Shown here piece after piece: positions 1 through 64,000 of a DNA stretch of 64,000 nucleotides. The position numbers were made by a program, and so were the translations under genes. This DNA comes from Pedobacter riviphilus (GTDB taxonomy: Bacteria > Bacteroidota > Bacteroidia > Sphingobacteriales > Sphingobacteriaceae): assembly GCF_014692875.1 (NCBI RefSeq), contig NZ_CP061171.1, positions 2,108,001 through 2,172,000 of the forward strand, given 5' to 3'. A model generated the notes under the pieces. The model had not been told where the DNA came from. It was given only the letters and a program-made list of their open reading frames with translations, and did not search any database. Every line of letters begins with the position of its first letter. Within the stretch, counting starts at the first letter, position 1.

Positions 1-273
1 ATAGGAGGGATAGCACAAGCACAGATTTTGGGCAAACTCAAAGCAAAAGCAAAAACTGCTGCAGAAACCTCAGTCGATCGCTCTACAGATAAAGTTGTAG
101 ACAAGGCTGTAAATAAAACCGCAGATAACGTTACCGACAAAGCAATAAACAAAGTAAGCGATAAACTGAACAACTTGTTTAAGAAAAAAAATAAGAAACG
201 TCCTGATACTGTTCCATCTGTAGTACCAGATTCGGGCAAAACTGCAATCAAACCCAATAATCAAAACAAATAG
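1..273 (+). CDS. Small Lys/Ala/Asp-rich secreted protein, 5' end outside the window
   Basis: The frame is open from the first base and reads IGGIAQAQ before the lysine-rich part. That looks like the end of a signal peptide with an A-Q-A-Q cleavage region, so the real start lies to the left and the TTG at 28 is probably not the start. The visible part is a run of short imperfect repeats of the type DKxxxKAxNK (for example DKVVDKAVNK, DKAINKVSDK), then a basic stretch (FKKKNKKR) and a Pro/Ser-rich tail. It looks like a small helical periplasmic or surface protein. I do not recognise a family. Confidence 0.55.
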   Translation: MGGIAQAQILGKLKAKAKTAAETSVDRSTDKVVDKAVNKTADNVTDKAINKVSDKLNNLFKKKNKKRPDTVPSVVPDSGKTAIKPNNQNK

Positions 274-370
274 GTTTGCTCCATAAAATTAAGAAGTGGC
301 AATAAATTGTAGTTTTTCCAAACTGGAATATCAAAATCCAACTTATTATACATGCCAATCTTCGCGCTCA

Positions 371-419
371 AGTAATCTTCTCAAGGTAAGTCCATTTTTA
401 AATTACCTTGAGAATTACT
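371..419. terminator. Long hairpin downstream of the first gene
   Basis: Perfect arms TTCTCAAGGTAA (378-389) and TTACCTTGAGAA (403-414) enclose a 13-base loop. The pairing continues outward through AGTAAT/ATTACT after a two-base bulge, giving about 17 paired bases. No long T run follows at once, so it could be a terminator of the first gene or a structured or operator element. The rest of 274-653 shows no gene; it is AT-rich and holds the upstream region of the sigma factor. Confidence 0.5.
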
Positions 420-653
420 GCATTTCAATATAATTTTTCGCTGTAAATCTTCAATAATGAACACGATAAGCTATAAAAAACGCTTTAGGCGTTAAAAAAA
501 CTTTAAATCAGTATTAGCCATTCACGACAAAAATAACCAGGTATATATGAGTCAGTAATATTTAATAGAAAGTTAATACATTAGGACTTGCTTAATTGCA
601 ATTTTTTTTTGGAACTTTATCTTTTTAACAATCTTAAGCAAGATATAAGAGCC

Positions 654-1214
654 ATGGCTGCCTACAGCAAATTTACTGATGAGGAATTGACTGCCTTGCT
701 TATAGAGGGAGACCATGCTGCATATACCGAGATTTATCATCGGTATTGGAAAAAGCTGTTTTATATAGCCGGAAAAAAACTGGGCAATATGGAAGAAGCA
801 GAAGAAGTGGTACAGAATATTTTTATGTCGCTTTGGAACAGAAGAGCAGTTATTACCATCACCACTACTTTGGGTGCCTATCTTACTACCTCGGTAAAAT
901 ACTGGATCATTAAAATACTAGATAAGCAGTACCATCAGCAAAAGTATGCCAAGAGTATTGCCAGTAATGTACTTGACGATTCTACCCAGCAATGGCTGGA
1001 GTTTCTGGACCTGAAAGAAATTCTAGACAGGTACGTCTCTGAACTGCCCGAAAAGTGCCAGCTGGTATTTAACATGAGCAGAAACCTGAACATGTCCCAG
1101 AAACAAATTGCCGAAGAACTTAATATTTCTGAAAAAACAGTTGAGGCGCATATGGGAAAGGCCATAAAAACCCTACGGACAAGGTTTAATCACTTCTTTT
1201 TGATTTTGTTGTAA
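654..1214 (+). CDS. ECF RNA polymerase sigma-70 factor
   Basis: A 186-residue protein with the two ECF sigma domains. Region 2 (about 25-95) contains YWKKLFYIAGKKLGN and the EEAEEVVQNIFMSLW signature. Region 4 (about 125-180) ends in a helix-turn-helix (MSQKQIAEELNISEKTVEAHM). I chose the ATG at 654 because it gives the usual length and start (MAAYSKFTDEEL); a TTG at 588 would add 22 unusual residues. The gene directly precedes a FecR-type anti-sigma gene and a SusC gene with an STN domain. In Bacteroidota this arrangement switches on a glycan-uptake locus when substrate binds the outer-membrane receptor. Confidence 0.93.
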   Translation: MAAYSKFTDEELTALLIEGDHAAYTEIYHRYWKKLFYIAGKKLGNMEEAEEVVQNIFMSLWNRRAVITITTTLGAYLTTSVKYWIIKILDKQYHQQKYAKSIASNVLDDSTQQWLEFLDLKEILDRYVSELPEKCQLVFNMSRNLNMSQKQIAEELNISEKTVEAHMGKAIKTLRTRFNHFFLILL

Positions 1215-1281
1215 TTTTTTTGAGGGGGAACTAAGGGATTTCCATTTTACGATGGATATTATAGTTACAGACCCCTAAAAA

Positions 1282-2478
1282 ATGGAACATTCAGAAGAAC
1301 TACAAAGATATAGATACCTTGCCTCAAAATGGCTGGACCACAGCATTACGGAAGATGAGCTTAGGGAGTTTAATGATTGGTATAATACAAACCTTGAAAC
1401 ACCATTAAACATCCCGAGTTCTTTTGCTGCAACCGAGCAGGTACTTGAAGCGCGGATACTCCAAAAATTAAACGACACACTAGAAGTTAACGCAATAACA
1501 GAAGACAGTAAATACAAAAATGGCAGCATAAAAATTGGCTGGCCTATACGTATTGCGATAGCTGCCTCCATTCTAATTGCCTTGGGCACAGGATTATGGT
1601 TTTATCAGAGCCAGACAATAGCACCCCAATTACAGGGTGTAACCCACACCGATATCTCTCCGGGTAAAAATACCGCTATGTTGACTTTTTCAAATGGCGC
1701 AGTCATACAACTCAGCGACAAAAGGAAAGCGGTATTCGTTACCCATAACAAATTAACATACAATGATGGCAGTGTAGCGGGCTTGGGCAGCCAAGACAGA
1801 AATATTGCAGCAGGTGAATTGATTACTGCAGTTACCCCAAAAGGAGGGACGTACCAGGTAATTTTATCAGACGGAACCCGTGTCTGGTTAAATGCTGATA
1901 GCAAATTATCATTCCCCTCACAGTTTACCAGTAATAAACGGGAAGTAAGTCTTAGTGGAGAAGCTTATTTCGAAGTCGCTAAAAACAAGGCAAAACCATT
2001 TGTTGTAAATTATGGTAGGGCAGAAGTGGAGGTTTTAGGTACTCATTTTAACATTATGGCCTATAAAGATGAGACAGCCAGCAAAGTTACCCTACTTGAA
2101 GGTGCAGTCAAAATAAATAATGGGGCAGAAAAAGTTGTATTGAAACCTGGGCAGCAAGCAGAAATTTCTGAACGTACAGGGCAGGCAATTATACTCAATA
2201 ATGAAATTGATACAGAACAGGCCGTTGCCTGGAAGGATGGATATTTTATGTTCGCTAATGAACCAGTTGAAAGTATCATGCGTAAAATAGAGCGTTGGTA
2301 CGATGTATCTATTGTTTACCAGGATAACCTACAGGACAAAGCCTTATGGGGTACGGTGTCGCGGTATAAAAATGTGTCGGAAGTTTTAAAACGCCTAGAG
2401 CTTACAGGAGTGGTACGCTTTAAAATGGACAACCTAAACGGCAAGGGGAAAGAAAGGAGGATAATTGTTATGAAATAG
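1282..2478 (+). CDS. FecR-family anti-sigma factor
   Basis: A 398-residue protein. The first ~80 residues are cytoplasmic and would hold the sigma factor. One membrane helix follows (about residues 88-107, IRIAIAASILIALGTGLWFY), then a periplasmic FecR domain with typical blocks: GEAYFEVAKNKAKPF, VEVLGTHFNI and VTLLEGAVKI. The C-terminal DUF4974-like part (PVESIMRKIERWYDVSIVY) would contact the STN domain of the SusC partner. It starts 67 bases after the sigma gene, so the two are probably co-transcribed. Confidence 0.93.
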   Translation: MEHSEELQRYRYLASKWLDHSITEDELREFNDWYNTNLETPLNIPSSFAATEQVLEARILQKLNDTLEVNAITEDSKYKNGSIKIGWPIRIAIAASILIALGTGLWFYQSQTIAPQLQGVTHTDISPGKNTAMLTFSNGAVIQLSDKRKAVFVTHNKLTYNDGSVAGLGSQDRNIAAGELITAVTPKGGTYQVILSDGTRVWLNADSKLSFPSQFTSNKREVSLSGEAYFEVAKNKAKPFVVNYGRAEVEVLGTHFNIMAYKDETASKVTLLEGAVKINNGAEKVVLKPGQQAEISERTGQAIILNNEIDTEQAVAWKDGYFMFANEPVESIMRKIERWYDVSIVYQDNLQDKALWGTVSRYKNVSEVLKRLELTGVVRFKMDNLNGKGKERRIIVMK

Positions 2479-2629
2479 CAATACACCATTTCAGCATAAT
2501 TATCTAAAAAACCAGGAGCGATTGCAGCGCCCCGGTTTACCCGCATCAATGCGGTTTAGGTGATTACTGCCGGTATAGACAATATAATAAGATCAAACAA
2601 ATTATTGAACCAACCTAATATTCAAAGAT

Positions 2630-5600
2630 ATGGAATTTTATCCTTATGAACTCTGTAATAAAAAACGTTACGGGGGTTATAAACTATTTTTAATCATGAA
2701 ACTAATAGTTTTTTTTCTCCTTATTGGTTTGCTGCAGGTAAGTGCTAATGGCTTTGCCCAACGGGTAACGCTGTCAGAAAAAAATGCAAAGCTGGAGCAG
2801 ATTTTCAATAAAATCCGCAAACAAACCGGTTATGACATTTTGTGCGATGCAGATATTATCAAACAAACCAAACCAGTTACAATAAATGTAAAAGACACCC
2901 CATTAACCACTGCGCTTAAAAAATGTTTTGAAGGGCAACGGGTATCTTTTAGCTTTATTCAAGACATGGTCGTTGTTAGAAGAACGACCGACCTTTTGCT
3001 TTCCGAAATCAACCTCGTTACAGTTAAGGGAACTGTAACAGATACAAAAGGCTTGCCATTACCTGGTGTTTCGGTTAAACTCAAAGGTACTTCTTCAGGT
3101 GGTGCAAGCACCAACAAGGACGGTAATTACACAATAACAATACCTGAGTTAACCGGTATCCTTGTTTTTTCCTATATTGGTTATGCCCCAAAGGAGGTTC
3201 CTGTTAATGGCAAAACTACTATAGATGTTCAATTAACGGAATCGAATACAGCATTAAACGAAGTAGTTGTAGTTGCTTACGGAACGCAGACTACAAGAAA
3301 CATAGTTGGATCTGTTGCAACGCTATCGGCTGCCAATATCAAGGATCAGCCAACGGGAACTTTTGCTGAAAGATTAACGGGAAAACTTCCGGGAGTACAA
3401 GCCGCTCAAGGAACCGGACGCCCTGGCCAGGGTATGGATATCCGCATACGTGGAGCCGCCTCGCTAACTTCATCGGTAAGGCCACTGGTTGTTATTGATG
3501 GAATACCTATGATTGGTAACCCAGATAACATCAATAATATCAATCCTGACGAGATTGAGTCTTTCTCCATATTGAAAGACGCTTCGAGTACTTCCATGTA
3601 TGGTTCGCGCGGAGCCAATGGGGTTATCCTCATTACAACCAAACGGGGTAAATCAGGCGCACCTAAAATTGAATTTAACAGCTATTACGGACTTGCAGAA
3701 AACATGAAAGAGCTGAAGCCTGAGGTAATGGATGCTACGCAGCTGGCTACTTACATGAAAGGTTTTTTTGAAGATAAGGCTTTATATGAAGGTTATACAG
3801 GAGGTGTACCCGGCGCTTACCAAAACCCCGAACAATATGGTAAGGGAACCGACTGGTACGATTTACTGACCCGTCAGGGTGCCGCCCAGAATTATAGCCT
3901 GGCCATTTCCTCGGGCAATGATAAATCTGCCTTGAGCATAACAGGAGGTTATTTTGATCAGGATGGTATTGTAAAAAACACAGGTTATAAACGTTTTTCG
4001 CTACGTATAAACGGCGATGTAAAATTGACCGATAATATTAAGTTAGGGGTAAGCCTTGCTCCATCGGTGCAACTTGAGCACAACAACAGGCAAAACAGAG
4101 CAAATAGTTCAGGTTTCAATGTTGACGGGCAAAGGGCAATTTTTGCTTCAACTCTGATGATGCCCACTATGGGATCGCCATATAACGCGGATGGCTCTTT
4201 AGCGTTAGGGGTTGGATCTTTTCCGAATCTGTTTGTTTGGGCGAATCCGTTGCGACAGTTAACTGAAATTAATGATGACGTTAAAAGAACACGTGTGCTG
4301 GGTAATATCTTTGCAGAGATTGGTTTTTTAAAACATTTTACCTTCAGAACTTCTGCCAATCTTGATCTGGGAAACATGCAGGCAAAAAAATTCGTGCCAT
4401 CTACCGCATTCGGAGGATTTAATGATGTACCGGTCGAATTTCCTGTTGCAGGAAGCAACGATACTGCTTTGGGCGAATCATATACAGAAAACCCAACCAC
4501 CTGGTTAAACGAAAACCTGTTGAGCTACAAGAATACTTTCGCTAAAGACCATTCATTGGAGGTATTAGCCGGTTTTACTGCCCAGCGTTTTGATGTTTAC
4601 TCTTCACAAATTGTTGGGCGCGATTACCCTGATAACAGCGTACCTTATTTAAGCGCTGCTACGCGTTTTACAACAAATACATCAGCCGCTTACGCCTGGA
4701 CCATGTTATCAGCCCTTAGCCGTGTAAATTATACGTATAAGAACAGATATTCCCTTCAGGCTTCGGTAAGGAGAGACGGTTCATCGCGCTTTGGTTCGAA
4801 TAACAAATGGGGAACTTTCCCTTCAATAGGTGCTAACTGGATTGCCAGCGAAGAAGCGTTTTTAAAGGATTTTTCTAAAATAAGTTTTTTAAAAATACGG
4901 GCCAGCTATGGTTTAACAGGTCAAAATGAGTTTGGCGGCAGTCTTGTCAACCAGAATTATGCGCATACACCAACTATAGGCAATAGCAATTATGTGTTTG
5001 GCAGTGTATTGGCCCCCGGAAAGGTACAAAGTGGTTTAGGAAACATTGATTTGGTTTGGGAACGGAATAAACAGCTAGATCTGGGGATAGATATTGGCCT
5101 GTTTAAAGACAGGATTAATTTTACCTACGATTATTATAACAAATATACTGATGGCTTATTGTTTACCGTTCCGGTACCGCACTCATCCGGCTATACCAGC
5201 GTACAGGATAATTTGGGCGACATTAAACAATGGGGACACGAATTTACCTTAAGTACCAAGAATTTAACAGGTGCATTTAAATGGAATACTGATTTTAATA
5301 TTTCTTTCAATAGGAATATAGTTAAGAAAATCGGTGTAAATAATATATCATTTGCCGATAATCCTTCGGGAGTATTGTCTGAATTTACCGACTGGAGAAC
5401 AATTGTGGGCAAGCCGATAGGCCAATACTTTGGTTATGTGTTCGATGGCGTGTTTATGAACCAGGCAGAAGCAGATGCAGGTCCTAAATACTATGGTACA
5501 AGCCCAACTACATTATCGCAGGCAGGAACTGTACGTTACAAAGATTTGAATGGCGATGGTAAGATTACGTGGCCTGAAGACATGACTATTATTGGAAATC

Positions 5601-6106
5601 CTAATCCCGATTTTATATTCGGTTTCACCAACAGCTTTGCATACAAGAACTTCGACCTCAATATTGTACTTTCTGGTACTTATGGTAATGATCTGTACAA
5701 TGGTATGGAAGAAAGCACCTATAATCTTGATGGGGTTTTTAATGGTCCACCAGAATTGTTGCAGCGCTGGCGTTCAGAAGCAAACCCGGGAAATGGTTTG
5801 GTTCCGCGTACATTGGCCGGAACAACAGGGGCTTATCGCGCCAATTCAAGCAGATGGGTCCATGATGCTTCACATATTACCATCAACAACATTGCGTTGG
5901 GCTATACTTTCAGGAATTTTAAAAAATTAACCTATATAAAAAGCCTGCGTTTGTACACTACTGTACAAAATGCCTACATATTTACCAGTTATCCTGGCAA
6001 TCCTGAAGTGAGCATAAACGGCCTGACCTCTGTTGCACAGGGACAGGATTTAGGGGCATACCCAATACCCAGAACATTTACGTTTGGGATTAACCTTGTT
6101 TTATAA
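2630..6106 (+). CDS. SusC/RagA-family TonB-dependent outer-membrane receptor with STN signalling domain
   Basis: A 1158-residue receptor that would import a glycan fragment across the outer membrane with its SusD partner. Order of parts: hydrophobic signal peptide (about 23-44), STN domain (about 47-118), carboxypeptidase-like beta domain (about 130-205, VTDTKGLPLPGVSVKLKG), plug (about 220-335, with RIRGAASL and PLVVIDGIPM), then a long beta-barrel. The STN domain predicts signalling to the FecR/ECF pair just upstream. The ATG at 2630 gives an unusual 22-residue leader before a second Met (2696); either could be the start. The frame is intact to the last strand (TFTFGINLVL). Confidence 0.95.
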   Translation: MEFYPYELCNKKRYGGYKLFLIMKLIVFFLLIGLLQVSANGFAQRVTLSEKNAKLEQIFNKIRKQTGYDILCDADIIKQTKPVTINVKDTPLTTALKKCFEGQRVSFSFIQDMVVVRRTTDLLLSEINLVTVKGTVTDTKGLPLPGVSVKLKGTSSGGASTNKDGNYTITIPELTGILVFSYIGYAPKEVPVNGKTTIDVQLTESNTALNEVVVVAYGTQTTRNIVGSVATLSAANIKDQPTGTFAERLTGKLPGVQAAQGTGRPGQGMDIRIRGAASLTSSVRPLVVIDGIPMIGNPDNINNINPDEIESFSILKDASSTSMYGSRGANGVILITTKRGKSGAPKIEFNSYYGLAENMKELKPEVMDATQLATYMKGFFEDKALYEGYTGGVPGAYQNPEQYGKGTDWYDLLTRQGAAQNYSLAISSGNDKSALSITGGYFDQDGIVKNTGYKRFSLRINGDVKLTDNIKLGVSLAPSVQLEHNNRQNRANSSGFNVDGQRAIFASTLMMPTMGSPYNADGSLALGVGSFPNLFVWANPLRQLTEINDDVKRTRVLGNIFAEIGFLKHFTFRTSANLDLGNMQAKKFVPSTAFGGFNDVPVEFPVAGSNDTALGESYTENPTTWLNENLLSYKNTFAKDHSLEVLAGFTAQRFDVYSSQIVGRDYPDNSVPYLSAATRFTTNTSAAYAWTMLSALSRVNYTYKNRYSLQASVRRDGSSRFGSNNKWGTFPSIGANWIASEEAFLKDFSKISFLKIRASYGLTGQNEFGGSLVNQNYAHTPTIGNSNYVFGSVLAPGKVQSGLGNIDLVWERNKQLDLGIDIGLFKDRINFTYDYYNKYTDGLLFTVPVPHSSGYTSVQDNLGDIKQWGHEFTLSTKNLTGAFKWNTDFNISFNRNIVKKIGVNNISFADNPSGVLSEFTDWRTIVGKPIGQYFGYVFDGVFMNQAEADAGPKYYGTSPTTLSQAGTVRYKDLNGDGKITWPEDMTIIGNPNPDFIFGFTNSFAYKNFDLNIVLSGTYGNDLYNGMEESTYNLDGVFNGPPELLQRWRSEANPGNGLVPRTLAGTTGAYRANSSRWVHDASHITINNIALGYTFRNFKKLTYIKSLRLYTTVQNAYIFTSYPGNPEVSINGLTSVAQGQDLGAYPIPRTFTFGINLVL

Positions 6107-6141
6107 ATTGATGTACAGTTCTCATCTAAAAAGCATTAAAA

Positions 6142-7701
6142 ATGAAAAAGCATATTTTATATAGCATCATTATACTTACCCTGGGATTAGTTTCGTGTAA
6201 AAAGTTTCTAGACGAAAATAATCCGAACAGCATCAATCTCGGCAGTTATTTTAAAAGCCAAAATGATTTTGATCTGGCGGTGAACGGGGCTTATGCCCAA
6301 CTTAGAGGCATATACAACAACAGAAGTGCCTGGCTTATGGGCGAAATGCGGTCAGATAATGCGCATTACGATTATACCCCGACTGATCAGGCGGTAGCAA
6401 CTTTTAGTAAATGGGCCATTGCCGATTTTATTAACGATGGATCTAATATCGAAACCCCGGCCAAATGGGATGCAGCGTATAATGCCATATCAGCAGCAAA
6501 CACCATACTAGATCATATCAATGATGTGGATCTCGCTGTAACTAGTAAAAACCAGATCATTGGCGAAGCTAAATTTATACGCGCACTTTCCTATCTTGAA
6601 CTGGTACGGTATTTTGGTGGCGTACCTATTTATCCGCGGGCCCCGTTAAGTCGAAACGAAACGTATATAGCCCGTTCATCAGCACAGGAAGTCTATGATT
6701 TTATTATAGCTGATGCAAAAGATGCAGCAGAAAAGCTTGCTCCACCTTCCTTTCCTCAAACTGGTAGGGCCACAAGAGGAAGTGCGCTTACCTTACTTGG
6801 CGATGTATATGTAACAACAAAAAAATATGACCTGGCAGAAGCGGTATTAAAACAGGTTACCCAAATGAATTATGGCCTGATGACAACCTATCCTGATGTG
6901 TTTCAGCTTGCCAATAAAAACAATAAGGAATCAATATTCGAAATCCAGTTTAATACCGGTTTGTCAACCCCTCAGGCAAATACAGGAGGAAATGTTTACA
7001 ATTATTTGCCTAGAATGACGAGCACTACAATCATAACAGGCGTAAATACAAATACAGTAACAGCTCCTGGAGGATACAACACACCAACCCAGGAACTGAT
7101 CTCAGATTATGAATCAGGAGATCAGCGGCTGGATGCGACTATCGCAGTGGCAGAAGGCTCTTTCAATGTAAATGATATATTTACTGCTACTGCGGTTAAA
7201 TCTGTTGTTGGATACACGCCACCTTCGGGTAAAGTAGGCAGACCCTTTGCCAAAAAATTTCTTCATGCACACACCATTGCCAACCAAACAAACGATAACC
7301 TGCCTATTTACCGCTACGCAGAAGTGTTGCTGCTGCTGGCCGAAAGTTTAAACGAACAAGGTGGAAAATCGGCACAGGCATTACCTTACCTGAACCAGGT
7401 TAGGGACCGAGCATTTGGGGCAGGTAAAGGTACAATTAGCACGACCGATCAAAATGCATTAAGGGCTATTATACTACATGAAAGACGGGTGGAACTGGCT
7501 TTTGAAAATAAACGCTGGATAGATCTGGTAAGGACCGGAAATGCAATTACCGTAATGAATGCTTTTGGGGTAAGCCAAAAGCAGAGATTCAGCTATTTAC
7601 AGGCGGGGACTTATAATATCACCCAGGAAAAGCTATTATTTCCAATTCCAACCTCCGAAATAATGCTGAATGATAAACTTAAACAAAATCCTGGTTACTG
7701 A
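6142..7701 (+). CDS. SusD/RagB-family glycan-binding lipoprotein
   Basis: A 519-residue lipoprotein (lipobox GLVSC; acylated Cys in SCKKFLDENNP) that would cap the SusC barrel and bind sugar at the cell surface. SusD features are clear: AYAQLRGIYNN near the start, TPR-like helices (AKFIRALSYLELVRYFGGVPI), and a C-terminal half with ERRVELAFENKRWIDLVRTG and LLFPIPTSEIMLNDKLKQNPGY. It starts 35 bases after the SusC stop, so the pair is one unit. Confidence 0.96.
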   Translation: MKKHILYSIIILTLGLVSCKKFLDENNPNSINLGSYFKSQNDFDLAVNGAYAQLRGIYNNRSAWLMGEMRSDNAHYDYTPTDQAVATFSKWAIADFINDGSNIETPAKWDAAYNAISAANTILDHINDVDLAVTSKNQIIGEAKFIRALSYLELVRYFGGVPIYPRAPLSRNETYIARSSAQEVYDFIIADAKDAAEKLAPPSFPQTGRATRGSALTLLGDVYVTTKKYDLAEAVLKQVTQMNYGLMTTYPDVFQLANKNNKESIFEIQFNTGLSTPQANTGGNVYNYLPRMTSTTIITGVNTNTVTAPGGYNTPTQELISDYESGDQRLDATIAVAEGSFNVNDIFTATAVKSVVGYTPPSGKVGRPFAKKFLHAHTIANQTNDNLPIYRYAEVLLLLAESLNEQGGKSAQALPYLNQVRDRAFGAGKGTISTTDQNALRAIILHERRVELAFENKRWIDLVRTGNAITVMNAFGVSQKQRFSYLQAGTYNITQEKLLFPIPTSEIMLNDKLKQNPGY

Positions 7702-7715
7702 TTATTCCGAACGTC

Positions 7716-8767
7716 ATGAAAAGATTTTTTATTTTATATGCCATTTTTACACTGGCACTGAATTGGTCATGTGGTAATAAAAAGACCACAGAACCCCCGG
7801 TTGTTAAACCTCCTTTTGTAAGCAAGCCACCTGAGGCCTTTGCCGGCTTTTTGACGGTGCTTACCAACGATGCCAGCCGGAAAATTGAAATTTACGATCC
7901 AACAATAGAAAACTGGAATACTGCCGAGGCGAAGAAATGGTCATGGGCACCTACAACTGCGCTTGGCTTCGTTACTGCCGATATCAATACTTTTGGTGGC
8001 GGGACAGATTTTAAGCTCAGAAAAGTTCCGGTATGGAATAATGCCGAATATGCAGCACTCACTGATAATGGCTTTGCGGCCATTATCGAATATCCTTCGG
8101 GTAAGCGCAAATGGTCAAAACGCCTTAGCGGAAACCTTCATTCGGCAGAACTGCTGCCCAATGGAAATATCGCCATCGCTGCATCAGATGGGGGCTGGGT
8201 TAGGCTATATGCTTCATCGCAAGGGTCAGATCAGGAATATTATGCCGAATATCCCCTTATTTCAGCACATGCCGTTTTATGGGATCCCAAAACCAATGTA
8301 CTTTGGGTTACCGGTCAGCATGCCATAACCAAGGCGCATATTATTACCGCGCTTGCCATTGGGGTACAGATGCTGTTCCGGAACTTACTGAAATTGATTC
8401 CTGGAGAACTACCATTCCATCTGCCTGGGGGCATGAAGTATCAGCTTACTATGGCAATGACAATTTACTTTGGGTAACCAGCAATGGCGGAGAGTATGTG
8501 TATAACAAAACGACCAAGACTTTTTCCATCGCCCCAACCGCAGGCCTCACCTTTGTTAAGGGGATAGCAAACCAGCCTAGCGGGCAAATTGTGCTGACCC
8601 GTCCTGATTACAATAAAAATCCACGTCCTGCAATGAACTGCGGTTTGAACGACTGGAGCACAAGTACGGTAGATTTTTATTCGGCCAACGGCCAGCTCGA
8701 TGGCTCAAGGGTAGTAAATGGAGCATGCTTTTATAAAGTTAAGCTGCTTAACAGTAACTATCAATAA
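7716..8767 (+). pseudogene. DUF6528-like lipoprotein interrupted by a frameshift
   Basis: The first frame begins with a lipoprotein signal (LALNWSC) and matches the next gene throughout: SWAPTTALGF, SAELLPNGNIAIAAS, VRLYASSQG, AHAVLWDPKTNVLWVTG. After about 8331 the similarity moves to another frame, which continues as AYYYRACHWGTD, WGHEVSAYYG, NLLWVTSNGGEYVY and ends VNGACFYKVKLLNSNYQ. Restoring one base near 8331-8334 gives a single 350-residue protein, close to its 361-residue neighbour. The fold is probably a secreted propeller-like protein; DUF6528 is my recollection from the WVRxYASSQG and LWDPxxNxLW blocks. Either a sequencing indel or a real inactivation is possible. Confidence 0.72.
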
Positions 8768-8812
8768 CAGCTTCTGTACAAGCTTTTTCATACACAATCA
8801 AAATGTATAAAG

Positions 8813-9898
8813 ATGAAAACATTAAATGCTAAAATCATATTCTTTTTATGTTGTTCAATCCTATTTTTGGCATGTAAAAAAGAAAACAAACAGCAGGAAG
8901 CGAATAAGCTTGCTGCTGCAAACAAACAATTAAATGCAAATGCTACGGCAGCAACAGCGCTGGCTAGCTGTTGCTGGATCGGTACCACCAACCAGGCCAA
9001 TGCCACCATGGAAGCCTACGACCCTGTATTAACGAGCTGGGCCACCCCTAAATGGTCGTTTAAGCCAACAACAGCATTGGGATTTAATGCTACTACAGAA
9101 ATACCTTTATGGGGCTATGTGAATGATTTAAAAGTTAGGAATAACAACCACTGGGGTTCTGGTCAGGTGATTACAGCCCAGGCAGAAAGATTATCGGTAA
9201 TTGCTAAATACCCGGGCGGACAACGCATTTGGGCAACGGGATTTCCGGCTGATGCAGGTGTGCATGGTATGGAAATTCTCCCCGACGGAAATTGTGTGGT
9301 AGCTGCTGCCGGCACAAACTCTGGTACCGGTGGTAATTATATCAGGATCTATTCTTCTTCACAGGCTGCGCCTAATCAATATGTAAATACAATTTATCCG
9401 TTGAAAGCTGCCCATCAGGTACTGTGGGACCCTGTTAACAATTGCTTATGGGCAATTGGCGATTCACTGAAAAAGTACGCTTATAATACCGCTGCGAGTG
9501 GAGGCACGGTTTCCAACCCGAAGCTGTCTAAAATAGCCAGCTACTCACTTCTCAGCCCCTGGGGGCACGATATTGCACCTTATGATGGTGATACCGATAG
9601 GCTGCTGATAACGACTAATGGTGGTGTTTATATATTCAGGAAATCTACCGGTGCATTTATCGTAGGAGCAGGCGCAATAACAGGTGCCGCACAACGTACC
9701 TTTGTGAACTCGGTAAGTACCCTGCCAGGCCAGAACACCATGGTGCAGACCTATAAAGATCCTGGTTGTCCCATTAATGGCTGGTGCAGTACGCATGTAG
9801 ATTTTTATAACCTCACCACCGGCGCATTTCTATATTCACGTACGGTTAGTTCTGCAGGATTTTACCGCGGAAAATCATTTGACCCCAATTATCTTTAA
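8813..9898 (+). CDS. DUF6528-like lipoprotein, paralogue of the preceding gene
   Basis: A 361-residue intact protein with a lipoprotein signal peptide (ILFLAC, then KKENKQQ). The body shares with the upstream broken gene MEAYDPVLTSW, MEILPDGNCVVAAA, IRIYSSSQAAPNQY, HQVLWDPVNNCLWAIGDS and SPWGHDIAPYDGD. The repeated blade-like blocks suggest a beta-propeller. Its place between SusD and a glycosidase suggests a surface glycan-binding or lyase-like role in the same locus, but no catalytic residue is evident. It begins 45 bases after the preceding gene and ends 5 bases before the GH20 gene. Confidence 0.75.
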   Translation: MKTLNAKIIFFLCCSILFLACKKENKQQEANKLAAANKQLNANATAATALASCCWIGTTNQANATMEAYDPVLTSWATPKWSFKPTTALGFNATTEIPLWGYVNDLKVRNNNHWGSGQVITAQAERLSVIAKYPGGQRIWATGFPADAGVHGMEILPDGNCVVAAAGTNSGTGGNYIRIYSSSQAAPNQYVNTIYPLKAAHQVLWDPVNNCLWAIGDSLKKYAYNTAASGGTVSNPKLSKIASYSLLSPWGHDIAPYDGDTDRLLITTNGGVYIFRKSTGAFIVGAGAITGAAQRTFVNSVSTLPGQNTMVQTYKDPGCPINGWCSTHVDFYNLTTGAFLYSRTVSSAGFYRGKSFDPNYL

Positions 9899-9903
9899 AA
9901 TCT

Positions 9904-11817
9904 ATGAGATCAACGATAACGGCAGGATACATATTTATTTTATTGTTCAATTTTGCCTTAACAAAAGCACAGGAAACCGGCCATAGGAGTGCCATTATTC
10001 CTGCTCCTGTGACGTTTGAAAAACACGCGGGCGAATTTGTGTTCAATGAACAGACCGTCATTACAGCCGATGCTACTGGGCAGCCACTGCTCGGTTTTTT
10101 TAAAGCCTACCTTTCTGGCCTAAGCAAATTTCCGGGAGGGCAGCCCGCCAAAGGGATGCTTCCCCAAACGGTAAAAAATAAGCCGAATAGCATCCTGTTT
10201 ACCAGCAAAGGCGCAGAAAATCTGCCAGATGAAGGCTACAAGCTTAGCATTACGCCGCAGACCATTGTGGTGACGGGCAAAAAAGCGGGGTTATTTTATG
10301 GGATGCAATCGCTCATCCAGCTGTTCCCCGTAGAAACTACAGGGGAGCTGAGGCTGCCCTGCCAAAGCATTAGCGACTATCCAAGATTTGGCTACCGTGG
10401 GCTGATGCTCGATGTATCACGTCATTTTTTTACGGTTACTCAGGTTAAAGATTTGCTCGATATGATGGCACACTATAAATTAAATCGCTTTCACTGGCAC
10501 TTAACCGACGATCAGGGCTGGAGAATAGAGATTAAAAGTTTGCCAAAACTTACACAGGTAGGTGCTTTTAGGGTGCCCCGTATAGGCGATTTTGGCGCAA
10601 TGGATCCGCCTAAACCTGGAGAGAAGGCCACAGATGGTGGTTTTTATACACAGGATGAGATACGTGAGGTGATCAGGTATGCTGCAGAAAGAAACATCCA
10701 GGTAATGCCCGAAATCGATGTGCCTGGCCATTCCATGGCCGCCATTGCCGCTTATCCCGAACTTTCCTGCACACAGGATACCAGTATTAAAGTAAATCCG
10801 GGCAGCAGTTTTGCCAAATGGTTTTCCGACGGGAAGTATGAGATGTATATCGACAACACCCTTAACCCTGCAAACGAAGCAACCTATGTATTCCTAGACA
10901 AGGTTTTTACTGAGGTTGCCTCCTTGTTTCCGTATGAGTATATCCATATCGGTGGTGATGAGTGTTTTAAAGGGTTTTGGGAGAAAGATGCTGGAATACA
11001 GGCGTTCATGAAAAAAATGAATATCGCAACCACCCATGAGTTGCAGGGCTATTTTATCAGCAGGTTGAATAAGATCATTAGTTCAAAAAACAAAAAACTG
11101 ATCGGCTGGGATGAAATACTGGAAGGCGGATTGAATGACCAGGTTGCCATTATGAACCGTTTTGGAGAGAAAGGGGCCATAGCCCAATTAAAGAAAAAAC
11201 TGAATATTGTTCTAGCACCTGGAAATAATGGTTTATATTTTGATTATGCACAGAGCCAATCAGATATGGAATCCATCAATCACGGAGGCTTTTCGCCGGT
11301 CTGGAAAGCTTACGCGTATAACCCCGAATATGAATCATTAACAGCCGAAGATAAAAAACATATCCTGGGTGTTTCCGGCTGCGTGTGGACTGAACATATT
11401 CCTTCTGTTTCCAAATTACAATATATGATATTTCCGAGGATGTTTGCGCTTGCAGAAACGGCATGGAGCCAGGAAAGCAACAAGGATTATAAAGGATTTG
11501 CTGAAAACACCCTGCCAAAGCATCTCGAAAAACTGGATAAAGCCGGCTACAATTACCGCGTACCTACACCTTTTGCCTATACCGATACTACCCTTGTTGG
11601 AAAACAGTTTTATTTTGACCTGAAAGTGCCGATGGCGGGAGCAAAGATATATTATACGCTGAGTAACCGTTTACCCGGCGATGCCGATCATGAATATCGC
11701 GGGCCGATAAGCCTCGATGTTCCGGAGGGAAAAAAAAGAGTATTGAAAATATTGGTGGTTTCGCCTTCAGGCCGTAGAAGCGTGGTTACGAACATTACAT
11801 TGGATAACAGCATTTAA
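9904..11817 (+). CDS. GH20 beta-N-acetylhexosaminidase
   Basis: A 637-residue exported enzyme that would remove terminal N-acetylhexosamine from a glycan. A signal peptide (IFILLFNFALTKAQ) precedes a GH20b-type domain (about 30-150). The catalytic barrel (about 155-510) contains YRGLMLDVSRHFFTV, RFHWHLTDDQGWRIEI, PEIDVPGHSMAAIAAYPEL and HIGGDECFKGFW, where the Asp-Glu pair is the catalytic dyad. The C-terminal part (YYTLSNRLPGD onward) resembles a chitobiase-type C-terminal domain. It lies five bases after the DUF6528-like gene, so it belongs to the same operon. Confidence 0.95.
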   Translation: MRSTITAGYIFILLFNFALTKAQETGHRSAIIPAPVTFEKHAGEFVFNEQTVITADATGQPLLGFFKAYLSGLSKFPGGQPAKGMLPQTVKNKPNSILFTSKGAENLPDEGYKLSITPQTIVVTGKKAGLFYGMQSLIQLFPVETTGELRLPCQSISDYPRFGYRGLMLDVSRHFFTVTQVKDLLDMMAHYKLNRFHWHLTDDQGWRIEIKSLPKLTQVGAFRVPRIGDFGAMDPPKPGEKATDGGFYTQDEIREVIRYAAERNIQVMPEIDVPGHSMAAIAAYPELSCTQDTSIKVNPGSSFAKWFSDGKYEMYIDNTLNPANEATYVFLDKVFTEVASLFPYEYIHIGGDECFKGFWEKDAGIQAFMKKMNIATTHELQGYFISRLNKIISSKNKKLIGWDEILEGGLNDQVAIMNRFGEKGAIAQLKKKLNIVLAPGNNGLYFDYAQSQSDMESINHGGFSPVWKAYAYNPEYESLTAEDKKHILGVSGCVWTEHIPSVSKLQYMIFPRMFALAETAWSQESNKDYKGFAENTLPKHLEKLDKAGYNYRVPTPFAYTDTTLVGKQFYFDLKVPMAGAKIYYTLSNRLPGDADHEYRGPISLDVPEGKKRVLKILVVSPSGRRSVVTNITLDNSI

Positions 11818-11830
11818 AGCAAACACACAA

Positions 11831-11938
11831 ATGAAATTAAAACAATTATCAGCCCTTGTTCTGGTTGCCGGATTGCTGGTTCTCTTCGGTTTTCAGCTAA
11901 GAGAAGAGCAGCCTAATCCGGCAGTTTCGAAGTATTGA
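11831..11938 (+). CDS. Signal-peptide leader of the GH106-like hydrolase, separated by a frame break
   Basis: This 35-codon frame encodes MKLKQLSALVLVAGLLVLFG followed by FQLREEQPNPAVSKY, a typical signal peptide with the first residues of a mature protein. It stops at 11936-11938, where the large hydrolase frame is already open. Adding one T to the TTT run at 11925-11927 joins them as ...NPAVFEVLKRSFKNP. The hydrolase therefore lost its export signal through a one-base break, real or artefactual. Read alone this is unlikely to be an independent gene. Confidence 0.6.
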   Translation: MKLKQLSALVLVAGLLVLFGFQLREEQPNPAVSKY

Positions 11939-14900
11939 AAAGAAGCTTTAAAAATCCTGTCAGCGCCTACGGCACAACCCCATTTTGGGTTTGGAATGCG
12001 AAGGTAAGCAAGCCGCTAATCGATTCGATGCTGCTCGATTATAAGAAAAACGACTTTTCGGGGGTAATCGTTCATGCCAGGCCCGGACTGATTACCGAAT
12101 ATTTATCAGCAGAATGGTTCAGTCTGTTTGAATATGCCGTGCAACAGGGCAAAAAGCTGGGGCTTAAAGTGTGGATCTACGATGAGAATTCGTATCCTAC
12201 CGGTTTTGGCGGCGGCTTGGTTCCAGACCAAATGCCAGAGTCGTATAACCAGGGGCAAATGTTATACATGAGCGAGGCAGAGCAACTTCCCGATAACCTT
12301 ACCGATATCTTCATCGTTCTGAAAGCAGTTAACGGATCCTTTGTAAACGTCAGCTCAAACCTGGCTGCAGAGCACGGTAAAACAGGAAAATATCAGATTT
12401 TTAAAAAGGTAAATTACGAAAAATCGAACCGGGGTACGGTGGCAGGCCCTATTGGATCTTCTTATGTAGATCTGATGGCCAAGGGTGTAACACAGAAGTT
12501 TATGGATATCACCTTCAAGGGATATGAAAAAGTTGCCGGCCGCGAATTTGGAAAAACCGTTCCGGGTATTTTTTCTGATGAACCAACCATTATTAATGAA
12601 GGAAAGGATTGCGTACGCTGGACACCTGATTTGTTTGCCAGCTTTAAAGAAAAATGGGGCTACGATCTGACCCTGCATCTACCTTCTTTGTTTGAGGAAA
12701 CCGGAAACTGGAAAAAAGTAAGGCACAACTATTATCAGACCCTGTTACAGTTGTTTATAGACCGGTGGTCTAAACCTATGTTCAACTATACGCAGCAAAA
12801 GGGCTTAACCTGGACAGGGCATTACTGGGAACACGGCTGGCCAAGTCCTTATCACGGACCAGACAATATGGCCATGTATGCCTGGCACCAAATGCCGGGG
12901 ATAGACATGCTGTTTAACCAATATAATGAAGAAAAGCCGGTACAGTTTGGCAACATCAGGGCGGTTAAGGAGCTGAGTAGTGTTGCCAATCAGCTTGGTA
13001 AACAGCGTACGCTTTCAGAAACCTATGGCGGCGGAGGTTGGGAACTCACATTTAAAGACATGAAACGATTGGGCGACTGGGAATTTGTACTGGGTGTGAA
13101 TTTTATGAACCAGCACCTTTCGTTCATGACCATTACCGGGGCAAGAAAATACGATTATCCGCCCAGCTTTTCTTATCACGAACCCTGGTGGCCGTTTTAT
13201 AAAACGCTGAACCAGTATTTTGCCCGATTGTCGCTTTGCCTGGCCTCAGGTCAGCAAAAAAATGAAATACTGGTGCTGGAGCCAACAACTTCAGCCTGGA
13301 TGTATTATTTCAAGGGTAAGGAGAATAAACGCTTCTTTGAGATTGCAAAAGGTTTCAACGATTTTGTTACCACTTTGCAAAAACAGCATGTAGAGTATGA
13401 TCTGGGTTGCGAAAACATCATCAAAGACCAGGCGAAAATTGAAAACGGAAAGTTTGTCATAGGGCAGCGTGCATATAGTACGGTGGTTATCCCACCCGGG
13501 ATGGACAACTTGGATGGCCCTACATTTAACCTATTGAAAACATATGCCAGTCAGGGTGGCAAAGTAATCCTGTTTGAAAAACCGGGTTTTGTTGACGGAA
13601 ATACCGGTATCTCCGACAATTTTTTCAATGCCGGTCATTCAAACATACAACAGGCCATGGCTTCAGATAAAATACAGGTCATGAAGGAGCATTTGCTGCC
13701 AAGCGATTTCAGAATTTCCGCTGTTAGCGATAAAGGAATAGGGGGTAACCTCTATTACCAACGTAGGCAGCTTGCCGACGGGCAATTGGTTTTCCTTTCC
13801 AATGCAAGTATGGACGCTGCTGCAACAGGCAGTGTGGCACTTAAAGGTAAAGATGTACTGCTTATGGATCTTTTTAAAGGCGAAATTGATGACTACCCTG
13901 AAAAGAGGATTCAGGACAAGATTGAATTTAATTTTACCATCCCACCGGCAGGGAGCATGATGGTTTTTGTATCTGATAAGAAAGAAGCTGGTTTTAAGGT
14001 GGCAGCGCCTCTAATAAACAAAGAAGTGATAAAAACGTTGCCGGCTAAAGTTCTCCGTCCCGATGAAAACACGCTGATGATAGATTTTTGCGACCTAGAG
14101 TTGAAACGCCCCGACAGCGCATACCGCGATCTGCATGTTGGGATAGCTTCTAATACTGCTTTTAAACATTTTGGCTTTAAAGACGGGGTAGGAAATCCCT
14201 GGAACAACCGCACACAATTTAAAGACAGGATAGTTGCCCGCGATACTTTCTCTGCTGGAAGTGGTTATACCGCAACTTATCATTTTGAAATAGATAGAAA
14301 TGTAAAGCTGAAGCACTGCCGTGCCGTAATAGAGCAGCGCGGGCTTTGGAACAGCGTAACCATAAACGGGATAAAAGTAGAAGCCCAACCAGGTAAATGG
14401 TGGCTTGATCGGTCTTTTGGTGTTTTTGATATCGCTAAATACCTTAAACCTGGCAAAAACAGCCTGGCCCTGTCGGTTTCGCCTATGCGGGTGTATGCCG
14501 AAATAGAACCGGTATATATCCTGGGTGATTTTAATCTGGCTGCAGCTGCCAAAGGCTGGAAGATTGTGCCCCCGCAGGCGCTTACATTTGGCTCATGGGA
14601 TAAACAGGGACTGCCGCTTTATGGACAGGGCATTAAATACATTAAAGAACTCCAGGTTCAAAAAGCTGGAATACCGTGTATCCTTAGAATGAAAAAATGG
14701 AAGGGTACTGTGGCTGCAATAAAAGTTAACGGTGCTTCGGTTGGGATTATCACTTCAGAGCCGAATGAGCTTGATATAAGTTCTTATCTGAAAAAGGGGA
14801 ACAACCGTATAGAAGTAGAAGTGATCGGAAGCCTGAAGAATCTGTTAGGACCTCATCATAATAAACCTTTGCCTGGACTGGTAGACCCCGGTAAATGGTA

Positions 14901-14991
14901 TAATGTGAAAACTTATCCTTCGGGAAGTGATTATCAGACCTATAGTTATGGACTGGAAGAGGATTTTGACTTATTGACGTATGCTAAATAG
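11935..14991 (+). CDS. Large GH106-like glycoside hydrolase (alpha-L-rhamnosidase type), leader in another frame
   Basis: A 1018-residue frame, 1053 with the restored leader. The start block TTPFWVWNAKV, the motif WIYDENSYPTGFGGG and FSDEPTI resemble the GH106-like family of large secreted glycosidases, in which alpha-L-rhamnosidases are known. A catalytic half (about 1-600) is followed by beta-rich C-terminal parts, including a galactose-binding-like domain (RGLWNSVTINGIKVEAQPGKWW). The TTG at 11935 is an artificial start: the frame is already open from 11917 and the signal peptide lies upstream in the other frame. With GH20 it suggests a substrate holding both rhamnose and amino sugar. The exact GH family is uncertain. 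Confidence 0.7.
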   Translation: MKRSFKNPVSAYGTTPFWVWNAKVSKPLIDSMLLDYKKNDFSGVIVHARPGLITEYLSAEWFSLFEYAVQQGKKLGLKVWIYDENSYPTGFGGGLVPDQMPESYNQGQMLYMSEAEQLPDNLTDIFIVLKAVNGSFVNVSSNLAAEHGKTGKYQIFKKVNYEKSNRGTVAGPIGSSYVDLMAKGVTQKFMDITFKGYEKVAGREFGKTVPGIFSDEPTIINEGKDCVRWTPDLFASFKEKWGYDLTLHLPSLFEETGNWKKVRHNYYQTLLQLFIDRWSKPMFNYTQQKGLTWTGHYWEHGWPSPYHGPDNMAMYAWHQMPGIDMLFNQYNEEKPVQFGNIRAVKELSSVANQLGKQRTLSETYGGGGWELTFKDMKRLGDWEFVLGVNFMNQHLSFMTITGARKYDYPPSFSYHEPWWPFYKTLNQYFARLSLCLASGQQKNEILVLEPTTSAWMYYFKGKENKRFFEIAKGFNDFVTTLQKQHVEYDLGCENIIKDQAKIENGKFVIGQRAYSTVVIPPGMDNLDGPTFNLLKTYASQGGKVILFEKPGFVDGNTGISDNFFNAGHSNIQQAMASDKIQVMKEHLLPSDFRISAVSDKGIGGNLYYQRRQLADGQLVFLSNASMDAAATGSVALKGKDVLLMDLFKGEIDDYPEKRIQDKIEFNFTIPPAGSMMVFVSDKKEAGFKVAAPLINKEVIKTLPAKVLRPDENTLMIDFCDLELKRPDSAYRDLHVGIASNTAFKHFGFKDGVGNPWNNRTQFKDRIVARDTFSAGSGYTATYHFEIDRNVKLKHCRAVIEQRGLWNSVTINGIKVEAQPGKWWLDRSFGVFDIAKYLKPGKNSLALSVSPMRVYAEIEPVYILGDFNLAAAAKGWKIVPPQALTFGSWDKQGLPLYGQGIKYIKELQVQKAGIPCILRMKKWKGTVAAIKVNGASVGIITSEPNELDISSYLKKGNNRIEVEVIGSLKNLLGPHHNKPLPGLVDPGKWYNVKTYPSGSDYQTYSYGLEEDFDLLTYAK

Positions 14992-15110
14992 TTTAACAAT
15001 AAACTATCTGTTCACAATCCTTTTGGTTGCAAACACATTAAAGCAATATGTTTTCTGCTGATTGCAATCCTGCGTATATTTGAATACTATTTTTTTAAAA
15101 CCAAGCTATT

Positions 15111-16097
15111 ATGCGAATTTTAGTTACAGGAAGTAGCGGGCATCTGGGCGAAGCCATCATTAGAACATTACTAAACACAAAGACAGATTATATAGGTATT
15201 GACCTGAATCCATCTGAGTACACAACGGTAACAGGCACTATAACTGACAGACACTTTGTTGATAAATGTATGAAAGGGGTCGATGCGGTCATTCACACAG
15301 CAACACTCCATAAACCTCATGTTGCTACACATACCTATCAGGATTTTATCGACACGAACCTGACCGGCACACTGAATTTACTGGAAGCGGCAAGGACAAA
15401 TGGGGTAAAGGCATTTGTTTACACCAGTACGACCAGTACCTTCGGCGACATGCTTACACCCGAAGCAGGAAAACCTGCTGTATGGATCACAGAGGATACA
15501 AAAGCAATCCCTAAAAATATTTACGGCGTGACAAAAAATGCGGCCGAAGATCTTTGCCAGCTGTTTTACCGCAACCATCAATTGCCTTGTATTGTCCTAA
15601 AAACCTCGCGCTTCTTTCCAGAAGCAGATGATAAAAAATCAGTACGCGAATTATACGACGATGAGAACCTAAAGCTGAATGAATATCTTTACAGAAGGGT
15701 GGACATTGAAGATGCCGTAAATGCTCATTTATTGGCTATTGAAAAAGCAGGGAGTTTAGGCTTTGCTAAATATATCATTAGTGCAACGTCGCCATTTTCT
15801 CAAAGCGACTTGCTGGCTTTAAGATATGATGTCCCAGGTGTATTAGCAAAAATTTTCCCTGATTATGAAGCCATTTATCAATCCAGAAATTGGATGATGA
15901 TGCCTACTATTGACCGCGTTTACGTGAACGAAAGCGCAAGAATAGAACTGGGGTGGAAACCACAATACGATTTTGGCTATGCTTTAACATGTCTGAGAGA
16001 AGGAAAAGACTTCAGGAGCGAGCTGTCAAAGCTGGTAGGCATAAAAGGATATCATCCCGAAGTGTTTGAACATGGTCCCTATCCGGTAAATGAGTAA
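15111..16097 (+). CDS. NAD-dependent epimerase/dehydratase (extended SDR family)
   Basis: A 328-residue Rossmann protein: TGSSGHLGEAI for NAD(P) binding at residues 6-16, an acidic residue after strand 2 (YIGIDLN), and the catalytic YGVTK pair around residue 145 with an upstream STTSTF serine region. It resembles nucleotide-sugar epimerases, although the substrate cannot be read from the sequence. It stands 119 bases after the glycan locus, with its own upstream region, and converges on the hydrolase at 16142. Confidence 0.85.
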   Translation: MRILVTGSSGHLGEAIIRTLLNTKTDYIGIDLNPSEYTTVTGTITDRHFVDKCMKGVDAVIHTATLHKPHVATHTYQDFIDTNLTGTLNLLEAARTNGVKAFVYTSTTSTFGDMLTPEAGKPAVWITEDTKAIPKNIYGVTKNAAEDLCQLFYRNHQLPCIVLKTSRFFPEADDKKSVRELYDDENLKLNEYLYRRVDIEDAVNAHLLAIEKAGSLGFAKYIISATSPFSQSDLLALRYDVPGVLAKIFPDYEAIYQSRNWMMMPTIDRVYVNESARIELGWKPQYDFGYALTCLREGKDFRSELSKLVGIKGYHPEVFEHGPYPVNE

Positions 16098-16141
16098 TGA
16101 TGCGACTTTCTATTACAAAAATTTGCAATTAGAACTTACAT

Positions 16142-17011
16142 TTATGGCATCCCGCTTGACTGAAAAAAGATTGATAAGGCTTTTGCAATTTTTTCCGGAC
16201 TGTTGTCGTTATCAGCGGCTATATGTCCTAAACCGTGGAATTCTAGGCGCTTTACTTGCGGCAAAACATTGTTTAATTTATCAAGTGCAAGTTTAAAGTA
16301 ACGTTGGCTCCTGGTTCCACCCATCAGCAGCATTTCAGCTTTAATCTCTTTACACTGATCTATAATTCCAGGTGATTGATGCACCAGCATGAGATCGTAT
16401 TGCATTGTTGGTATTAAGGATTTTAACGAGACACCATCGCCCACTTGTTTCTTCGAATCTGCATTTATCGCAATATTTAGCAATGGTGCAATAAGAAAAG
16501 CTGGTAAGGATGTAAATAAAGAGGGGTCATCGGTGCCTTTTATGGCCGCGAACATTGCTTTTCCAAGATTTCCACGAGAGAGAGCTGATTCATAGCGACT
16601 GCCCCAGGCCGCAGGATCAGTTCCTTCGACTGGAATCGGAGGTTCGTAGAGTGCTACTTTTTTAAGCGCAGGTTCTATGATAGCTGTTTGAAGTACACAA
16701 ATAGCACCAGAACTAAGCCCAAATATCTTATCCGTTGCTGTCTTATGGATTAGCGCCTGCAAATCTTCGCTTTCTGATCCAATGCCATAGTTGGGGCCAA
16801 ACGGACCGCTTAAACCACGACCACGCCTGTCTGGAATATAAACAGTGAATTCATTGGATAAGAAGCTGGCAAGTTTCATGAAATTTTTAGAAGTCATCAT
16901 GGCGCCATGGACAAGAATAACTCCTGGCCCAGTCCCGGTTTGTTTATAACCAATTCTTGTTCCATCCTTTGACATAACATAGTTGGTAGTATATTTCTCT
17001 AAGAGAGCCAT
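16142..17011 (-). CDS. Alpha/beta-fold hydrolase
   Basis: A 289-residue cytoplasmic protein with the usual order: oxyanion-hole HGAMMTS, DRRGRGLSG after the second core strand, nucleophile elbow FGLSSGA with the central Ser, and a C-terminal His in HGLGHIAAD. No signal peptide. The substrate is unknown; this class covers esterases, thioesterases and C-C hydrolases. It is a single gene on the minus strand, convergent with the epimerase. Confidence 0.85.
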   Translation of the reverse strand: MALLEKYTTNYVMSKDGTRIGYKQTGTGPGVILVHGAMMTSKNFMKLASFLSNEFTVYIPDRRGRGLSGPFGPNYGIGSESEDLQALIHKTATDKIFGLSSGAICVLQTAIIEPALKKVALYEPPIPVEGTDPAAWGSRYESALSRGNLGKAMFAAIKGTDDPSLFTSLPAFLIAPLLNIAINADSKKQVGDGVSLKSLIPTMQYDLMLVHQSPGIIDQCKEIKAEMLLMGGTRSQRYFKLALDKLNNVLPQVKRLEFHGLGHIAADNDNSPEKIAKALSIFFQSSGMP

Positions 17012-17187
17012 AGGCTGATCGGGTTTTATAATTAAAAATACGAAGAAATTGCGTTACCCAGCTTCAATTCTGTCCGATTAAATATGCTTATCTGAATTAG
17101 ATCAGTATAATAAAAGAGGGTAGGTCTTTCAAAAAAGAAAGATTCGACCCAGATTTACTGCATTGATAAAGCGATGAAATACATAAA

Positions 17188-17910
17188 TTACCTGCTCACA
17201 ATCTTTTTTGCTACAAATTCGTTGAAAAAGAAATCCCTATAAATACTTCCGATAGGGATTTCGTTTGTACCGATGTATACCGTGTTATTATCCACTGAGT
17301 CAATGTGCTTAACATTGATGATATAGGATTTGCTAACTCTCACAAACATATCTTTTGGTAGTTGATCGTGGATTGTTTTGATGTTCATGGCCGTAATTAC
17401 TTTCTGTGTTTCGCTGTGCATCACCACATAATCTTTTAAACCTTGAATAAAAAGTATGTTATTGAAATAGACTTTAAAAATTCTTCGCTCTGCTTTCACA
17501 AAGAAAAAATCATCTGCCACCTGTTCAACACTGTTATCAGCGTAATCTGCTTTGAATAATTTGGAGTAGGTGTGGGCTTTTTCAACTGCCTTTTGAAAAC
17601 GCCCTAATTTTATGGGTTTTATCAGGTAGTCAATCGCATCTACTTCGTAACTGTCGGTAGCAAATTCAGAATAGGCAGTTGTAAAAACAACAAATGTTTC
17701 TTTTGGAATGGTACGGGCAAATTCAATTCCGTTAATTCCGGGCATGTGTATATCAAGAAAGATTAACTCAACGGTATTGTTTTCCATAAAACTTGTAACG
17801 GTTTCGGGGCCGCTGAATGAACCGATTAAATCTAAATCGTCTGTTTGATTAATCAACATCTCTATGGCCTCTCTTGCCAATGGTTCATCATCTATAATAA
17901 TGCAGTTCAT
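17188..17910 (-). CDS. LytTR-family response regulator
   Basis: A 240-residue protein with a receiver domain (IIIDDEPLAREAI, phospho-acceptor Asp in LIFLDIHMPG, TTAYSEFA, Lys in YLIKPIK) and a C-terminal LytTR DNA-binding domain (about 140-240, with FFVKAERRIFKVYFNNILFI and FVRVSKSYIINVKHIDSV). The ATG at 17910 overlaps the kinase stop as ATGA, which fixes the start and couples translation to the kinase. Its likely targets are the tandem and duplicated motifs upstream of the exporter and of the TonB receptor. Confidence 0.93.
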   Translation of the reverse strand: MNCIIIDDEPLAREAIEMLINQTDDLDLIGSFSGPETVTSFMENNTVELIFLDIHMPGINGIEFARTIPKETFVVFTTAYSEFATDSYEVDAIDYLIKPIKLGRFQKAVEKAHTYSKLFKADYADNSVEQVADDFFFVKAERRIFKVYFNNILFIQGLKDYVVMHSETQKVITAMNIKTIHDQLPKDMFVRVSKSYIINVKHIDSVDNNTVYIGTNEIPIGSIYRDFFFNEFVAKKIVSR

Positions 17911-18953
17911 AATTTTATGGTTAAGGTTATGCAATATCTTTCTGAACCATCCTCAATACTTAAACTATGAGCGGTCGGGAACAAAAGTTCCAGTCTCCGT
18001 TTCACGTTTGTTAACCCTAATCCGCCAGTATTACCAATATTACTAACAGATTTAAGCACTGGTTTGGAGTTGATGCATTTAAAGAAAAGTTCGTCATTCC
18101 TAATATCAAAATACAGGTTTACATAAGACGATCTTGTTACATCGTTGTTGTGCTTCACCGCATTTTCTACAAACGAAATGAGCAACAAAGGTGGAATTTG
18201 TACGCCGTTCAGATCTCCCTCTTTTGAAATCAGGAAATCAAAACTATCCCGCCTTACTTTTTCCAAAGCTAAAAAATCTTCCAGGAAATGAATATCCGAA
18301 GTCAATAACACTTTATCTCTTGCACTGTCATAAAGCTGGTAGCGAAGCAGATCGCTCAGCTTCATTAAAACCTGCGAGGCCTTTTCAGGATCTTTCTTTG
18401 TTAGCACATTGGCATTGTTCAGCATATTAAACAAAAAATGTGGGTTGATCTGGTTTTTCAATTGTTCTAATTCTGCATAAGTTTTAGACTGTTTCAGCTC
18501 GTAGATCAATTGCTTGTCCATCATTCCCTTCTGAAAAAGTTTTATGGAAGAGGAAGCCGCGAGCAGCAACACAGTAAGGAAAGAAAAAAGCGGGATGTTA
18601 AGCCCATGATCCTTATTAAAAGGATTGAAAAAATAGCCACAAATACCCATTATAACAAGGATGCCAATAACAGATAAGCAGTATTCAATATTTTTATTCC
18701 TGAATAAAAGTGTTGGCACCAGCACATACATATTTACATAGAATAATAACATAATATATACAAATATCGCCAACGGATTGGCTATTATAGAAGTGCTGTT
18801 GTACAGCACTGTACCCATAAAAGCAATGAATAACAGATGCCGGAATATCCTATGGCCAGGTGAAATCAGGAAACGAAAAAGTACGTTTTCGCTAATCGGC
18901 TGTTTATGGGTAAAATCATTCATTGATGAAATTGTATAGCACAAACTTAACAT
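17907..18953 (-). CDS. LytS/YehU-type sensor histidine kinase
   Basis: A 348-residue membrane kinase. The N-terminal half has about four membrane helices (for example IFRHLLFIAFMGTVLY and LAIFVYIMLLFYVNMYVLV). A coiled linker precedes the His_kinase box LKNQINPHFLFNMLNNAN, where His is the phosphorylation site, and an ATPase domain with FVENAVKHN and GNTGGLGLTNVKRRLELLFP. No sensor domain is seen outside the membrane part. A second ATG at 18923 would give a protein ten residues shorter. It forms an operon with the LytTR regulator and diverges from the exporter genes. Confidence 0.92.
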   Translation of the reverse strand: MLSLCYTISSMNDFTHKQPISENVLFRFLISPGHRIFRHLLFIAFMGTVLYNSTSIIANPLAIFVYIMLLFYVNMYVLVPTLLFRNKNIEYCLSVIGILVIMGICGYFFNPFNKDHGLNIPLFSFLTVLLLAASSSIKLFQKGMMDKQLIYELKQSKTYAELEQLKNQINPHFLFNMLNNANVLTKKDPEKASQVLMKLSDLLRYQLYDSARDKVLLTSDIHFLEDFLALEKVRRDSFDFLISKEGDLNGVQIPPLLLISFVENAVKHNNDVTRSSYVNLYFDIRNDELFFKCINSKPVLKSVSNIGNTGGLGLTNVKRRLELLFPTAHSLSIEDGSERYCITLTIKL

Positions 18954-18972
18954 TTAAAGAGATGCTTTGATC

Positions 18973-19010
18973 TGCTTTTATACAAAAGCGTGTGCTTTTT
19001 ATACGAAAGC
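18973..19010. promoter_or_regulatory. Tandem palindromic repeat, candidate LytTR operator
   Basis: Two copies lie 20-21 bases apart: TGCTTTTATACAAAAGC (18973-18989) and TGCTTTTTATACGAAAGC (18993-19010). Each is itself a near palindrome. Direct repeats with about two helical turns between them are the usual geometry for LytTR regulators. The repeat sits in the divergent region between the kinase start and the exporter genes, and related versions occur at 19072 and 23718. Binding is an inference. Confidence 0.5.
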
Positions 19011-19070
19011 AGGAAATACCATTAAAACGCATAAAACAAGAGATATTATATTGCTTAGTAGTGCCCCAAT

Positions 19071-19175
19071 ATGCTTTGCTATAAAAGATACCGAGTTTGG
19101 TATAATTCCCAAAAGGGTAGTTATCCCAAAAGGTAGTTTTACTTCCAAAATTGCAATCGGTAATCGATTTTATTA
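19071..19175 (+). promoter_or_regulatory. Leader copy A of a duplicated promoter/5' leader (exporter operon)
   Basis: This stretch aligns by eye with 23717-23820, upstream of the TonB receptor. Shared blocks in the same order are TATAAAAGA/TATAAAAAGA, TTGGTATAATT, AAAGGGTAGTT/AAAGGTAGTT, TCCAAAATT, CAATCG and CGATTT. It ends 14 bases before the TolC start. A conserved promoter plus leader at two transcription units implies joint control, probably by the adjacent LytTR pair. GGTAGTT occurs twice here (19116, 19132). Confidence 0.6.
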
Positions 19176-19189
19176 AAGATGAGAAACAT

Positions 19190-20545
19190 ATGAAAGCACC
19201 GCGAGGAATATATGTTATTACAATAGGCCGTAAAAAACATCTTATTTGCGTTGTAGCTTTATCCTTATTTTTCCTGAATATCTGCCAGGCGCAACAGAAT
19301 AAATTTCACTCGGTTGACTCGCTGTTTTCCTACGTGTCTTCTAAAAGTATTACCCTGCAATCGGGTGAAATACGTATTGAACAGGCAAAAAAGGCCCGCC
19401 TGGCGGCTATCTTAAGTATTCCCGACATATCCGGCAGCTTATCCTTTAGTTACACGCATAACACGAAATTACCCGTCAATTTATTTCCTGCTTCAGTTTT
19501 CGGTGGGCAGGTTGGAACCTTCGTACCTATCCAGACTGGTATCCCTTTTGTGAGCACTGGCAATGAGAATATCGATGTAAAGCTGATAAACCATAAGGGC
19601 TGGGAGAACCTGAAACTTTCTAAACTAAACATCCAAAGCAGTATTGCCGATAACAAACTTACAATTAAGTCACTGTATGAAGATATTGCATCCACATATT
19701 ATAATATCGTATCGCTACAGCAGCAATTGTCAAGCACTGAAAAAAACCTGCAAACAGCTGAGCGCCTATTACAGATAACTATAAATAAATATGCCGAGGG
19801 TTTAATAAAGCAACAGGACGTGAATGAGGCCAAGATCTCCTCTCTTGATACTAGGGAAAATTACAACCAGATCAAATACCAAATCCAGCAGCAATACCTC
19901 GCCTTGAAAATACTTTGCAACTTTCCGGAAGACGAACAAATTACCATACAAGACCGCCAGGATAGCTTGTTTTCTGATAAAGTACAGGTTGGACTGAGCA
20001 GGGTTGCCATCGAAAACAGTGAATTAAAAGAGAGTATGGCACTTTCCAATTACCGGCAGCAAAAATATGCGCTGTATCCCACTTTGTCATTTTTCCAAAG
20101 CCATAATACCCAACAGAACAACACACGAAACAGGTTATTTGACAGAAATGTAGATTGGTTTAACAGCAGCTATATCGGGTTAAAGTTGAGCATTCCAATC
20201 CCATCTTCCTCAACCATAAAGCAGATTTCGGAAGCAAACTATAACTATTTGCTGGCGCAGAAGGATACCGAACAGCAGAAAATTAAAGCCGGTATTGAAC
20301 AGCGTAAGCTGGAAATTGACTATTACAAGGTCTTGAGCCAAATTTCGTCCTATAGGGAGATCGCTCAGCTGAGGAAAGAAAACTATGAAAAGAATCTCAA
20401 CCTGTACCAGCAAGGGCTTATTGATTTGCAAAAGGTACTGGACAGTTATGAGGATATGGTAAACAGTAACTATAACCTGGTTTCGGCCCAGGTATCAGCA
20501 TTGGCCGCAAAAACAAAAATTCATATTAATAATACCATAAGATGA
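19190..20545 (+). CDS. TolC-family outer-membrane efflux channel
   Basis: A 451-residue protein with a signal peptide (LICVVALSLFFLNICQAQ) and two related helical halves typical of TolC/OEP: SIADNKLTIKSLYEDIASTYYNI in the first and QISSYREIAQLRKENYEKNLNLYQQGLIDLQK... in the second, written here in parts: the second half contains NLYQQGLIDLQKVLDSYED. I chose the ATG at 19190 because it puts the signal peptide near the N terminus; a start at 19151 would read through the leader. It is the first gene of the exporter operon, and its stop overlaps the next start as ATGA. Confidence 0.9.
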   Translation: MKAPRGIYVITIGRKKHLICVVALSLFFLNICQAQQNKFHSVDSLFSYVSSKSITLQSGEIRIEQAKKARLAAILSIPDISGSLSFSYTHNTKLPVNLFPASVFGGQVGTFVPIQTGIPFVSTGNENIDVKLINHKGWENLKLSKLNIQSSIADNKLTIKSLYEDIASTYYNIVSLQQQLSSTEKNLQTAERLLQITINKYAEGLIKQQDVNEAKISSLDTRENYNQIKYQIQQQYLALKILCNFPEDEQITIQDRQDSLFSDKVQVGLSRVAIENSELKESMALSNYRQQKYALYPTLSFFQSHNTQQNNTRNRLFDRNVDWFNSSYIGLKLSIPIPSSSTIKQISEANYNYLLAQKDTEQQKIKAGIEQRKLEIDYYKVLSQISSYREIAQLRKENYEKNLNLYQQGLIDLQKVLDSYEDMVNSNYNLVSAQVSALAAKTKIHINNTIR

Positions 20546-21678
20546 AAAATCACTACATAAAAACGGCAATGGTCATTTTTTGTTCCATGTCTTTTTTTTC
20601 ATGTGGAAGGAAGACTGAAGAAACGAAACCAATACGGAAAGACGTGACTGAAACAGTATTTGCATCGGGCATGCTGGAAGCAGGGCAGTCCTATAATCTG
20701 GCAGCAGAATCAGACGGTTACCTTGTTGCAGTTAATTTTGAAGAGGGAACTGTTGTCCATTCGGGAAATGCCCTTGCCGTAATTAATAATCTTGAATCAA
20801 AATTCAACCAGCAGAGTGCAAACAGCCTGTACATCATAGCAAAGAGCAACACCCATACTGGTGCTCCGACGCTACAGCAGGCACAAAATACCATAGAAGT
20901 AAACAGGAGTAAAATGGAACTAAACCTGGTCAACCTGAAACGATACCAGAAACTTTGGGCCGGTAATAGTGTGGCGAAAGTAGACCTTGATGATGCGGAA
21001 TTACAGTACAAGACTTCTAAAGTAGACTATGAAAGTGCCATGGAAAATTACCGAAAGCTGCAACAGGAAGCAGAGCAGGAAGTGATAAATACCCGTGCCA
21101 CGAAAGAAATAAACGACCTTGTGAGTGCCCGTAGCCTCGTTAACGCCATTGGTGAAGGAAAAGTGCTTAAAGTATTTAAAAAAAAGGGAGATTACGTGAA
21201 GCGTGGTGATGCGATAGCGTTAATCGGTAATCCCAACACCATCTACGCGAAAGTTAATGTAGATGAAGCGAACATCTCCAAAGTAAAAGAGGGGCAGGCA
21301 GCATACATACAGCTCAATACCCGAAAAAATAAAATTTACGAAGCCAGGGTAAAAGAAATCTATCCCGCGTTTGATGAGGCAAGCCAGTCATTCATCTGCA
21401 AACTTGAATTTACTGATACACTGGATTTTACGATAGCGGATACACAACTACAAAGCAATATTGTAGTAGGAGTAACTAAAGATGCGCTATTGATTCCACG
21501 CAATTATATTGATTATAGCGGTTATGTTCAGGTGAAAGGTGAAAAGAACAGGATAAAGGTCGAGACTAAATTTGTTAGCAGTCAATGGGTTCAGGTCTTA
21601 AAAGGCATAAGTGACAATACAATATTGATAACGGAAGACCTGCCCAAGAATAAACAAACTGAAGGAAAACCACAATGA
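20542..21678 (+). CDS. Periplasmic adaptor lipoprotein (HlyD/MacA-type membrane-fusion protein)
   Basis: A 378-residue lipoprotein (lipobox MSFFSC) that would link the ABC permease to the TolC channel. A first half-lipoyl strand (SYNLAAESDGYLVAVNFEEGTVVHSGNALAVI), a coiled-coil hairpin (about 100-200), the second half-lipoyl strand (GEGKVLKVFKKKGDYVKRGDAIALIG) and a beta-barrel (YAKVNVDEANISKVKEGQ) follow in order. The start overlaps the TolC stop by four bases, which indicates translational coupling. Confidence 0.92.
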   Translation: MKNHYIKTAMVIFCSMSFFSCGRKTEETKPIRKDVTETVFASGMLEAGQSYNLAAESDGYLVAVNFEEGTVVHSGNALAVINNLESKFNQQSANSLYIIAKSNTHTGAPTLQQAQNTIEVNRSKMELNLVNLKRYQKLWAGNSVAKVDLDDAELQYKTSKVDYESAMENYRKLQQEAEQEVINTRATKEINDLVSARSLVNAIGEGKVLKVFKKKGDYVKRGDAIALIGNPNTIYAKVNVDEANISKVKEGQAAYIQLNTRKNKIYEARVKEIYPAFDEASQSFICKLEFTDTLDFTIADTQLQSNIVVGVTKDALLIPRNYIDYSGYVQVKGEKNRIKVETKFVSSQWVQVLKGISDNTILITEDLPKNKQTEGKPQ

Positions 21679-21684
21679 TAAACT

Positions 21685-22920
21685 ATGAAAAAGAATGTAA
21701 ATGTAGATATCGCCTTAACACATATCATTACCAGGAGAAGGCAAACCCTGATAGCAATACTTGGCGTAACATTGGGCGTAAGCATCTACCTGTTTATTAA
21801 CTCCCTTGTTTCAGGATTTACAAACTTTTCTGTGGAAGAGATGTTCAAGAGCAGCCCGCATATTAAAATTTACCACGACGATGAGATAAGCACTTCCCTC
21901 ATACTTCCGAAAGATTCGGCTGGGGTAGTTGCAATTATAAATCCCCAGATAACAACGCTTTCTAAAAAGATTGTTGATCCCGAAGCACTCCTGGAACGTA
22001 TAAAACAAGAACCGTATGTGGTTAAGGCAATAGAGCAGGTTAGCTTTGATCTATTTTACAACCGCGGGCAGGCACAGCTTAATGGTTCGGGCAGCGGCGT
22101 TGATATATTTGAATATGATGCCATGTTCAAAACCGGAAAGACCCTTGTGGCAGGAAGGCTTGAAGACTTGCAAAATAATCTTAACGCCATAATTATCGGT
22201 AGTGGTATAGCAGAAAAGCTTAACCTGGCGATTGATGATAACATTACTATTACCTCAGCGTTCGGCGTTGTAAAAAGATTGAAGATCGTAGGCATTTTCA
22301 CTAGTGGGGTAACTACAATAGACAATTCAAAATCCTATGTCAATATATCCACAGCCCAACAGTTTGTAAAGAAGGGCCCTTCCTTTGTCAATGATATATA
22401 CATCAACATACCGGATCCAGATAAGAGTGACATCTATGCGGCAAGGTTGAGGCAGCTTACCTCATACACCGTAGAGGACTGGAAAGCCATCAATGCAGAC
22501 GCACTTTCATCAAACAAGACAAGGAATGCATTAATGAACGCAATTTCACTTTCCATATTGATTGTTGCCGCTTTTGGTATTTACAACATCTTAAGTTCCA
22601 CGATTTCACAAAAAATAAATGACATTGCTATTTTAAAGGCCATTGGTTTTTCAGGAAGCAATGTGGTATGGATATTCCTAATTGAAGCAATCTTCATGGG
22701 GCTTGCCGGAATTTTTATGGGTTTAATTGTTGGTGGGATATTTATTGCAATCATGTCCAATGTATATATGGGAGGCCACATCGGGTATTTCCCTATCAAG
22801 TTCGAGAGCAGACTATTTGCCAGCAGTTCAGCACTTGGTTTATTTATTACAATATGTGCGGGCTATTTCCCGGCAAAGAAAGCTGCCGATGTTGATCCTG
22901 TTGAAATTTTTAGAAAATAA
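21685..22920 (+). CDS. ABC transporter permease (FtsX/MacB type)
   Basis: A 411-residue inner-membrane protein: one N-terminal helix (TLIAILGVTLGVSIYLFINS), a large periplasmic domain (about 45-280), then three helices in the FtsX core (ILIVAAFGIYNILSSTISQ, FLIEAIFMGLAGIFMGLIVG and LGLFITICAGYFPAKKAADV). The conserved KINDIAILKAIGFSG coupling helix and terminal ADVDPVEIFRK are typical. Unlike MacB the ATPase is a separate gene, as in LolCDE-type systems. It lies six bases after the adaptor. Confidence 0.93.
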   Translation: MKKNVNVDIALTHIITRRRQTLIAILGVTLGVSIYLFINSLVSGFTNFSVEEMFKSSPHIKIYHDDEISTSLILPKDSAGVVAIINPQITTLSKKIVDPEALLERIKQEPYVVKAIEQVSFDLFYNRGQAQLNGSGSGVDIFEYDAMFKTGKTLVAGRLEDLQNNLNAIIIGSGIAEKLNLAIDDNITITSAFGVVKRLKIVGIFTSGVTTIDNSKSYVNISTAQQFVKKGPSFVNDIYINIPDPDKSDIYAARLRQLTSYTVEDWKAINADALSSNKTRNALMNAISLSILIVAAFGIYNILSSTISQKINDIAILKAIGFSGSNVVWIFLIEAIFMGLAGIFMGLIVGGIFIAIMSNVYMGGHIGYFPIKFESRLFASSSALGLFITICAGYFPAKKAADVDPVEIFRK

Positions 22921-22924
22921 TGGC

Positions 22925-23626
22925 ATGAAAAACAAAGAAATCATACTGAGCACTGCATCACTCGGAAAATATTTTTATGAGCCCGTAAAATTCAAGGTGC
23001 TTGACGATATAAATATAGAAGCCTATAAGGGAGAATTTCTGACTCTTGTAGGGAAGAGCGGATCGGGAAAGTCTACATTATTGTATTGCCTGAGTACCAT
23101 GGACACATCTTACGAAGGCGAAATCTATATCAATGGTACAAAGGTCACCGGGCAAAAACAAAATCAACTATCGGCTATGCGAAACGTGGATATTGGATTT
23201 ATTTTCCAGTTTCACTATTTGTTACCAGAATTTTCCTGTCTAAAAAATGTTATGATCCCTGCACTAAAGCTTGGAAAGCTATCACATAAGGAGGCTGAAG
23301 AAAAAGCCTACCAAAAACTCGAAATGTTAGGCCTTAGAAACCAGGCGTTAAAACAGTCTTCAAAACTTAGTGGCGGACAACAACAGCGAGTTGCTATTGC
23401 AAGGGCGCTTATTAATGACCCGTCCATTATTATGTGTGACGAACCGACGGGTAATCTGGATAGCAAAAACAGCCAGGTTGTCTTCGATATTTTCAAGCAA
23501 ATTACAAAAGACCATAATAAAACCATTATCGCGGTAACACACGATAACGACTTTGCAGCAAACAGCGACCGCACGATTGAGTTGGCAGATGGTAAGATCA
23601 TCAGCCACGATAAACACTTTGATTAA
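22925..23626 (+). CDS. ABC transporter ATP-binding protein (MacB/LolD type)
   Basis: A 233-residue ATPase: Walker A GKSGSGKST, Q-loop region FIFQFHYLLPEF, signature LSGGQQQRVAIARAL, Walker B IIMCDEPTGNLD and the switch His in AVTHDNDFA. The ATG at 22925 is five bases after the permease stop and gives the normal start; the frame is open further upstream inside the permease gene, which is not meaningful. It would power efflux through the permease-adaptor-TolC assembly. Confidence 0.95.
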   Translation: MKNKEIILSTASLGKYFYEPVKFKVLDDINIEAYKGEFLTLVGKSGSGKSTLLYCLSTMDTSYEGEIYINGTKVTGQKQNQLSAMRNVDIGFIFQFHYLLPEFSCLKNVMIPALKLGKLSHKEAEEKAYQKLEMLGLRNQALKQSSKLSGGQQQRVAIARALINDPSIIMCDEPTGNLDSKNSQVVFDIFKQITKDHNKTIIAVTHDNDFAANSDRTIELADGKIISHDKHFD

Positions 23627-23716
23627 GCCTCAAATTACCGTACCTAATAACCTGGCAAACCTAAATTTATAATTATAATAATGAAATAATGTATAAAGAA
23701 TTTGGTAGTACCAAGA

Positions 23717-23820
23717 TGCATTTTAGTATAAAAAGAAACCAACTTGGTATAATTTAAAAAAAGGTAGTTGCTCAAAACAATAGGTTTACATCCAAAATTC
23801 AATCGTTACACCGATTTCCA
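23717..23820 (+). promoter_or_regulatory. Leader copy B of the duplicated promoter/5' leader (TonB receptor)
   Basis: This is the second copy of the element at 19071-19175 and ends just before the receptor ATG. It contains GTATAAAAAGA, ACCAACTTGGTATAATT, AAAGGTAGTT, TCCAAAATT, CAATCG and CGATTT. Just upstream, TTGGTAGTACCAA (23702-23714) is an almost perfect palindrome that shares the TTGGTA half. The exporter operon therefore ends at 23626 and the receptor has its own matching promoter. Confidence 0.58.
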
Positions 23821-23824
23821 AAAA

Positions 23825-26227
23825 ATGACGAACAAAATCATTCACACCTTGCTCCTTATCGTGATTTCATTTGTGGCATACGGACAGGAAAAATTTACAC
23901 TTAGCGGCACTATCGTCGTAAAAGCAAACACCGAAACCATAAGCGGCGCAAGCATTTACATTCCTGAAGCAAAGGTATCAACAGTTACCAATGCCTATGG
24001 CTTTTATGCGATTGCCCTGCCCAAAGGCACCTACACAATCGTTATCAGCTATGTAGGCTTTGAGCCTATTGAGGAACATATCGTTCTGACGAAAAACCTC
24101 AAAAAAGATTTTTCGATGAATGAAAAAAGCAAAGCCCTGGATGAAATAGAGATTAAATACAATAGTTCAGTAAGTAACATCCGAAAACCAGAAATGAGTG
24201 TGAATAAACTTGCTATCTCCACGATCAAAAAGATGCCGGCGGTTATGGGAGAAGTTGATATTTTGAAAGCTATTCTCCAACTTCCAGGAGTTTCCAATGC
24301 ACAGGAAGGAGCAACAGGCTTTAACGTTAGGGGCGGTTCGGTCGACGGTAATCTGATCTTGTTAGACGAAGCCGTTGTTTACAATACTTCACACCTGTTC
24401 GGCTTTTTCTCTGTTTTTAATGCCGATGTGATTAAGGATCTGAAATTGTATAAAGGTGGCATACCTGCTAATTTCGGTGGGCGCGCTTCCTCGGTTTTGG
24501 ATATTTATCAGAAAGAAGGGAACAATAAAGAATATCACCTAACAGGCGGCATCGGAGCGGTTTCGAGCAGATTATTGGCAGAAGGCCCAATTGTAAAAGA
24601 TAAAGGTTCGTTCGTGGTTGCTGGTCGCGCTTCTTATGCGCATTTGTTCCTGAAACTGGCCGACAACCCCAATGCTGTTTCTTTTTACGATTTGAATGCT
24701 AAACTGAATTATAAAGTCAACGACAATAACAGGATTTTCCTTTCAGGATATTTCGGCAAGGATAAAATGGATTTCAGTGATTTTTTCAGCAACAATTATG
24801 GGAACTCGTTTTTTAATCTTCGGTGGAATCACATCTTTTCTGAGAAATTATTTTCCAATGCATCGGTCATTTACAGCAAGTACGATTATGGCCTGAAGAT
24901 AAAAAATGTTGGTATTGATTGGGCATCAGACATCCGCAATTATAACCTGAAGTATAATTTTAACCATCACCTGTCTGATAAACTGGCTTTGAACTATGGT
25001 ATCAATTCCATCTACTACCAGTTTAATCCGGGCACCATAAACCCTATAGATGCGACATCACCTATTAATGCCGACCAGATTGAAAAAAAATATGCATGGG
25101 AAAATGCATTATATATCAGTGCCGAGCAAAAAATTGGGGCTAAAATAGCATTGGTTTATGGACTGCGATATAGCAATTTCCTGCGATTGGGAGAACAGAA
25201 TATAAATAACTATGTGAATAATCAGGCGGTGGTTTTCAACCCAGAGTTGCAAATTTACGAGGAAGGAACGCCTACAGGTATAACACATTACGATAAAAAC
25301 AAAAAGATTATTGGTTTTGGAAATTTAGAACCACGGCTGGCAGTTTCTTATGCCATAAATGATGAGCAATCTATTAAGGCAAGTTATAACCGGATGAGCC
25401 AGTATATTCATTTAATTTCCAATACGGCTTCTGTTTCTCCACTTGATATTTGGGCGCCGAGCGACCAATACCTGAAACCCGAAATTCTTGACCAGGTTGC
25501 ATTGGGCTATTTCAGAAATTTCGGCAATGGAAAATATTCTTTGGAAACAGAAGCTTTTTACAAGAAAACCAAAAACAAAACGGATTATATTGATGGAGCC
25601 GAATTGATCGCTAACAAAGCCATAGAAAAGGTGTTGCTAAACGGGGAGGCGAGGGCCTACGGATTGGAGGTGATGCTGAAAAAAAACACTGGAAAATTAA
25701 CAGGCTGGCTTTCTTACACACTTTCTAAAGCAGAGCAGCGTACACCAGGAAGAAACGCAGAAGAACCTGGCATTAACAACGGCGAATGGTATCGTTCCAA
25801 TTACGATAAAACACATAACCTTTCGCTTACAGCTGCCTATCAGTTGTCGAAAAAATGGAATTTTGGTGGTATTTTCACCTACCAAACAGGCAAAGCTGCA
25901 ACCTATCCCATTGGCAAATACCAGTATCAGGGAATTACCATTGCGAATTACGGCGCAAGAAATGCTAATTCACTTCCAGCTTATCATCATCTGGATTTAT
26001 CGGCAACCTACACCCCAAAGCCCGACAGCAAAAAAAGGTGGAAAAGCGAGTGGGTATTTAGTATTTATAATGTTTATAACAGGAGTAACGCCGCATCTGT
26101 TATGTTCGAACAAAACAGAGAAACAGGGGGAGCGAAGCGAAGAAGATATCGATCTTCGGCATCATTCCAGGTGTTGCTTACAATTTTAGGTTTTAATACA
26201 AATCATATAAAAATGAAACCATCATGA
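23825..26227 (+). CDS. TonB-dependent outer-membrane receptor, C terminus shifted by a frame break
   Basis: A signal peptide (IIHTLLLIVISFVAYGQ) is followed by a carboxypeptidase-like domain (about 25-105), a plug (about 130-235 with ATGFNVRGGSVDGNLILLDEA and GGIPANFGGRASSVLDI) and a barrel. The start at 23825 is the ATG nearest the signal peptide. The annotated frame ends ...LGFNTNHIKMKPS, which is not a normal barrel end. In another frame the expected last strands appear: EAKKISIFGIIPGVAYNFRF with a stop at 26194-26196. Adding one G to the GGGGG run at 26126-26130 repairs it to 790 residues. With its DUF4249 partner it would import the ligand of the neighbouring exporter system. Confidence 0.88.
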   Translation: MTNKIIHTLLLIVISFVAYGQEKFTLSGTIVVKANTETISGASIYIPEAKVSTVTNAYGFYAIALPKGTYTIVISYVGFEPIEEHIVLTKNLKKDFSMNEKSKALDEIEIKYNSSVSNIRKPEMSVNKLAISTIKKMPAVMGEVDILKAILQLPGVSNAQEGATGFNVRGGSVDGNLILLDEAVVYNTSHLFGFFSVFNADVIKDLKLYKGGIPANFGGRASSVLDIYQKEGNNKEYHLTGGIGAVSSRLLAEGPIVKDKGSFVVAGRASYAHLFLKLADNPNAVSFYDLNAKLNYKVNDNNRIFLSGYFGKDKMDFSDFFSNNYGNSFFNLRWNHIFSEKLFSNASVIYSKYDYGLKIKNVGIDWASDIRNYNLKYNFNHHLSDKLALNYGINSIYYQFNPGTINPIDATSPINADQIEKKYAWENALYISAEQKIGAKIALVYGLRYSNFLRLGEQNINNYVNNQAVVFNPELQIYEEGTPTGITHYDKNKKIIGFGNLEPRLAVSYAINDEQSIKASYNRMSQYIHLISNTASVSPLDIWAPSDQYLKPEILDQVALGYFRNFGNGKYSLETEAFYKKTKNKTDYIDGAELIANKAIEKVLLNGEARAYGLEVMLKKNTGKLTGWLSYTLSKAEQRTPGRNAEEPGINNGEWYRSNYDKTHNLSLTAAYQLSKKWNFGGIFTYQTGKAATYPIGKYQYQGITIANYGARNANSLPAYHHLDLSATYTPKPDSKKRWKSEWVFSIYNVYNRSNAASVMFEQNRETGGAKRRRYRSSASFQVLLTILGFNTNHIKMKPS

Positions 26228-26249
26228 TCTTTCAAAATCACACAGTAGA

Positions 26250-26339
26250 ATGATTAAGGTCATGATAACTTCAACACAAATAAAAAACAAACCGAGCTTT
26301 TGCGAACTCATTAATGCCATTGAAAACAATGAGCAATAA
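26250..26339 (+). CDS. Possible 29-residue peptide between receptor and DUF4249 gene
   Basis: ATG at 26250 opens a 29-codon frame (contains STQIKNKPSFCELINAIENN) ending in TAA at 26337; a second ATG at 26262 has AAGG three to six bases upstream. The composition is protein-like with one Cys. No leader or double-Gly motif is visible and the ribosome-binding site is weak, so it may be chance. It is noted because it lies inside an exporter/receptor cluster where a small secreted ligand would be expected. Confidence 0.22.
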   Translation: MIKVMITSTQIKNKPSFCELINAIENNEQ

Positions 26340-26357
26340 ATTAATAATTATAACCAG

Positions 26358-27179
26358 ATGAAAAATATACTTAAATACCTTATCGTTTCATGCTGCTTTT
26401 TTTTGCTGTCTTGCACAAAAGTAATAGAAGTGGATTTAGCAACGGCAGAGCCGAAATTGGTCATTGATGCATCGATTGATTGGGTGAAAGGTACAACAGG
26501 CAATGCGCAGAAAATCAAACTCTCCACTACAACCGGATATTACAATACCGTATTTCCAACAGTTTCGGGAGCGAATATAGTGATAACAAATACAGCAAAT
26601 ACTGTTTTTAGCTTTATAGAAAATCCTGGTACGGGAGAATATAGCTGCTCCAATTTCCATCCGGTTATTGGCGAAACTTATACCTTAAAAGTGGTTTTAA
26701 ATGGAGAGATTTATACCGCAACCGAAACTTGTATGGGTGTGCCGGATATTGAAAATAAGATAGAACAAAATAATACCGGCGGATTTGGAGGTGATGAGGT
26801 GGAAATCAAATATTACTACCAGGATAATGGCAATGAGGAGAATCACTATCTACACCGTATTGTATCACCGGTATCAACATTTCCTGATTATAAAGCCAAA
26901 GATGACGAGAAAAGTCAAGGCAAACTGATGCAGGAATATTTTTCTGATAAAGAGCTGAAAGCTGGGGATAAGATAAACATCAGGCTGTATGGGATTTCTA
27001 AAAGATATTATGATTATTTCAGGAAATTGTTAGCAGCTGCCGGAGCTGGAAATGGCCCGTTTCAAACGGCGCCAGGGTCGGTAAGAGGAAATATCATTAA
27101 TCAGACCCATTTTTCAAACTTCGCTTATGGGTATTTCAGGTTATCGGAAGTGGCCGCAAAGGATTATACAATACAATAA
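26358..27179 (+). CDS. DUF4249 lipoprotein, TonB-receptor partner
   Basis: A 273-residue lipoprotein (CCFFLLSC). The DUF4249 pattern is clear: CTKVIEVDLATAEPKLVIDA at the start, VSGANIVITNTANTVFSF, a YTLKVVLNGEIYTATE block, and the end INQTHFSNFAYGYFRLSEVA. Genes of this family commonly sit directly behind TonB receptors with a carboxypeptidase-like domain in Bacteroidota, as here. The exact role is unknown; a SusD-like surface ligand-binding role is the usual guess. Confidence 0.88.
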   Translation: MKNILKYLIVSCCFFLLSCTKVIEVDLATAEPKLVIDASIDWVKGTTGNAQKIKLSTTTGYYNTVFPTVSGANIVITNTANTVFSFIENPGTGEYSCSNFHPVIGETYTLKVVLNGEIYTATETCMGVPDIENKIEQNNTGGFGGDEVEIKYYYQDNGNEENHYLHRIVSPVSTFPDYKAKDDEKSQGKLMQEYFSDKELKAGDKINIRLYGISKRYYDYFRKLLAAAGAGNGPFQTAPGSVRGNIINQTHFSNFAYGYFRLSEVAAKDYTIQ

Positions 27180-27269
27180 TTAATTGGATTAATGGATATT
27201 GTATGTGCTTAGCTTCGATCAATTAACAGTGCAAAGCAGGAATGAGTCAACCAACACAAGTCCAATACT

Positions 27270-28016
27270 TTAAATCTCAATAATCAAATCTTTATCATAT
27301 CCATTATATTGCTCACTAAGATAACCATGTGGATTACATATAATTTCAGTTTTGCCAATTTTATACCTCACAGGTGTATGAATGTGGCCATGAATCCAGT
27401 AATCAGGCTGATATTTTATAATAATGTCTTCCAAATTCGAAGCGTAGGCTGAAGATATCGGATCATTTTTATATAGGTCAGGTATCGATTTTATACTAGG
27501 AGCGTGATGAGTGATTACAACATTTTTATAACCAATAGATTCTTCCAGGCTTTCCTCTAGCCATAGCTTTGATGCCTGGTGAATTTTATAGGTATCTATA
27601 CTTCTGAGCTTTGAAAAGGATGGGGCTTTGCGGATCTGTCTATAATCGTTCATCTGTCCTTGGCAAATTATACCATATTCTACCGGACTGCCAAAAAGAG
27701 AAAAGTCGGTCCATAAAGTTGCACCGTGAAATCTGATGTTTTCAAATTCAAATCTTTTATTTTCGAGAACAGTTATATTTGAATTAAGAGATGCTTCAAG
27801 TATTTGGTTAAGGGTTTTGGGATATGAACCTTTATAATACTCATGATTTCCCAAAAGATAAATTACAGGCTTATCGCTTATGTTTTTCTTAACCCATTCT
27901 ATTCCACTGGTACCCAGGTTCGTATCGCCAGCTAAGATCACAATATCAGCATTGCTAAAATCTAAATCGGAAATACCAAATTCTTGATGCAGGTCACTGA
28001 TGATCTTTGCCTTCAT
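27270..28016 (-). CDS. Calcineurin-like metallophosphoesterase
   Basis: A 248-residue cytoplasmic protein with the full metal-binding set of the family: ISDLHQEF (D-x-H), LAGDTNLG (GD), LGNHEYY (GNHE), ITHHAPS and HGHIHTPV. The substrate is unknown. It is a single gene on the minus strand between the DUF4249 gene and the lectin-like gene, with no visible link to either. Confidence 0.9.
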   Translation of the reverse strand: MKAKIISDLHQEFGISDLDFSNADIVILAGDTNLGTSGIEWVKKNISDKPVIYLLGNHEYYKGSYPKTLNQILEASLNSNITVLENKRFEFENIRFHGATLWTDFSLFGSPVEYGIICQGQMNDYRQIRKAPSFSKLRSIDTYKIHQASKLWLEESLEESIGYKNVVITHHAPSIKSIPDLYKNDPISSAYASNLEDIIIKYQPDYWIHGHIHTPVRYKIGKTEIICNPHGYLSEQYNGYDKDLIIEI

Positions 28017-28204
28017 TTCTTTATTCGTGTAATGGCTAAAGTAGATATTAATTAAGGAAAATCATATGCTGTTCTTAACTCAACTTAATCTCTCCTGGAA
28101 CGACGCCGCAATTTACATTTCTATTTAACCGTTATGGAATAGACATCCGAAAACATTATTTTCCTTATTTTAGCTATACCAAAATTATTGAAGGATTATC
28201 TCAT

Positions 28205-28876
28205 ATGAATAAAAAGCTATTATCGATATTGACCTTAAGCTTAGTGTTTAGTTTGAAATCTAAAGCTCAAAAAAATGCAATAATGCCATCTGATGTAATT
28301 CCATTTCAGGTAACTGTCAAAAAATCTACCTTTAAAAGTAAAAAAGCATTAGCCTTGGAAATACAGGGGCAAGCTAATGGAGACAGTACAGTTGCAATCT
28401 TGAAGGATATTAACTTTCATAACGGCATAATTGAAGCCACAATTAGTGGGCAAACACTCGCAAACGCTGGTGAAACAGCACGTGGGTTTGTAGGTATTGC
28501 GTTTAGGGCAGCTTTAAATGCTTCCAAAATGGAGGTTTTTTATTTACGTCCTACTAATGGCCGGGCAAATGATCAAGTACGCAGAAACCACGCTAGTCAG
28601 TACATTTCTATTCCGGGATATCCCTGGGAAAAATTAAGAAAAGAAACGCCAGGAAAGTATGAAGCATACGTGGATATATTGCCGGCGGAATGGATCAAAA
28701 TAAAAATTGTAGTGAAAGATGAAATGGCCAGGCTATATGTTAACGGTGCTACTCAACCTACATTGATTGTAAATGACTTAAAGCAAGGCAAAGATAGGAG
28801 AGGAAGCATTGGGTTATGGGTAGGCCCCGGAACACTAGGTCACTTTACTGACGTAAAAGTAACCAAAGAAGATTGA
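28205..28876 (+). CDS. Secreted concanavalin A/LamG-like domain protein
   Basis: A 223-residue exported protein: signal peptide (LLSILTLSLVFSLKSKAQ), then one beta-sandwich domain with ALALEIQGQANGD, FHNGIIEATISGQ, RGFVGIAFRA, VFYLRPTNGRAND and RRGSIGLWVGPGTLGHFTDVKV. This order of strands resembles the concanavalin A-like folds found in 3-keto-disaccharide hydrolases and LamG domains. No catalytic residue can be assigned, so sugar binding is the safer guess. A terminator follows 34 bases downstream. Confidence 0.65.
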   Translation: MNKKLLSILTLSLVFSLKSKAQKNAIMPSDVIPFQVTVKKSTFKSKKALALEIQGQANGDSTVAILKDINFHNGIIEATISGQTLANAGETARGFVGIAFRAALNASKMEVFYLRPTNGRANDQVRRNHASQYISIPGYPWEKLRKETPGKYEAYVDILPAEWIKIKIVVKDEMARLYVNGATQPTLIVNDLKQGKDRRGSIGLWVGPGTLGHFTDVKVTKED

Positions 28877-28910
28877 TCTATTGTTTATCAGTTAATACCC
28901 TCTAAAAACA

Positions 28911-28938
28911 AAAGCCCGATAGGAAACTATCAGGCTTT
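28911..28938. terminator. Rho-independent terminator, probably bidirectional
   Basis: AAAGCCCGATAG and CTATCAGGCTTT pair around a GAAA tetraloop with one mismatch; T-rich DNA follows on the plus side and A-rich DNA precedes. It serves the lectin-like gene and perhaps also the convergent minus-strand genes ending at 28981. Confidence 0.85.
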
Positions 28939-28980
28939 AACAATTTTTCTCAAATTCTTTAACACCCTAATACAACTGTG

Positions 28981-29397
28981 TTAAATTTCGCTATATTTCC
29001 ATACGCCCGAAATGGTAAGCAAAGTCAATCCAGGTTGTTTTTCACCATAACTGAAAACACAAATATATTTTGAGCGACAAGATGGGCAATCTGTTCCAAA
29101 GTACAATGTTGGTAAATCATTTACCGTTAATTCTCCGAAATAAAGTGAATTTTTTGAGGTTTCGGACACAATTTTATTTCTGAGTAATTCATTTTTAGCT
29201 AAAACCTTTTCTTCATTATACAATTGAAAAATCGGAAAACCAGACTCATATGGCGTTATTTTAATGGTATTTTCATGTCCGCAATTGCAACATTTGAATT
29301 TTACTTCTGCCAAGTGATCAATCTCGGCATTACTAAAAGTGTCTTTGTCAACAGAGACCTGTTTTTCAATGAATATTTTTTTTGAAATTGAATACAT
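28981..29397 (-). CDS. Small zinc-ribbon protein next to the TNT-domain gene (candidate immunity or partner)
   Basis: A 138-residue protein without signal peptide. Two CxxC pairs, Cys36/Cys39 (KCCNCG) and Cys104/Cys107 (DCPSC), plus Cys113 suggest a zinc ribbon whose halves are separated by about 65 residues rich in charged residues. It starts 10 bases after the TNT-domain lipoprotein stop on the same strand, so the two are co-transcribed. A gene right behind a polymorphic toxin is often its immunity protein; that is an inference from position only. I do not recognise the family. Confidence 0.6.
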   Translation of the reverse strand: MYSISKKIFIEKQVSVDKDTFSNAEIDHLAEVKFKCCNCGHENTIKITPYESGFPIFQLYNEEKVLAKNELLRNKIVSETSKNSLYFGELTVNDLPTLYFGTDCPSCRSKYICVFSYGEKQPGLTLLTISGVWKYSEI

Positions 29398-29407
29398 CTA
29401 AATTATT

Positions 29408-30124
29408 TTATTTTGCAATAACTACACCCACAGCTCCAGGATATTTTCCACTGGGATTTTTCTTAATTGTTACTTTGATATATCCTTCCTGAGCTAATTT
29501 ATTCCAGGTTTTTTGGTAGCCAGTCGCTGGATCTATTGGTATTTTCCACATGGTCTGTTTACCGTTACCTACCTGATTAAACCAGGGAATAATGTCTGCT
29601 GTTTGCCCCCCGAAATTTAGTGAATTATTTAAAACTTCTATTTCATAATAAAAATCATAAGAATTTTCTGGTTGGTTCAAGGCCCTTTGCCCGAAAGTAT
29701 ACGCAGATCCATTGATGATCGGACTGGTAAAACTGCCTCCCAGAGTCGGAGCTCCCGTTCCACTATAAGTTCCGATCCCATTACTGTACCTATCATACTT
29801 TTGTCCAGCCGTGATCGGTGTATCATCTACTATATTAAAACCTCCGTTTGCAGGCGGCCATTTTCCATTTAAATTGTTGTTTATAAATAAGTTTTCCAAC
29901 TCGCTCCACTTTTGCGACTTGTATAAATCGTAAACACGATCTCTCACGCTCTGAGTTACAACGTTCGAAGGATCATAGGTTGCGGCAAGTTCGTTTGCAT
30001 TTTTGTAAAACTCAATGGCTGGCTTGTTCGGCTCTTCGTTCAAAAGGTCATCCTTATCTGAGCGACAGGCCACAGCGAATAAGGTAATGTTTAAAAGCAG
30101 CAAGTACTTGAATAAATTTTTCAT
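29408..30124 (-). CDS. Lipoprotein with a TNT-type NAD+ glycohydrolase toxin domain
   Basis: A 238-residue lipoprotein (LFAVAC, acyl Cys20). Residues about 85-222 follow the TNT (tuberculosis necrotizing toxin) family pattern: KWPPANGGF (88-96), YDRYS (110-114), an FGQRAL block (145-149), YEIEVLN, and IPWFNQVGNGKQ (179-190), then an AQEGYIKV end. The Arg in YDRYS, the Arg in QRAL and the Gln near WFNQ are where this family keeps its catalytic residues. Known members hydrolyse NAD+. Residues 21-85 form a helical linker. The lipid anchor is unusual for a toxin and suggests surface display or periplasmic activity. Confidence 0.75.
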   Translation of the reverse strand: MKNLFKYLLLLNITLFAVACRSDKDDLLNEEPNKPAIEFYKNANELAATYDPSNVVTQSVRDRVYDLYKSQKWSELENLFINNNLNGKWPPANGGFNIVDDTPITAGQKYDRYSNGIGTYSGTGAPTLGGSFTSPIINGSAYTFGQRALNQPENSYDFYYEIEVLNNSLNFGGQTADIIPWFNQVGNGKQTMWKIPIDPATGYQKTWNKLAQEGYIKVTIKKNPSGKYPGAVGVVIAK

Positions 30125-30148
30125 AGTTATTAGTTTGGTTTATTAAAA

Positions 30149-30400
30149 TTATGATTTCAAAAAAAGAAGGATGATTACGTAAAATTCAGACATGAAACTG
30201 TATAACGAATCTAATATATTTTTACAGCAAAATATACAATGAATAAGAATAATCACTACACCACTAAACAAGCCAGTTTTAGGATCAATTAGGAGGAAGT
30301 TATCCAAATTGTTCATTTTCCCTGAGTCCATATTATCGCCAGCTCCAAATTTCTTCTGAGAGACTGGTGGATCTTTTTTTGAAAATTGACTTTGCAGCAT
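30149..30400 (-). CDS. Hypothetical 83-residue protein with one hydrophobic segment
   Basis: An ATG at 30400 opens an 83-codon frame 24 bases upstream of the TNT-domain gene on the same strand. It has a polar N-terminal part and a hydrophobic segment (TGLFSGVVIILIHCIFCC), then a hydrophobic tail. No family is recognised and no clear ribosome-binding site is seen. It could be a small membrane protein, a fragment or a chance frame. Confidence 0.3.
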   Translation of the reverse strand: MLQSQFSKKDPPVSQKKFGAGDNMDSGKMNNLDNFLLIDPKTGLFSGVVIILIHCIFCCKNILDSLYSFMSEFYVIILLFLKS

Positions 30401-30872
30401 TTAAGGAACTGCATCAGGCTATATCCAAAGTCGTTAGCGGAAGAGGATATCGCGGTAGGTGCATCTTTTATAATTTCATTTCGGAAAGCCATAATTTTAG
30501 TATATTAGGTTAATCAAAAAAGGATGATAACCCAAATCAATCCATCTGATTAAAAATCCCAAAAAAATATTCCGAAATCCACTTTTACGCCACATTTACC
30601 CCACGTTTAGGCCGCCTTCCGGCTAGGCTTGCTTGGTACCTGCTTGCACACTACTTCGCACTTGCATTGGTTAAGTCTTAGTCCTAGTGTAGATCAGATA
30701 GACCAAAGATTTGCCCCGCTTTATATTGGCAGGTTAACAATAGTTCAATAAAAAGGTAGAGAGAAAGTTACCTTAAAGTATTGTTGGTCTATAGCTGTGT
30801 CGGAGGGGCGGGGTAAAAGGGCAATAAACAGCTATTCTGGATTTTAGCACAGTAAATCTCCTTTTAGACAAA
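30401..30872. other. Gene-free stretch left of the island
   Basis: No convincing coding frame or RNA gene was found. The region holds GC-richer patches than its surroundings (around 30600-30660 and 30700-30830) with weak inverted repeats, for example TAGACCA near 30698 against TGGTCTA near 30785. It may be repeat debris at the edge of the tRNA-linked island. Confidence 0.4.
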
Positions 30873-30898
30873 AAAACCTCACATTTCTGTGAGGTTTT
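30873..30898. terminator. Hairpin beside the partial tRNA copy
   Basis: Perfect 10-base arms AAAACCTCAC and GTGAGGTTTT around the loop ATTTCT. It stands immediately next to the tRNA 3'-end copy at 30900, just as a terminator hairpin stands beside the real tRNA-Lys, so the left copy may be a duplicated tRNA end with its terminator. Confidence 0.7.
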
Positions 30899-30899
30899 C

Positions 30900-30917
30900 T
30901 GTGATCCCGCTGGGATT
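30900..30917. repeat. Partial copy of the tRNA-Lys 3' end (candidate attL)
   Basis: The 18 bases TGTGATCCCGCTGGGATT are identical to 35796-35813, which cover the 3' acceptor strand and T-arm end of tRNA-Lys. Beyond it the match decays (TGCACCTAGTG against CGAACCCAGGA). Such a direct repeat at the far side of an island is what site-specific integration into a tRNA 3' end leaves behind. No integrase gene is present between the copies, so the element is immobile or the copy is an older relic. Confidence 0.6.
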
Positions 30918-31125
30918 TGCACCTAGTGCTAAAATCAGCGTTTAAATAGTATTTTATGTGGTTTTCGATTTTTACTCAACTAATCGCTCACCATTTATTT
31001 TGTACGTTTTAGCTGCAATTGCTATACTTAAATATATGCAAAATTAGGTAATATACCAATCTTATTTTAATTCTTTTTTGTTATCTAAGAATTATCTAAT
31101 ATCAGCGAATTAAGATATAATCCTA

Positions 31126-33162
31126 TCAACTATTATCTATTTCTTTTAGTTTTTCAATAGTTTTATTTAAATGCTTCTGCTTCTCCTGCTGTAGTGAAAA
31201 TATACATAACATCCAGTTATATCCCTCTAAAATTTTAGCCTTATTAAAAATATATTTACTACCAAGAATTTCAATTAAAATAAATAAAACATAAATTACA
31301 GCGACCAGTATTTGAACGAAATTAAACTCTGTCAACCAATTCTTCATTTTTATGTTAAATGCGAATAAGAAGGCTAATGCAGCTAGAAATATATTGAGTA
31401 AAACGATTACTCCGAAATAGCGAAAAGAATCCCAACCTTTATTTTCGTATTCTTTCCATTCTGCAAGAGCTGCTTGTTTATATCTTCTTTCATTTTCTTC
31501 AACAATTTTTATTTTATTCTGTTCTTCTTCCTTACGCTCATACTCTGCTAATTTTGCTCCTAGCTCATCTAATTTTGTATTTTTTCGTTCAACCTCTCTT
31601 TTTATATTTTCAATAAAGTTATCATCTTTTAAAAAATCAAGTGTTTCATCAATGTTATTTTCGCTAACATATTCTGGCACATTATTTTTTTCTTTTAGCT
31701 CAATATTAAGTCTAACAACATCTTCTTCAGTTAAGTTCCCTTCCTTGAATTGTTTATTTATTTTATGATACTCTCTTGCAACAGTATTATTTGTATAAGA
31801 GCTGATAATGATTTTGGCTTTATTTATTAAATCAAATGATTTTGGCAAATGGTTGCCAGTATTAAAGCCCTTTTTTAGTTTAAACCAAAATCTGGCAATA
31901 GCAAAATCAATATCTTTTGCAAAAGCGGTATCTTCTTTCTGAAATTTCACCGCATTATTATGTGCTAAGTATTTCGAAACAGCATTCTCGGTAATATAAA
32001 TATCACTTATTTTTTCAAATGGAAATGAGTTTTTTCCGAGCCTTTTTAAATTAATCTTGCTAAAAAGAACCAATTGATTATGACAAAATTCTTCATCAAA
32101 AGGCCTTTTATTCTTTTTAGCTTCTACTTCAATTTCTTTAATAACATTTTGGTCAACAACATTGTATCTCGCATGTTTTGCTGCGTCAAATTCAATATCG
32201 TATTCTACAATTCCCATTAATTTAAGTTGATTGTAAAAATTAACTTGTTTTGTTTTAATGTCGCTTATAGTATTAGCATTCTTAACAAGTGCTTCCATAG
32301 CATTCTTAGAGGGGTCGATAGTTTTTTTTCCGCTTATTATCTTTTCACCAATAAAGAAAAAACCGTCAATTTCTCCTTTTGTCTCAGGTAAATAGAATAA
32401 TCTAATCTTCTTTTCCCGGTTTTTAGCGGTAGGTTTATTTGCCCTATTTATATCACTTACTAAATTATAGAAATCATCAAAAATCTCTTTAAATAATATT
32501 CCATTATATCCCAATGCATTAAATAAATGTTCTGGTGCCAAAAAAATATCCAAATCAGTACCCCATTTACCTAGTTCGTTAAGATCTGCTGTATATGATA
32601 ATCCTTGATATAATATGATCCCTTCTCGAATTGAACTCAAATTATTAGTGAAATCGGTATTATTCTGATTGCTAACCACAAATGCACCAATTAACTCAGA
32701 ATACTGATCAGAATAACCATTATCCATTGTGAAATGAGTGAAATTTTCAAAAATTTTCGCTTCCTCTTCCTTGGATATGTCTTTTTTTAGTTTGTTAGAA
32801 ATATATTGATATAAATTCCTTATTAAACTTTCATTTTGATTGTTTACAGTATCAAGCTCCTCTTCAATCTTTTCGAAGTTATCCTTTACAGTAGATTGAA
32901 AGGTATAGCTGTTACTTATTTTTGAAAGTTTTCCATCAAATCTGTTTCTTAGTGTAGTTTTTATAACCGATTCAGGAATTTCAAAACCATACACTTTTTT
33001 TAGAAGCCCCTTAATTTCTTCAGATGTATAAGTTAATTTATTCTCATAAATAACAGCACCTCTAATAAATTCGGCAAGTATATCATAAATATTATTGTAA
33101 TCTTCCTTGTCGTATAATTTTCGGAACAAGGCAACTGAAGCCAATAAATTGTTTTTTCTCAT
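31126..33162 (-). CDS. Large protein with degenerate PIN-like region and C-terminal membrane anchor
   Basis: A 678-residue protein, AT-rich in codon use. The ATG at 33162 (MRKNNLLASVALF) is preferred over a TTG nine bases upstream. Residues ~1-170 are helical. Residues ~200-460 have PIN-like spacing: LDIFLAPEHLFNALGYNG, LFYLPETKGEIDGFF and AIARFWFKLKKGF with KIIISSYTNNTVA; the usual first Asp seems replaced by Ala (FLAPE). A coiled coil (~525-565) is followed by two membrane helices (~584-603 and ~615-635) and a basic cytoplasmic tail. I do not recognise a named family. Its place in the tRNA-linked island with a PIN/AlbA_2 pair suggests a defence role. Confidence 0.55.
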   Translation of the reverse strand: MRKNNLLASVALFRKLYDKEDYNNIYDILAEFIRGAVIYENKLTYTSEEIKGLLKKVYGFEIPESVIKTTLRNRFDGKLSKISNSYTFQSTVKDNFEKIEEELDTVNNQNESLIRNLYQYISNKLKKDISKEEEAKIFENFTHFTMDNGYSDQYSELIGAFVVSNQNNTDFTNNLSSIREGIILYQGLSYTADLNELGKWGTDLDIFLAPEHLFNALGYNGILFKEIFDDFYNLVSDINRANKPTAKNREKKIRLFYLPETKGEIDGFFFIGEKIISGKKTIDPSKNAMEALVKNANTISDIKTKQVNFYNQLKLMGIVEYDIEFDAAKHARYNVVDQNVIKEIEVEAKKNKRPFDEEFCHNQLVLFSKINLKRLGKNSFPFEKISDIYITENAVSKYLAHNNAVKFQKEDTAFAKDIDFAIARFWFKLKKGFNTGNHLPKSFDLINKAKIIISSYTNNTVAREYHKINKQFKEGNLTEEDVVRLNIELKEKNNVPEYVSENNIDETLDFLKDDNFIENIKREVERKNTKLDELGAKLAEYERKEEEQNKIKIVEENERRYKQAALAEWKEYENKGWDSFRYFGVIVLLNIFLAALAFLFAFNIKMKNWLTEFNFVQILVAVIYVLFILIEILGSKYIFNKAKILEGYNWMLCIFSLQQEKQKHLNKTIEKLKEIDNS

Positions 33163-33423
33163 CAATGTCAAGCGTGTTAGTAAATTATAATAATAGGAAA
33201 TCCAATTTTAAAAATGAAACCATTTAGATTATTACTGATTTTTTTTAATCACACTTGTCATTTACAACCCGTTTCAAGACCTTCGATTTACGCATTATTA
33301 CTAAATAAGGATTAAAGAGGGAGATAAGGGAAGAACAAAAAACAAGCCTACAACTCATACGATTTTTCGCTTTTTTATTTTAATCTTTATAGTCTATCGG
33401 CGCTTACTCTGATGTTATAATTT

Positions 33424-34374
33424 ATGAATGTTTATATTGACTTAAATATTTTTGATCGTATTGAGAAGATACATAGGCTTGAAAGTCCTGAAAAATGGTA
33501 TTATGAAAGCCTGTTAGATATGATTGAAAGAAATCAAGTTACAACAGCTTTTTCCAACGCTCATTTGAATGACCTTTTTCGCGGTTATCAGAAAAATCCA
33601 GAATATATTAATGGTCACTTGGAAAATATCAGAAAGCTTACAAAAAATCTATGTATCTGTCAGTACTGGGGTGAACCAAAAGTAATTTGGCATTATCAGG
33701 ATATATTTGTTTTTTTTCAGAGCAAAGTGGATGAATGGAACGATATTCCTAACAACTACGAAGATCTTTTTAAAGATTTCCCTGAAATGGAAAGTGCTCA
33801 TATGCTTTACAAACTTATACCATTACCCCCTAACTTCAAATTGGGTTATAAAGACCCAATGTATGGAATTATGTTTCCTTTATCAAAAATACATAACCAC
33901 CAGTATGCACTCCAAGCCGATATTTTCAATTTTCAAGCACGACTAAAGTCAGATTATGGACTTTATAAAGCTTTTAGGTCATACTTAGTTACAGGCCTCA
34001 ACAAAATCAAAAGCAATAAGGAAATGTTGAAATCAATAAATCAGTCACATCCTGATTTGCCCAAGCATTTAGAAATTACCGATTTGTTGGAAAGGTATAC
34101 ACCAAACAGTAAAACAAGTGAGAACCTTTTATATTCAAAAATCGTTGAAACCTTCTTTAAGTATGATTTGGCTGGATATAAAAGTGACGGTCATTTTAAC
34201 AATATGTTCGATGATGGGCTACACACTTTTTATGCAGCTCATTTTGATTATTTCATCACTAATGATGACCGCTGTAAATACAAAGCAGAAAAAACCTATG
34301 AAAAGTTAAATATTAGTACACGAGTCATAAAAATTGAAGATATTGATCAACTAAAAATGGAGGTTAACAATTAG
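33424..34374 (+). CDS. PIN-like domain protein (predicted nuclease)
   Basis: A 316-residue protein. MNVYIDLNIFD starts directly with a PIN first strand (Asp6). SNAHLNDLFR follows at about residue 43, and the C-terminal part has DDGLHTFYAAHFDYFITNDDRCKYKA, with the acidic residues and the ITND strand typical of PIN folds. The long middle insert (about 70-225) has no family signature. PIN proteins cut RNA, often as toxins or effectors. The stop is one base before the AlbA_2 gene's ATG, so the pair is translated together. Confidence 0.68.
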   Translation: MNVYIDLNIFDRIEKIHRLESPEKWYYESLLDMIERNQVTTAFSNAHLNDLFRGYQKNPEYINGHLENIRKLTKNLCICQYWGEPKVIWHYQDIFVFFQSKVDEWNDIPNNYEDLFKDFPEMESAHMLYKLIPLPPNFKLGYKDPMYGIMFPLSKIHNHQYALQADIFNFQARLKSDYGLYKAFRSYLVTGLNKIKSNKEMLKSINQSHPDLPKHLEITDLLERYTPNSKTSENLLYSKIVETFFKYDLAGYKSDGHFNNMFDDGLHTFYAAHFDYFITNDDRCKYKAEKTYEKLNISTRVIKIEDIDQLKMEVNN

Positions 34375-34375
34375 T

Positions 34376-35581
34376 ATGAGCAAATTAGATAACCTTATTG
34401 AGTTTGAGAATGAGAATACAAGCTTAGATTTCAAGTTAGAAGAGTATACAAAATATAAAACCGTCAGTTTGATCAAAGACATAATGTCTATGGCTAATGC
34501 CGACCTTCAGGGTGATAGATACATTATTATTGGTATGAAGCCTGATCCAGTTGGAAGAAATATAGTAGGTATTGATACTTTAATTGATTCTGCATCCATT
34601 CAGCAGACAATAATTGACAATATCGAACCGGAAATACATTTAGATTATTTTGCTCATCATTATGAAGGAAAATTGTTAGGTATAATCAAAATAACTAAAT
34701 GTGAAAACCAACCGTACTTGATGAAGAAGGACTTTATTTCTCAAAATAGTTCGTTAAAACGAGGAGAAGGTTTCATTCGGATGGGCACAACACAGATGCG
34801 TTTATTCAGATCTCATTACGAACAAATGTATGCCAAACGGTATCGAAGCCATAAATTTTCGGGTGATATAGATATCTCTTTTGACAGAGATAATGTCGTT
34901 ACACAATTGAATATTATTAGAAAAAAAATAGATCGTGAAAATCTTCCCTCATCACTGCAAGCCAAAGAGATTGAAAGAATAATAGAAATTAAGGTGAAAG
35001 AATTGGAGTATTACAACAACATTGGGTTAAAACGAAATGAAGACTATATGGATGCAATGTCTATGATGAGAATTGCCCAATATAATTTAATGGGTGGCGG
35101 TACATCTTATGAGGATCGTTCTATCACCACATTGAGGAAAAACCTCAAAAATATCACCAAAACATACTACGATGAAGATTATTATTATTTAATTGAGAAA
35201 AAGTCAGAAAAAATTAATGTTTTTATAAAAAACATAGGCTCAAGCTACCTAAAAGATGTGAAGCTGCTACTAAAACTACCCAAACATAAAAACTTGTTAT
35301 TAGCTGAGGAGCTACCTAAAAAGCCTAATAATAAATATCCAATAATAAATTCCGGCTATCCTTTCGTTGAAGAATTTCCAGAACATTATGAGATTAGTGA
35401 AGACCTTGGAGATTTAAAGCAGCATCTACTGGTAAAGGCTTTTGATGAGTCATTAAGGATGTTTTTTAGCTCAGAAGATGAAAATGATTTTTATTTAGAT
35501 ATTGAAGCTGCATTATTTGCAGCTAATCTTGATGAGCCAATAAGGAAAAATATCAGAATCTGCGTTGGTAACACCGGTTAA
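34376..35581 (+). CDS. AlbA_2/Schlafen-like domain protein
   Basis: A 401-residue protein. Residues about 8-150 fit the AlbA_2 (Schlafen AAA_4-type) domain: LDFKLEEYTKYKTVSLIKDI, MANADLQGDRYIIIGMK, RNIVGID, DNIEPEIHLDYF, KLLGIIKI and GEGFIRMGTTQMR. A helical part (about 170-275) and a beta-rich C-terminal part (about 285-400, INVFIKNIGSSYLKDVKLLL) follow without known signature. Domains of this type bind nucleic acid or nucleotide, and Schlafen-like proteins occur in anti-phage loci. It is probably the sensor or effector partner of the upstream PIN-like protein. Confidence 0.7.
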   Translation: MSKLDNLIEFENENTSLDFKLEEYTKYKTVSLIKDIMSMANADLQGDRYIIIGMKPDPVGRNIVGIDTLIDSASIQQTIIDNIEPEIHLDYFAHHYEGKLLGIIKITKCENQPYLMKKDFISQNSSLKRGEGFIRMGTTQMRLFRSHYEQMYAKRYRSHKFSGDIDISFDRDNVVTQLNIIRKKIDRENLPSSLQAKEIERIIEIKVKELEYYNNIGLKRNEDYMDAMSMMRIAQYNLMGGGTSYEDRSITTLRKNLKNITKTYYDEDYYYLIEKKSEKINVFIKNIGSSYLKDVKLLLKLPKHKNLLLAEELPKKPNNKYPIINSGYPFVEEFPEHYEISEDLGDLKQHLLVKAFDESLRMFFSSEDENDFYLDIEAALFAANLDEPIRKNIRICVGNTG

Positions 35582-35740
35582 ATTTATTTATCAATTTGTG
35601 AAGCAAATGTTTTTTCATCCCTGTGCTGGCGCACGCGTGCCGCGTGTGAAAAAAGAAACCCTTAAACAATAAATTATTGAGCAGCAATTACAAATTCCAC
35701 AATAAATAATTCATGCGAATTTTGGCAATTCCCTAAAAGC

Positions 35741-35774
35741 AAAAACCCTGCTAATCGTGCGATTGCAGGGTTTT
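35741..35774 (-). terminator. Terminator downstream of tRNA-Lys
   Basis: AAAACCCTGC and GCAGGGTTTT pair around a 13-base loop, 24 bases beyond the tRNA 3' end on the minus strand. It can act on both strands and would also end the AlbA_2 transcript. The stretch 35582-35740 upstream of it shows nothing else. Confidence 0.8.
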
Positions 35775-35797
35775 ATACATTTTGATAGTTTTTGGTG

Positions 35798-35870
35798 TGA
35801 TCCCGCTGGGATTCGAACCCAGGACCACTACATTAAAAGTGTAATGCTCTACCAGCTGAGCTACGGAATC
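35798..35870 (-). tRNA. tRNA-Lys (anticodon TTT)
   Basis: The minus strand folds into a full 73-base cloverleaf: acceptor GATTCCG/CGGGATC with discriminator A, D-arm GCTC/GAGC, anticodon stem TTACA/TGTAG with loop CTTTTAA (anticodon TTT) and T-arm CTGGG/CCCAG with loop TTCGAAT. The CCA end is not encoded. Its 3' end is repeated at 30900-30917. Confidence 0.96.
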
Positions 35871-36054
35871 TACTTTGTTCAAAAACGTTGCCCGTTTCCT
35901 TTAAAGTGGTGCAAATATAGGGTTATGAAGCATTTCTTGCAAATAAAAAATAGCCAAATGCGTTAGTGTATTGATTTATAGGCGGATTAATTATTTGCCT
36001 TCTCTTTTTTAAATAGATTTGATATTTTTATCGCTCCTAATTTAATATCCTCCT

Positions 36055-37173
36055 ATGCGTAGATTACTTCTTGCCTTACTTTTTTTACCAACACTCTCCA
36101 TATTATCCTGCCAATCTAACAAAGCTAAAGAAGAAGAAAAAGTAAGACATAAACAAGATTCCCTAGCATCATGCGAAAAGAACATGCCCAGCCGTTTTGG
36201 TGCAGTAAAGGATTCTTCGAGTTTTGCGGGCAATAAAGTAAGTCACGATGGTATGGTTTTAATTCCCGCTGGCGAATTTGCCATGGGTGCATCAGATAAA
36301 GAGGGCAGGGATGATGAATATCCCCAACATCAGGTTAAAGTATCTTCTTTCTGGATTGATGTTACCGAAGTAACCAATGCCAGTTTTAAAAAATTTGTAG
36401 ATGCAACCGGATATAAAACCACTGCTGAACGTAAACCAGACTGGGAAGAGATGAAAAAACAGCTTCCCGCAGGTACACCAAAACCACCAGACAGTGTTTT
36501 TGTTGCTGCATCATTGGTTTTCTATCAACCTAAAAGTATTACGACCTTAAATGATGCCTCGCAATGGTGGCGTTGGGTTAAAGGTGCCGATTGGAAACAT
36601 CCTCATGGCCCAAATAGCAATATTAAAGGAAAAGAAAACTTTCCGGTTGTACATGTATCCTGGGATGATGCCATGGCTTATTGTAAATGGTCAGGTAAAC
36701 GTTTACCAACAGAGGCAGAGTGGGAGTATGCTGCAAGAGGGGCCTTAAAAAATGAAAAATATCCATGGGGAAATGAGGATATAGAGAAAGGTAAAGTAAA
36801 AGCCAATACCTGGCAGGGAGACTTTCCGATTAAAAACACCAATTGGGACGGTTTTGGTGGTTTAGCTGCAGTCAAAAAATTTAAGCCGAACGGCTATGGT
36901 CTTTACGATATGGCAGGCAACGTATGGGAGTGGTGCAGCGATTGGTATCGCCCAGATTATTATAGCACGATTACAGGGTTGAGCAACAATCCTAAAGGTC
37001 CATCAGATAGCTACGACCCTATGGAACCAACCGTTCCTAAAAAAGTGGTAAGGGGTGGTTCTTTTATGTGTAACGCCTCTTATTGCAAAGGCTACCGGGT
37101 AACTTCCAGAATGAAAACTTCTGTTGATACAGGCTTAGAGCATACTGGTTTTAGGTGCGTGAGCACTAACTAA
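36055..37173 (+). CDS. Formylglycine-generating enzyme (SUMF1)-family lipoprotein
   Basis: A 372-residue lipoprotein (LSILSC). The FGE-sulfatase domain fills residues about 55-370: MVLIPAGEFAMGA, FWIDVTEVTNASFKKFV, PVVHVSWDDAMAYCKWSGK, LPTEAEWEYAARG, YGLYDMAGNVWEW and GGSFMCNASYC ... GFRC. The cysteine pair Cys339/Cys344 sits where true formylglycine-generating enzymes keep their catalytic cysteines, while many bacterial relatives lack it. No sulfatase gene is in the window. It could activate sulfatases outside the cytoplasm or be a gliding/PvdO-like relative. Confidence 0.88.
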   Translation: MRRLLLALLFLPTLSILSCQSNKAKEEEKVRHKQDSLASCEKNMPSRFGAVKDSSSFAGNKVSHDGMVLIPAGEFAMGASDKEGRDDEYPQHQVKVSSFWIDVTEVTNASFKKFVDATGYKTTAERKPDWEEMKKQLPAGTPKPPDSVFVAASLVFYQPKSITTLNDASQWWRWVKGADWKHPHGPNSNIKGKENFPVVHVSWDDAMAYCKWSGKRLPTEAEWEYAARGALKNEKYPWGNEDIEKGKVKANTWQGDFPIKNTNWDGFGGLAAVKKFKPNGYGLYDMAGNVWEWCSDWYRPDYYSTITGLSNNPKGPSDSYDPMEPTVPKKVVRGGSFMCNASYCKGYRVTSRMKTSVDTGLEHTGFRCVSTN

Positions 37174-37202
37174 GGCCCTTTTCTGTTAAAGTTAAAATTA
37201 CG

Positions 37203-37212
37203 CAAACGTTTG
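37203..37212. promoter_or_regulatory. CAAACGTTTG palindrome, candidate LacI-family operator
   Basis: A perfect 10-base palindrome with a central CG lies 65 bases upstream of the sugar transporter. LacI-family operators typically look like this. A second palindrome, GTTTGGCCCAAAC (37242-37254), lies between it and the ATG. No LacI regulator is in the window. Confidence 0.4.
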
Positions 37213-37277
37213 ACCCATATTTTATTAAATATTATTGTTTAGTTTGGCCCAAACAAATTAAACCGAACCAAAACTTT

Positions 37278-38564
37278 ATGCAACCAACAACAAAACCAGG
37301 TCAAACGCAAGGGCCGAAACCACTTATTATTATTTGTGCCTTATTCTTCATTTTTGGCTTTGTAACCTGGGCAAACGGAACATTAATTCCTTTCTTTAAA
37401 TTATCTTTCGGATTATCGAACTTACAAGCCTTCTTTGTAACCTTTGCATCGTATATGGCTTACTTCTTTTTAGCTTTGCCATCTTCGTGGATACTAAAGA
37501 AAGTTGGTTTTAAAAATGGAATTGTTTTAGGTTTAGTAATTTTAGGCCTGGGCTCATTGATATTTATACCGGCGGCACAAACCAGAACTTTTGGTTTGTT
37601 TTTAACCGGAATTTTTGTACAGGGTGCGGCACTAGCTTTGCTGCAAACAGCATCAAACCCTTACCTCACCATCATTGGCCCAATAGAAAGTGCTGCAAAA
37701 CGCATCAGTATTGCCGGTATCTGTAATAAGTTTGCCGGAATGATTGTGCCTTTGATTATGGGCACTTTGTTTTTGAAAAATGCTTCAGAAGTAGAAAAAC
37801 AGATCAAAGCGGCCACCGGTGCTGTTCACGAACAGTTATTAAATGATGTTTTAGGCCGTGTAAATATGCCTTATATTGTTTTGGCAATCGTTTTCTGCCT
37901 TTTTGCGGTTTTTATTAAATTTACCAACCTTCCAGAAGTTGAGGTAGAAGAAGATGTGATCGACGAAACCAAAGGAGAGGTGGTAAAACATAAAAGCATT
38001 TTTCAGTTTCCACACTTATTCCTTGGCGCCCTTTGTATTTTTGTATACGTAGGAGCTGAGGTAATGGCCGGTGATATTATTGGTATTTACGGTCGTGAAT
38101 TAGGTATCAGTACCGAGATTAGCGGTAAATTAACTTCCATTACGCTGTTTAGTATGTTAATCGGTTATATTATCGGTATCATTACCATTCCAAAGTACAT
38201 CTCTCAACAAAAAGCCCTTAGAATTTGTGCCATTTTAGGCATTATATTTACCATATTATCTTTTGCTATTTCGAGTTGGTTTGCTGTAATTTTTGTAGCC
38301 TTATTAGGCTTGGCAAATTCACTAATGTGGCCTGCAATTTTCCCGCTGGGCATTAGCCATTTAGGCAAATTCACAAAAATTGGCTCAGCCATTATGGTTA
38401 TGGGTATAGCAGGTGGGGCAATTATGCCATTATTATATGCGTTTTTAAATGAAAAATTACACATACACTTCCAGTTGGCCTATCTGTTAACCGTATTGCC
38501 TTGTTACTTATACATTCTGTTTTTCGCCATCAAAGGCCACAAAGCCGGATTGAATTTAAAATAA
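37278..38564 (+). CDS. FucP-type sugar:proton symporter (MFS)
   Basis: A 428-residue inner-membrane transporter with about 12 helices. The first block FGFVTWANGTLIPFFKLSF, the second helix region FVTFASYMAYFFLALPSSWI, LLQTASNPYLTIIGP and SAAKRISIAGICNKFAGM are typical of the FucP branch that carries fucose, glucose/galactose or N-acetylglucosamine. The exact sugar is not readable. It lies downstream of a LacI-type palindrome and is closed by a terminator. Confidence 0.9.
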   Translation: MQPTTKPGQTQGPKPLIIICALFFIFGFVTWANGTLIPFFKLSFGLSNLQAFFVTFASYMAYFFLALPSSWILKKVGFKNGIVLGLVILGLGSLIFIPAAQTRTFGLFLTGIFVQGAALALLQTASNPYLTIIGPIESAAKRISIAGICNKFAGMIVPLIMGTLFLKNASEVEKQIKAATGAVHEQLLNDVLGRVNMPYIVLAIVFCLFAVFIKFTNLPEVEVEEDVIDETKGEVVKHKSIFQFPHLFLGALCIFVYVGAEVMAGDIIGIYGRELGISTEISGKLTSITLFSMLIGYIIGIITIPKYISQQKALRICAILGIIFTILSFAISSWFAVIFVALLGLANSLMWPAIFPLGISHLGKFTKIGSAIMVMGIAGGAIMPLLYAFLNEKLHIHFQLAYLLTVLPCYLYILFFAIKGHKAGLNLK

Positions 38565-38588
38565 CCAAAACCAAATAAATTTTATGAT

Positions 38589-38618
38589 TAAGCCCGGTCT
38601 TTAATTAGATCGGGCTTT
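38589..38618. terminator. Rho-independent terminator after the sugar transporter
   Basis: AAAGCCCG-type arms (AAGCCCGGTCT and AGATCGGGCTT, one mismatch) around TTAATT, followed by TCTTTTG. Confidence 0.85.
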
Positions 38619-38729
38619 CTTTTGTCCTTAATTTTCAGTTATTTTGGCGAATTATAAACAGAGGTTCAATCTCGATACGCAATACTCCAATCTTGATACT
38701 TAATATATTACAATACTCATATCCCAATA

Positions 38730-39236
38730 ATGAATAAAGCTATTTTTCTCGACCGCGATGGTGTGCTTAATCACGAAATATACGATTACATCTGCCGCGT
38801 TGAAGATTTTAAAATCTTAGATTACCAAATTCCAGTATTAAAAAAACTATTCGACGAAGGTTATCTTCTAATCGTAATTACCAACCAGGGCGGTATTGCC
38901 TTAAAGCGTTATACAGAACAAGAACTGGCCATTATGCACCAAATGCTCCGTAATGCTTTTGTGGCTAAAGGGGCCGATATTGCTGGTTTTTATTATTGCC
39001 CGCATCATCCAACTGTTGGTGGCGAATGCAAATGCAGAAAGCCGGCTTCTGGAATGATTTTAGATGCAATTGACATGTATGATATTGACCCGACACAATC
39101 TATTATGATCGGCGATAAGCCACGGGATGTTGAAGCTGCAAATGGGGCAGGAGTAAAGGGCATTCTAATCGAACCTGATGAGCAGATTAGTTATGAGAAG
39201 GTGAAGGAAGTCTTGAGTCGGGAGTCTTTAGTCTAG
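38730..39236 (+). CDS. HAD-IIIA phosphatase (GmhB/HisB-N-like)
   Basis: A 168-residue HAD phosphatase: FLDRDGVLNHE (DxD nucleophile and acid), VITNQGGIA, a zinc-binding loop YYCPHHPTVGGECKCRKP with Cys and His ligands, and IGDKPRDVEAANGAG. The zinc loop and size match D-glycero-D-manno-heptose-1,7-bisphosphate phosphatase and histidinol phosphatases; the former acts in LPS heptose synthesis. Substrate choice between these is inference. Confidence 0.85.
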   Translation: MNKAIFLDRDGVLNHEIYDYICRVEDFKILDYQIPVLKKLFDEGYLLIVITNQGGIALKRYTEQELAIMHQMLRNAFVAKGADIAGFYYCPHHPTVGGECKCRKPASGMILDAIDMYDIDPTQSIMIGDKPRDVEAANGAGVKGILIEPDEQISYEKVKEVLSRESLV

Positions 39237-39303
39237 GGTTTTCAGGAAAAGTGCTAAGGACTGGTATTGCCATTTGGACGTTTTAACACGCTGTACACTG
39301 TAT

Positions 39304-39372
39304 CTTTTTGGCTGTCTTTCGGCTACGCTCTCCACAGGAGTCCTTTGGACAGGATGAAAGACAGCCAAAAAG
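39304..39372. repeat. 17-base inverted repeat in the region 39237-39649
   Basis: CTTTTTGGCTGTCTTTC (39304-39320) and its exact reverse complement (39356-39372) enclose a 35-base loop. The same region holds the palindrome GGAATGGCATTCC and the hairpin GCAGAAAC/GTTTCTGC (39533-39559). No convincing gene lies in 39237-39649; a 91-codon frame at 39308 runs through the inverted repeat and is not credible. It looks like dispersed repeat material. Confidence 0.7.
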
Positions 39373-39649
39373 GATGCCGTTTCCATCGTTAACGCGTAAT
39401 CACTTTATGGAGTTTCTAAACTGGCAAAAGAACTTTTATTACTGCCAGCTAGCCCTGATTGGAATGGCATTCCGGTTTTCGACTAATTTATCATTATCGA
39501 ACATTTACCGGAATATAATGGAAAGCAGGACTGCAGAAACCGATCAGCACTGTTTCTGCGCTCCAAAAAAGAGAAAACGATAATATAACCTAACCGGTAA
39601 TTTGTCCGTCATACATTTTACCGTTTACATTTTCTATAAAACAAAAAAT

Positions 39650-39687
39650 CCTAAGTCTTAAACCGGAAACCCGGCTCAAGACTTAGG
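39650..39687 (-). terminator. Terminator after the transaldolase-like gene
   Basis: CCTAAGTCTT and AAGACTTAGG pair perfectly, with an inner stem CCGG/CCGG, and lie 28 bases beyond the stop of the minus-strand gene. A second small hairpin, AAAGAC-TTTC-GTCTTT, sits between at about 39692-39707. Confidence 0.75.
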
Positions 39688-39714
39688 ACTAAAAGACTTT
39701 CGTCTTTATAATTC

Positions 39715-40374
39715 TTATTTCCCAGCAGCTTTAGCGTGGTCAGCTAAAAATGTAGCTAAACCGCTATCTGTTAATGGGTGTTTTAATAAACCAACAATAG
39801 CAGCCAAAGGTGCAGTAATTACATCAGCACCTAATTTAGCACAGTTTACAATGTGTAATGGGCCGCGGATTGATGCCGCTAAAATCTGAGTTTCGTAACC
39901 GTAGTTATCAAAAATAGTTCTGATATCTTCAATTAAAACCAAGCCATCGCTAGAAATATCATCTAAACGACCTAAAAACGGAGAAACGTAAGTAGCTCCA
40001 GCTTTAGCAGCCAATAAAGCCTGGCCGGCAGAGAAAATTAAAGTACAATTTGTTTTAATTCCTTTTGAAGAGAAATATTTAATGGCTTTAACACCATCTT
40101 TAATCATTGGAACTTTAACTACGATTTTTGGGTTTAAGGCCGCTAAAGCTTCACCTTCTTTAACAATTTCATCAAAAGTGGTAGAAATAACTTCAGCACT
40201 TACGTTATCATCAACAATATCGCAAATAGCTTTATAATGGTTAATTACATTTTGTTCGCCAGTAATACCTTCTTTCGCCATTAAGCTAGGGTTGGTGGTT
40301 ACGCCATCTAAAATGCCAAGATCTTGCGCTTCTTTGATTTGATCAAGATTTGCTGTGTCAATAAAAAATTTCAT
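39715..40374 (-). CDS. fsa: Fructose-6-phosphate aldolase / transaldolase-like protein
   Basis: A 219-residue protein with the small-transaldolase pattern: [29 protein letters not shown], the Schiff-base lysine in [33 protein letters not shown] and [10 protein letters not shown]. It forms a decameric barrel enzyme in this family and links fructose-6-phosphate or sedoheptulose to C3 sugars. Whether it is an aldolase or a transaldolase cannot be told by motif alone. Confidence 0.92.
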
Positions 40375-40463
40375 GTTTATAAATTCTTAAATATTTGAGT
40401 TTCTATGATTGAACCCTGAAGAATTTAGTTCCCCCTTCAGGGGATTAAGGGAAAAGAAAAAAA

Positions 40464-40560
40464 GGGCAAGCACCTTCTATCGCACCGCTACAACCTTCTA
40501 CCCTTGCTGTGTTCCCACCCTGGGGGAGTTCAAAGGGAGCTGGTCGTAAAAGACTTGCCC
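40464..40560 (-). ncRNA. ffs: Signal recognition particle RNA, small bacterial type
   Basis: On the minus strand the 97 bases begin GGGCAAG and end CTTGCCC, which pair as the closing stem. The centre reads CCAGGGTGGGAACACAGCAAG, matching the SRP domain IV loops with the GGAA tetraloop and the AGCA side. It sits between the aldolase and gltB and would be transcribed on the minus strand toward the aldolase. Confidence 0.85.
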
Positions 40561-40982
40561 GGGCACAAAGGTAGAAAAAGAAGTTGTTTCACGAAATGCA
40601 TTTTTGTATTTTTTTTCTCTTTTAGGCTATCTGGCTGATTAGTAAATTAATAAAATTAAAATGTGTATTTTTAAATAGTTGGAGAAAATATGATATCAAG
40701 ACTGCTCTGAGCATAGTATTTATATATAAATTATATGTTCACAAATAAATCAATAATTAAATCGATTTATTTACGGAATTAGCAGAAAAAGTGTATTTAT
40801 TGTATAATATTACCATTATTAATATGGCAAATTTTCATCAATATCATTGTCATTTTTCCAATACCAAGGCTTTAAATTACTTAAGGACTAAAATTTTTCT
40901 AAAAATCGTGTCAACTCTGTAATTTAAAATTTGTTTTTCGTATCTTAGTGTTTCCTATACACTAACAACTAACGAGCAAAGA
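40561..40982. other. Upstream region of gltBD and of the SRP RNA
   Basis: An AT-rich stretch with no coding frame. It must hold the SRP RNA promoter (reading left) and the gltBD promoter (reading right). I see no convincing operator. Confidence 0.5.
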
Positions 40983-43900
40983 ATGGAACCAAACAGTGGA
41001 TTGTACGATGCGCAATTTGAACACGATGCCTGCGGTATTGGGTTCGTTGCACATGTGAAAGGGCGAAAATCGCATCAAATCATCTCTGATGCACTTACTA
41101 TTTTAGAGAATCTAGATCATAGAGGGGCATGCGGGGCAGAACCAAATACAGGCGATGGTGCCGGTATTATGATTCAGATTCCTCACGAATTTTTTTACGA
41201 CGAATGTTTAAAAGCAGGCTTTAGCCTACCAGAAACCAATAATTATGGTGTAGGTATGTTATTTATGCCAAAAGATATCAGATCGAGAGAAGAGTGCAGA
41301 GAATTGATTTACCGTGCCGCCGAAAAATTAGGCCTGGAAATTTTAGGTTTTAGAAAAGTTGATGTTGACACAACAGATATTGGCAATATGGCCCTTTCTG
41401 TTGAACCAGAAATTGAGCAGGTATTTATTGCCCGTCCTTATGCCGTAGCACCAGGGGCTGATTTCGAACGTAAACTTTATATTTTTAAAAATTACCTGAT
41501 TAAACTGATCGTAAACACCGTTCATGGTGGTAAAGATTTTTATATCGTTTCGCTTTCTGCGCAAACCATTATATATAAAGGTCAGCTTACTTCCTTACAG
41601 GTACGTACATATTTTACCGACCTAACCGATAAGCGCATGGTTTCTGCTTTAGGTTTGGTTCACTCACGTTTTGCAACCAATACTTTCCCTTCGTGGAGGT
41701 TGGCTCAGCCATTCCGCTTTATTGCACATAATGGTGAGATCAACACTTTACAAGGAAATTTAAACTGGTTTAGAGCGGGCGTTAAATCTTTTGCTTCTGC
41801 TTACTTTACGCCAGAAGAATTAGATATGTTATTGCCTGTAATTGACGAATCCAATTCAGATTCAGGCTGTTTAGATAATGTTATTGAACTGTTACTTCAC
41901 TCTGGAAGAACCTTGCCTCATGTATTAATGATGTTGGTACCAGAGGCATGGGACGGTAACGAAGATATGGATCCTGTTAAAAAGGCATTCTATGAATTCC
42001 ACGCTACTTTAATGGAGCCATGGGATGGACCTGCAGCCATTGCTTTTACCGACGGTAAATTAATCGGTGCTACTTTAGACCGTAATGGTCTTCGTCCTTC
42101 CCGTTATGCCATTACTTCTGATGACCGTGTAATTATGGGTTCTGAGGCTGGTGCATTAGCCATCGACCAAAGTACGGTAATCGAAAAAGGCCGTTTAACG
42201 CCAGGCAAAATGTTTGTGGTGGATATGGAGCAGGGTAGAATCATCAGTGATAACGAAATTAAAGAAGAAGTTTGCGGTAAAAGCCCTTATGCCGATTGGA
42301 TTAATCAATACCAGATCCGTTTAGAGGAATTACCCGAGCCACGTGTAATGTTCACCGGCTTATCTACAGAGTCTATTTTTAAATATCAACAGGTTTTTGG
42401 TTACAGCAGAGAAGATGTAGATCTTTTACTTAAACCAATGGCCATTGAAGGTAAAGAACCGATCGGTTCGATGGGTACCGATACACCACTGGCTATTTTA
42501 TCAAAACGCCCTCAGCATTTATCTTCTTATTTTAAGCAGTTATTTGCACAGGTAACCAATCCACCGATTGATCCGATCAGGGAGAAAGTGGTGATGAGTT
42601 TGGCCAGTTTTATGGGTAGCATGGGTAACTTGCTGGAAGAAACGCCAAAACAGGCACACTGTGTAGCCATTAAACACCCGATTTTAACCAACCAGGAATT
42701 GGAGAAGTTAAGAAGTATTGACACAGGTGTTTTCCAGGCGAAAACTTTACAGACTTATTTCAGGGCTGACGGCAAGCCGGGTGCTATGGCGAAAGCCTTA
42801 GACCGTTTATGCCGCTATGCGGTTGATGCGGTTGAAGATGGTTTCCAGGTAATTGTATTAACCGATAGGGCTATTGACTCTGAGCACGCTGCAATGCCTT
42901 CTTTATTAGCTGTTTCTGCCGTACACCATCACTTAATCCGCAAAGGATACCGTGGAGCCGTGGGTATTGTAATAGAGGCTGGTGATATTTGGGAAGTACA
43001 TCATTTCGCCACTTTACTGGGCTTTGGCGTTACAGCCATTAACCCTTACCTGGCTTTGGAAACCATTAATGAGTTTAAAGAAGAATCGGGCTTATCAACA
43101 GAGCAGCTTACCAAGAACTATATCTACGCGGTAAACAGCGGTTTACTTAAAATTTTCTCTAAAATGGGAATCTCAACCTTGCAATCATATCAGGGAGCGC
43201 AGATTTTCGAGATTTTAGGCTTAAATAAACAAGTAGTGAATACTTATTTCACCGGTGCAGTTTCGCGTATTGGTGGCTTGGGACTAGATGAAATTGCAAG
43301 AGAAACGTTAATTAAACATCACCGCAGTTTTGGTCCGTTAACAGAAACCGAAAACTTGTTGCCAGCTGGTGGAACTTATAAATTCCGCCGTAAAGGTGAA
43401 GCCCATTTGTTTAACCCGCAAACCATTCACTTGCTGCAAAACGCAACACGTAAAAACGATTATAATATTTTCAAACAGTACTCTAAACTGGTGAATGAGC
43501 AAACACAACAAGCTTATACCATCCGTGGATTGTTCGAATTTAACTATAGCCGTCCATCGGTACCTTTAAATGAGGTAGAATCTACAGAGTCAATCTTAAA
43601 AAGATTTGCAACCGGAGCAATGTCTTTCGGTTCAATTTCTCATGAGGCACACTCTACTTTAGCGATTGCCATGAACCGTATCGGTGGAAAGAGCAATACC
43701 GGAGAGGGTGGTGAAGATGAAATGCGTTATACTAAATTGCCAAATGGCGATAGCATGCGCTCGGCAATTAAACAAGTGGCCTCTGCACGTTTTGGTGTAA
43801 CCAGTTACTACTTAACCAATGCTGATGAGTTACAGATTAAAATGGCTCAGGGCGCTAAACCAGGAGAAGGTGGTCAATTACCAGGACATAAAGTAGATGA

Positions 43901-45482
43901 TTGGATTGCAAAAGTTCGTCACTCTACACCAGGGGTTGGTCTAATTTCACCTCCGCCACACCACGATATTTATTCGATCGAAGATTTAGCACAGTTAATT
44001 TTTGATTTGAAAAATGCTAACCGTGCCGCAAGGATCAATGTGAAATTGGTTTCGAAAGCGGGTGTAGGTACTATTGCAGCGGGTGTTGCGAAAGCACATG
44101 CCGATGTGATTCTGGTATCTGGTTTTGATGGTGGAACGGGAGCATCTCCTTTAACCTCGATCCAACATGCTGGTTTACCATGGGAGTTAGGCTTAGCAGA
44201 AGCACACCAAACTTTGGTAAAAAACAAATTGCGTAACCGTATCGTGTTACAAACAGATGGCCAGCTTAAAACTGGTAGAGATATCGCTATTGCTGCATTA
44301 CTAGGTGCTGAAGAATGGGGTGTTGCAACAGCAGCCTTAGTAACTTCGGGATGTATTATGATGCGTAAATGCCATTTAAATACTTGTCCGGTTGGCGTAG
44401 CAACGCAAGATCCGGAATTAAGAAAATTATTTACGGGTGATGCTGATCATGTAGTAAACTTATTTTATTTCCTTGCCGAAGAGTTACGTGAGATTATGGC
44501 TGAATTAGGTTTCAGAACCATCCACGAAATGATCGGTCAGGCTGATATTTTGAAAGTACGCGAATTGCCTGCTGAAGATTGGAAATTGAAACACCTTGAT
44601 TTATCAGCTATATTATATAAAGCAGAAGACAATGGCTTGCCTTTATTTAATACTGAAGGCCAGGATCATGGTTTGGACCAGGTTTTAGATCATAAATTAA
44701 TTGCAGCTGCACAACCTGCTATTGACCATAACGAACCTGTATTTGCCAGTTTTGATGTGAAAAATACCGACCGTGCACTGGGTACCATGTTATCAAATGA
44801 AATTTCGAAAGTTCATTTAGGCGCTGGTTTACCTCCGGATACGATCAACTTTAAATTTGTTGGTTCGGCCGGACAAAGTTTCGGTGCTTTCAATACCCGT
44901 GGGGTAACGTTATCACTAGAAGGTGAAGCGAACGATTACGTAGGTAAAGGATTATCGGGTGCAAGATTAGCCATCTATCCTTTCTCAAACTCAACTTTTA
45001 TCCCTGAGCAAAACATCATAATCGGTAACGTAGCTCTTTATGGTGCAACATCTGGTGAGTTATTTGCCCGTGGTAAAGCAGGTGAGCGTTTCGCCGTACG
45101 TAACTCTGGTGCAACAGCTGTTGTTGAAGGAGTTGGCGATCACGGCTGCGAGTACATGACAGGTGGTGAAGTGCTGATTCTTGGTGATACGGGAAGCAAT
45201 TTCGCTGCTGGTATGAGTGGTGGTGTAGCTTGGATTTATGATGCCAATGGAACTTTTGCACGCAAATGCAATAAAGAAATGGTTGATCTTGATCCATTAC
45301 AAGCTGAAGATGAGGAGCGTATTTTAGCTTTACTTAAAACACATATCCGCCTAACGGATAGTAAAGTAGCTGAGTTTATCTTAAGTGATTGGAAAACTCA
45401 ATCTGCTCATTTCGTAAAAGTATTCCCTAAAGAATACAAAGCAGTTTTAAGTAAACGTAATCAACAAGTAAAAACACACTAG
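40983..45482 (+). CDS. gltB: Glutamate synthase (NADPH) large subunit
   Basis: A 1499-residue enzyme that makes glutamate from glutamine and 2-oxoglutarate. A 16-residue propeptide precedes the catalytic Cys17 (DACGIGFVAH) of the glutaminase domain (about 17-430). The central domain, the FMN-binding domain (SFGSISHEAH, GEGGEDEMRY, QGAKPGEGGQLPG) and the 3Fe-4S cysteines in CIMMRKCHLNTCPVGVA follow, then the C-terminal beta-helix (GXXG repeats such as GLSGARLAIYP). It is full length. The small subunit starts 3 bases later. Confidence 0.97.
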   Translation: MEPNSGLYDAQFEHDACGIGFVAHVKGRKSHQIISDALTILENLDHRGACGAEPNTGDGAGIMIQIPHEFFYDECLKAGFSLPETNNYGVGMLFMPKDIRSREECRELIYRAAEKLGLEILGFRKVDVDTTDIGNMALSVEPEIEQVFIARPYAVAPGADFERKLYIFKNYLIKLIVNTVHGGKDFYIVSLSAQTIIYKGQLTSLQVRTYFTDLTDKRMVSALGLVHSRFATNTFPSWRLAQPFRFIAHNGEINTLQGNLNWFRAGVKSFASAYFTPEELDMLLPVIDESNSDSGCLDNVIELLLHSGRTLPHVLMMLVPEAWDGNEDMDPVKKAFYEFHATLMEPWDGPAAIAFTDGKLIGATLDRNGLRPSRYAITSDDRVIMGSEAGALAIDQSTVIEKGRLTPGKMFVVDMEQGRIISDNEIKEEVCGKSPYADWINQYQIRLEELPEPRVMFTGLSTESIFKYQQVFGYSREDVDLLLKPMAIEGKEPIGSMGTDTPLAILSKRPQHLSSYFKQLFAQVTNPPIDPIREKVVMSLASFMGSMGNLLEETPKQAHCVAIKHPILTNQELEKLRSIDTGVFQAKTLQTYFRADGKPGAMAKALDRLCRYAVDAVEDGFQVIVLTDRAIDSEHAAMPSLLAVSAVHHHLIRKGYRGAVGIVIEAGDIWEVHHFATLLGFGVTAINPYLALETINEFKEESGLSTEQLTKNYIYAVNSGLLKIFSKMGISTLQSYQGAQIFEILGLNKQVVNTYFTGAVSRIGGLGLDEIARETLIKHHRSFGPLTETENLLPAGGTYKFRRKGEAHLFNPQTIHLLQNATRKNDYNIFKQYSKLVNEQTQQAYTIRGLFEFNYSRPSVPLNEVESTESILKRFATGAMSFGSISHEAHSTLAIAMNRIGGKSNTGEGGEDEMRYTKLPNGDSMRSAIKQVASARFGVTSYYLTNADELQIKMAQGAKPGEGGQLPGHKVDDWIAKVRHSTPGVGLISPPPHHDIYSIEDLAQLIFDLKNANRAARINVKLVSKAGVGTIAAGVAKAHADVILVSGFDGGTGASPLTSIQHAGLPWELGLAEAHQTLVKNKLRNRIVLQTDGQLKTGRDIAIAALLGAEEWGVATAALVTSGCIMMRKCHLNTCPVGVATQDPELRKLFTGDADHVVNLFYFLAEELREIMAELGFRTIHEMIGQADILKVRELPAEDWKLKHLDLSAILYKAEDNGLPLFNTEGQDHGLDQVLDHKLIAAAQPAIDHNEPVFASFDVKNTDRALGTMLSNEISKVHLGAGLPPDTINFKFVGSAGQSFGAFNTRGVTLSLEGEANDYVGKGLSGARLAIYPFSNSTFIPEQNIIIGNVALYGATSGELFARGKAGERFAVRNSGATAVVEGVGDHGCEYMTGGEVLILGDTGSNFAAGMSGGVAWIYDANGTFARKCNKEMVDLDPLQAEDEERILALLKTHIRLTDSKVAEFILSDWKTQSAHFVKVFPKEYKAVLSKRNQQVKTH

Positions 45483-45485
45483 GTC

Positions 45486-46952
45486 ATGGGAAAAGTAACA
45501 GGATTTCAAGAATACGATAGAGTTGCGCCCACTAGAGAAGAGGCTGCAACGCGTGTAAAACACTACGGTGAATTTTTAAATAATTTACCTTCACAAGAAT
45601 TAAACAATCAAGCTGCCCGTTGTATGGATTGCGGCGTACCTTTCTGCCAATCAGGCTGCCCACTGGGTAATGTGATACCAGAATTTAACGACGCTGTTTA
45701 TCAAGGTAAATGGGAATTAGCTGCCAATATTTTATTAAGCACCAATAATTTCCCTGAATTTACAGGTAGAATTTGCCCAGCCCCATGCGAATCAGCTTGT
45801 GTGTTAGGCATTAACAGACCACCTGTTTCTATCGAGGAAATTGAAAAACACATCATCGAAATTGCTTTCGAAAAAGGATTTATCAAAGCAAAAGCGCCAT
45901 TAATCAGAACTGGTAAAAAAGTAGCTGTAATTGGTTCAGGTCCTGCGGGCTTAGCTGCTGCTGCTCAATTAAATAAAGTTGGACATGAAGTTACCGTTTT
46001 CGAACGTGATGATGCTCCGGGTGGTTTATTGAGGTATGGTATTCCTGATTTTAAACTACAGAAAAATGTAGTAGATCGCCGTATCGATTTAATGAAAGAA
46101 GAAGGCATCATCTTTAAATGCAATGCCAATGTAGGCGAAAATGTTGAAATAGGTACTTTGTTGCGCGATTTCAATGCGATTGTATTGGCTGGAGGTTCAA
46201 CTATTCCACGCGATTTACCAATTGATGGTCGTTCGGCTAAAGGTGTACATTTCGCAATGGATTTCTTGAAACAACAAAATAAACGTGTAGCGAGCAGAAC
46301 CGTTGAAGCGGAAGATATTATGGCTACCGGTAAAAATGTAATCGTAATTGGTGGTGGCGATACCGGATCTGACTGTATTGGTACTTCAAACCGTCATGGT
46401 GCAAAATCGGTTACACAATTCGAGATTATGCCGATGCCACCACAGGCACGCAACGAGCATATGCCTTGGCCAAATTACCCAATGTTGCTAAAAAATACTT
46501 CTTCTCACGAAGAAGGTGCACAAAGGGCTTGGTCGGTAAATACTAAAAACTTTATTGCTGATGAAAAAGGAAACCTTAAAGGATTAAAAGTAGTTGATGT
46601 AGAATGGGAAATTGATGCAAACGGACGTCCGGTTACTTTTAAAGAAATAGCTGGTACCGAAAGAGATCTTCCATGTGAACTGGTACTTTTAGCAATGGGT
46701 TTCTTACACCCTCAAAAAGAAGGTTTAATTGAGAAGTTAGGTGTAGAGTTAGATAACCGCGGAAACGTAAAAGCATCTGAACACACTTACCAAACCAATA
46801 TTGCTAAGATTTTTGCTGCAGGTGATGTTCGCCGCGGACAATCATTAGTAGTTTGGGCCATTTCAGAAGGTAGAGAAGCTGCCCGTAAGGTAGACGAATA
46901 CTTAATGGGGACAACCAAACTGGCATCGAAAGATGCAGTTGCATACGCTTAG
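45486..46952 (+). CDS. gltD: Glutamate synthase small subunit
   Basis: A 488-residue electron-input subunit: N-terminal Fe-S cysteines ([18 protein letters not shown] and [15 protein letters not shown]), FAD site [22 protein letters not shown] site [16 protein letters not shown], and the C-terminal FAD motif [18 protein letters not shown]. It lies in an operon with gltB and ends at a strong terminator. Confidence 0.97.
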
Positions 46953-46976
46953 TAGGTTTTAAATTCTATATTTTTA

Positions 46977-47007
46977 GGGTCGTGGTGCAAATCACGACCT
47001 TTTTTTA
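46977..47007 (+). terminator. Rho-independent terminator of gltBD
   Basis: GGTCGTG and CACGACC arms around GTGCAAAT, followed by seven Ts. Confidence 0.9.
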
Positions 47008-47029
47008 TTTAATCCTTTTCTATCATATA

Positions 47030-47465
47030 CTGTCCGTAGAGTTAAATGCAGTGCCTCTAAGGATTATCAATAGAATTGAGTTTGTAACTCACGTACTGTC
47101 CGTAGAGTTAACGCAGTGCCTCTACGGATCTATAAATAGAATTGAGTTTGTAACTCAAATAATGGCGAGTCACAGACTCTTTGCCATTCTTCAATCCGTA
47201 GAGCCCTTCGGAACTCTACGGACAAAAACTATACAGAAACTATATACTGTCCTGTCCGTAGAGTTAAGCGCAGAATCTCTACGGATTTGCTAATAGGACT
47301 GAGTTTTAAACTCAGCAATAAGACTGATTCACATACTGTCCGTAGAGTTAACGCAGTGCCTCTACGGATCTATAAATAGAATTGAGTTTGTAACTCAAAT
47401 AACGGCGAGTCACAGACTCTTTGCCATTCTGCAATCCGTAGAGCCCTTCGGAACTCTACGGACAG
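47030..47465. repeat. Left array of REP/MITE-like units (two full, two partial)
   Basis: Full units lie at 47096-47225 and 47336-47465, each about 130 bases, running from CTGTCCGTAGAG to its reverse complement CTCTACGGACAG (slightly eroded in the first). Partial 5' units lie at 47030-47091 and about 47252-47316. Each full unit contains four hairpins: CCGTAGAG/CTCTACGG, TTGAGTTTGTAACTCAA, GAGTCACAGACTC and CCGTAGAGCCCTTCGGAACTCTACGG-type (arms around CCCTTCGG). All copies point the same way. Short frames inside are not genes. Confidence 0.9.
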
Positions 47466-47497
47466 AATTTTCTTTAACTAAAAGCTTATATTAGTAT

Positions 47498-48055
47498 ATG
47501 GGAGAAAGAGGCTATCAAATAAAAGATCATGAAGCATTACACTTTATAACATTTGCTACAGTACAATGGGTAGATGTATTTACTAGAAAAGAGTACTCGG
47601 ATATTGTTGTAGAAAGCTTAATTTACTGTAAAGAAAATAAAGGTTTAAGGATTCATGCATGGTGTATTATGAGTAATCATTTACATTTGATATTATCCGT
47701 AAACGAGAATAACAACTTGTCTGACGTATTAAGAGACTTTAAGAAATTTACATCTAGTCATATTATTAAGGCCATCAAAAATAATACTCATGAAAGTAGA
47801 CGGAATTGGATGCTTTGGATATTCAAAAAGGCTGGTGAAGAAAATAAAAGAAATAAAGATTATCAGTTTTGGCAACAGGAAAATCATCCTGTAGAACTTT
47901 CTACAAACGAAATGATAGATCAGAGGTTAAATTATTTACATGATAATCCTGTAAGATCAGGGGTAGTTAGAACCGCGGAAGAATACGTTTACTCTTCTGC
48001 AATTGATTATTATACAACAGAAAGCGGCTTGATAGGAATAGAGTTTATAGCATAA
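47498..48055 (+). CDS. REP-associated Y1/HUH-type transposase (RAYT)
   Basis: A 185-residue IS200-like single-strand transposase: HFITFATVQWVDVFTR at the start, HAWCIMSNHLHLIL with the HxH metal site, LRDFKKFTSSHIIKAI and the C-terminal YLHDNPVRSGVV. The family moves or cuts hairpin repeats rather than carrying terminal repeats. The gene lies between two arrays of identical hairpin units, the classic arrangement of a transposase with its own substrate. The residue acting as catalytic Tyr cannot be assigned by eye. Confidence 0.9.
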   Translation: MGERGYQIKDHEALHFITFATVQWVDVFTRKEYSDIVVESLIYCKENKGLRIHAWCIMSNHLHLILSVNENNNLSDVLRDFKKFTSSHIIKAIKNNTHESRRNWMLWIFKKAGEENKRNKDYQFWQQENHPVELSTNEMIDQRLNYLHDNPVRSGVVRTAEEYVYSSAIDYYTTESGLIGIEFIA

Positions 48056-48085
48056 AAAACAAATAATATCAGGTGGGGGGGCATG

Positions 48086-48522
48086 CTGTCCGCAGAGTTA
48101 AACGCAGTGCCTCTACGGATCTATAAATAGAATTGAGTTTGTAACTCAAAAATAATAACGAGTCACAGACTCTTTTCCATCCTCCAATTCGTAGAGCCCT
48201 TCGGAACTCTACGAACAGAAACTGAATATACGATATTACTGTCCGTAGAGTTAAACGCAGTGCCTCTACGGATCTATAAATAGAATGAGTTGTAACTCAA
48301 AAATAATGACGAGTCACAGACTCTTTGCCATTCTGCAATCCGTAGAGCCCTTCGGAACTCTACAGACAGAAACTGAATATACGATATATACTGTCCGTAG
48401 AGTTAAACGCAGTGCCTCTACGGATCTATAAATAGAATTGAGTTTGTAACTCAAAATAATAACGGGTCACAGACTCTTTTCCATCCTCCAATCCGTAGAG
48501 CCCTTCGGAACTCTACGGACAG
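48086..48522. repeat. Right array of REP/MITE-like units (three full copies)
   Basis: Three full units lie at 48086-48218, 48239-48369 and 48391-48522 in the same orientation as the left array, with spacers of about 20 bases that include ACTGAATATACGATAT. Differences are point changes and small indels (AACTCAAAAATAATAACG against AACTCAAATAACGGCG), so they arose by repeated copying rather than very recent duplication. Confidence 0.9.
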
Positions 48523-48569
48523 ACATTTATTTCTTCTCCTAGCATACTGAATTAACAATCGTGATTTGC

Positions 48570-49013
48570 TCAAGAGTCTTGTTCTATGCATGTTTTCAGA
48601 ATTTTTAGGGTTGTGTTCCAGTAAAATACCAAATGTTTATAAATGATATCTGTAGGGAAATTACATAGATTAATTGTTAAGTTACTTCCTTTTTCATTTG
48701 GACGGAGCAGGAATTCGATGGTAGTATAACTTTCTGGTTGTTCTGGCAGGTTGGATAGAGAGCTTAAATGGCTATATTGTAACTGTTCTTCAGGCTTAAA
48801 TTGAAGAACATTTCCTTTATTTTCAAACGGTGTTTGCGATAGTATACCGCGGATGGTGATTGGAGCGCCGATAATCCAATCGGTATTGATTTCGATCAGT
48901 GATTCAGACATCCACTGCTGCATGATTTCTGTATCGGTTAGGGCTTTCCAGACTTTCAAAGGGCTGCTATGAATGTCAATACTGTTGCTGTATGGAATAT
49001 TGGTAGTTTGCAT
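48570..49013 (-). CDS. SRPBCC (AHSA1-like) domain protein
   Basis: A 147-residue cytoplasmic protein with the START-like fold signature of AHSA1 proteins: SIDIHSSPLKVWKALTDTEIMQQW at the start (the alpha-beta cavity entry), FKPEEQLQYSHLS in the middle, and YKHLVFYWNTTLKILKTCIE as the long C-terminal helix. Ligand unknown. A single gene with its own start. Confidence 0.85.
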   Translation of the reverse strand: MQTTNIPYSNSIDIHSSPLKVWKALTDTEIMQQWMSESLIEINTDWIIGAPITIRGILSQTPFENKGNVLQFKPEEQLQYSHLSSLSNLPEQPESYTTIEFLLRPNEKGSNLTINLCNFPTDIIYKHLVFYWNTTLKILKTCIEQDS

Positions 49014-49165
49014 AACATTTCTAAATATCGCTATTATCTAATATGTTTTAACTCTTTTATGCCAAAAGGCAATAACAACTTTTAGCGGGGTGAATAAGAA
49101 AGGCGATTTAATCGCTATTAAGTTTCTTCCCGCATTACAAATGCAGTTTCGTTAGCGATTTAAAT

Positions 49166-50368
49166 TTAAAACAATTTCAATTGCTCGTTTCTCGGCGGTT
49201 TCTCCTTCCCAAAAACGGTTCTGCCGCCATATTTCCAGCTTTCAGCGCGTTCTTTGTGAATCAGCTTTTCAAAATCCATATTCGGAACAAAGTTTTTTTC
49301 TGCATTACTGGCAATTTGATGTAATGATTTAATGGCTTGTTGTTTATCGGTATTTCCAATCTTCGCTTTTTCAATTGATTTCTGCAAAACCCTTATGGTC
49401 TCATCATAAACATTTACAGGCACAGGAAAGGGATGTCCATCTTTACCGCCATGTGCAAAAGAATAACGGGCAGGATCGGTAAATCGGGAAGGCGCACCAT
49501 AAATTACCTCACTCACTAAAGCCATCGATTGTAAGGTTCTTGGCCCCATGCCTTCAAGTAATAATAATTCCTCAAAATCTCTCGGCTGCTTTTCCTGGGC
49601 CAGCCACAATATACTGCCTAAACGTTTTATATCTACATCTTTTGATTTTACATCATGATGGTTGGGTAATACCAATTTTTGTATTTCACCAAGCATCCGC
49701 GTCGGCGATTCAGCTGTAATGCTCATCATGCTCTGCCTTGCCTTATCAGCATCATTAGCTGTTAGGTTCAAGATCTTACCTTGATTAATGCCACAGATAC
49801 CTGTGTGCGGTTCTTCCACAAAAGATTTTAAGTTTTCAGAATGCCAGTGGTATCTTCTCGCTGTTGAGCTGCTATCACTCATACCTTGTTGCACCACTGC
49901 CCAATCGCCTTCGTTGCTTAAAATAAAACTATGAAGATACAGTTGAAAACCATCTTGAATCGCCGTGTTGTCTACTTTTGCACTGAGTTTACTGGCCCGT
50001 ACCAATGCTGTTCCATTTAAACCCGTTTTATCGGCAATTTTTAAAAGTTCATTTGGTGTTTCTCTGCTGTGTTTTCCTTTGCCTCCACAAATGTAAATTC
50101 CCAACTCTTTCGATAAGGGATTGATCGATTTCTTTAAAGCGCCCATTACCGATGTCGTAATACCTGAGGAATGCCAATCCATACCCATTACAGCGCCTAA
50201 GCTTTGGAACCAAAAAGGACTGCTTAATCGGCGTATTACTTCCGCCTTACCATATTCTAATAGTATCGCTTCTGTTATAGCCAGGCCAAGTGCTGCCATA
50301 CGCTGTGCCAGCCATGGTGGTACATGGCCATAATGTAGGGGTAAATCTGCGCTTCCTGATCTTTTCAA
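49166..50368 (-). CDS. DUF763-family protein
   Basis: A 400-residue protein. The start KRSGSADLPLHYGHVPPWLA and the blocks LSSPFWFQSLGAVMGMDWHSSG, GICGGKGKHSRETP-like GKGKHSRETPNEL, and the helix-hairpin-helix-like LLLEGMGPRTLQSMALV identify DUF763. No ATG lies near the conserved start; the TTG at 50368 places it at residue 1, and TTG 50377 is the alternative. The family has no known function; the helix-hairpin-helix part hints at DNA binding. Confidence 0.85.
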   Translation of the reverse strand: MKRSGSADLPLHYGHVPPWLAQRMAALGLAITEAILLEYGKAEVIRRLSSPFWFQSLGAVMGMDWHSSGITTSVMGALKKSINPLSKELGIYICGGKGKHSRETPNELLKIADKTGLNGTALVRASKLSAKVDNTAIQDGFQLYLHSFILSNEGDWAVVQQGMSDSSSTARRYHWHSENLKSFVEEPHTGICGINQGKILNLTANDADKARQSMMSITAESPTRMLGEIQKLVLPNHHDVKSKDVDIKRLGSILWLAQEKQPRDFEELLLLEGMGPRTLQSMALVSEVIYGAPSRFTDPARYSFAHGGKDGHPFPVPVNVYDETIRVLQKSIEKAKIGNTDKQQAIKSLHQIASNAEKNFVPNMDFEKLIHKERAESWKYGGRTVFGKEKPPRNEQLKLF

Positions 50369-50627
50369 TACTAACAAATTTAGTAAAATATTATTTAAAA
50401 AAGGTTTTATTTTATTGGCGATAGAAAGGACCTGACTTTAATAAAGGCGATTAACCGATGTAAACTAAACTTGATTGGAGTGAGCATGTCGATTTTTCAT
50501 CGGCATAAAACGGAAAGCAAGGCTGAACCTAACCTAAGAATTACAACTATTGCTTTTCAGAAAAAACGATTGATAATATTTTTTGTTATTTTGAGGAACT
50601 ATTCAATAGCGAAGACTCATTTTATAC

Positions 50628-51731
50628 ATGCGGAAATTCTTACAACGTTTACTTAGTACCTGGATTATTCGCATGTCGAATAAATTTGGTTCAAGGCCTA
50701 ACCGTAAACGTATCCATGCGGCTTTAAATAAACTTTACCAAACCATAAATGCCAACCCTGGAAAACGCGGACTTATTTTTGAAGTTACCGATACGGATAA
50801 ATTTATCATTTTATCAGACCAGCATAAAGGTACCCGCGATTATGCCGATGATTTTACTTTAGCCGAAAAGAATTACCTAAAAGCACTCGAATACTACAAC
50901 CAGCAAGATTTTCATTATATAAACCTGGGTGATAGTGAGGAGCTTTGGGAGAATTTACTCGAATCTGTAATAAAACACAATAAAGAAACTTTCGAAGCAG
51001 AAAAAGCTTTTATTTCTAAAAACCATTTCACTAAGATATTTGGCAACCATGATTTATATTGGGATAATGATCCTTTAGCAGCATTTAACCTCAATAGAAT
51101 TTACGGTACTAAAATCCACATTTATGAAGGCGCAATCTTAAGAATGTCCTTGGGCGAGATTAAACTCGATATTTTTTTAACCCACGGCCATCAGGGCGAT
51201 TTACAAAGCGATGGAAACTGGTTTAGCAAATGGTTTGTGAGTACAGTTTGGGCACCACTGCAATCGTATCTTCAAATTAACCCGAATACACCAGCATACA
51301 GCAATCAGCTCAAAACAGCACATAATACACTCATGTACAGCTGGGTAGCTACAAAAAAGAACATAGCTTTAATTACCGGACATACGCATCAACCGGTTTT
51401 TGCTTCATTAACACACCTGGAGCGGATTTATATAAAACTGAATAAGGCCAAAAAAGAAAAGAATGCTGATAATCTTGCTATTTTAAATGCAGAACTTCGT
51501 AAACTGATAAAAGAGGGAGATAAAGCACCGCAATTCGGAAAATACACCCCAGCTTACTTTAATAGCGGTTGTTGTTGTTTTAGTGATGGCGATATAACCG
51601 GTATCGAAATTGATAATGGTTTTATAAGGCTTATAAAATGGTCGTATCATAGAAATGCCATACCAGAAAGAATTTTACTCGAAGAAATGAAACTCAGCGA
51701 TTTATCAGATTTAAAGCTATTTAATGGGTAA
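50628..51731 (+). CDS. Metallophosphoesterase (calcineurin-like)
   Basis: A 367-residue protein with ILSDQHKGTRDY, INLGDSEELWEN, IFGNHDLYWDND, LTHGHQGD and ITGHTHQPV, the metal-binding set of the calcineurin-like family (D-x-H with Gln instead of the usual residue before His, GD, GNHD, H, GHTH). An insert of about 60 residues with charged helices (LERIYIKLNKAKKEKN) precedes the C terminus. Its end overlaps the convergent histidine kinase by 15 bases. Confidence 0.87.
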   Translation: MRKFLQRLLSTWIIRMSNKFGSRPNRKRIHAALNKLYQTINANPGKRGLIFEVTDTDKFIILSDQHKGTRDYADDFTLAEKNYLKALEYYNQQDFHYINLGDSEELWENLLESVIKHNKETFEAEKAFISKNHFTKIFGNHDLYWDNDPLAAFNLNRIYGTKIHIYEGAILRMSLGEIKLDIFLTHGHQGDLQSDGNWFSKWFVSTVWAPLQSYLQINPNTPAYSNQLKTAHNTLMYSWVATKKNIALITGHTHQPVFASLTHLERIYIKLNKAKKEKNADNLAILNAELRKLIKEGDKAPQFGKYTPAYFNSGCCCFSDGDITGIEIDNGFIRLIKWSYHRNAIPERILLEEMKLSDLSDLKLFNG

Positions 51732-52808
51732 CGTTACGTAAAAAGTAGTACCCAAATCTTTTCCATCGCTTTCTACCCATAACTTCCCTCTATGAATATC
51801 AACAAGTGCGTTTGCTGTAGTAAGCCCCAACCCATAGGTATTTTCCTGATTTGTGCTTACCGAGCTCAGCCGTGCGAATTTCATAAAAACTTTATCCAGG
51901 TCTTCTTCAGTTAGGCCCACACCATTATCTTTTATCGAAATAGTTACCTCGTTATCAGATGTTTGATGACTAATGTAAATATCTTTTCCCACTGATGAGA
52001 ACTTGATGGCATTATTAATCAACTCACTAAAAACCGTTATTAGTTTGTCAGGATCAGCAAAAATTTCAATAGGCTCCTCAATGTCAATAAAAACAGTTTG
52101 ATTTTTATGCTTAAGCGGTAAATTGAGTTCTCGTTTTACCTGTTCTAATATTTCTTTTAAATCTATTTTATCTTTTTTTGGCTTAAATGAGTTAGCTTCT
52201 TTCCTGGCAGAACTTAAAATACCGTTCAGATTATCAATCATTTTTTTAGATTGCGTATTAATCTTGCCCGCAATTAATAAAGCCTTGTCATCAATACCCG
52301 GAATGCGCCCAAGTAATTCAGATTGAAGTGAAATGGTAGTCATCGGGTTTTTAAGATCGTGAACAAGCACATGTAAACGATCATCGTAGGCCCTTAATGC
52401 TCTTCTAATTGCAATTCTAGACTCCAGTTTTTCCATTACTATACCGGCTAAATGCCCTAGCATTTTTAGCTGCTGCTCTTCGGCTGATTTAAATTTAGTA
52501 TCTGCAACGTAAATCAGGCCAAGTTCATAACCCTCTGGCGACCTGATAGGGGTGGAAGCAAAAAAAGTAAATGTATCATTTTTTAAAGGTAAGGAGATAG
52601 ATGCTCCTATTTGGGCCTTCATAAACATATTCCCATCTGCCTGAAAACCGATACCCGCATTCGGAACATCAAATATTTCAGCAGCCAATTGTGCAATCTG
52701 ATCAAAAGCACTTTCTGCAGGTGTACTTAAAATCTCGTAGTATCTTAATTTTCCCGAACGCAAGGTTTCATCAGTTGGAATCGTGTTATCTGCTTTTTCG
52801 TATTGCAT
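51717..52808 (-). CDS. GAF-domain sensor histidine kinase
   Basis: A 363-residue soluble kinase: GAF domain (about 20-135, FDQIAQLAAEIFDVPNAGIGF), HisKA with the phospho-acceptor His in LHVLVHDLKNPMTTISLQ, and HATPase with N box ELINNAIKFSS, DNGVGLTEEDLDKVF and GLGLTTANALVDIH. No membrane segment, so it senses an internal signal or small molecule. No response regulator is adjacent. Its 3' end overlaps the phosphoesterase gene on the other strand. Confidence 0.92.
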   Translation of the reverse strand: MQYEKADNTIPTDETLRSGKLRYYEILSTPAESAFDQIAQLAAEIFDVPNAGIGFQADGNMFMKAQIGASISLPLKNDTFTFFASTPIRSPEGYELGLIYVADTKFKSAEEQQLKMLGHLAGIVMEKLESRIAIRRALRAYDDRLHVLVHDLKNPMTTISLQSELLGRIPGIDDKALLIAGKINTQSKKMIDNLNGILSSARKEANSFKPKKDKIDLKEILEQVKRELNLPLKHKNQTVFIDIEEPIEIFADPDKLITVFSELINNAIKFSSVGKDIYISHQTSDNEVTISIKDNGVGLTEEDLDKVFMKFARLSSVSTNQENTYGLGLTTANALVDIHRGKLWVESDGKDLGTTFYVTLPIK

Positions 52809-52964
52809 TTAAGGTTTAATTAACATATGGGGATGAATAACTAAAGGTAAAAATTATGTGTAAATACTGTAAATAATATAAACAATTAAGTCGTAAATTT
52901 CGTTAATATAGAGTTGGAAGAAATAGGGCCAAAAGCGTTAAATTACTACAAAACAGCTTAAATA

Positions 52965-54431
52965 ATGAGATTATACATAGAACGTAAACCTGTTAAGGTT
53001 AACCCGGATACTAAAAGAGTTATTGCCCGTTTTTTTTTTAACGGAGAGGAGAGAGCACTAGAAGTAATCAAGAAAGTTTTAGAATTTTCAGATGAGAAAG
53101 TGTTTTCACTAATATCGCCCATATTACAAGAATATTCTAAAAGACACCGGAATATTACCAAAATCTTAACCCGGCATTGTAAAAAATTAAGAAAACAATT
53201 TGCAGCCTTAGGTACTTCATTCGAAGATATTGATGAATATACCAGATTGTTGATTGGTGCCTACTTTACACATGAATATTCAATAGAATCGGCCGCTTTT
53301 TTTAATCCTAGTATTGTTGATGATCCTGATCAAACTGATTTAGTAGAGGGTGAGAAGCGGGTAATCATCAGCTTCAGGGCTGTAGGTGAGGGGCATATTT
53401 CTTCAATTGTTTTCCGGCGTGCTTTGATTGATAAAGACAACAATATCCAGGTTTTACCTGTTGGAAATTATGTTGATGAGGCTGAAGTGGTGAAGAATGC
53501 CATTTACGTTAAAAAACTATTTCTAAAAAAAGCCGCCTATGCACAGATCGATCCTTCTGTTTTAGAAGAAATTGAATCGAAACTCGATGACAAATTTGAA
53601 TACACCAGCTTAAGCAATATCATTAAAGATTCCAAAAGTTTACATAAAGAAGATCCATCCCGTTTAATCGAATACGACAAAGTACTTTGGCTATCAGACA
53701 CTTACCACACCATAACATTTTCAAAAGATACAGATATTTCGGATCGGGTAATTTTTCCTATTTCAGAATTTGAACGTAAAGGGATTGAAGACGCCCGTTT
53801 TGTAAAATTTGTTAAAGACGATGGCAAAGTACTGTACTACGCTACATATACAGCTTTCGACGGTTCTTTAATTATTCCCAAGCTCGTACAAACCGAAGAT
53901 TTTTACGAGTTTAAAGTGATTCCACTTTATGGCGATGGTGCGCAAAATAAGAACCTGGCACTATTTCCACGAAAAATTAAAGGGAAATATGTGATGATGA
54001 GCCGGATAGATGGATGGAACAATTATCTGATGTTTTCTGATAAAGTTAATGTTTGGGAAAACCCAATCCTTTTAAAACAACCGCGCTACGATTGGGAGCT
54101 GGTACAGATCGGCAATTGTGGCTCTCCGATAGAAACAGAAAAAGGATGGATTGTAATTACACATGGCGTGGGACCAATGCGAAGATACTGTATTGGAGTA
54201 AGTTTATTGGATCTTGAAAACCCAAGTATAGAAATAGGCCATTTAAAAGAGCCGTTGATTATTCCTAATAATGATGAACGTGAAGGTTATGTGCCCAATG
54301 TAGTATATTCCTGTGGATCGATTATCAGTAATGGCGAATTAATTATTCCATATGGCTTATCTGATTATAGTTCGTCGTTTGCAAGCGTAAATCTGGAATT
54401 ATTGCTGGCTAAATTGCTGGAAAATAACTAG
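52965..54431 (+). CDS. GH130-family glycoside phosphorylase/hydrolase
   Basis: A 488-residue protein. After an N-terminal helical part (about 1-110), the five-bladed propeller of GH130 begins: FNPSIVDDP, RVIISFRAVGEGHISSIVFR, KGIEDARFVKF, YYATYTAFDGS, NLALFPRKIKGKYVMMSR and WIVITHGVGPMRRYCIG. This resembles the mannoside phosphorylase branch with the N-terminal extension. It is transcribed toward a convergent glycosyltransferase, with a shared terminator between them. The substrate (beta-mannoside or similar) is inferred from the family. Confidence 0.88.
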   Translation: MRLYIERKPVKVNPDTKRVIARFFFNGEERALEVIKKVLEFSDEKVFSLISPILQEYSKRHRNITKILTRHCKKLRKQFAALGTSFEDIDEYTRLLIGAYFTHEYSIESAAFFNPSIVDDPDQTDLVEGEKRVIISFRAVGEGHISSIVFRRALIDKDNNIQVLPVGNYVDEAEVVKNAIYVKKLFLKKAAYAQIDPSVLEEIESKLDDKFEYTSLSNIIKDSKSLHKEDPSRLIEYDKVLWLSDTYHTITFSKDTDISDRVIFPISEFERKGIEDARFVKFVKDDGKVLYYATYTAFDGSLIIPKLVQTEDFYEFKVIPLYGDGAQNKNLALFPRKIKGKYVMMSRIDGWNNYLMFSDKVNVWENPILLKQPRYDWELVQIGNCGSPIETEKGWIVITHGVGPMRRYCIGVSLLDLENPSIEIGHLKEPLIIPNNDEREGYVPNVVYSCGSIISNGELIIPYGLSDYSSSFASVNLELLLAKLLENN

Positions 54432-54628
54432 AAGTTTATCTTCTCTATCGGGTCGTACTGCTGAACTTGTTTTACAAGTAATAATAGAGTTTTCAATTGT
54501 CTTGTATCTACTACGTGGTCAGCATCTTACTGGTCATCAAGACCCTGAAATAAATTTACTTCGTAGCTTTCCGCTGCGCTACAGGTCAGGGTGACGATCG
54601 TCTCTGCTTATTCTTCAAAATAACATAA

Positions 54629-54662
54629 AAAATGCTGATTCATTTCTGAATCAGCATTTTTG
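54629..54662. terminator. Bidirectional terminator between GH130 and glycosyltransferase genes
   Basis: AAAAATGCTGATTCA and TGAATCAGCATTTTT pair perfectly around TTTC. A further inverted repeat (ACCCTGA at about 54541, TCAGGGT at about 54587) lies upstream in the same gap. Confidence 0.9.
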
Positions 54663-54684
54663 TCTTTCCAGGGCAATTTAGCTT

Positions 54685-56955
54685 CTAACTACATTTATCT
54701 GCTTCCACCAAGGGAGACGACATCGTTTCGTATTCCGCTTCTGCGGCCTTTAATATGGCCAAATGGGAGATGAAATAGGCCAATGTACTCTCAGCACCCT
54801 GATTCCTATTCACACTGTTGAACTGTAGTCCATCTGCACATCCATGTGTTTCAAAATCGTATAAAGGAATATGCAAGCTGTTTTTTCCTAAGAACCACTG
54901 ATAGCTGATGTGCATTAAATTTAAATATTTATCATCTTTGGTTACCTCGAATGTTTTAGCATAAAGTAAAACCATTGCCATCGTTTCTATAGCCTGTTGA
55001 TCGTAGATGGGGTTTTTGCCATGTTTTTTCATCCACCCTGCATTTCCAACCGGATTTAGATATCCATTTTCGAAAGAAAAGCTATTTAAAAACTCAATAC
55101 TTTCCATCGCAATTTTATAAGATGTTGTATTTCCGGTAACTTCGTAATGATGAAGCAAAGCCAAAGGAAGTATCGCATTATCGTAGGTAAGGATATCTTC
55201 AAACCAATGCCAATCGCCATCTTTATTGTCATGATATGATGCTGTTAATGAATTGGCCAGCATATTGATTTCTTTCGTGATTAACTCATCACCAGGATGG
55301 GCACACAAGTAATAAGATAAACCAATAATCGTATTTGCTCTTCCACGGAGATATTTTAATTCTCTAAAATGCGGAATAGAATGCGAAAATAATTCCCTGC
55401 CGAATTCACGGTAAGAATTATTGGGTGCACTGCAAACTAAATAACCCAATGACCAGATGGTACGGCCAAAAGAATCTTCTGAGCCTATTTCATCCAGGTA
55501 ATTGCGATTAAAACTCAAGAAATTCCTAAAGTTCCCATCATCGGTTTGCATATACTGAATAAAGCTCAGGTAAACAGGCATGAATTTTAAAGCTTTAGGA
55601 TTTTTATCCCGTTCAATAGCCATTAATGCCATAATTAAAGCTCTGGCATTATCATCAATGCAATAGCCTTCCTTCAAATTTGGAACACCAAAACGGGCAT
55701 GCTGAATAATTCCGGTATCATCTGTTAGTAACGAAATATGATCTAAGTTAAGTGCTGGCATACCCTCTACATCAATAATAGGCGGAGTAACTCTTTCGGG
55801 TCTTTTTCCCTCGGCCACAGCTTCATTTAATACGTTAAGATAAACACTTCCAATAGCTGGCCAACGAAGATTTAAGCCATATTCGTAAGCATTTTGCTTC
55901 AGTTTTTGATATTTATCTTTATCGCTTAAAAGTTCGTTTACAATTGTGGCCAATTGCGCATCATTCTTAAAATCAAATAATTTGCCTCTGTTATCGGCCA
56001 AAAGCTCTTGTGCATGCCAATATGGAGTAGAAACTACTGCTGCACCTGCACCAATAGCATATGATAAAGTACCGCTGGTTATCTGAGCCTCATTTAAATA
56101 AGGCGTAATGTATAAATAACAGGCTGTTAAATACTGGTGCAATTCTTTTTCAGATACAAATTTATTAACGAAAGCAATATTATTTTCTACGCCTAAATCT
56201 TTAGCCAATGCTTTCAAGCTATCACGATACTCTTCGCCATTATGTTTTACAACACCAGGATGGGTATTGCCCAGAATCACATATAAAACATCTGGGTGTT
56301 GAGCAACAATTTCTGGTAAAGCCTTAATTACGGTTTCTAAGCCTTTGTTCCGGCTAATTAATCCAAATGTAAAAAGCACCTTTCGATCGGTAAAAAGTTC
56401 ACTTTGCGCAATTTCGTTATTGGGTATAGGCTCCAGATCTGGAACGCCATGTTCAATTAATTTGATTGAAGCCTTAGGAATTTGGTAAACACTGGTCAAA
56501 AACATGACTGCTTTTTTGCTCATCACGACTATTTTAGACGACTTAACTGCAATCTCTTTAATAATAGTCTGTTGCATGAAATTCGGTTCTTTTAAAACCG
56601 TATGCAAAATAGTAATGAATGGCTTTTTTAATCTATTGATTAAGGACAATAAGAATACGCCGCTGTTGCCGCCATATATACCGAATTCATGTTCAATAAT
56701 ACAACTATCTACTTCACTGTTATTGATAAAATCTGCAGCATCGATATAATCTTTTTGATTTTGCTGACAGATAACGAATTTCACTTCGCTTGGGTAATCG
56801 TGTTCATTAACATCATCCGGTTCATTTAATGCAACAACAAAGCTTTTCTGTGAATTATAGGCAGGATTTAAACTTAAGGCATTAACCAAATTCTGATTAA
56901 AGGTAGCTAAACCGCATTCACGAGGAGGATAAGTTGAAATATAGGCGATTTTCAT
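54685..56955 (-). CDS. GT4 glycosyltransferase fused to a C-terminal helical (toroid-like) domain
   Basis: A 756-residue protein. The N-terminal half (1-375) is GT-B family 4: AYISTYPPRECGLATFNQNL, CIIEHEFGIYGG, LFTFGLISRNKGLETVIKAL, VILGNTHPGV, and the ExxxGT-like ITSGTLSYAIGAGAAVVSTP. The C-terminal half (about 395-745) is a helical repeat domain: DDTGIIQHARFGVPNLKEGYC, DDNARALIMALMAI, SEDSFGRTIWSLGYL, RANTIIGLSYYL and DQQAIETMAMVLLYA, like an alpha/alpha-toroid glycosidase fold. It would add sugar to a surface or storage mannan-like glycan, with the GH130 gene as a likely partner. Confidence 0.88.
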   Translation of the reverse strand: MKIAYISTYPPRECGLATFNQNLVNALSLNPAYNSQKSFVVALNEPDDVNEHDYPSEVKFVICQQNQKDYIDAADFINNSEVDSCIIEHEFGIYGGNSGVFLLSLINRLKKPFITILHTVLKEPNFMQQTIIKEIAVKSSKIVVMSKKAVMFLTSVYQIPKASIKLIEHGVPDLEPIPNNEIAQSELFTDRKVLFTFGLISRNKGLETVIKALPEIVAQHPDVLYVILGNTHPGVVKHNGEEYRDSLKALAKDLGVENNIAFVNKFVSEKELHQYLTACYLYITPYLNEAQITSGTLSYAIGAGAAVVSTPYWHAQELLADNRGKLFDFKNDAQLATIVNELLSDKDKYQKLKQNAYEYGLNLRWPAIGSVYLNVLNEAVAEGKRPERVTPPIIDVEGMPALNLDHISLLTDDTGIIQHARFGVPNLKEGYCIDDNARALIMALMAIERDKNPKALKFMPVYLSFIQYMQTDDGNFRNFLSFNRNYLDEIGSEDSFGRTIWSLGYLVCSAPNNSYREFGRELFSHSIPHFRELKYLRGRANTIIGLSYYLCAHPGDELITKEINMLANSLTASYHDNKDGDWHWFEDILTYDNAILPLALLHHYEVTGNTTSYKIAMESIEFLNSFSFENGYLNPVGNAGWMKKHGKNPIYDQQAIETMAMVLLYAKTFEVTKDDKYLNLMHISYQWFLGKNSLHIPLYDFETHGCADGLQFNSVNRNQGAESTLAYFISHLAILKAAEAEYETMSSPLVEADKCS

Positions 56956-57085
56956 ATGTATTTCAAATAGGGTTGATACTTAAATAACATTGTATTATCT
57001 AAATAGTTTGTGATTTCCTCAATTTACGCTTTATAAAGCCAAAACAATCTGATTTGGACACTTGTTAGTAAGTAAATATTTAACT

Positions 57086-57856
57086 ATGAGATCAATATGG
57101 AAAGGTTCTATTGGATTTGGTTTGGTAAACATTCCAATTAAGTTGTTTTCTGCTGTCCAGAATAGTAATCTCGATTTAGATATGCTCGATGAGCGTGATC
57201 ACGCAAAGATTAAATTTTTAAGGGTAAATGAAAACACCCATAAAGAAGTGCCATATGAGAAGATTGTTAGGGGCTATTTTTTAAAAGACAGGTATGTTGT
57301 GCTAGATAAGCACGATTTTGAAGAGGCTGCACCCGAAAAAACTAAAATTATTGAATTAGAGAATTTTGTTGATATAAAAGATATTAATCCTATTTATTAT
57401 GAAACTTCTTATTATACAGAGCCTGAAAAACAGGGCAAGAAAGCTTATGGATTGTTGCTAAAGGCCTTAGAGAAATCGGGTAAGGCCGGAGTGGCCAGAT
57501 TTGTACTGCGTAATACAGAAAATCTTTGTGTTATCCATCCCATGGAACATGTAATTGTGATTACTAAAATTAGGTTTGAACAGGAAATAAGAAGTCTATC
57601 TGAAATTACCAAGGTTGACGATATTACCATTACCAAAAAAGAAATGGATGTGGGCTTGGCTTTAATTAAACAATACAGCTCGAAATTCGACTTGAGCGCC
57701 TTTAAAGATGATTATAGTAGCGAATTATTGAAAATTATCAAAGCAAAGTCTAGAGGCAAACGGGCAACGGTTAAAAAGATGAAACCACAAAAAGCGACAA
57801 GCGATGACCTTTATGATCAATTGATGCAGAGTTTGGGCTCAAAGAAAGGCGCATAG
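57086..57856 (+). CDS. ku: Ku-type DNA end-binding protein
   Basis: A 256-residue bacterial Ku homologue. MRSIWKGSIGFGLVNIPIKL, ERDHAKIKFLRVNENTHKEV, YEKIVRGYFLKDRYVVLDKHDF, YYETSYYTEPEKQGKKAYGLL and GVARFVLRNTENLCVIHP cover the conserved beta-barrel ring. A basic tail (KAKSRGKRATVKKMKPQK) follows. I chose the ATG at 57086 because the conserved MRSIWKG begins there; a start at 57062 would only add a short leader. It joins broken DNA ends in NHEJ together with LigD, which is not in the window. Confidence 0.94.
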   Translation: MRSIWKGSIGFGLVNIPIKLFSAVQNSNLDLDMLDERDHAKIKFLRVNENTHKEVPYEKIVRGYFLKDRYVVLDKHDFEEAAPEKTKIIELENFVDIKDINPIYYETSYYTEPEKQGKKAYGLLLKALEKSGKAGVARFVLRNTENLCVIHPMEHVIVITKIRFEQEIRSLSEITKVDDITITKKEMDVGLALIKQYSSKFDLSAFKDDYSSELLKIIKAKSRGKRATVKKMKPQKATSDDLYDQLMQSLGSKKGA

Positions 57857-57961
57857 CCAGGTTTAGCGGTTAGCATAAAGGGTTTTTAGGATTGTACTAT
57901 AACCAGAAATACGTTTGGGGCTTGAGGCCATGTAATAGTTTTGGGCAAGTTCGAAAAATAA

Positions 57962-58022
57962 TTTAACCACAGATATAAAGTACGAACACAGATACTAAGA
58001 TCTGTGTTCAACTGTGGTTAAA
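57962..58022. terminator. Double-stem hairpin between Ku and the esterase
   Basis: Outer arms TTTAACCACAG (57962-57972) and CTGTGGTTAAA (58012-58022) and inner arms GAACACAGAT (57984-57993) and ATCTGTGTTC (58000-58009) are perfect complements. It lies between the convergent ends of the two genes and is likely a shared terminator. Confidence 0.8.
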
Positions 58023-58027
58023 AATGC

Positions 58028-59145
58028 TTATTTAAAAGCAGCTTTTAATTGATCTGCGGCATAAGCCTGAGCGGCTTTCGCTTCTGGTACAAGCAGCGCC
58101 ATACCAAAAAAATCATGTGTTACGCCCTCATAATTTTTACTATCCACTTTTACCCCCACAGCTTTCAATTTATTGGCCAGTATTACACCATCATCGTGTA
58201 AAGGATCTATTTCGGCCGTAATAATAGTTGTTGACGGAAGCCCATTTAAATTGGCATTAACCAATGATATTTTAGGGTCCTGGGCTTCGATCATTGTAGT
58301 CAGATATTTCTCTGTAAACCAGCCCATCATTGCTTTGTTCAGCGGTTTTGCCTTTTCATACATTTTATAAGATTCGGTGTTCATATTTGCCTGAGCAATG
58401 GGATAGATCAAAACCTGGTGCACAGGAAGCATAATGTGTTTGTCTCTGGCCATAATAGATACATTTGCCGCTAAATTTCCACCTGCACTTTCACCAACAA
58501 CTGCAATTTTAGCCGGATCGGCTTTTAAATCTACCGCATTTTTAACTGCCCATTCGTAAGCTGTAAAAGCATCATTATGCGCAATAGGGAACTTGTTTTC
58601 TGTTGCTAAGCGGTAAGCTACAGAAACCACAATAGCACCAACCTGCTCGGCCAAAGCCTGTGCAGATGCATTATAAACATCTAAATTGGCAATAACGAAA
58701 CCACCGCCATGGTAATAAACAATTAATGGATAAGGCCCGTTGCCTGCCTTTGGCGTATAAATACGCAGATGGATTTTACCTCCACTAACATCAATATCTT
58801 TCCCCATGGTATCTACCTTAGCAACTGGCACGGTAATATTATTTTGTTCTGCCAAATCCCTTACCGCATCGGTTGGTGTATGATTCTTGCGTGCATCAGT
58901 AGCCGTTAAAGTTTCTAAAGGTTTATCCCATAACTACTTAATTTTTCTATAACCGCCTGCATTTCTGGCTTTATTGTTTTCCCCCACTCAGGAGCAGGCC
59001 CTGCAGGTTTTAATGCTGCAGCCGATGTTGAATCTGTTATAGTCGAATCTGTAACGGTAGTCGTTTTTGTTCCACCTGTACAGGCACAAAGCAAAACAGC
59101 CAAACCGCAAACAAAAGTAATAGGTTTTAAGAAGTTGGTTTTCAT
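58028..59145 (-). pseudogene. HSL-type esterase lipoprotein split by a frame break
   Basis: The C-terminal frame (58028-58855) is an alpha/beta hydrolase of the hormone-sensitive-lipase type: YYHGGGFVIANLD, nucleophile GESAGGNLAAN, EIDPLHDDG and His in GVTHDFFGM. The 76-codon frame 58915-59145 is its N-terminal part: a lipoprotein signal (AVLLCAC) and PEWGKTIKPEMQAVIEKLSSYG. Between them the hydrolase frame is open and reads KPLETLTATDARKNHTPTDA, the normal link of this family. Restoring one G in the GGG run (plus-strand CCC at 58927-58929) joins them into 372 residues. Either a one-base error or a real break. Confidence 0.82.
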
Positions 59146-59282
59146 AAGATTGTTTATTGATACATATTGCTTCTATAACAGCATCTGTAAGATAGTGTTT
59201 TTGATGTTGCATAAATTTCAAAATTTATTTAAATGGCAAACATCTTGGCGAATTGGTGTGTTCATTAACTAAATGAAATTTT

Positions 59283-59651
59283 ATGCTGACAGAAATAATA
59301 GGATTACCGGACCATATTTTTGGTGTAAGAGCTACCGGAGAAGTAACGAGCGACGATGTAAAGAGCGTTTTATTAACCGGCTTAAAAAGAACGGCTGAGC
59401 GATTTAAAGAAATTAGATATTTATTGGTATTGGAAACTGATGTGAAAAATTTCACAGCCGGCGCATGGGTAGAGGACGTTAAAGCTGGACTACAGAATTT
59501 TACCAAATGGAAAAAAATTGCCGTAGTAAGTGCCGAAAAAGGAGTGGAGTGGTTTACTGATATTTTCACAGTAGCTACGCCTGGTAAATCTAAAGGCTTT
59601 AAGCCAGAAGAAATAGAAGAAGCAAAAGCATGGCTAAATGCCGAAGACTAA
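59283..59651 (+). CDS. SpoIIAA-like STAS-fold protein
   Basis: A 122-residue single-domain protein. ITGLPDHIFGVRATGEV-like start (LPDHIFGVRATGEVTSDDVK), YLLVLETDVKNFTAGAWVED, WKKIAVVSAEKGVEWFTDIF and PEEIEEAKAWL match the SpoIIAA-like (DUF3478-type) STAS/SEC14-like family. Function unknown; stress or membrane association is often proposed. It is followed after 13 bases by a small basic gene. Confidence 0.8.
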   Translation: MLTEIIGLPDHIFGVRATGEVTSDDVKSVLLTGLKRTAERFKEIRYLLVLETDVKNFTAGAWVEDVKAGLQNFTKWKKIAVVSAEKGVEWFTDIFTVATPGKSKGFKPEEIEEAKAWLNAED

Positions 59652-59664
59652 TTTAAAATAGTGT

Positions 59665-59817
59665 ATGAAAAATGCTAAAACAGCGGCCGAAAGTAGCAAG
59701 GCTACCGCACCGAAAAATGCAAAAGCTAAAGGGGCTGATGATAAAGTAACATCAGCCAAAGATGCAAAAAAAGTAGACGTAACTAAAGACACGCCAGTTA
59801 AACACAAAAAACCGTAA
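59665..59817 (+). CDS. 50-residue Lys/Ala-rich basic protein
   Basis: ATG at 59665 opens a 50-codon frame. The product is almost only Lys, Ala, Asp, Thr, Val and Ser (KNAKTAAESSKATAP at the start, KHKKP at the end), like a histone H1-type tail. It begins 13 bases after the STAS gene. The composition argues for a real protein rather than chance, but no family is recognised. Confidence 0.55.
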   Translation: MKNAKTAAESSKATAPKNAKAKGADDKVTSAKDAKKVDVTKDTPVKHKKP

Positions 59818-59821
59818 TAAT

Positions 59822-60010
59822 ATAAGAAGAATTTTAAAAACACCAGAACGAAGAATAGGCGTGTCTGCTTTAGAAGATAGTGGCTTTAAAGTAAGGTTAA
59901 ATATTTGGGTAAATCCGCATGGTTTTACAGATATTGAACTTTCTTTTTAAGAAGTATTGATGAAAAACCTAAAACTGGGAGGAATAAAATTACCTGGTAT
60001 AGCTGAGTAA
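59822..60010 (+). pseudogene. 3' remnant of an MscS-type mechanosensitive channel gene
   Basis: In one frame the bases read RRILKTPERRIGVSALEDSG, then FKVRLNIWVNPHGFTDIELSF, a TAA at 59948-59950, then EVLMKNLKLGGIKLPGIAE and a TAA at 60008. The VSALEDSGFKVRLNIWV and GIKLPG blocks are the C-terminal end of MscS channels. The internal TAA replaces what is probably CAA (Gln). The first ~200 codons of the channel are missing; only the tail remains. Confidence 0.6.
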
Positions 60011-60014
60011 AAAA

Positions 60015-60413
60015 CTATTTTCTCAGCAAAGCATAAATCTTATCCATCAATTCATCGATGTTAAAAGGCTTGGCCATAAAATCGTCGGCTTCAATACCAT
60101 CCAACGCATAATTGTTTGCATTATAACGGGCAGAAATCATTAAAACGGGAATATGGTTTGTAGTTGCAGTATCTTTAAGTTCTTTTAAAAGTACCCTTCC
60201 ATCAGCGTCAGGGAGCATTATATCCATGATGATTACATCTGGGTTAAATTCCTGAACATGGTTAATAAAATCAGCACCTTTGTTTAATCCATCAACATTA
60301 AAAGCTTCGCTTTCTAAAATAAGGGTTATAACATCTAGGATTGCATGGTTATCTTCAATAACCAAAATATTTTTCTTTGCCAAAGTTTGAATGATTTTTA
60401 AAAATTCAAACAA
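60015..60413 (-). CDS. Single-domain response regulator
   Basis: A 132-residue receiver: NILVIEDNHAILDVI (acidic pocket), phospho-acceptor Asp in VIIMDIMLPDADG, PVLMISARYN, and Lys in DFMAKPF. No output domain. It is divergent from the bacteriophytochrome gene, with an 82-base gap to the phytochrome frame's first GTG, and may serve in the same signalling. A TTG at 60383 gives a shorter start. Confidence 0.85.
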   Translation of the reverse strand: MFEFLKIIQTLAKKNILVIEDNHAILDVITLILESEAFNVDGLNKGADFINHVQEFNPDVIIMDIMLPDADGRVLLKELKDTATTNHIPVLMISARYNANNYALDGIEADDFMAKPFNIDELMDKIYALLRK

Positions 60414-60527
60414 ATATATAATAAAAAATAAATCTCAAATCTGAATTTACCAAATTAGAGTGATTCTAAAAATAGGCTTAATATTTGTTAATTCGTGAAA
60501 TTAAATACGCTGAAATATCAAATATAT

Positions 60528-62741
60528 ATGACTAAATTTTCTGTAGACCTTACCAATTGCGATAAAGAACCCATTCATATTCCTGGTAAAATTCAATCAC
60601 ATGGCCTTCTTGTAGCAGTTGATAAGAACAGCTTGTCTATTACCTATATTAGTGAAAATGCTGAAGTTTTTTTAGGAGAACAAGCCAAAAGCTTACTAAA
60701 CAAACAACTTTCGACCTTAAATCAGTTTCTTAAACAACAAAATCCAGCATTTGAAATCGAAGACCTACTTAAGCTGGGTATTATCCGCAAAAGTTTTGAT
60801 GCCATTAGTCCCCATCCAGTTGAAATTAATAGCCGCTCTTATTATTTAATTATTTCTTCATCGAAAAACGACTGGTTATTAGAATTTGAGCCAGTAACCT
60901 TACAATTCGATATTCAGAGTTCTATAGGTCGCTCCGCCTCATCTATGCTTCAGGGGAAAAGTATTTCAGCTTTGTTAAAAGGTGCTGCGCAAGAAGTAAA
61001 AAAACTGATCAATTATGATCGGATAATGATTTATAAATTTTTAGACGATGGACATGGTGAAGTTGTGGCAGAAGAAAAAGAGGAAGACTTAGAACCATTT
61101 TTTGGATTACATTACCCCGCATCAGATATTCCAAAACAGGCTAGAGAGCTTTATAAACTAAATTTAACCAGGTTAATAGCTGATGTAAACATACCTGATT
61201 CACCCATTTTTACTTTTAAAGAAAACGAAGCACTTGATTTAACCAATAGTGCCTTACGTGCGGTATCGCCCATACATATTCAATATTTGAAAAATATGGG
61301 TGTTCATTCGAGTTTTAGTATATCCTTAATCGCTCATGGCGAATTATGGGGTTTAATTGCTTGTCATAACTATAGTCCTAAGTTTATAGATTATAAAGCC
61401 AGAGAAGGGGCTAAGTTAATCGGGCAGATCCTTTCCTCAGCATTAGAATACCGCCAGGAAGAAGAGGATACAGAGATTATTCAGCAATTTAAAAATACGG
61501 CCAACATTCTTCTAGAACACTTAAACCGTGATAAGTATTTAGTAGAAGCCATAACCATGCACCAAAGAACTATTTTGGACACAACCAAAGCCTCGGGAGT
61601 GGTTATCATATTCGACAATGAACTTAAAACCATTGGAGATGTGCCATCGGAGGAAGAAATAAGAGAACTTGCCGAATGGTTGAAAGCGAATAATGATGAA
61701 TCGATCTATTACACCCATCGATTGCCTGAAATCTATTTTCCAGCTAAGAAATACAAGTCAATAGCCTCTGGAATCCTATCTTGCATATTAAATAAAGAAA
61801 TGGGCGAAATGATCATCTGGTTTAAGCCCGAAATCATTACTACTGTAAATTGGGCTGGAAATCCCGAAAAACCCGTAGTTCCATCAGAAAATGACTTATT
61901 GGCCCTGTCGCCACGCAAATCTTTCGAAACCTGGTCGCAGGTAGTTAATAACACCTCTGAAAAATGGATGCCTGAAGAAATCGCCTCTGTTTTAAGGATA
62001 CGCGAAATTATTATAACCGATATCAATAAAAAGGCTAACGAAATTAGATTGCTTAATGAAAAATTGCAGGCCGCTTACGAGGAATTAGATACTTTTAGCT
62101 ATACCATATCCCATGATTTAAGAACACCATTAACCTCAATAAAAACTTATGCTGAGCTTATGCTCAAGAATAAAAGTATTGATGAAAATGGCCAGAAAAT
62201 GCTCAGTAGGATTTTAATAGGTGCAGATAAAATGAATTTCTTAATTAAAGAGATTTTAAATTTAGCAAGGGTTGGCCGTTCTGAGATAAATTTTGAAACA
62301 GTTGATATAGAATCTTTGTTAAAAGAAATAAAAGGCGAAATATGGTCGGCTTTTAAAGCGGATCATACCGAATTAGTTTTAGGGCAACTTCCACATATCA
62401 AAGGAGATAAGACCATGATAGCGCAGGTTTTCACAAACTTGATTGGGAATGCGGTAAAATACTCTGCCATGGTGGACAAACCTAAAGTAGAGGTTTCTGC
62501 GTATATTGATGGAGGAGAGACTATCTACGCAGTTAAAGATAATGGTATAGGAATAGACAACCGTTATTACGACCGGGTTTTTGAGCTTTTTAAACGTATG
62601 GATAATGTTAAGGATATAGAAGGAACAGGAGTGGGGCTGGCCATTGTAAAAAGGGTGGTAGAAAAACACAATGGCAGGGTTTGGTTTGAGAGTAAGTTAA
62701 ATGTAGGATCTACCTTTTTTGTAGCTTTTAAAAACAGATAA
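60528..62741 (+). CDS. bphP: Bacteriophytochrome histidine kinase (PAS-GAF-PHY-HisKA-HATPase)
   Basis: A 737-residue red/far-red photoreceptor. Cys11 (LTNCDKEPIHIPGKIQSHG) is the biliverdin attachment site. GAF (about 130-310) has YDRIMIYKFL, GEVVAEEK, YPASDIPKQARELY and MGVHSSFSISL; PHY (about 320-500) has WAGNP and PRKSF on the tongue. HisKA has the His in FSYTISHDLRTPLTS, HATPase has LIGNAVKYS and GTGVGLAIVKRVV. ATG 60528 is the conserved start; a GTG at 60495 precedes it. The response regulator follows one base later and the heme oxygenase next, so the operon makes the sensor, its partner and the chromophore. Confidence 0.96.
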   Translation: MTKFSVDLTNCDKEPIHIPGKIQSHGLLVAVDKNSLSITYISENAEVFLGEQAKSLLNKQLSTLNQFLKQQNPAFEIEDLLKLGIIRKSFDAISPHPVEINSRSYYLIISSSKNDWLLEFEPVTLQFDIQSSIGRSASSMLQGKSISALLKGAAQEVKKLINYDRIMIYKFLDDGHGEVVAEEKEEDLEPFFGLHYPASDIPKQARELYKLNLTRLIADVNIPDSPIFTFKENEALDLTNSALRAVSPIHIQYLKNMGVHSSFSISLIAHGELWGLIACHNYSPKFIDYKAREGAKLIGQILSSALEYRQEEEDTEIIQQFKNTANILLEHLNRDKYLVEAITMHQRTILDTTKASGVVIIFDNELKTIGDVPSEEEIRELAEWLKANNDESIYYTHRLPEIYFPAKKYKSIASGILSCILNKEMGEMIIWFKPEIITTVNWAGNPEKPVVPSENDLLALSPRKSFETWSQVVNNTSEKWMPEEIASVLRIREIIITDINKKANEIRLLNEKLQAAYEELDTFSYTISHDLRTPLTSIKTYAELMLKNKSIDENGQKMLSRILIGADKMNFLIKEILNLARVGRSEINFETVDIESLLKEIKGEIWSAFKADHTELVLGQLPHIKGDKTMIAQVFTNLIGNAVKYSAMVDKPKVEVSAYIDGGETIYAVKDNGIGIDNRYYDRVFELFKRMDNVKDIEGTGVGLAIVKRVVEKHNGRVWFESKLNVGSTFFVAFKNR

Positions 62742-62742
62742 T

Positions 62743-63162
62743 ATGAAAACACCAGATATATTTTATGTTGAGGATGATATAGACTATGCATTTTTTATGC
62801 AAAGTGCCGTACAAGAGGTTAAGGATACTCTTAATCTAACTATAGTTGAAGATGGTATGAAAGCATTGCAAAAACTTCAACATTTTGCCGAAAGTAAAAC
62901 CAAGCCTAAATTAATATTGCTTGATTTGAACTTGCCCGGCTTATCAGGCTTAGATCTCTTAAAGTTTGTACGGGATATTCCTTATCTCAAAACAGTACCT
63001 GTAATCTTGTTCTCTACGTCTGATAATCCTGATGATGTAAAATCATCAATAGAGTTTGGTGCCAATGCCTATCTTACCAAGCCCGATGGTTACGAGAACT
63101 TGCTTAAATGTATACATTCTGTACACGATTTTTGGTTTAACCAACATTTGAGGTTAAATTAA
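62743..63162 (+). CDS. Rcp1-type response regulator of the phytochrome
   Basis: A 139-residue receiver: FYVEDDIDYAFFMQSAV, phospho-acceptor Asp in LILLDLNLPGLSGLDLLKFVR, ILFSTSDNPDD and Lys in AYLTKPDGYENL. It starts one base after the phytochrome stop, so the two are translated together; it is the natural phosphate acceptor. No output domain. Confidence 0.93.
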   Translation: MKTPDIFYVEDDIDYAFFMQSAVQEVKDTLNLTIVEDGMKALQKLQHFAESKTKPKLILLDLNLPGLSGLDLLKFVRDIPYLKTVPVILFSTSDNPDDVKSSIEFGANAYLTKPDGYENLLKCIHSVHDFWFNQHLRLN

Positions 63163-63237
63163 AATTTTATAAAACCATATGGAGAGATTCGGCTATTAAA
63201 TCCGGATCTTTTCTTTTTAATAATTAAATTTCCAACA

Positions 63238-63822
63238 ATGATTGCCAATTTATTGAGAACTGAAACAGCAGAAAACCATAAAACATTAGAATCCTTAATG
63301 TTTGTGAATGAGATTATGAACAATTCCTTAAGCATTGAACAGTATAAAAAGCTGTTGACCATTAATTATATTATTCACCAGAAATTAGAGAATACGCTCG
63401 TGAATATGTTGGATACAGCTATTGCCGAACAATTGGAAATGAAAAGCAGATTGAAACTCACTGCTTTAGAACAAGACTTAAATTATTGGAATATAGATAG
63501 TTTAACATTACCAGGTTTAGATTTTGAATTGTTTGTTCCAGAAAAAAATACTGCAGAAATTTTAGGTGCGCTGTATGTGTTAGAAGGAGCTACCTTGGGC
63601 GGAAACGTAATTAAAAGGCATATTTTAGCCAATCCCAATTTTAAAGATCACGAAGGTGGCTTAAATTATTACGGTGTTTATGGCGATGAGCTAAGTGCAA
63701 AATGGAAAATATTTGTCTCTGTAATAAACCAAACCGTTGCTGAGGCAGACTATAAACGTTGTGTAAATGGCGCCAACTTAACCTTTAATAACCTGATCAA
63801 CTTATCAAAACAACTGAATTAA
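63238..63822 (+). CDS. bphO: Biliverdin-producing heme oxygenase
   Basis: A 194-residue protein of the heme oxygenase family. His14 (TAENHKTLESLM) is the expected axial heme ligand, and GALYVLEGATLGGNVIKRHI is the conserved distal helix. It would cleave heme to biliverdin, the chromophore of the phytochrome two genes upstream. Nothing else is seen from 63823 to 64000. Confidence 0.93.
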   Translation: MIANLLRTETAENHKTLESLMFVNEIMNNSLSIEQYKKLLTINYIIHQKLENTLVNMLDTAIAEQLEMKSRLKLTALEQDLNYWNIDSLTLPGLDFELFVPEKNTAEILGALYVLEGATLGGNVIKRHILANPNFKDHEGGLNYYGVYGDELSAKWKIFVSVINQTVAEADYKRCVNGANLTFNNLINLSKQLN

Positions 63823-64000
63823 GTTACCAAATTTTGAGAACAAAAACTAAAAAAATACGTCTATAATAGTGCCAGGGCATTTTTTTGATTGTGAAAATGT
63901 GCAAAACTTCTTTCAAATAAATATTTGCTTTCTGTTGTTAATTCAAGGTAAATATGTATTATTGAAAAAATAATTTTTTTAAACCTTAAAAACATCAATT

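Follow-up and report, generated by a model that had tools for sequence, protein, structure and literature searches.

Small elements with variable cargo at tRNA genes are known as tycheposons. Bacterial Schlafens and AlbA_2 defence proteins are reportedly the subject of a 2025 preprint by Taboada et al. Genomic islands targeted to tRNA genes have been described as Islander-type islands (PMC4383910). According to PMC13092281, DS-3 is a one-protein defence whose PIN domain is split between the N and C terminus, and DS-5 is a two-gene PIN defence with a DUF5830/AcrIF4-like partner. In PMC12839542, several Schlafen-linked systems are said to be able to act as anti-phage modules.

The window analysed here is a stretch of 64,000 nt from Pedobacter riviphilus contig NZ_CP061171.1 (2,108,001-2,172,000, forward strand), and positions are given in window numbering. 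It holds a 4.9-kb insertion at the 3' end of a tRNA-Lys(UUU) gene, which belongs to a genus-wide family of such insertions and is not one new three-gene system.

Anatomy of the insertion

The insertion is a block low in GC with a complete tRNA-Lys(ttt) at one edge (Table 1). The final 17 nt of this tRNA plus the adjoining base were repeated exactly at the opposite edge, 4896 nt apart; the match was exact over 18 nt and 84% over a 32-nt repeat. A restored tRNA gene and a displaced 3' fragment at the far edge, as expected of a genomic island at a tRNA site, were both present. The earlier note was right in seeing a tRNA-linked island of defence-like genes. Between 31037 and 35796 we found three genes and nothing else, and these are the genes that had been placed there, in a low-GC block, beforehand. 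No integrase was found inside the element of the window, and none of the three genes is a recombinase. A site-specific element would have entered the 3' end of tRNA-Lys(UUU), rebuilt the tRNA and displaced the old tRNA end to the far edge.

Just outside the island, a 238-aa protein (29408-30124) had a sub-threshold match to the TNT domain (E 0.00048, 20.9 bits against 27).

Table 1. Features of the insertion, in window numbering
Feature	Position	Strand	Remarks
Outer end of the element	30900..31036	-	18-nt copy of the tRNA-Lys 3' end (30900-30917) plus conserved interior of ~119 nt; cargo beyond 31036
678-aa protein, module 1	31126..33162	-	winged helix (~18-99), PIN fold (~202-428), coiled coil (~516-602), two membrane helices
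316-aa PIN-fold protein, module 2 gene 1	33424..34374	+	acid positions at both chain ends
401-aa protein with N-terminal AlbA_2 (Schlafen), module 2 gene 2	34376..35581	+	PF04326
18-nt core common with 30900-30917 (tRNA 3' end and next base)	35796..35813	-	exact repeat
Restored tRNA-Lys(ttt), insertion target	35797..35870	-	complete gene

Module 1: the 678-aa protein

The 678-aa protein had been described from its sequence as nuclease-like, with two C-terminal membrane helices. The helices were recovered and so was the PIN fold, but the nuclease-like character is in doubt. Fold matches covered the chain well only at residues 18-99 and 202-428, the other parts being barely probed. In all 40 aligned members of the family (own included) the first catalytic Asp is replaced, by S in 21, N in 8, A in 7 and G in 4, and the fourth acid position has T then E (30/40) or G (9/40). 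In contrast, E211 and E260 are invariant (40/40). The nine more distant homologues have Asp (seven) or Glu (two) at the first position and G at the fourth (9/9), and they keep E211 (9/9) and E260 (8/9).

The absence of the first catalytic Asp from its clade makes the nuclease label of this protein doubtful. A membrane-bound receptor or regulator of nucleic acid, whose PIN fold only binds, is a reading to which we give somewhat less than an even chance; the loss at the first position and the residues at the fourth, including the G of all the distant homologues, favour it, whereas the two invariant Glu residues and the Asp or Glu found at the first position in the distant homologues count against it, since they make a nuclease ancestry of the fold probable, and activity may remain. 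Within the reading that we prefer, that of a probable anti-phage module, module 1 would be a single-protein system. Its winged helix would sense or bind nucleic acid at the membrane, its PIN-fold part would cut RNA with an altered active site or merely bind it, and the infected cell would be harmed or the phage blocked, a membrane-linked response being the most likely action.

The family ranges from Bacteroidota to Enterobacterales plasmids (five of six plasmid matches were examined), and no recurrent neighbour of at least 100 aa was found around it among 60 proteins from 11 other loci, some of them on Enterobacterales plasmids. The alignment with the closest retrieved gene spans that gene plus 133 nt upstream. 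No PADLOC model matched the 678-aa protein; the models listed for the 60 neighbours include type III restriction, AbiLi and PifA, each from one or two proteins. The family was not found in the literature, a weak negative with subscription literature mostly outside the scope of the search, and it would represent a membrane-anchored winged-helix/PIN protein, a layout also not found in the literature searched.

Near a close homologue in genome G167 (L047:1368-5874) we observed genes for a patatin-like phospholipase, an RloB-like protein and an AAA_21 ATPase, the last of which matches the AbiLi model; the set is a defence-like block.

Module 2: the PIN and AlbA_2 pair

The coupled PIN-like and AlbA_2/Schlafen proteins that had been proposed were both recognised, the first by its fold and the second by PF04326 (E 4.6e-12), which all 30 aligned members match at E 0.01. 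The 316-aa protein has both the PIN fold and conserved active-site acids: D6, D50, D263, D264 and D281 are kept in 38/38 family members, the first two towards one end of the chain and the other three towards the opposite end, with ~210 residues in between, the tetrad being assigned by order of elements and not by superposition. Its only PADLOC match was PDC-M11A (E 0.0065). Residues 2-139 of the AlbA protein matched the PADLOC candidate model PDC-S50 (E 7.4e-16), and outside its AlbA_2 domain the chain had no Pfam match at E 0.01 in 30/30 members. E13 and D18 were present in all 30, at a spacing that would suit the first two acids of the Schlafen nuclease triad, and no third acid could be placed.

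The AlbA_2 family is wider than the pair and has other neighbours elsewhere. Among 25 PIN loci the pair was found only in the window and in P. frigidisoli, and the latter is the only one of the 23 PIN loci in named genomes at which AlbA adjoins PIN. Homology with the P. frigidisoli pair begins 3 nt 5' of the PIN start and stops 11 nt short of the end of the AlbA gene. In P. frigidisoli the two genes are situated 4.7 kb inward of an end repeat like that of the window (the opposite edge was not found), and their contig also carries genes for LmuB (Lamassu) and for a DUF5712 protein, which we take to be a relaxase. Judged by these sequences, PIN and AlbA move together, though seldom.

A same-strand partner gene of at least 100 aa lies within 30 nt of PIN at 8/25 loci, window included, and is nearly always different; the only two partners that resemble each other are AlbA in the window and AlbA in P. 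frigidisoli. There were 11 related-neighbour pairs among the loci, five of them between Chryseobacterium loci (L017-L021). The varied partners and the related neighbours therefore point to a gene with exchangeable partners rather than a lone gene, and the PIN family seems to work with such partners or alone. The PADLOC models listed for its neighbours (129 of 145 proteins were searched) include GajB, ThsB, AbiE, LmuB, a DRT helicase, and type I and IIG restriction, each from one or two proteins.

The one-base spacing of the two genes and the VapC-like fold of the first would suit a toxin-antitoxin pair retained for the stability of the element, with PIN as the toxin and AlbA_2 as antitoxin and repressor. 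We consider this improbable: partners occur at a minority of the PIN loci and are alike at two only, as described above, and among the 40 small same-strand ORFs beside PIN at the 25 loci the only recurrence was a match of 19 residues shared by two loci of Chryseobacterium. No recurrent cognate gene for a VapBC-type antitoxin was found beside PIN in the 25 loci, the larger recurrent partner being AlbA alone (2/25). In VapBC, a toxin-first order and an antitoxin of 401 residues are unusual. As a defence module, which is the reading we favour, module 2 would pair a PIN RNase with an AlbA_2 protein of the Schlafen family, AlbA_2 being one among several partners of the PIN family. One of the two proteins would recognise infection, one or both would cut RNA, tRNA most likely, and the cutting would stop translation; RNA cleavage is the most likely action of the module.

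Further PIN genes were seen in other surroundings. A distant relative (profile E 3.6e-18) is found in L157 (G150:C16), a stretch beginning with the same end repeat. In two Flavobacteriaceae (L007:3099-15925 and L009:1-9957) the PIN gene stands within mostly same-strand gene arrays split by repeats, those of L007 reading AACAATGGCTATAA ... CCGTTGT; the repeats of the arrays look like integron attC sites.

A viral origin was also considered and set aside, pattern scans of viral contigs, which can miss divergent copies, having turned up nothing related to the three profiles. The AlbA protein had no match among phage records, and the search for PIN copies on plasmids gave no match.

The end repeat and its cassettes in the genus

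A 247-nt query for the end repeat (30864-31110) matched in at least 131 of 145 genomes of the same genus, some matches being the native tRNA end and terminator only. Matches extended to position 150 of the query in at least 66 of the 145 genomes, own included, and beyond about position 173 the sequence varied between the loci compared. Mean column identity was 80% in an alignment of 56 of the 59 retained copies. Since only one of 20 genomes from other genera of the family matched, partially and over 59 nt, the end repeat is close to genus-specific. The nearest named relatives of two of the proteins also point to Pedobacter as the genus. It contains a palindrome, GCAC-TAG-GTGC (alignment columns 115-125), whose arms covary (GCAC/GTGC, GAAC/GTTC, ACAC/GTGT); this covariation is as compatible with a recombinase site as with a hairpin, and the arms are possibly a pair of recombinase half-sites. 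The end repeat as an RNA was rejected, the alignment folding into five pairs only (energy -0.83); an Rfam search gave three matches with E 0.11-0.45, all under the gathering scores.

In 47 stretches, mostly picked for holding an end repeat, we found 32 closed cassettes, each bounded by a repeat on one side and by either the following repeat or a tRNA-Lys on the other (window's included; median 3.5 kb). Fourteen closed at tRNA-Lys(ttt) and 18 at another repeat, the elements being stacked in tandem. Repeat and tRNA lay on the same strand, a search condition, in all 15 stretches having both. Mean GC was 0.345 in the cassettes compared with 0.384 in 13 flanks beyond the tRNA. Genes that flank the insertion in the window, which we name SUMF1, MFS, HAD and transaldolase from sequence without a family call, recur beside tRNA-Lys: four in L150 (92-99%), three in L147 (96-99%), and HAD plus transaldolase in L162 (96-97% identity) and L167 (77-86%). 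None of the three protein families of the window was found in these four stretches by six-frame profile search, and the same site therefore holds other cargo there.

Tyrosine integrase genes or pieces were located at the tRNA-side end of 5/32 cassettes: in L159 (the sole full-length gene) and L169 (without a catalytic-domain match) they adjoin the tRNA, and in L147, L155 and L158 they are pieces. Relatives of the L159 integrase occur in at least 111 of 144 genus genomes (E 1e-30), descending to low identity, and not all of them necessarily use tRNA-Lys. A large serine recombinase as the usual integrase was dropped, as only pieces were found, in two further cassettes of the 32. In a Sphingobacterium (L050:6191-10302), 1.5 kb separate the PIN gene from the gene of a complete large serine recombinase of 528 aa. 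The recombinase gene extends into tRNA-Lys(ttt) and represents another type of integrase at this tRNA.

As a tentative model, which we regard as unlikely rather than likely, Pedobacter would have a cassette system at tRNA-Lys(UUU), with short, tandem-stacked cassettes, mostly without a recombinase and with a conserved end of ~119 nt; a tyrosine integrase of the Arm-DNA-bind_5 type, encoded by a minority of the elements, would move them in trans. If this were true, the genus would share and shuffle defence genes much as integrons do. No account of a tRNA-Lys cassette family in Pedobacter was found in the literature, again a weak negative with a search mostly outside subscription sources.

Defence content of the cassettes

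At E 1e-8, 143 PADLOC families were matched for 121 cassette proteins and three for 81 flank proteins, the two sets being nearly equal in residues (31,970 and 31,076); the counts are of families, several of which are possible per protein, and do not imply a number of matching proteins. The 121 proteins exclude ORFs of less than 100 aa and the three genes of the window. Among 25 of the 143 cassette families were AriA/AriAB, PtuA (Septu), AbiLi, mad3 and a type IV restriction enzyme. By their association with known defence models, both modules are defence candidates, and a role in defence is likely.

The absence of an integrase from the island, together with the absence from its genome of any relative of the L159 integrase at E 1e-30 among the matches listed, would be compatible with an old, inert scrap that has no present function; we hold this to be decidedly improbable, because none of the three frames is interrupted and the families are conserved (mean column identity 65%, 53% and 43%).

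One system or two modules

Six-frame searches of 85 retrieved stretches with all three family profiles revealed at least one family in 44 other stretches, and in 0/44 the 678 family together with another. Two families occurred together only in L003 and L049, which are one P. frigidisoli locus retrieved twice (PIN and AlbA). Among 301 genomes of the family, a full-length 678 relative was present in three and a full-length PIN relative in four (one of them split in two pieces at contig ends); only the window's own genome had both. The earlier note had taken the three genes as one module and had stated beforehand that it would be refuted if the genes were not found together elsewhere: the trio was found in none of the other stretches that hold any of the families, and no neighbour of at least 100 aa recurs around the 678 family in 11 loci, so this claim had to be given up. 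A single three-gene abortive-infection system, with AlbA_2 as sensor, PIN as effector and the 678-aa protein as a membrane-anchored second nuclease, is rejected as very improbable in spite of the adjacency, common low GC and common element of the genes here and of a 678 relative in P. frigidisoli (P0126, 78%), on another contig than the PIN-AlbA pair, because the 678 family occurred with neither of the other two in the 44 other stretches, full-length relatives of both the 678-aa protein and PIN occur together in only one genome of the 301, the own one, and the homology blocks stop at the module borders. Profile comparison of the two PIN families, of the 678-aa and 316-aa proteins, gave no match (probability 0.1), and we claim no common descent for them beyond the fold.

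The explanation that we prefer, at a probability of about 0.68, is that of a tRNA-Lys(UUU) element without an integrase, carrying two independent and probably anti-phage modules that would have been united by transfer. The analysis shows the gene anatomy, the duplicated tRNA end, the family of elements, the independence of the two modules, their defence-rich surroundings and the conserved acids of the 316-aa PIN; the trigger, the substrate and cell death are what we infer, and abortive infection would be a possible mode of action. In place of the three-gene guess there are now two protein families open to testing, neither of them with a good PADLOC model and both near known defence models. The precise DNA end could act as bait for listing the cargo of defence-rich insertions across the genus.

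Comparison with known systems

The 316-aa PIN differs from VapC toxins by the long insert between its acids, and no recurrent small antitoxin gene was found with it in 25 loci. The 401-aa protein shares an N-terminal AlbA_2 domain (PF04326) with bacterial Schlafens and AlbA_2 defence proteins; in contrast to them, the rest of its chain lacks a Pfam family (E 0.01, 30/30), and it is a candidate tRNase only. As in DS-3, to which we liken it by description, the 316-aa protein has PIN acids at both ends of the chain (6, 50 and 263-281), but here it is coupled to an AlbA_2 gene. Module 2 resembles DS-5 in joining a PIN RNase to a partner gene, and differs in that the partner is AlbA_2.

Like tycheposons, the family of the window consists of small tRNA-gene elements with variable cargo; it is set apart from them, by description only, by its single tRNA target (Lys) and by an end repeat that is nearly confined to the genus. 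As in Islander-type islands, the 3' end of the tRNA is restored and a displaced copy lies at the far end, and some relatives of the window element have a tyrosine integrase on the tRNA side. In contrast to such islands, the copy in the window has no integrase, and the 32 cassettes, most of them without a detectable recombinase, are short, often in tandem and rich in matches to defence models.
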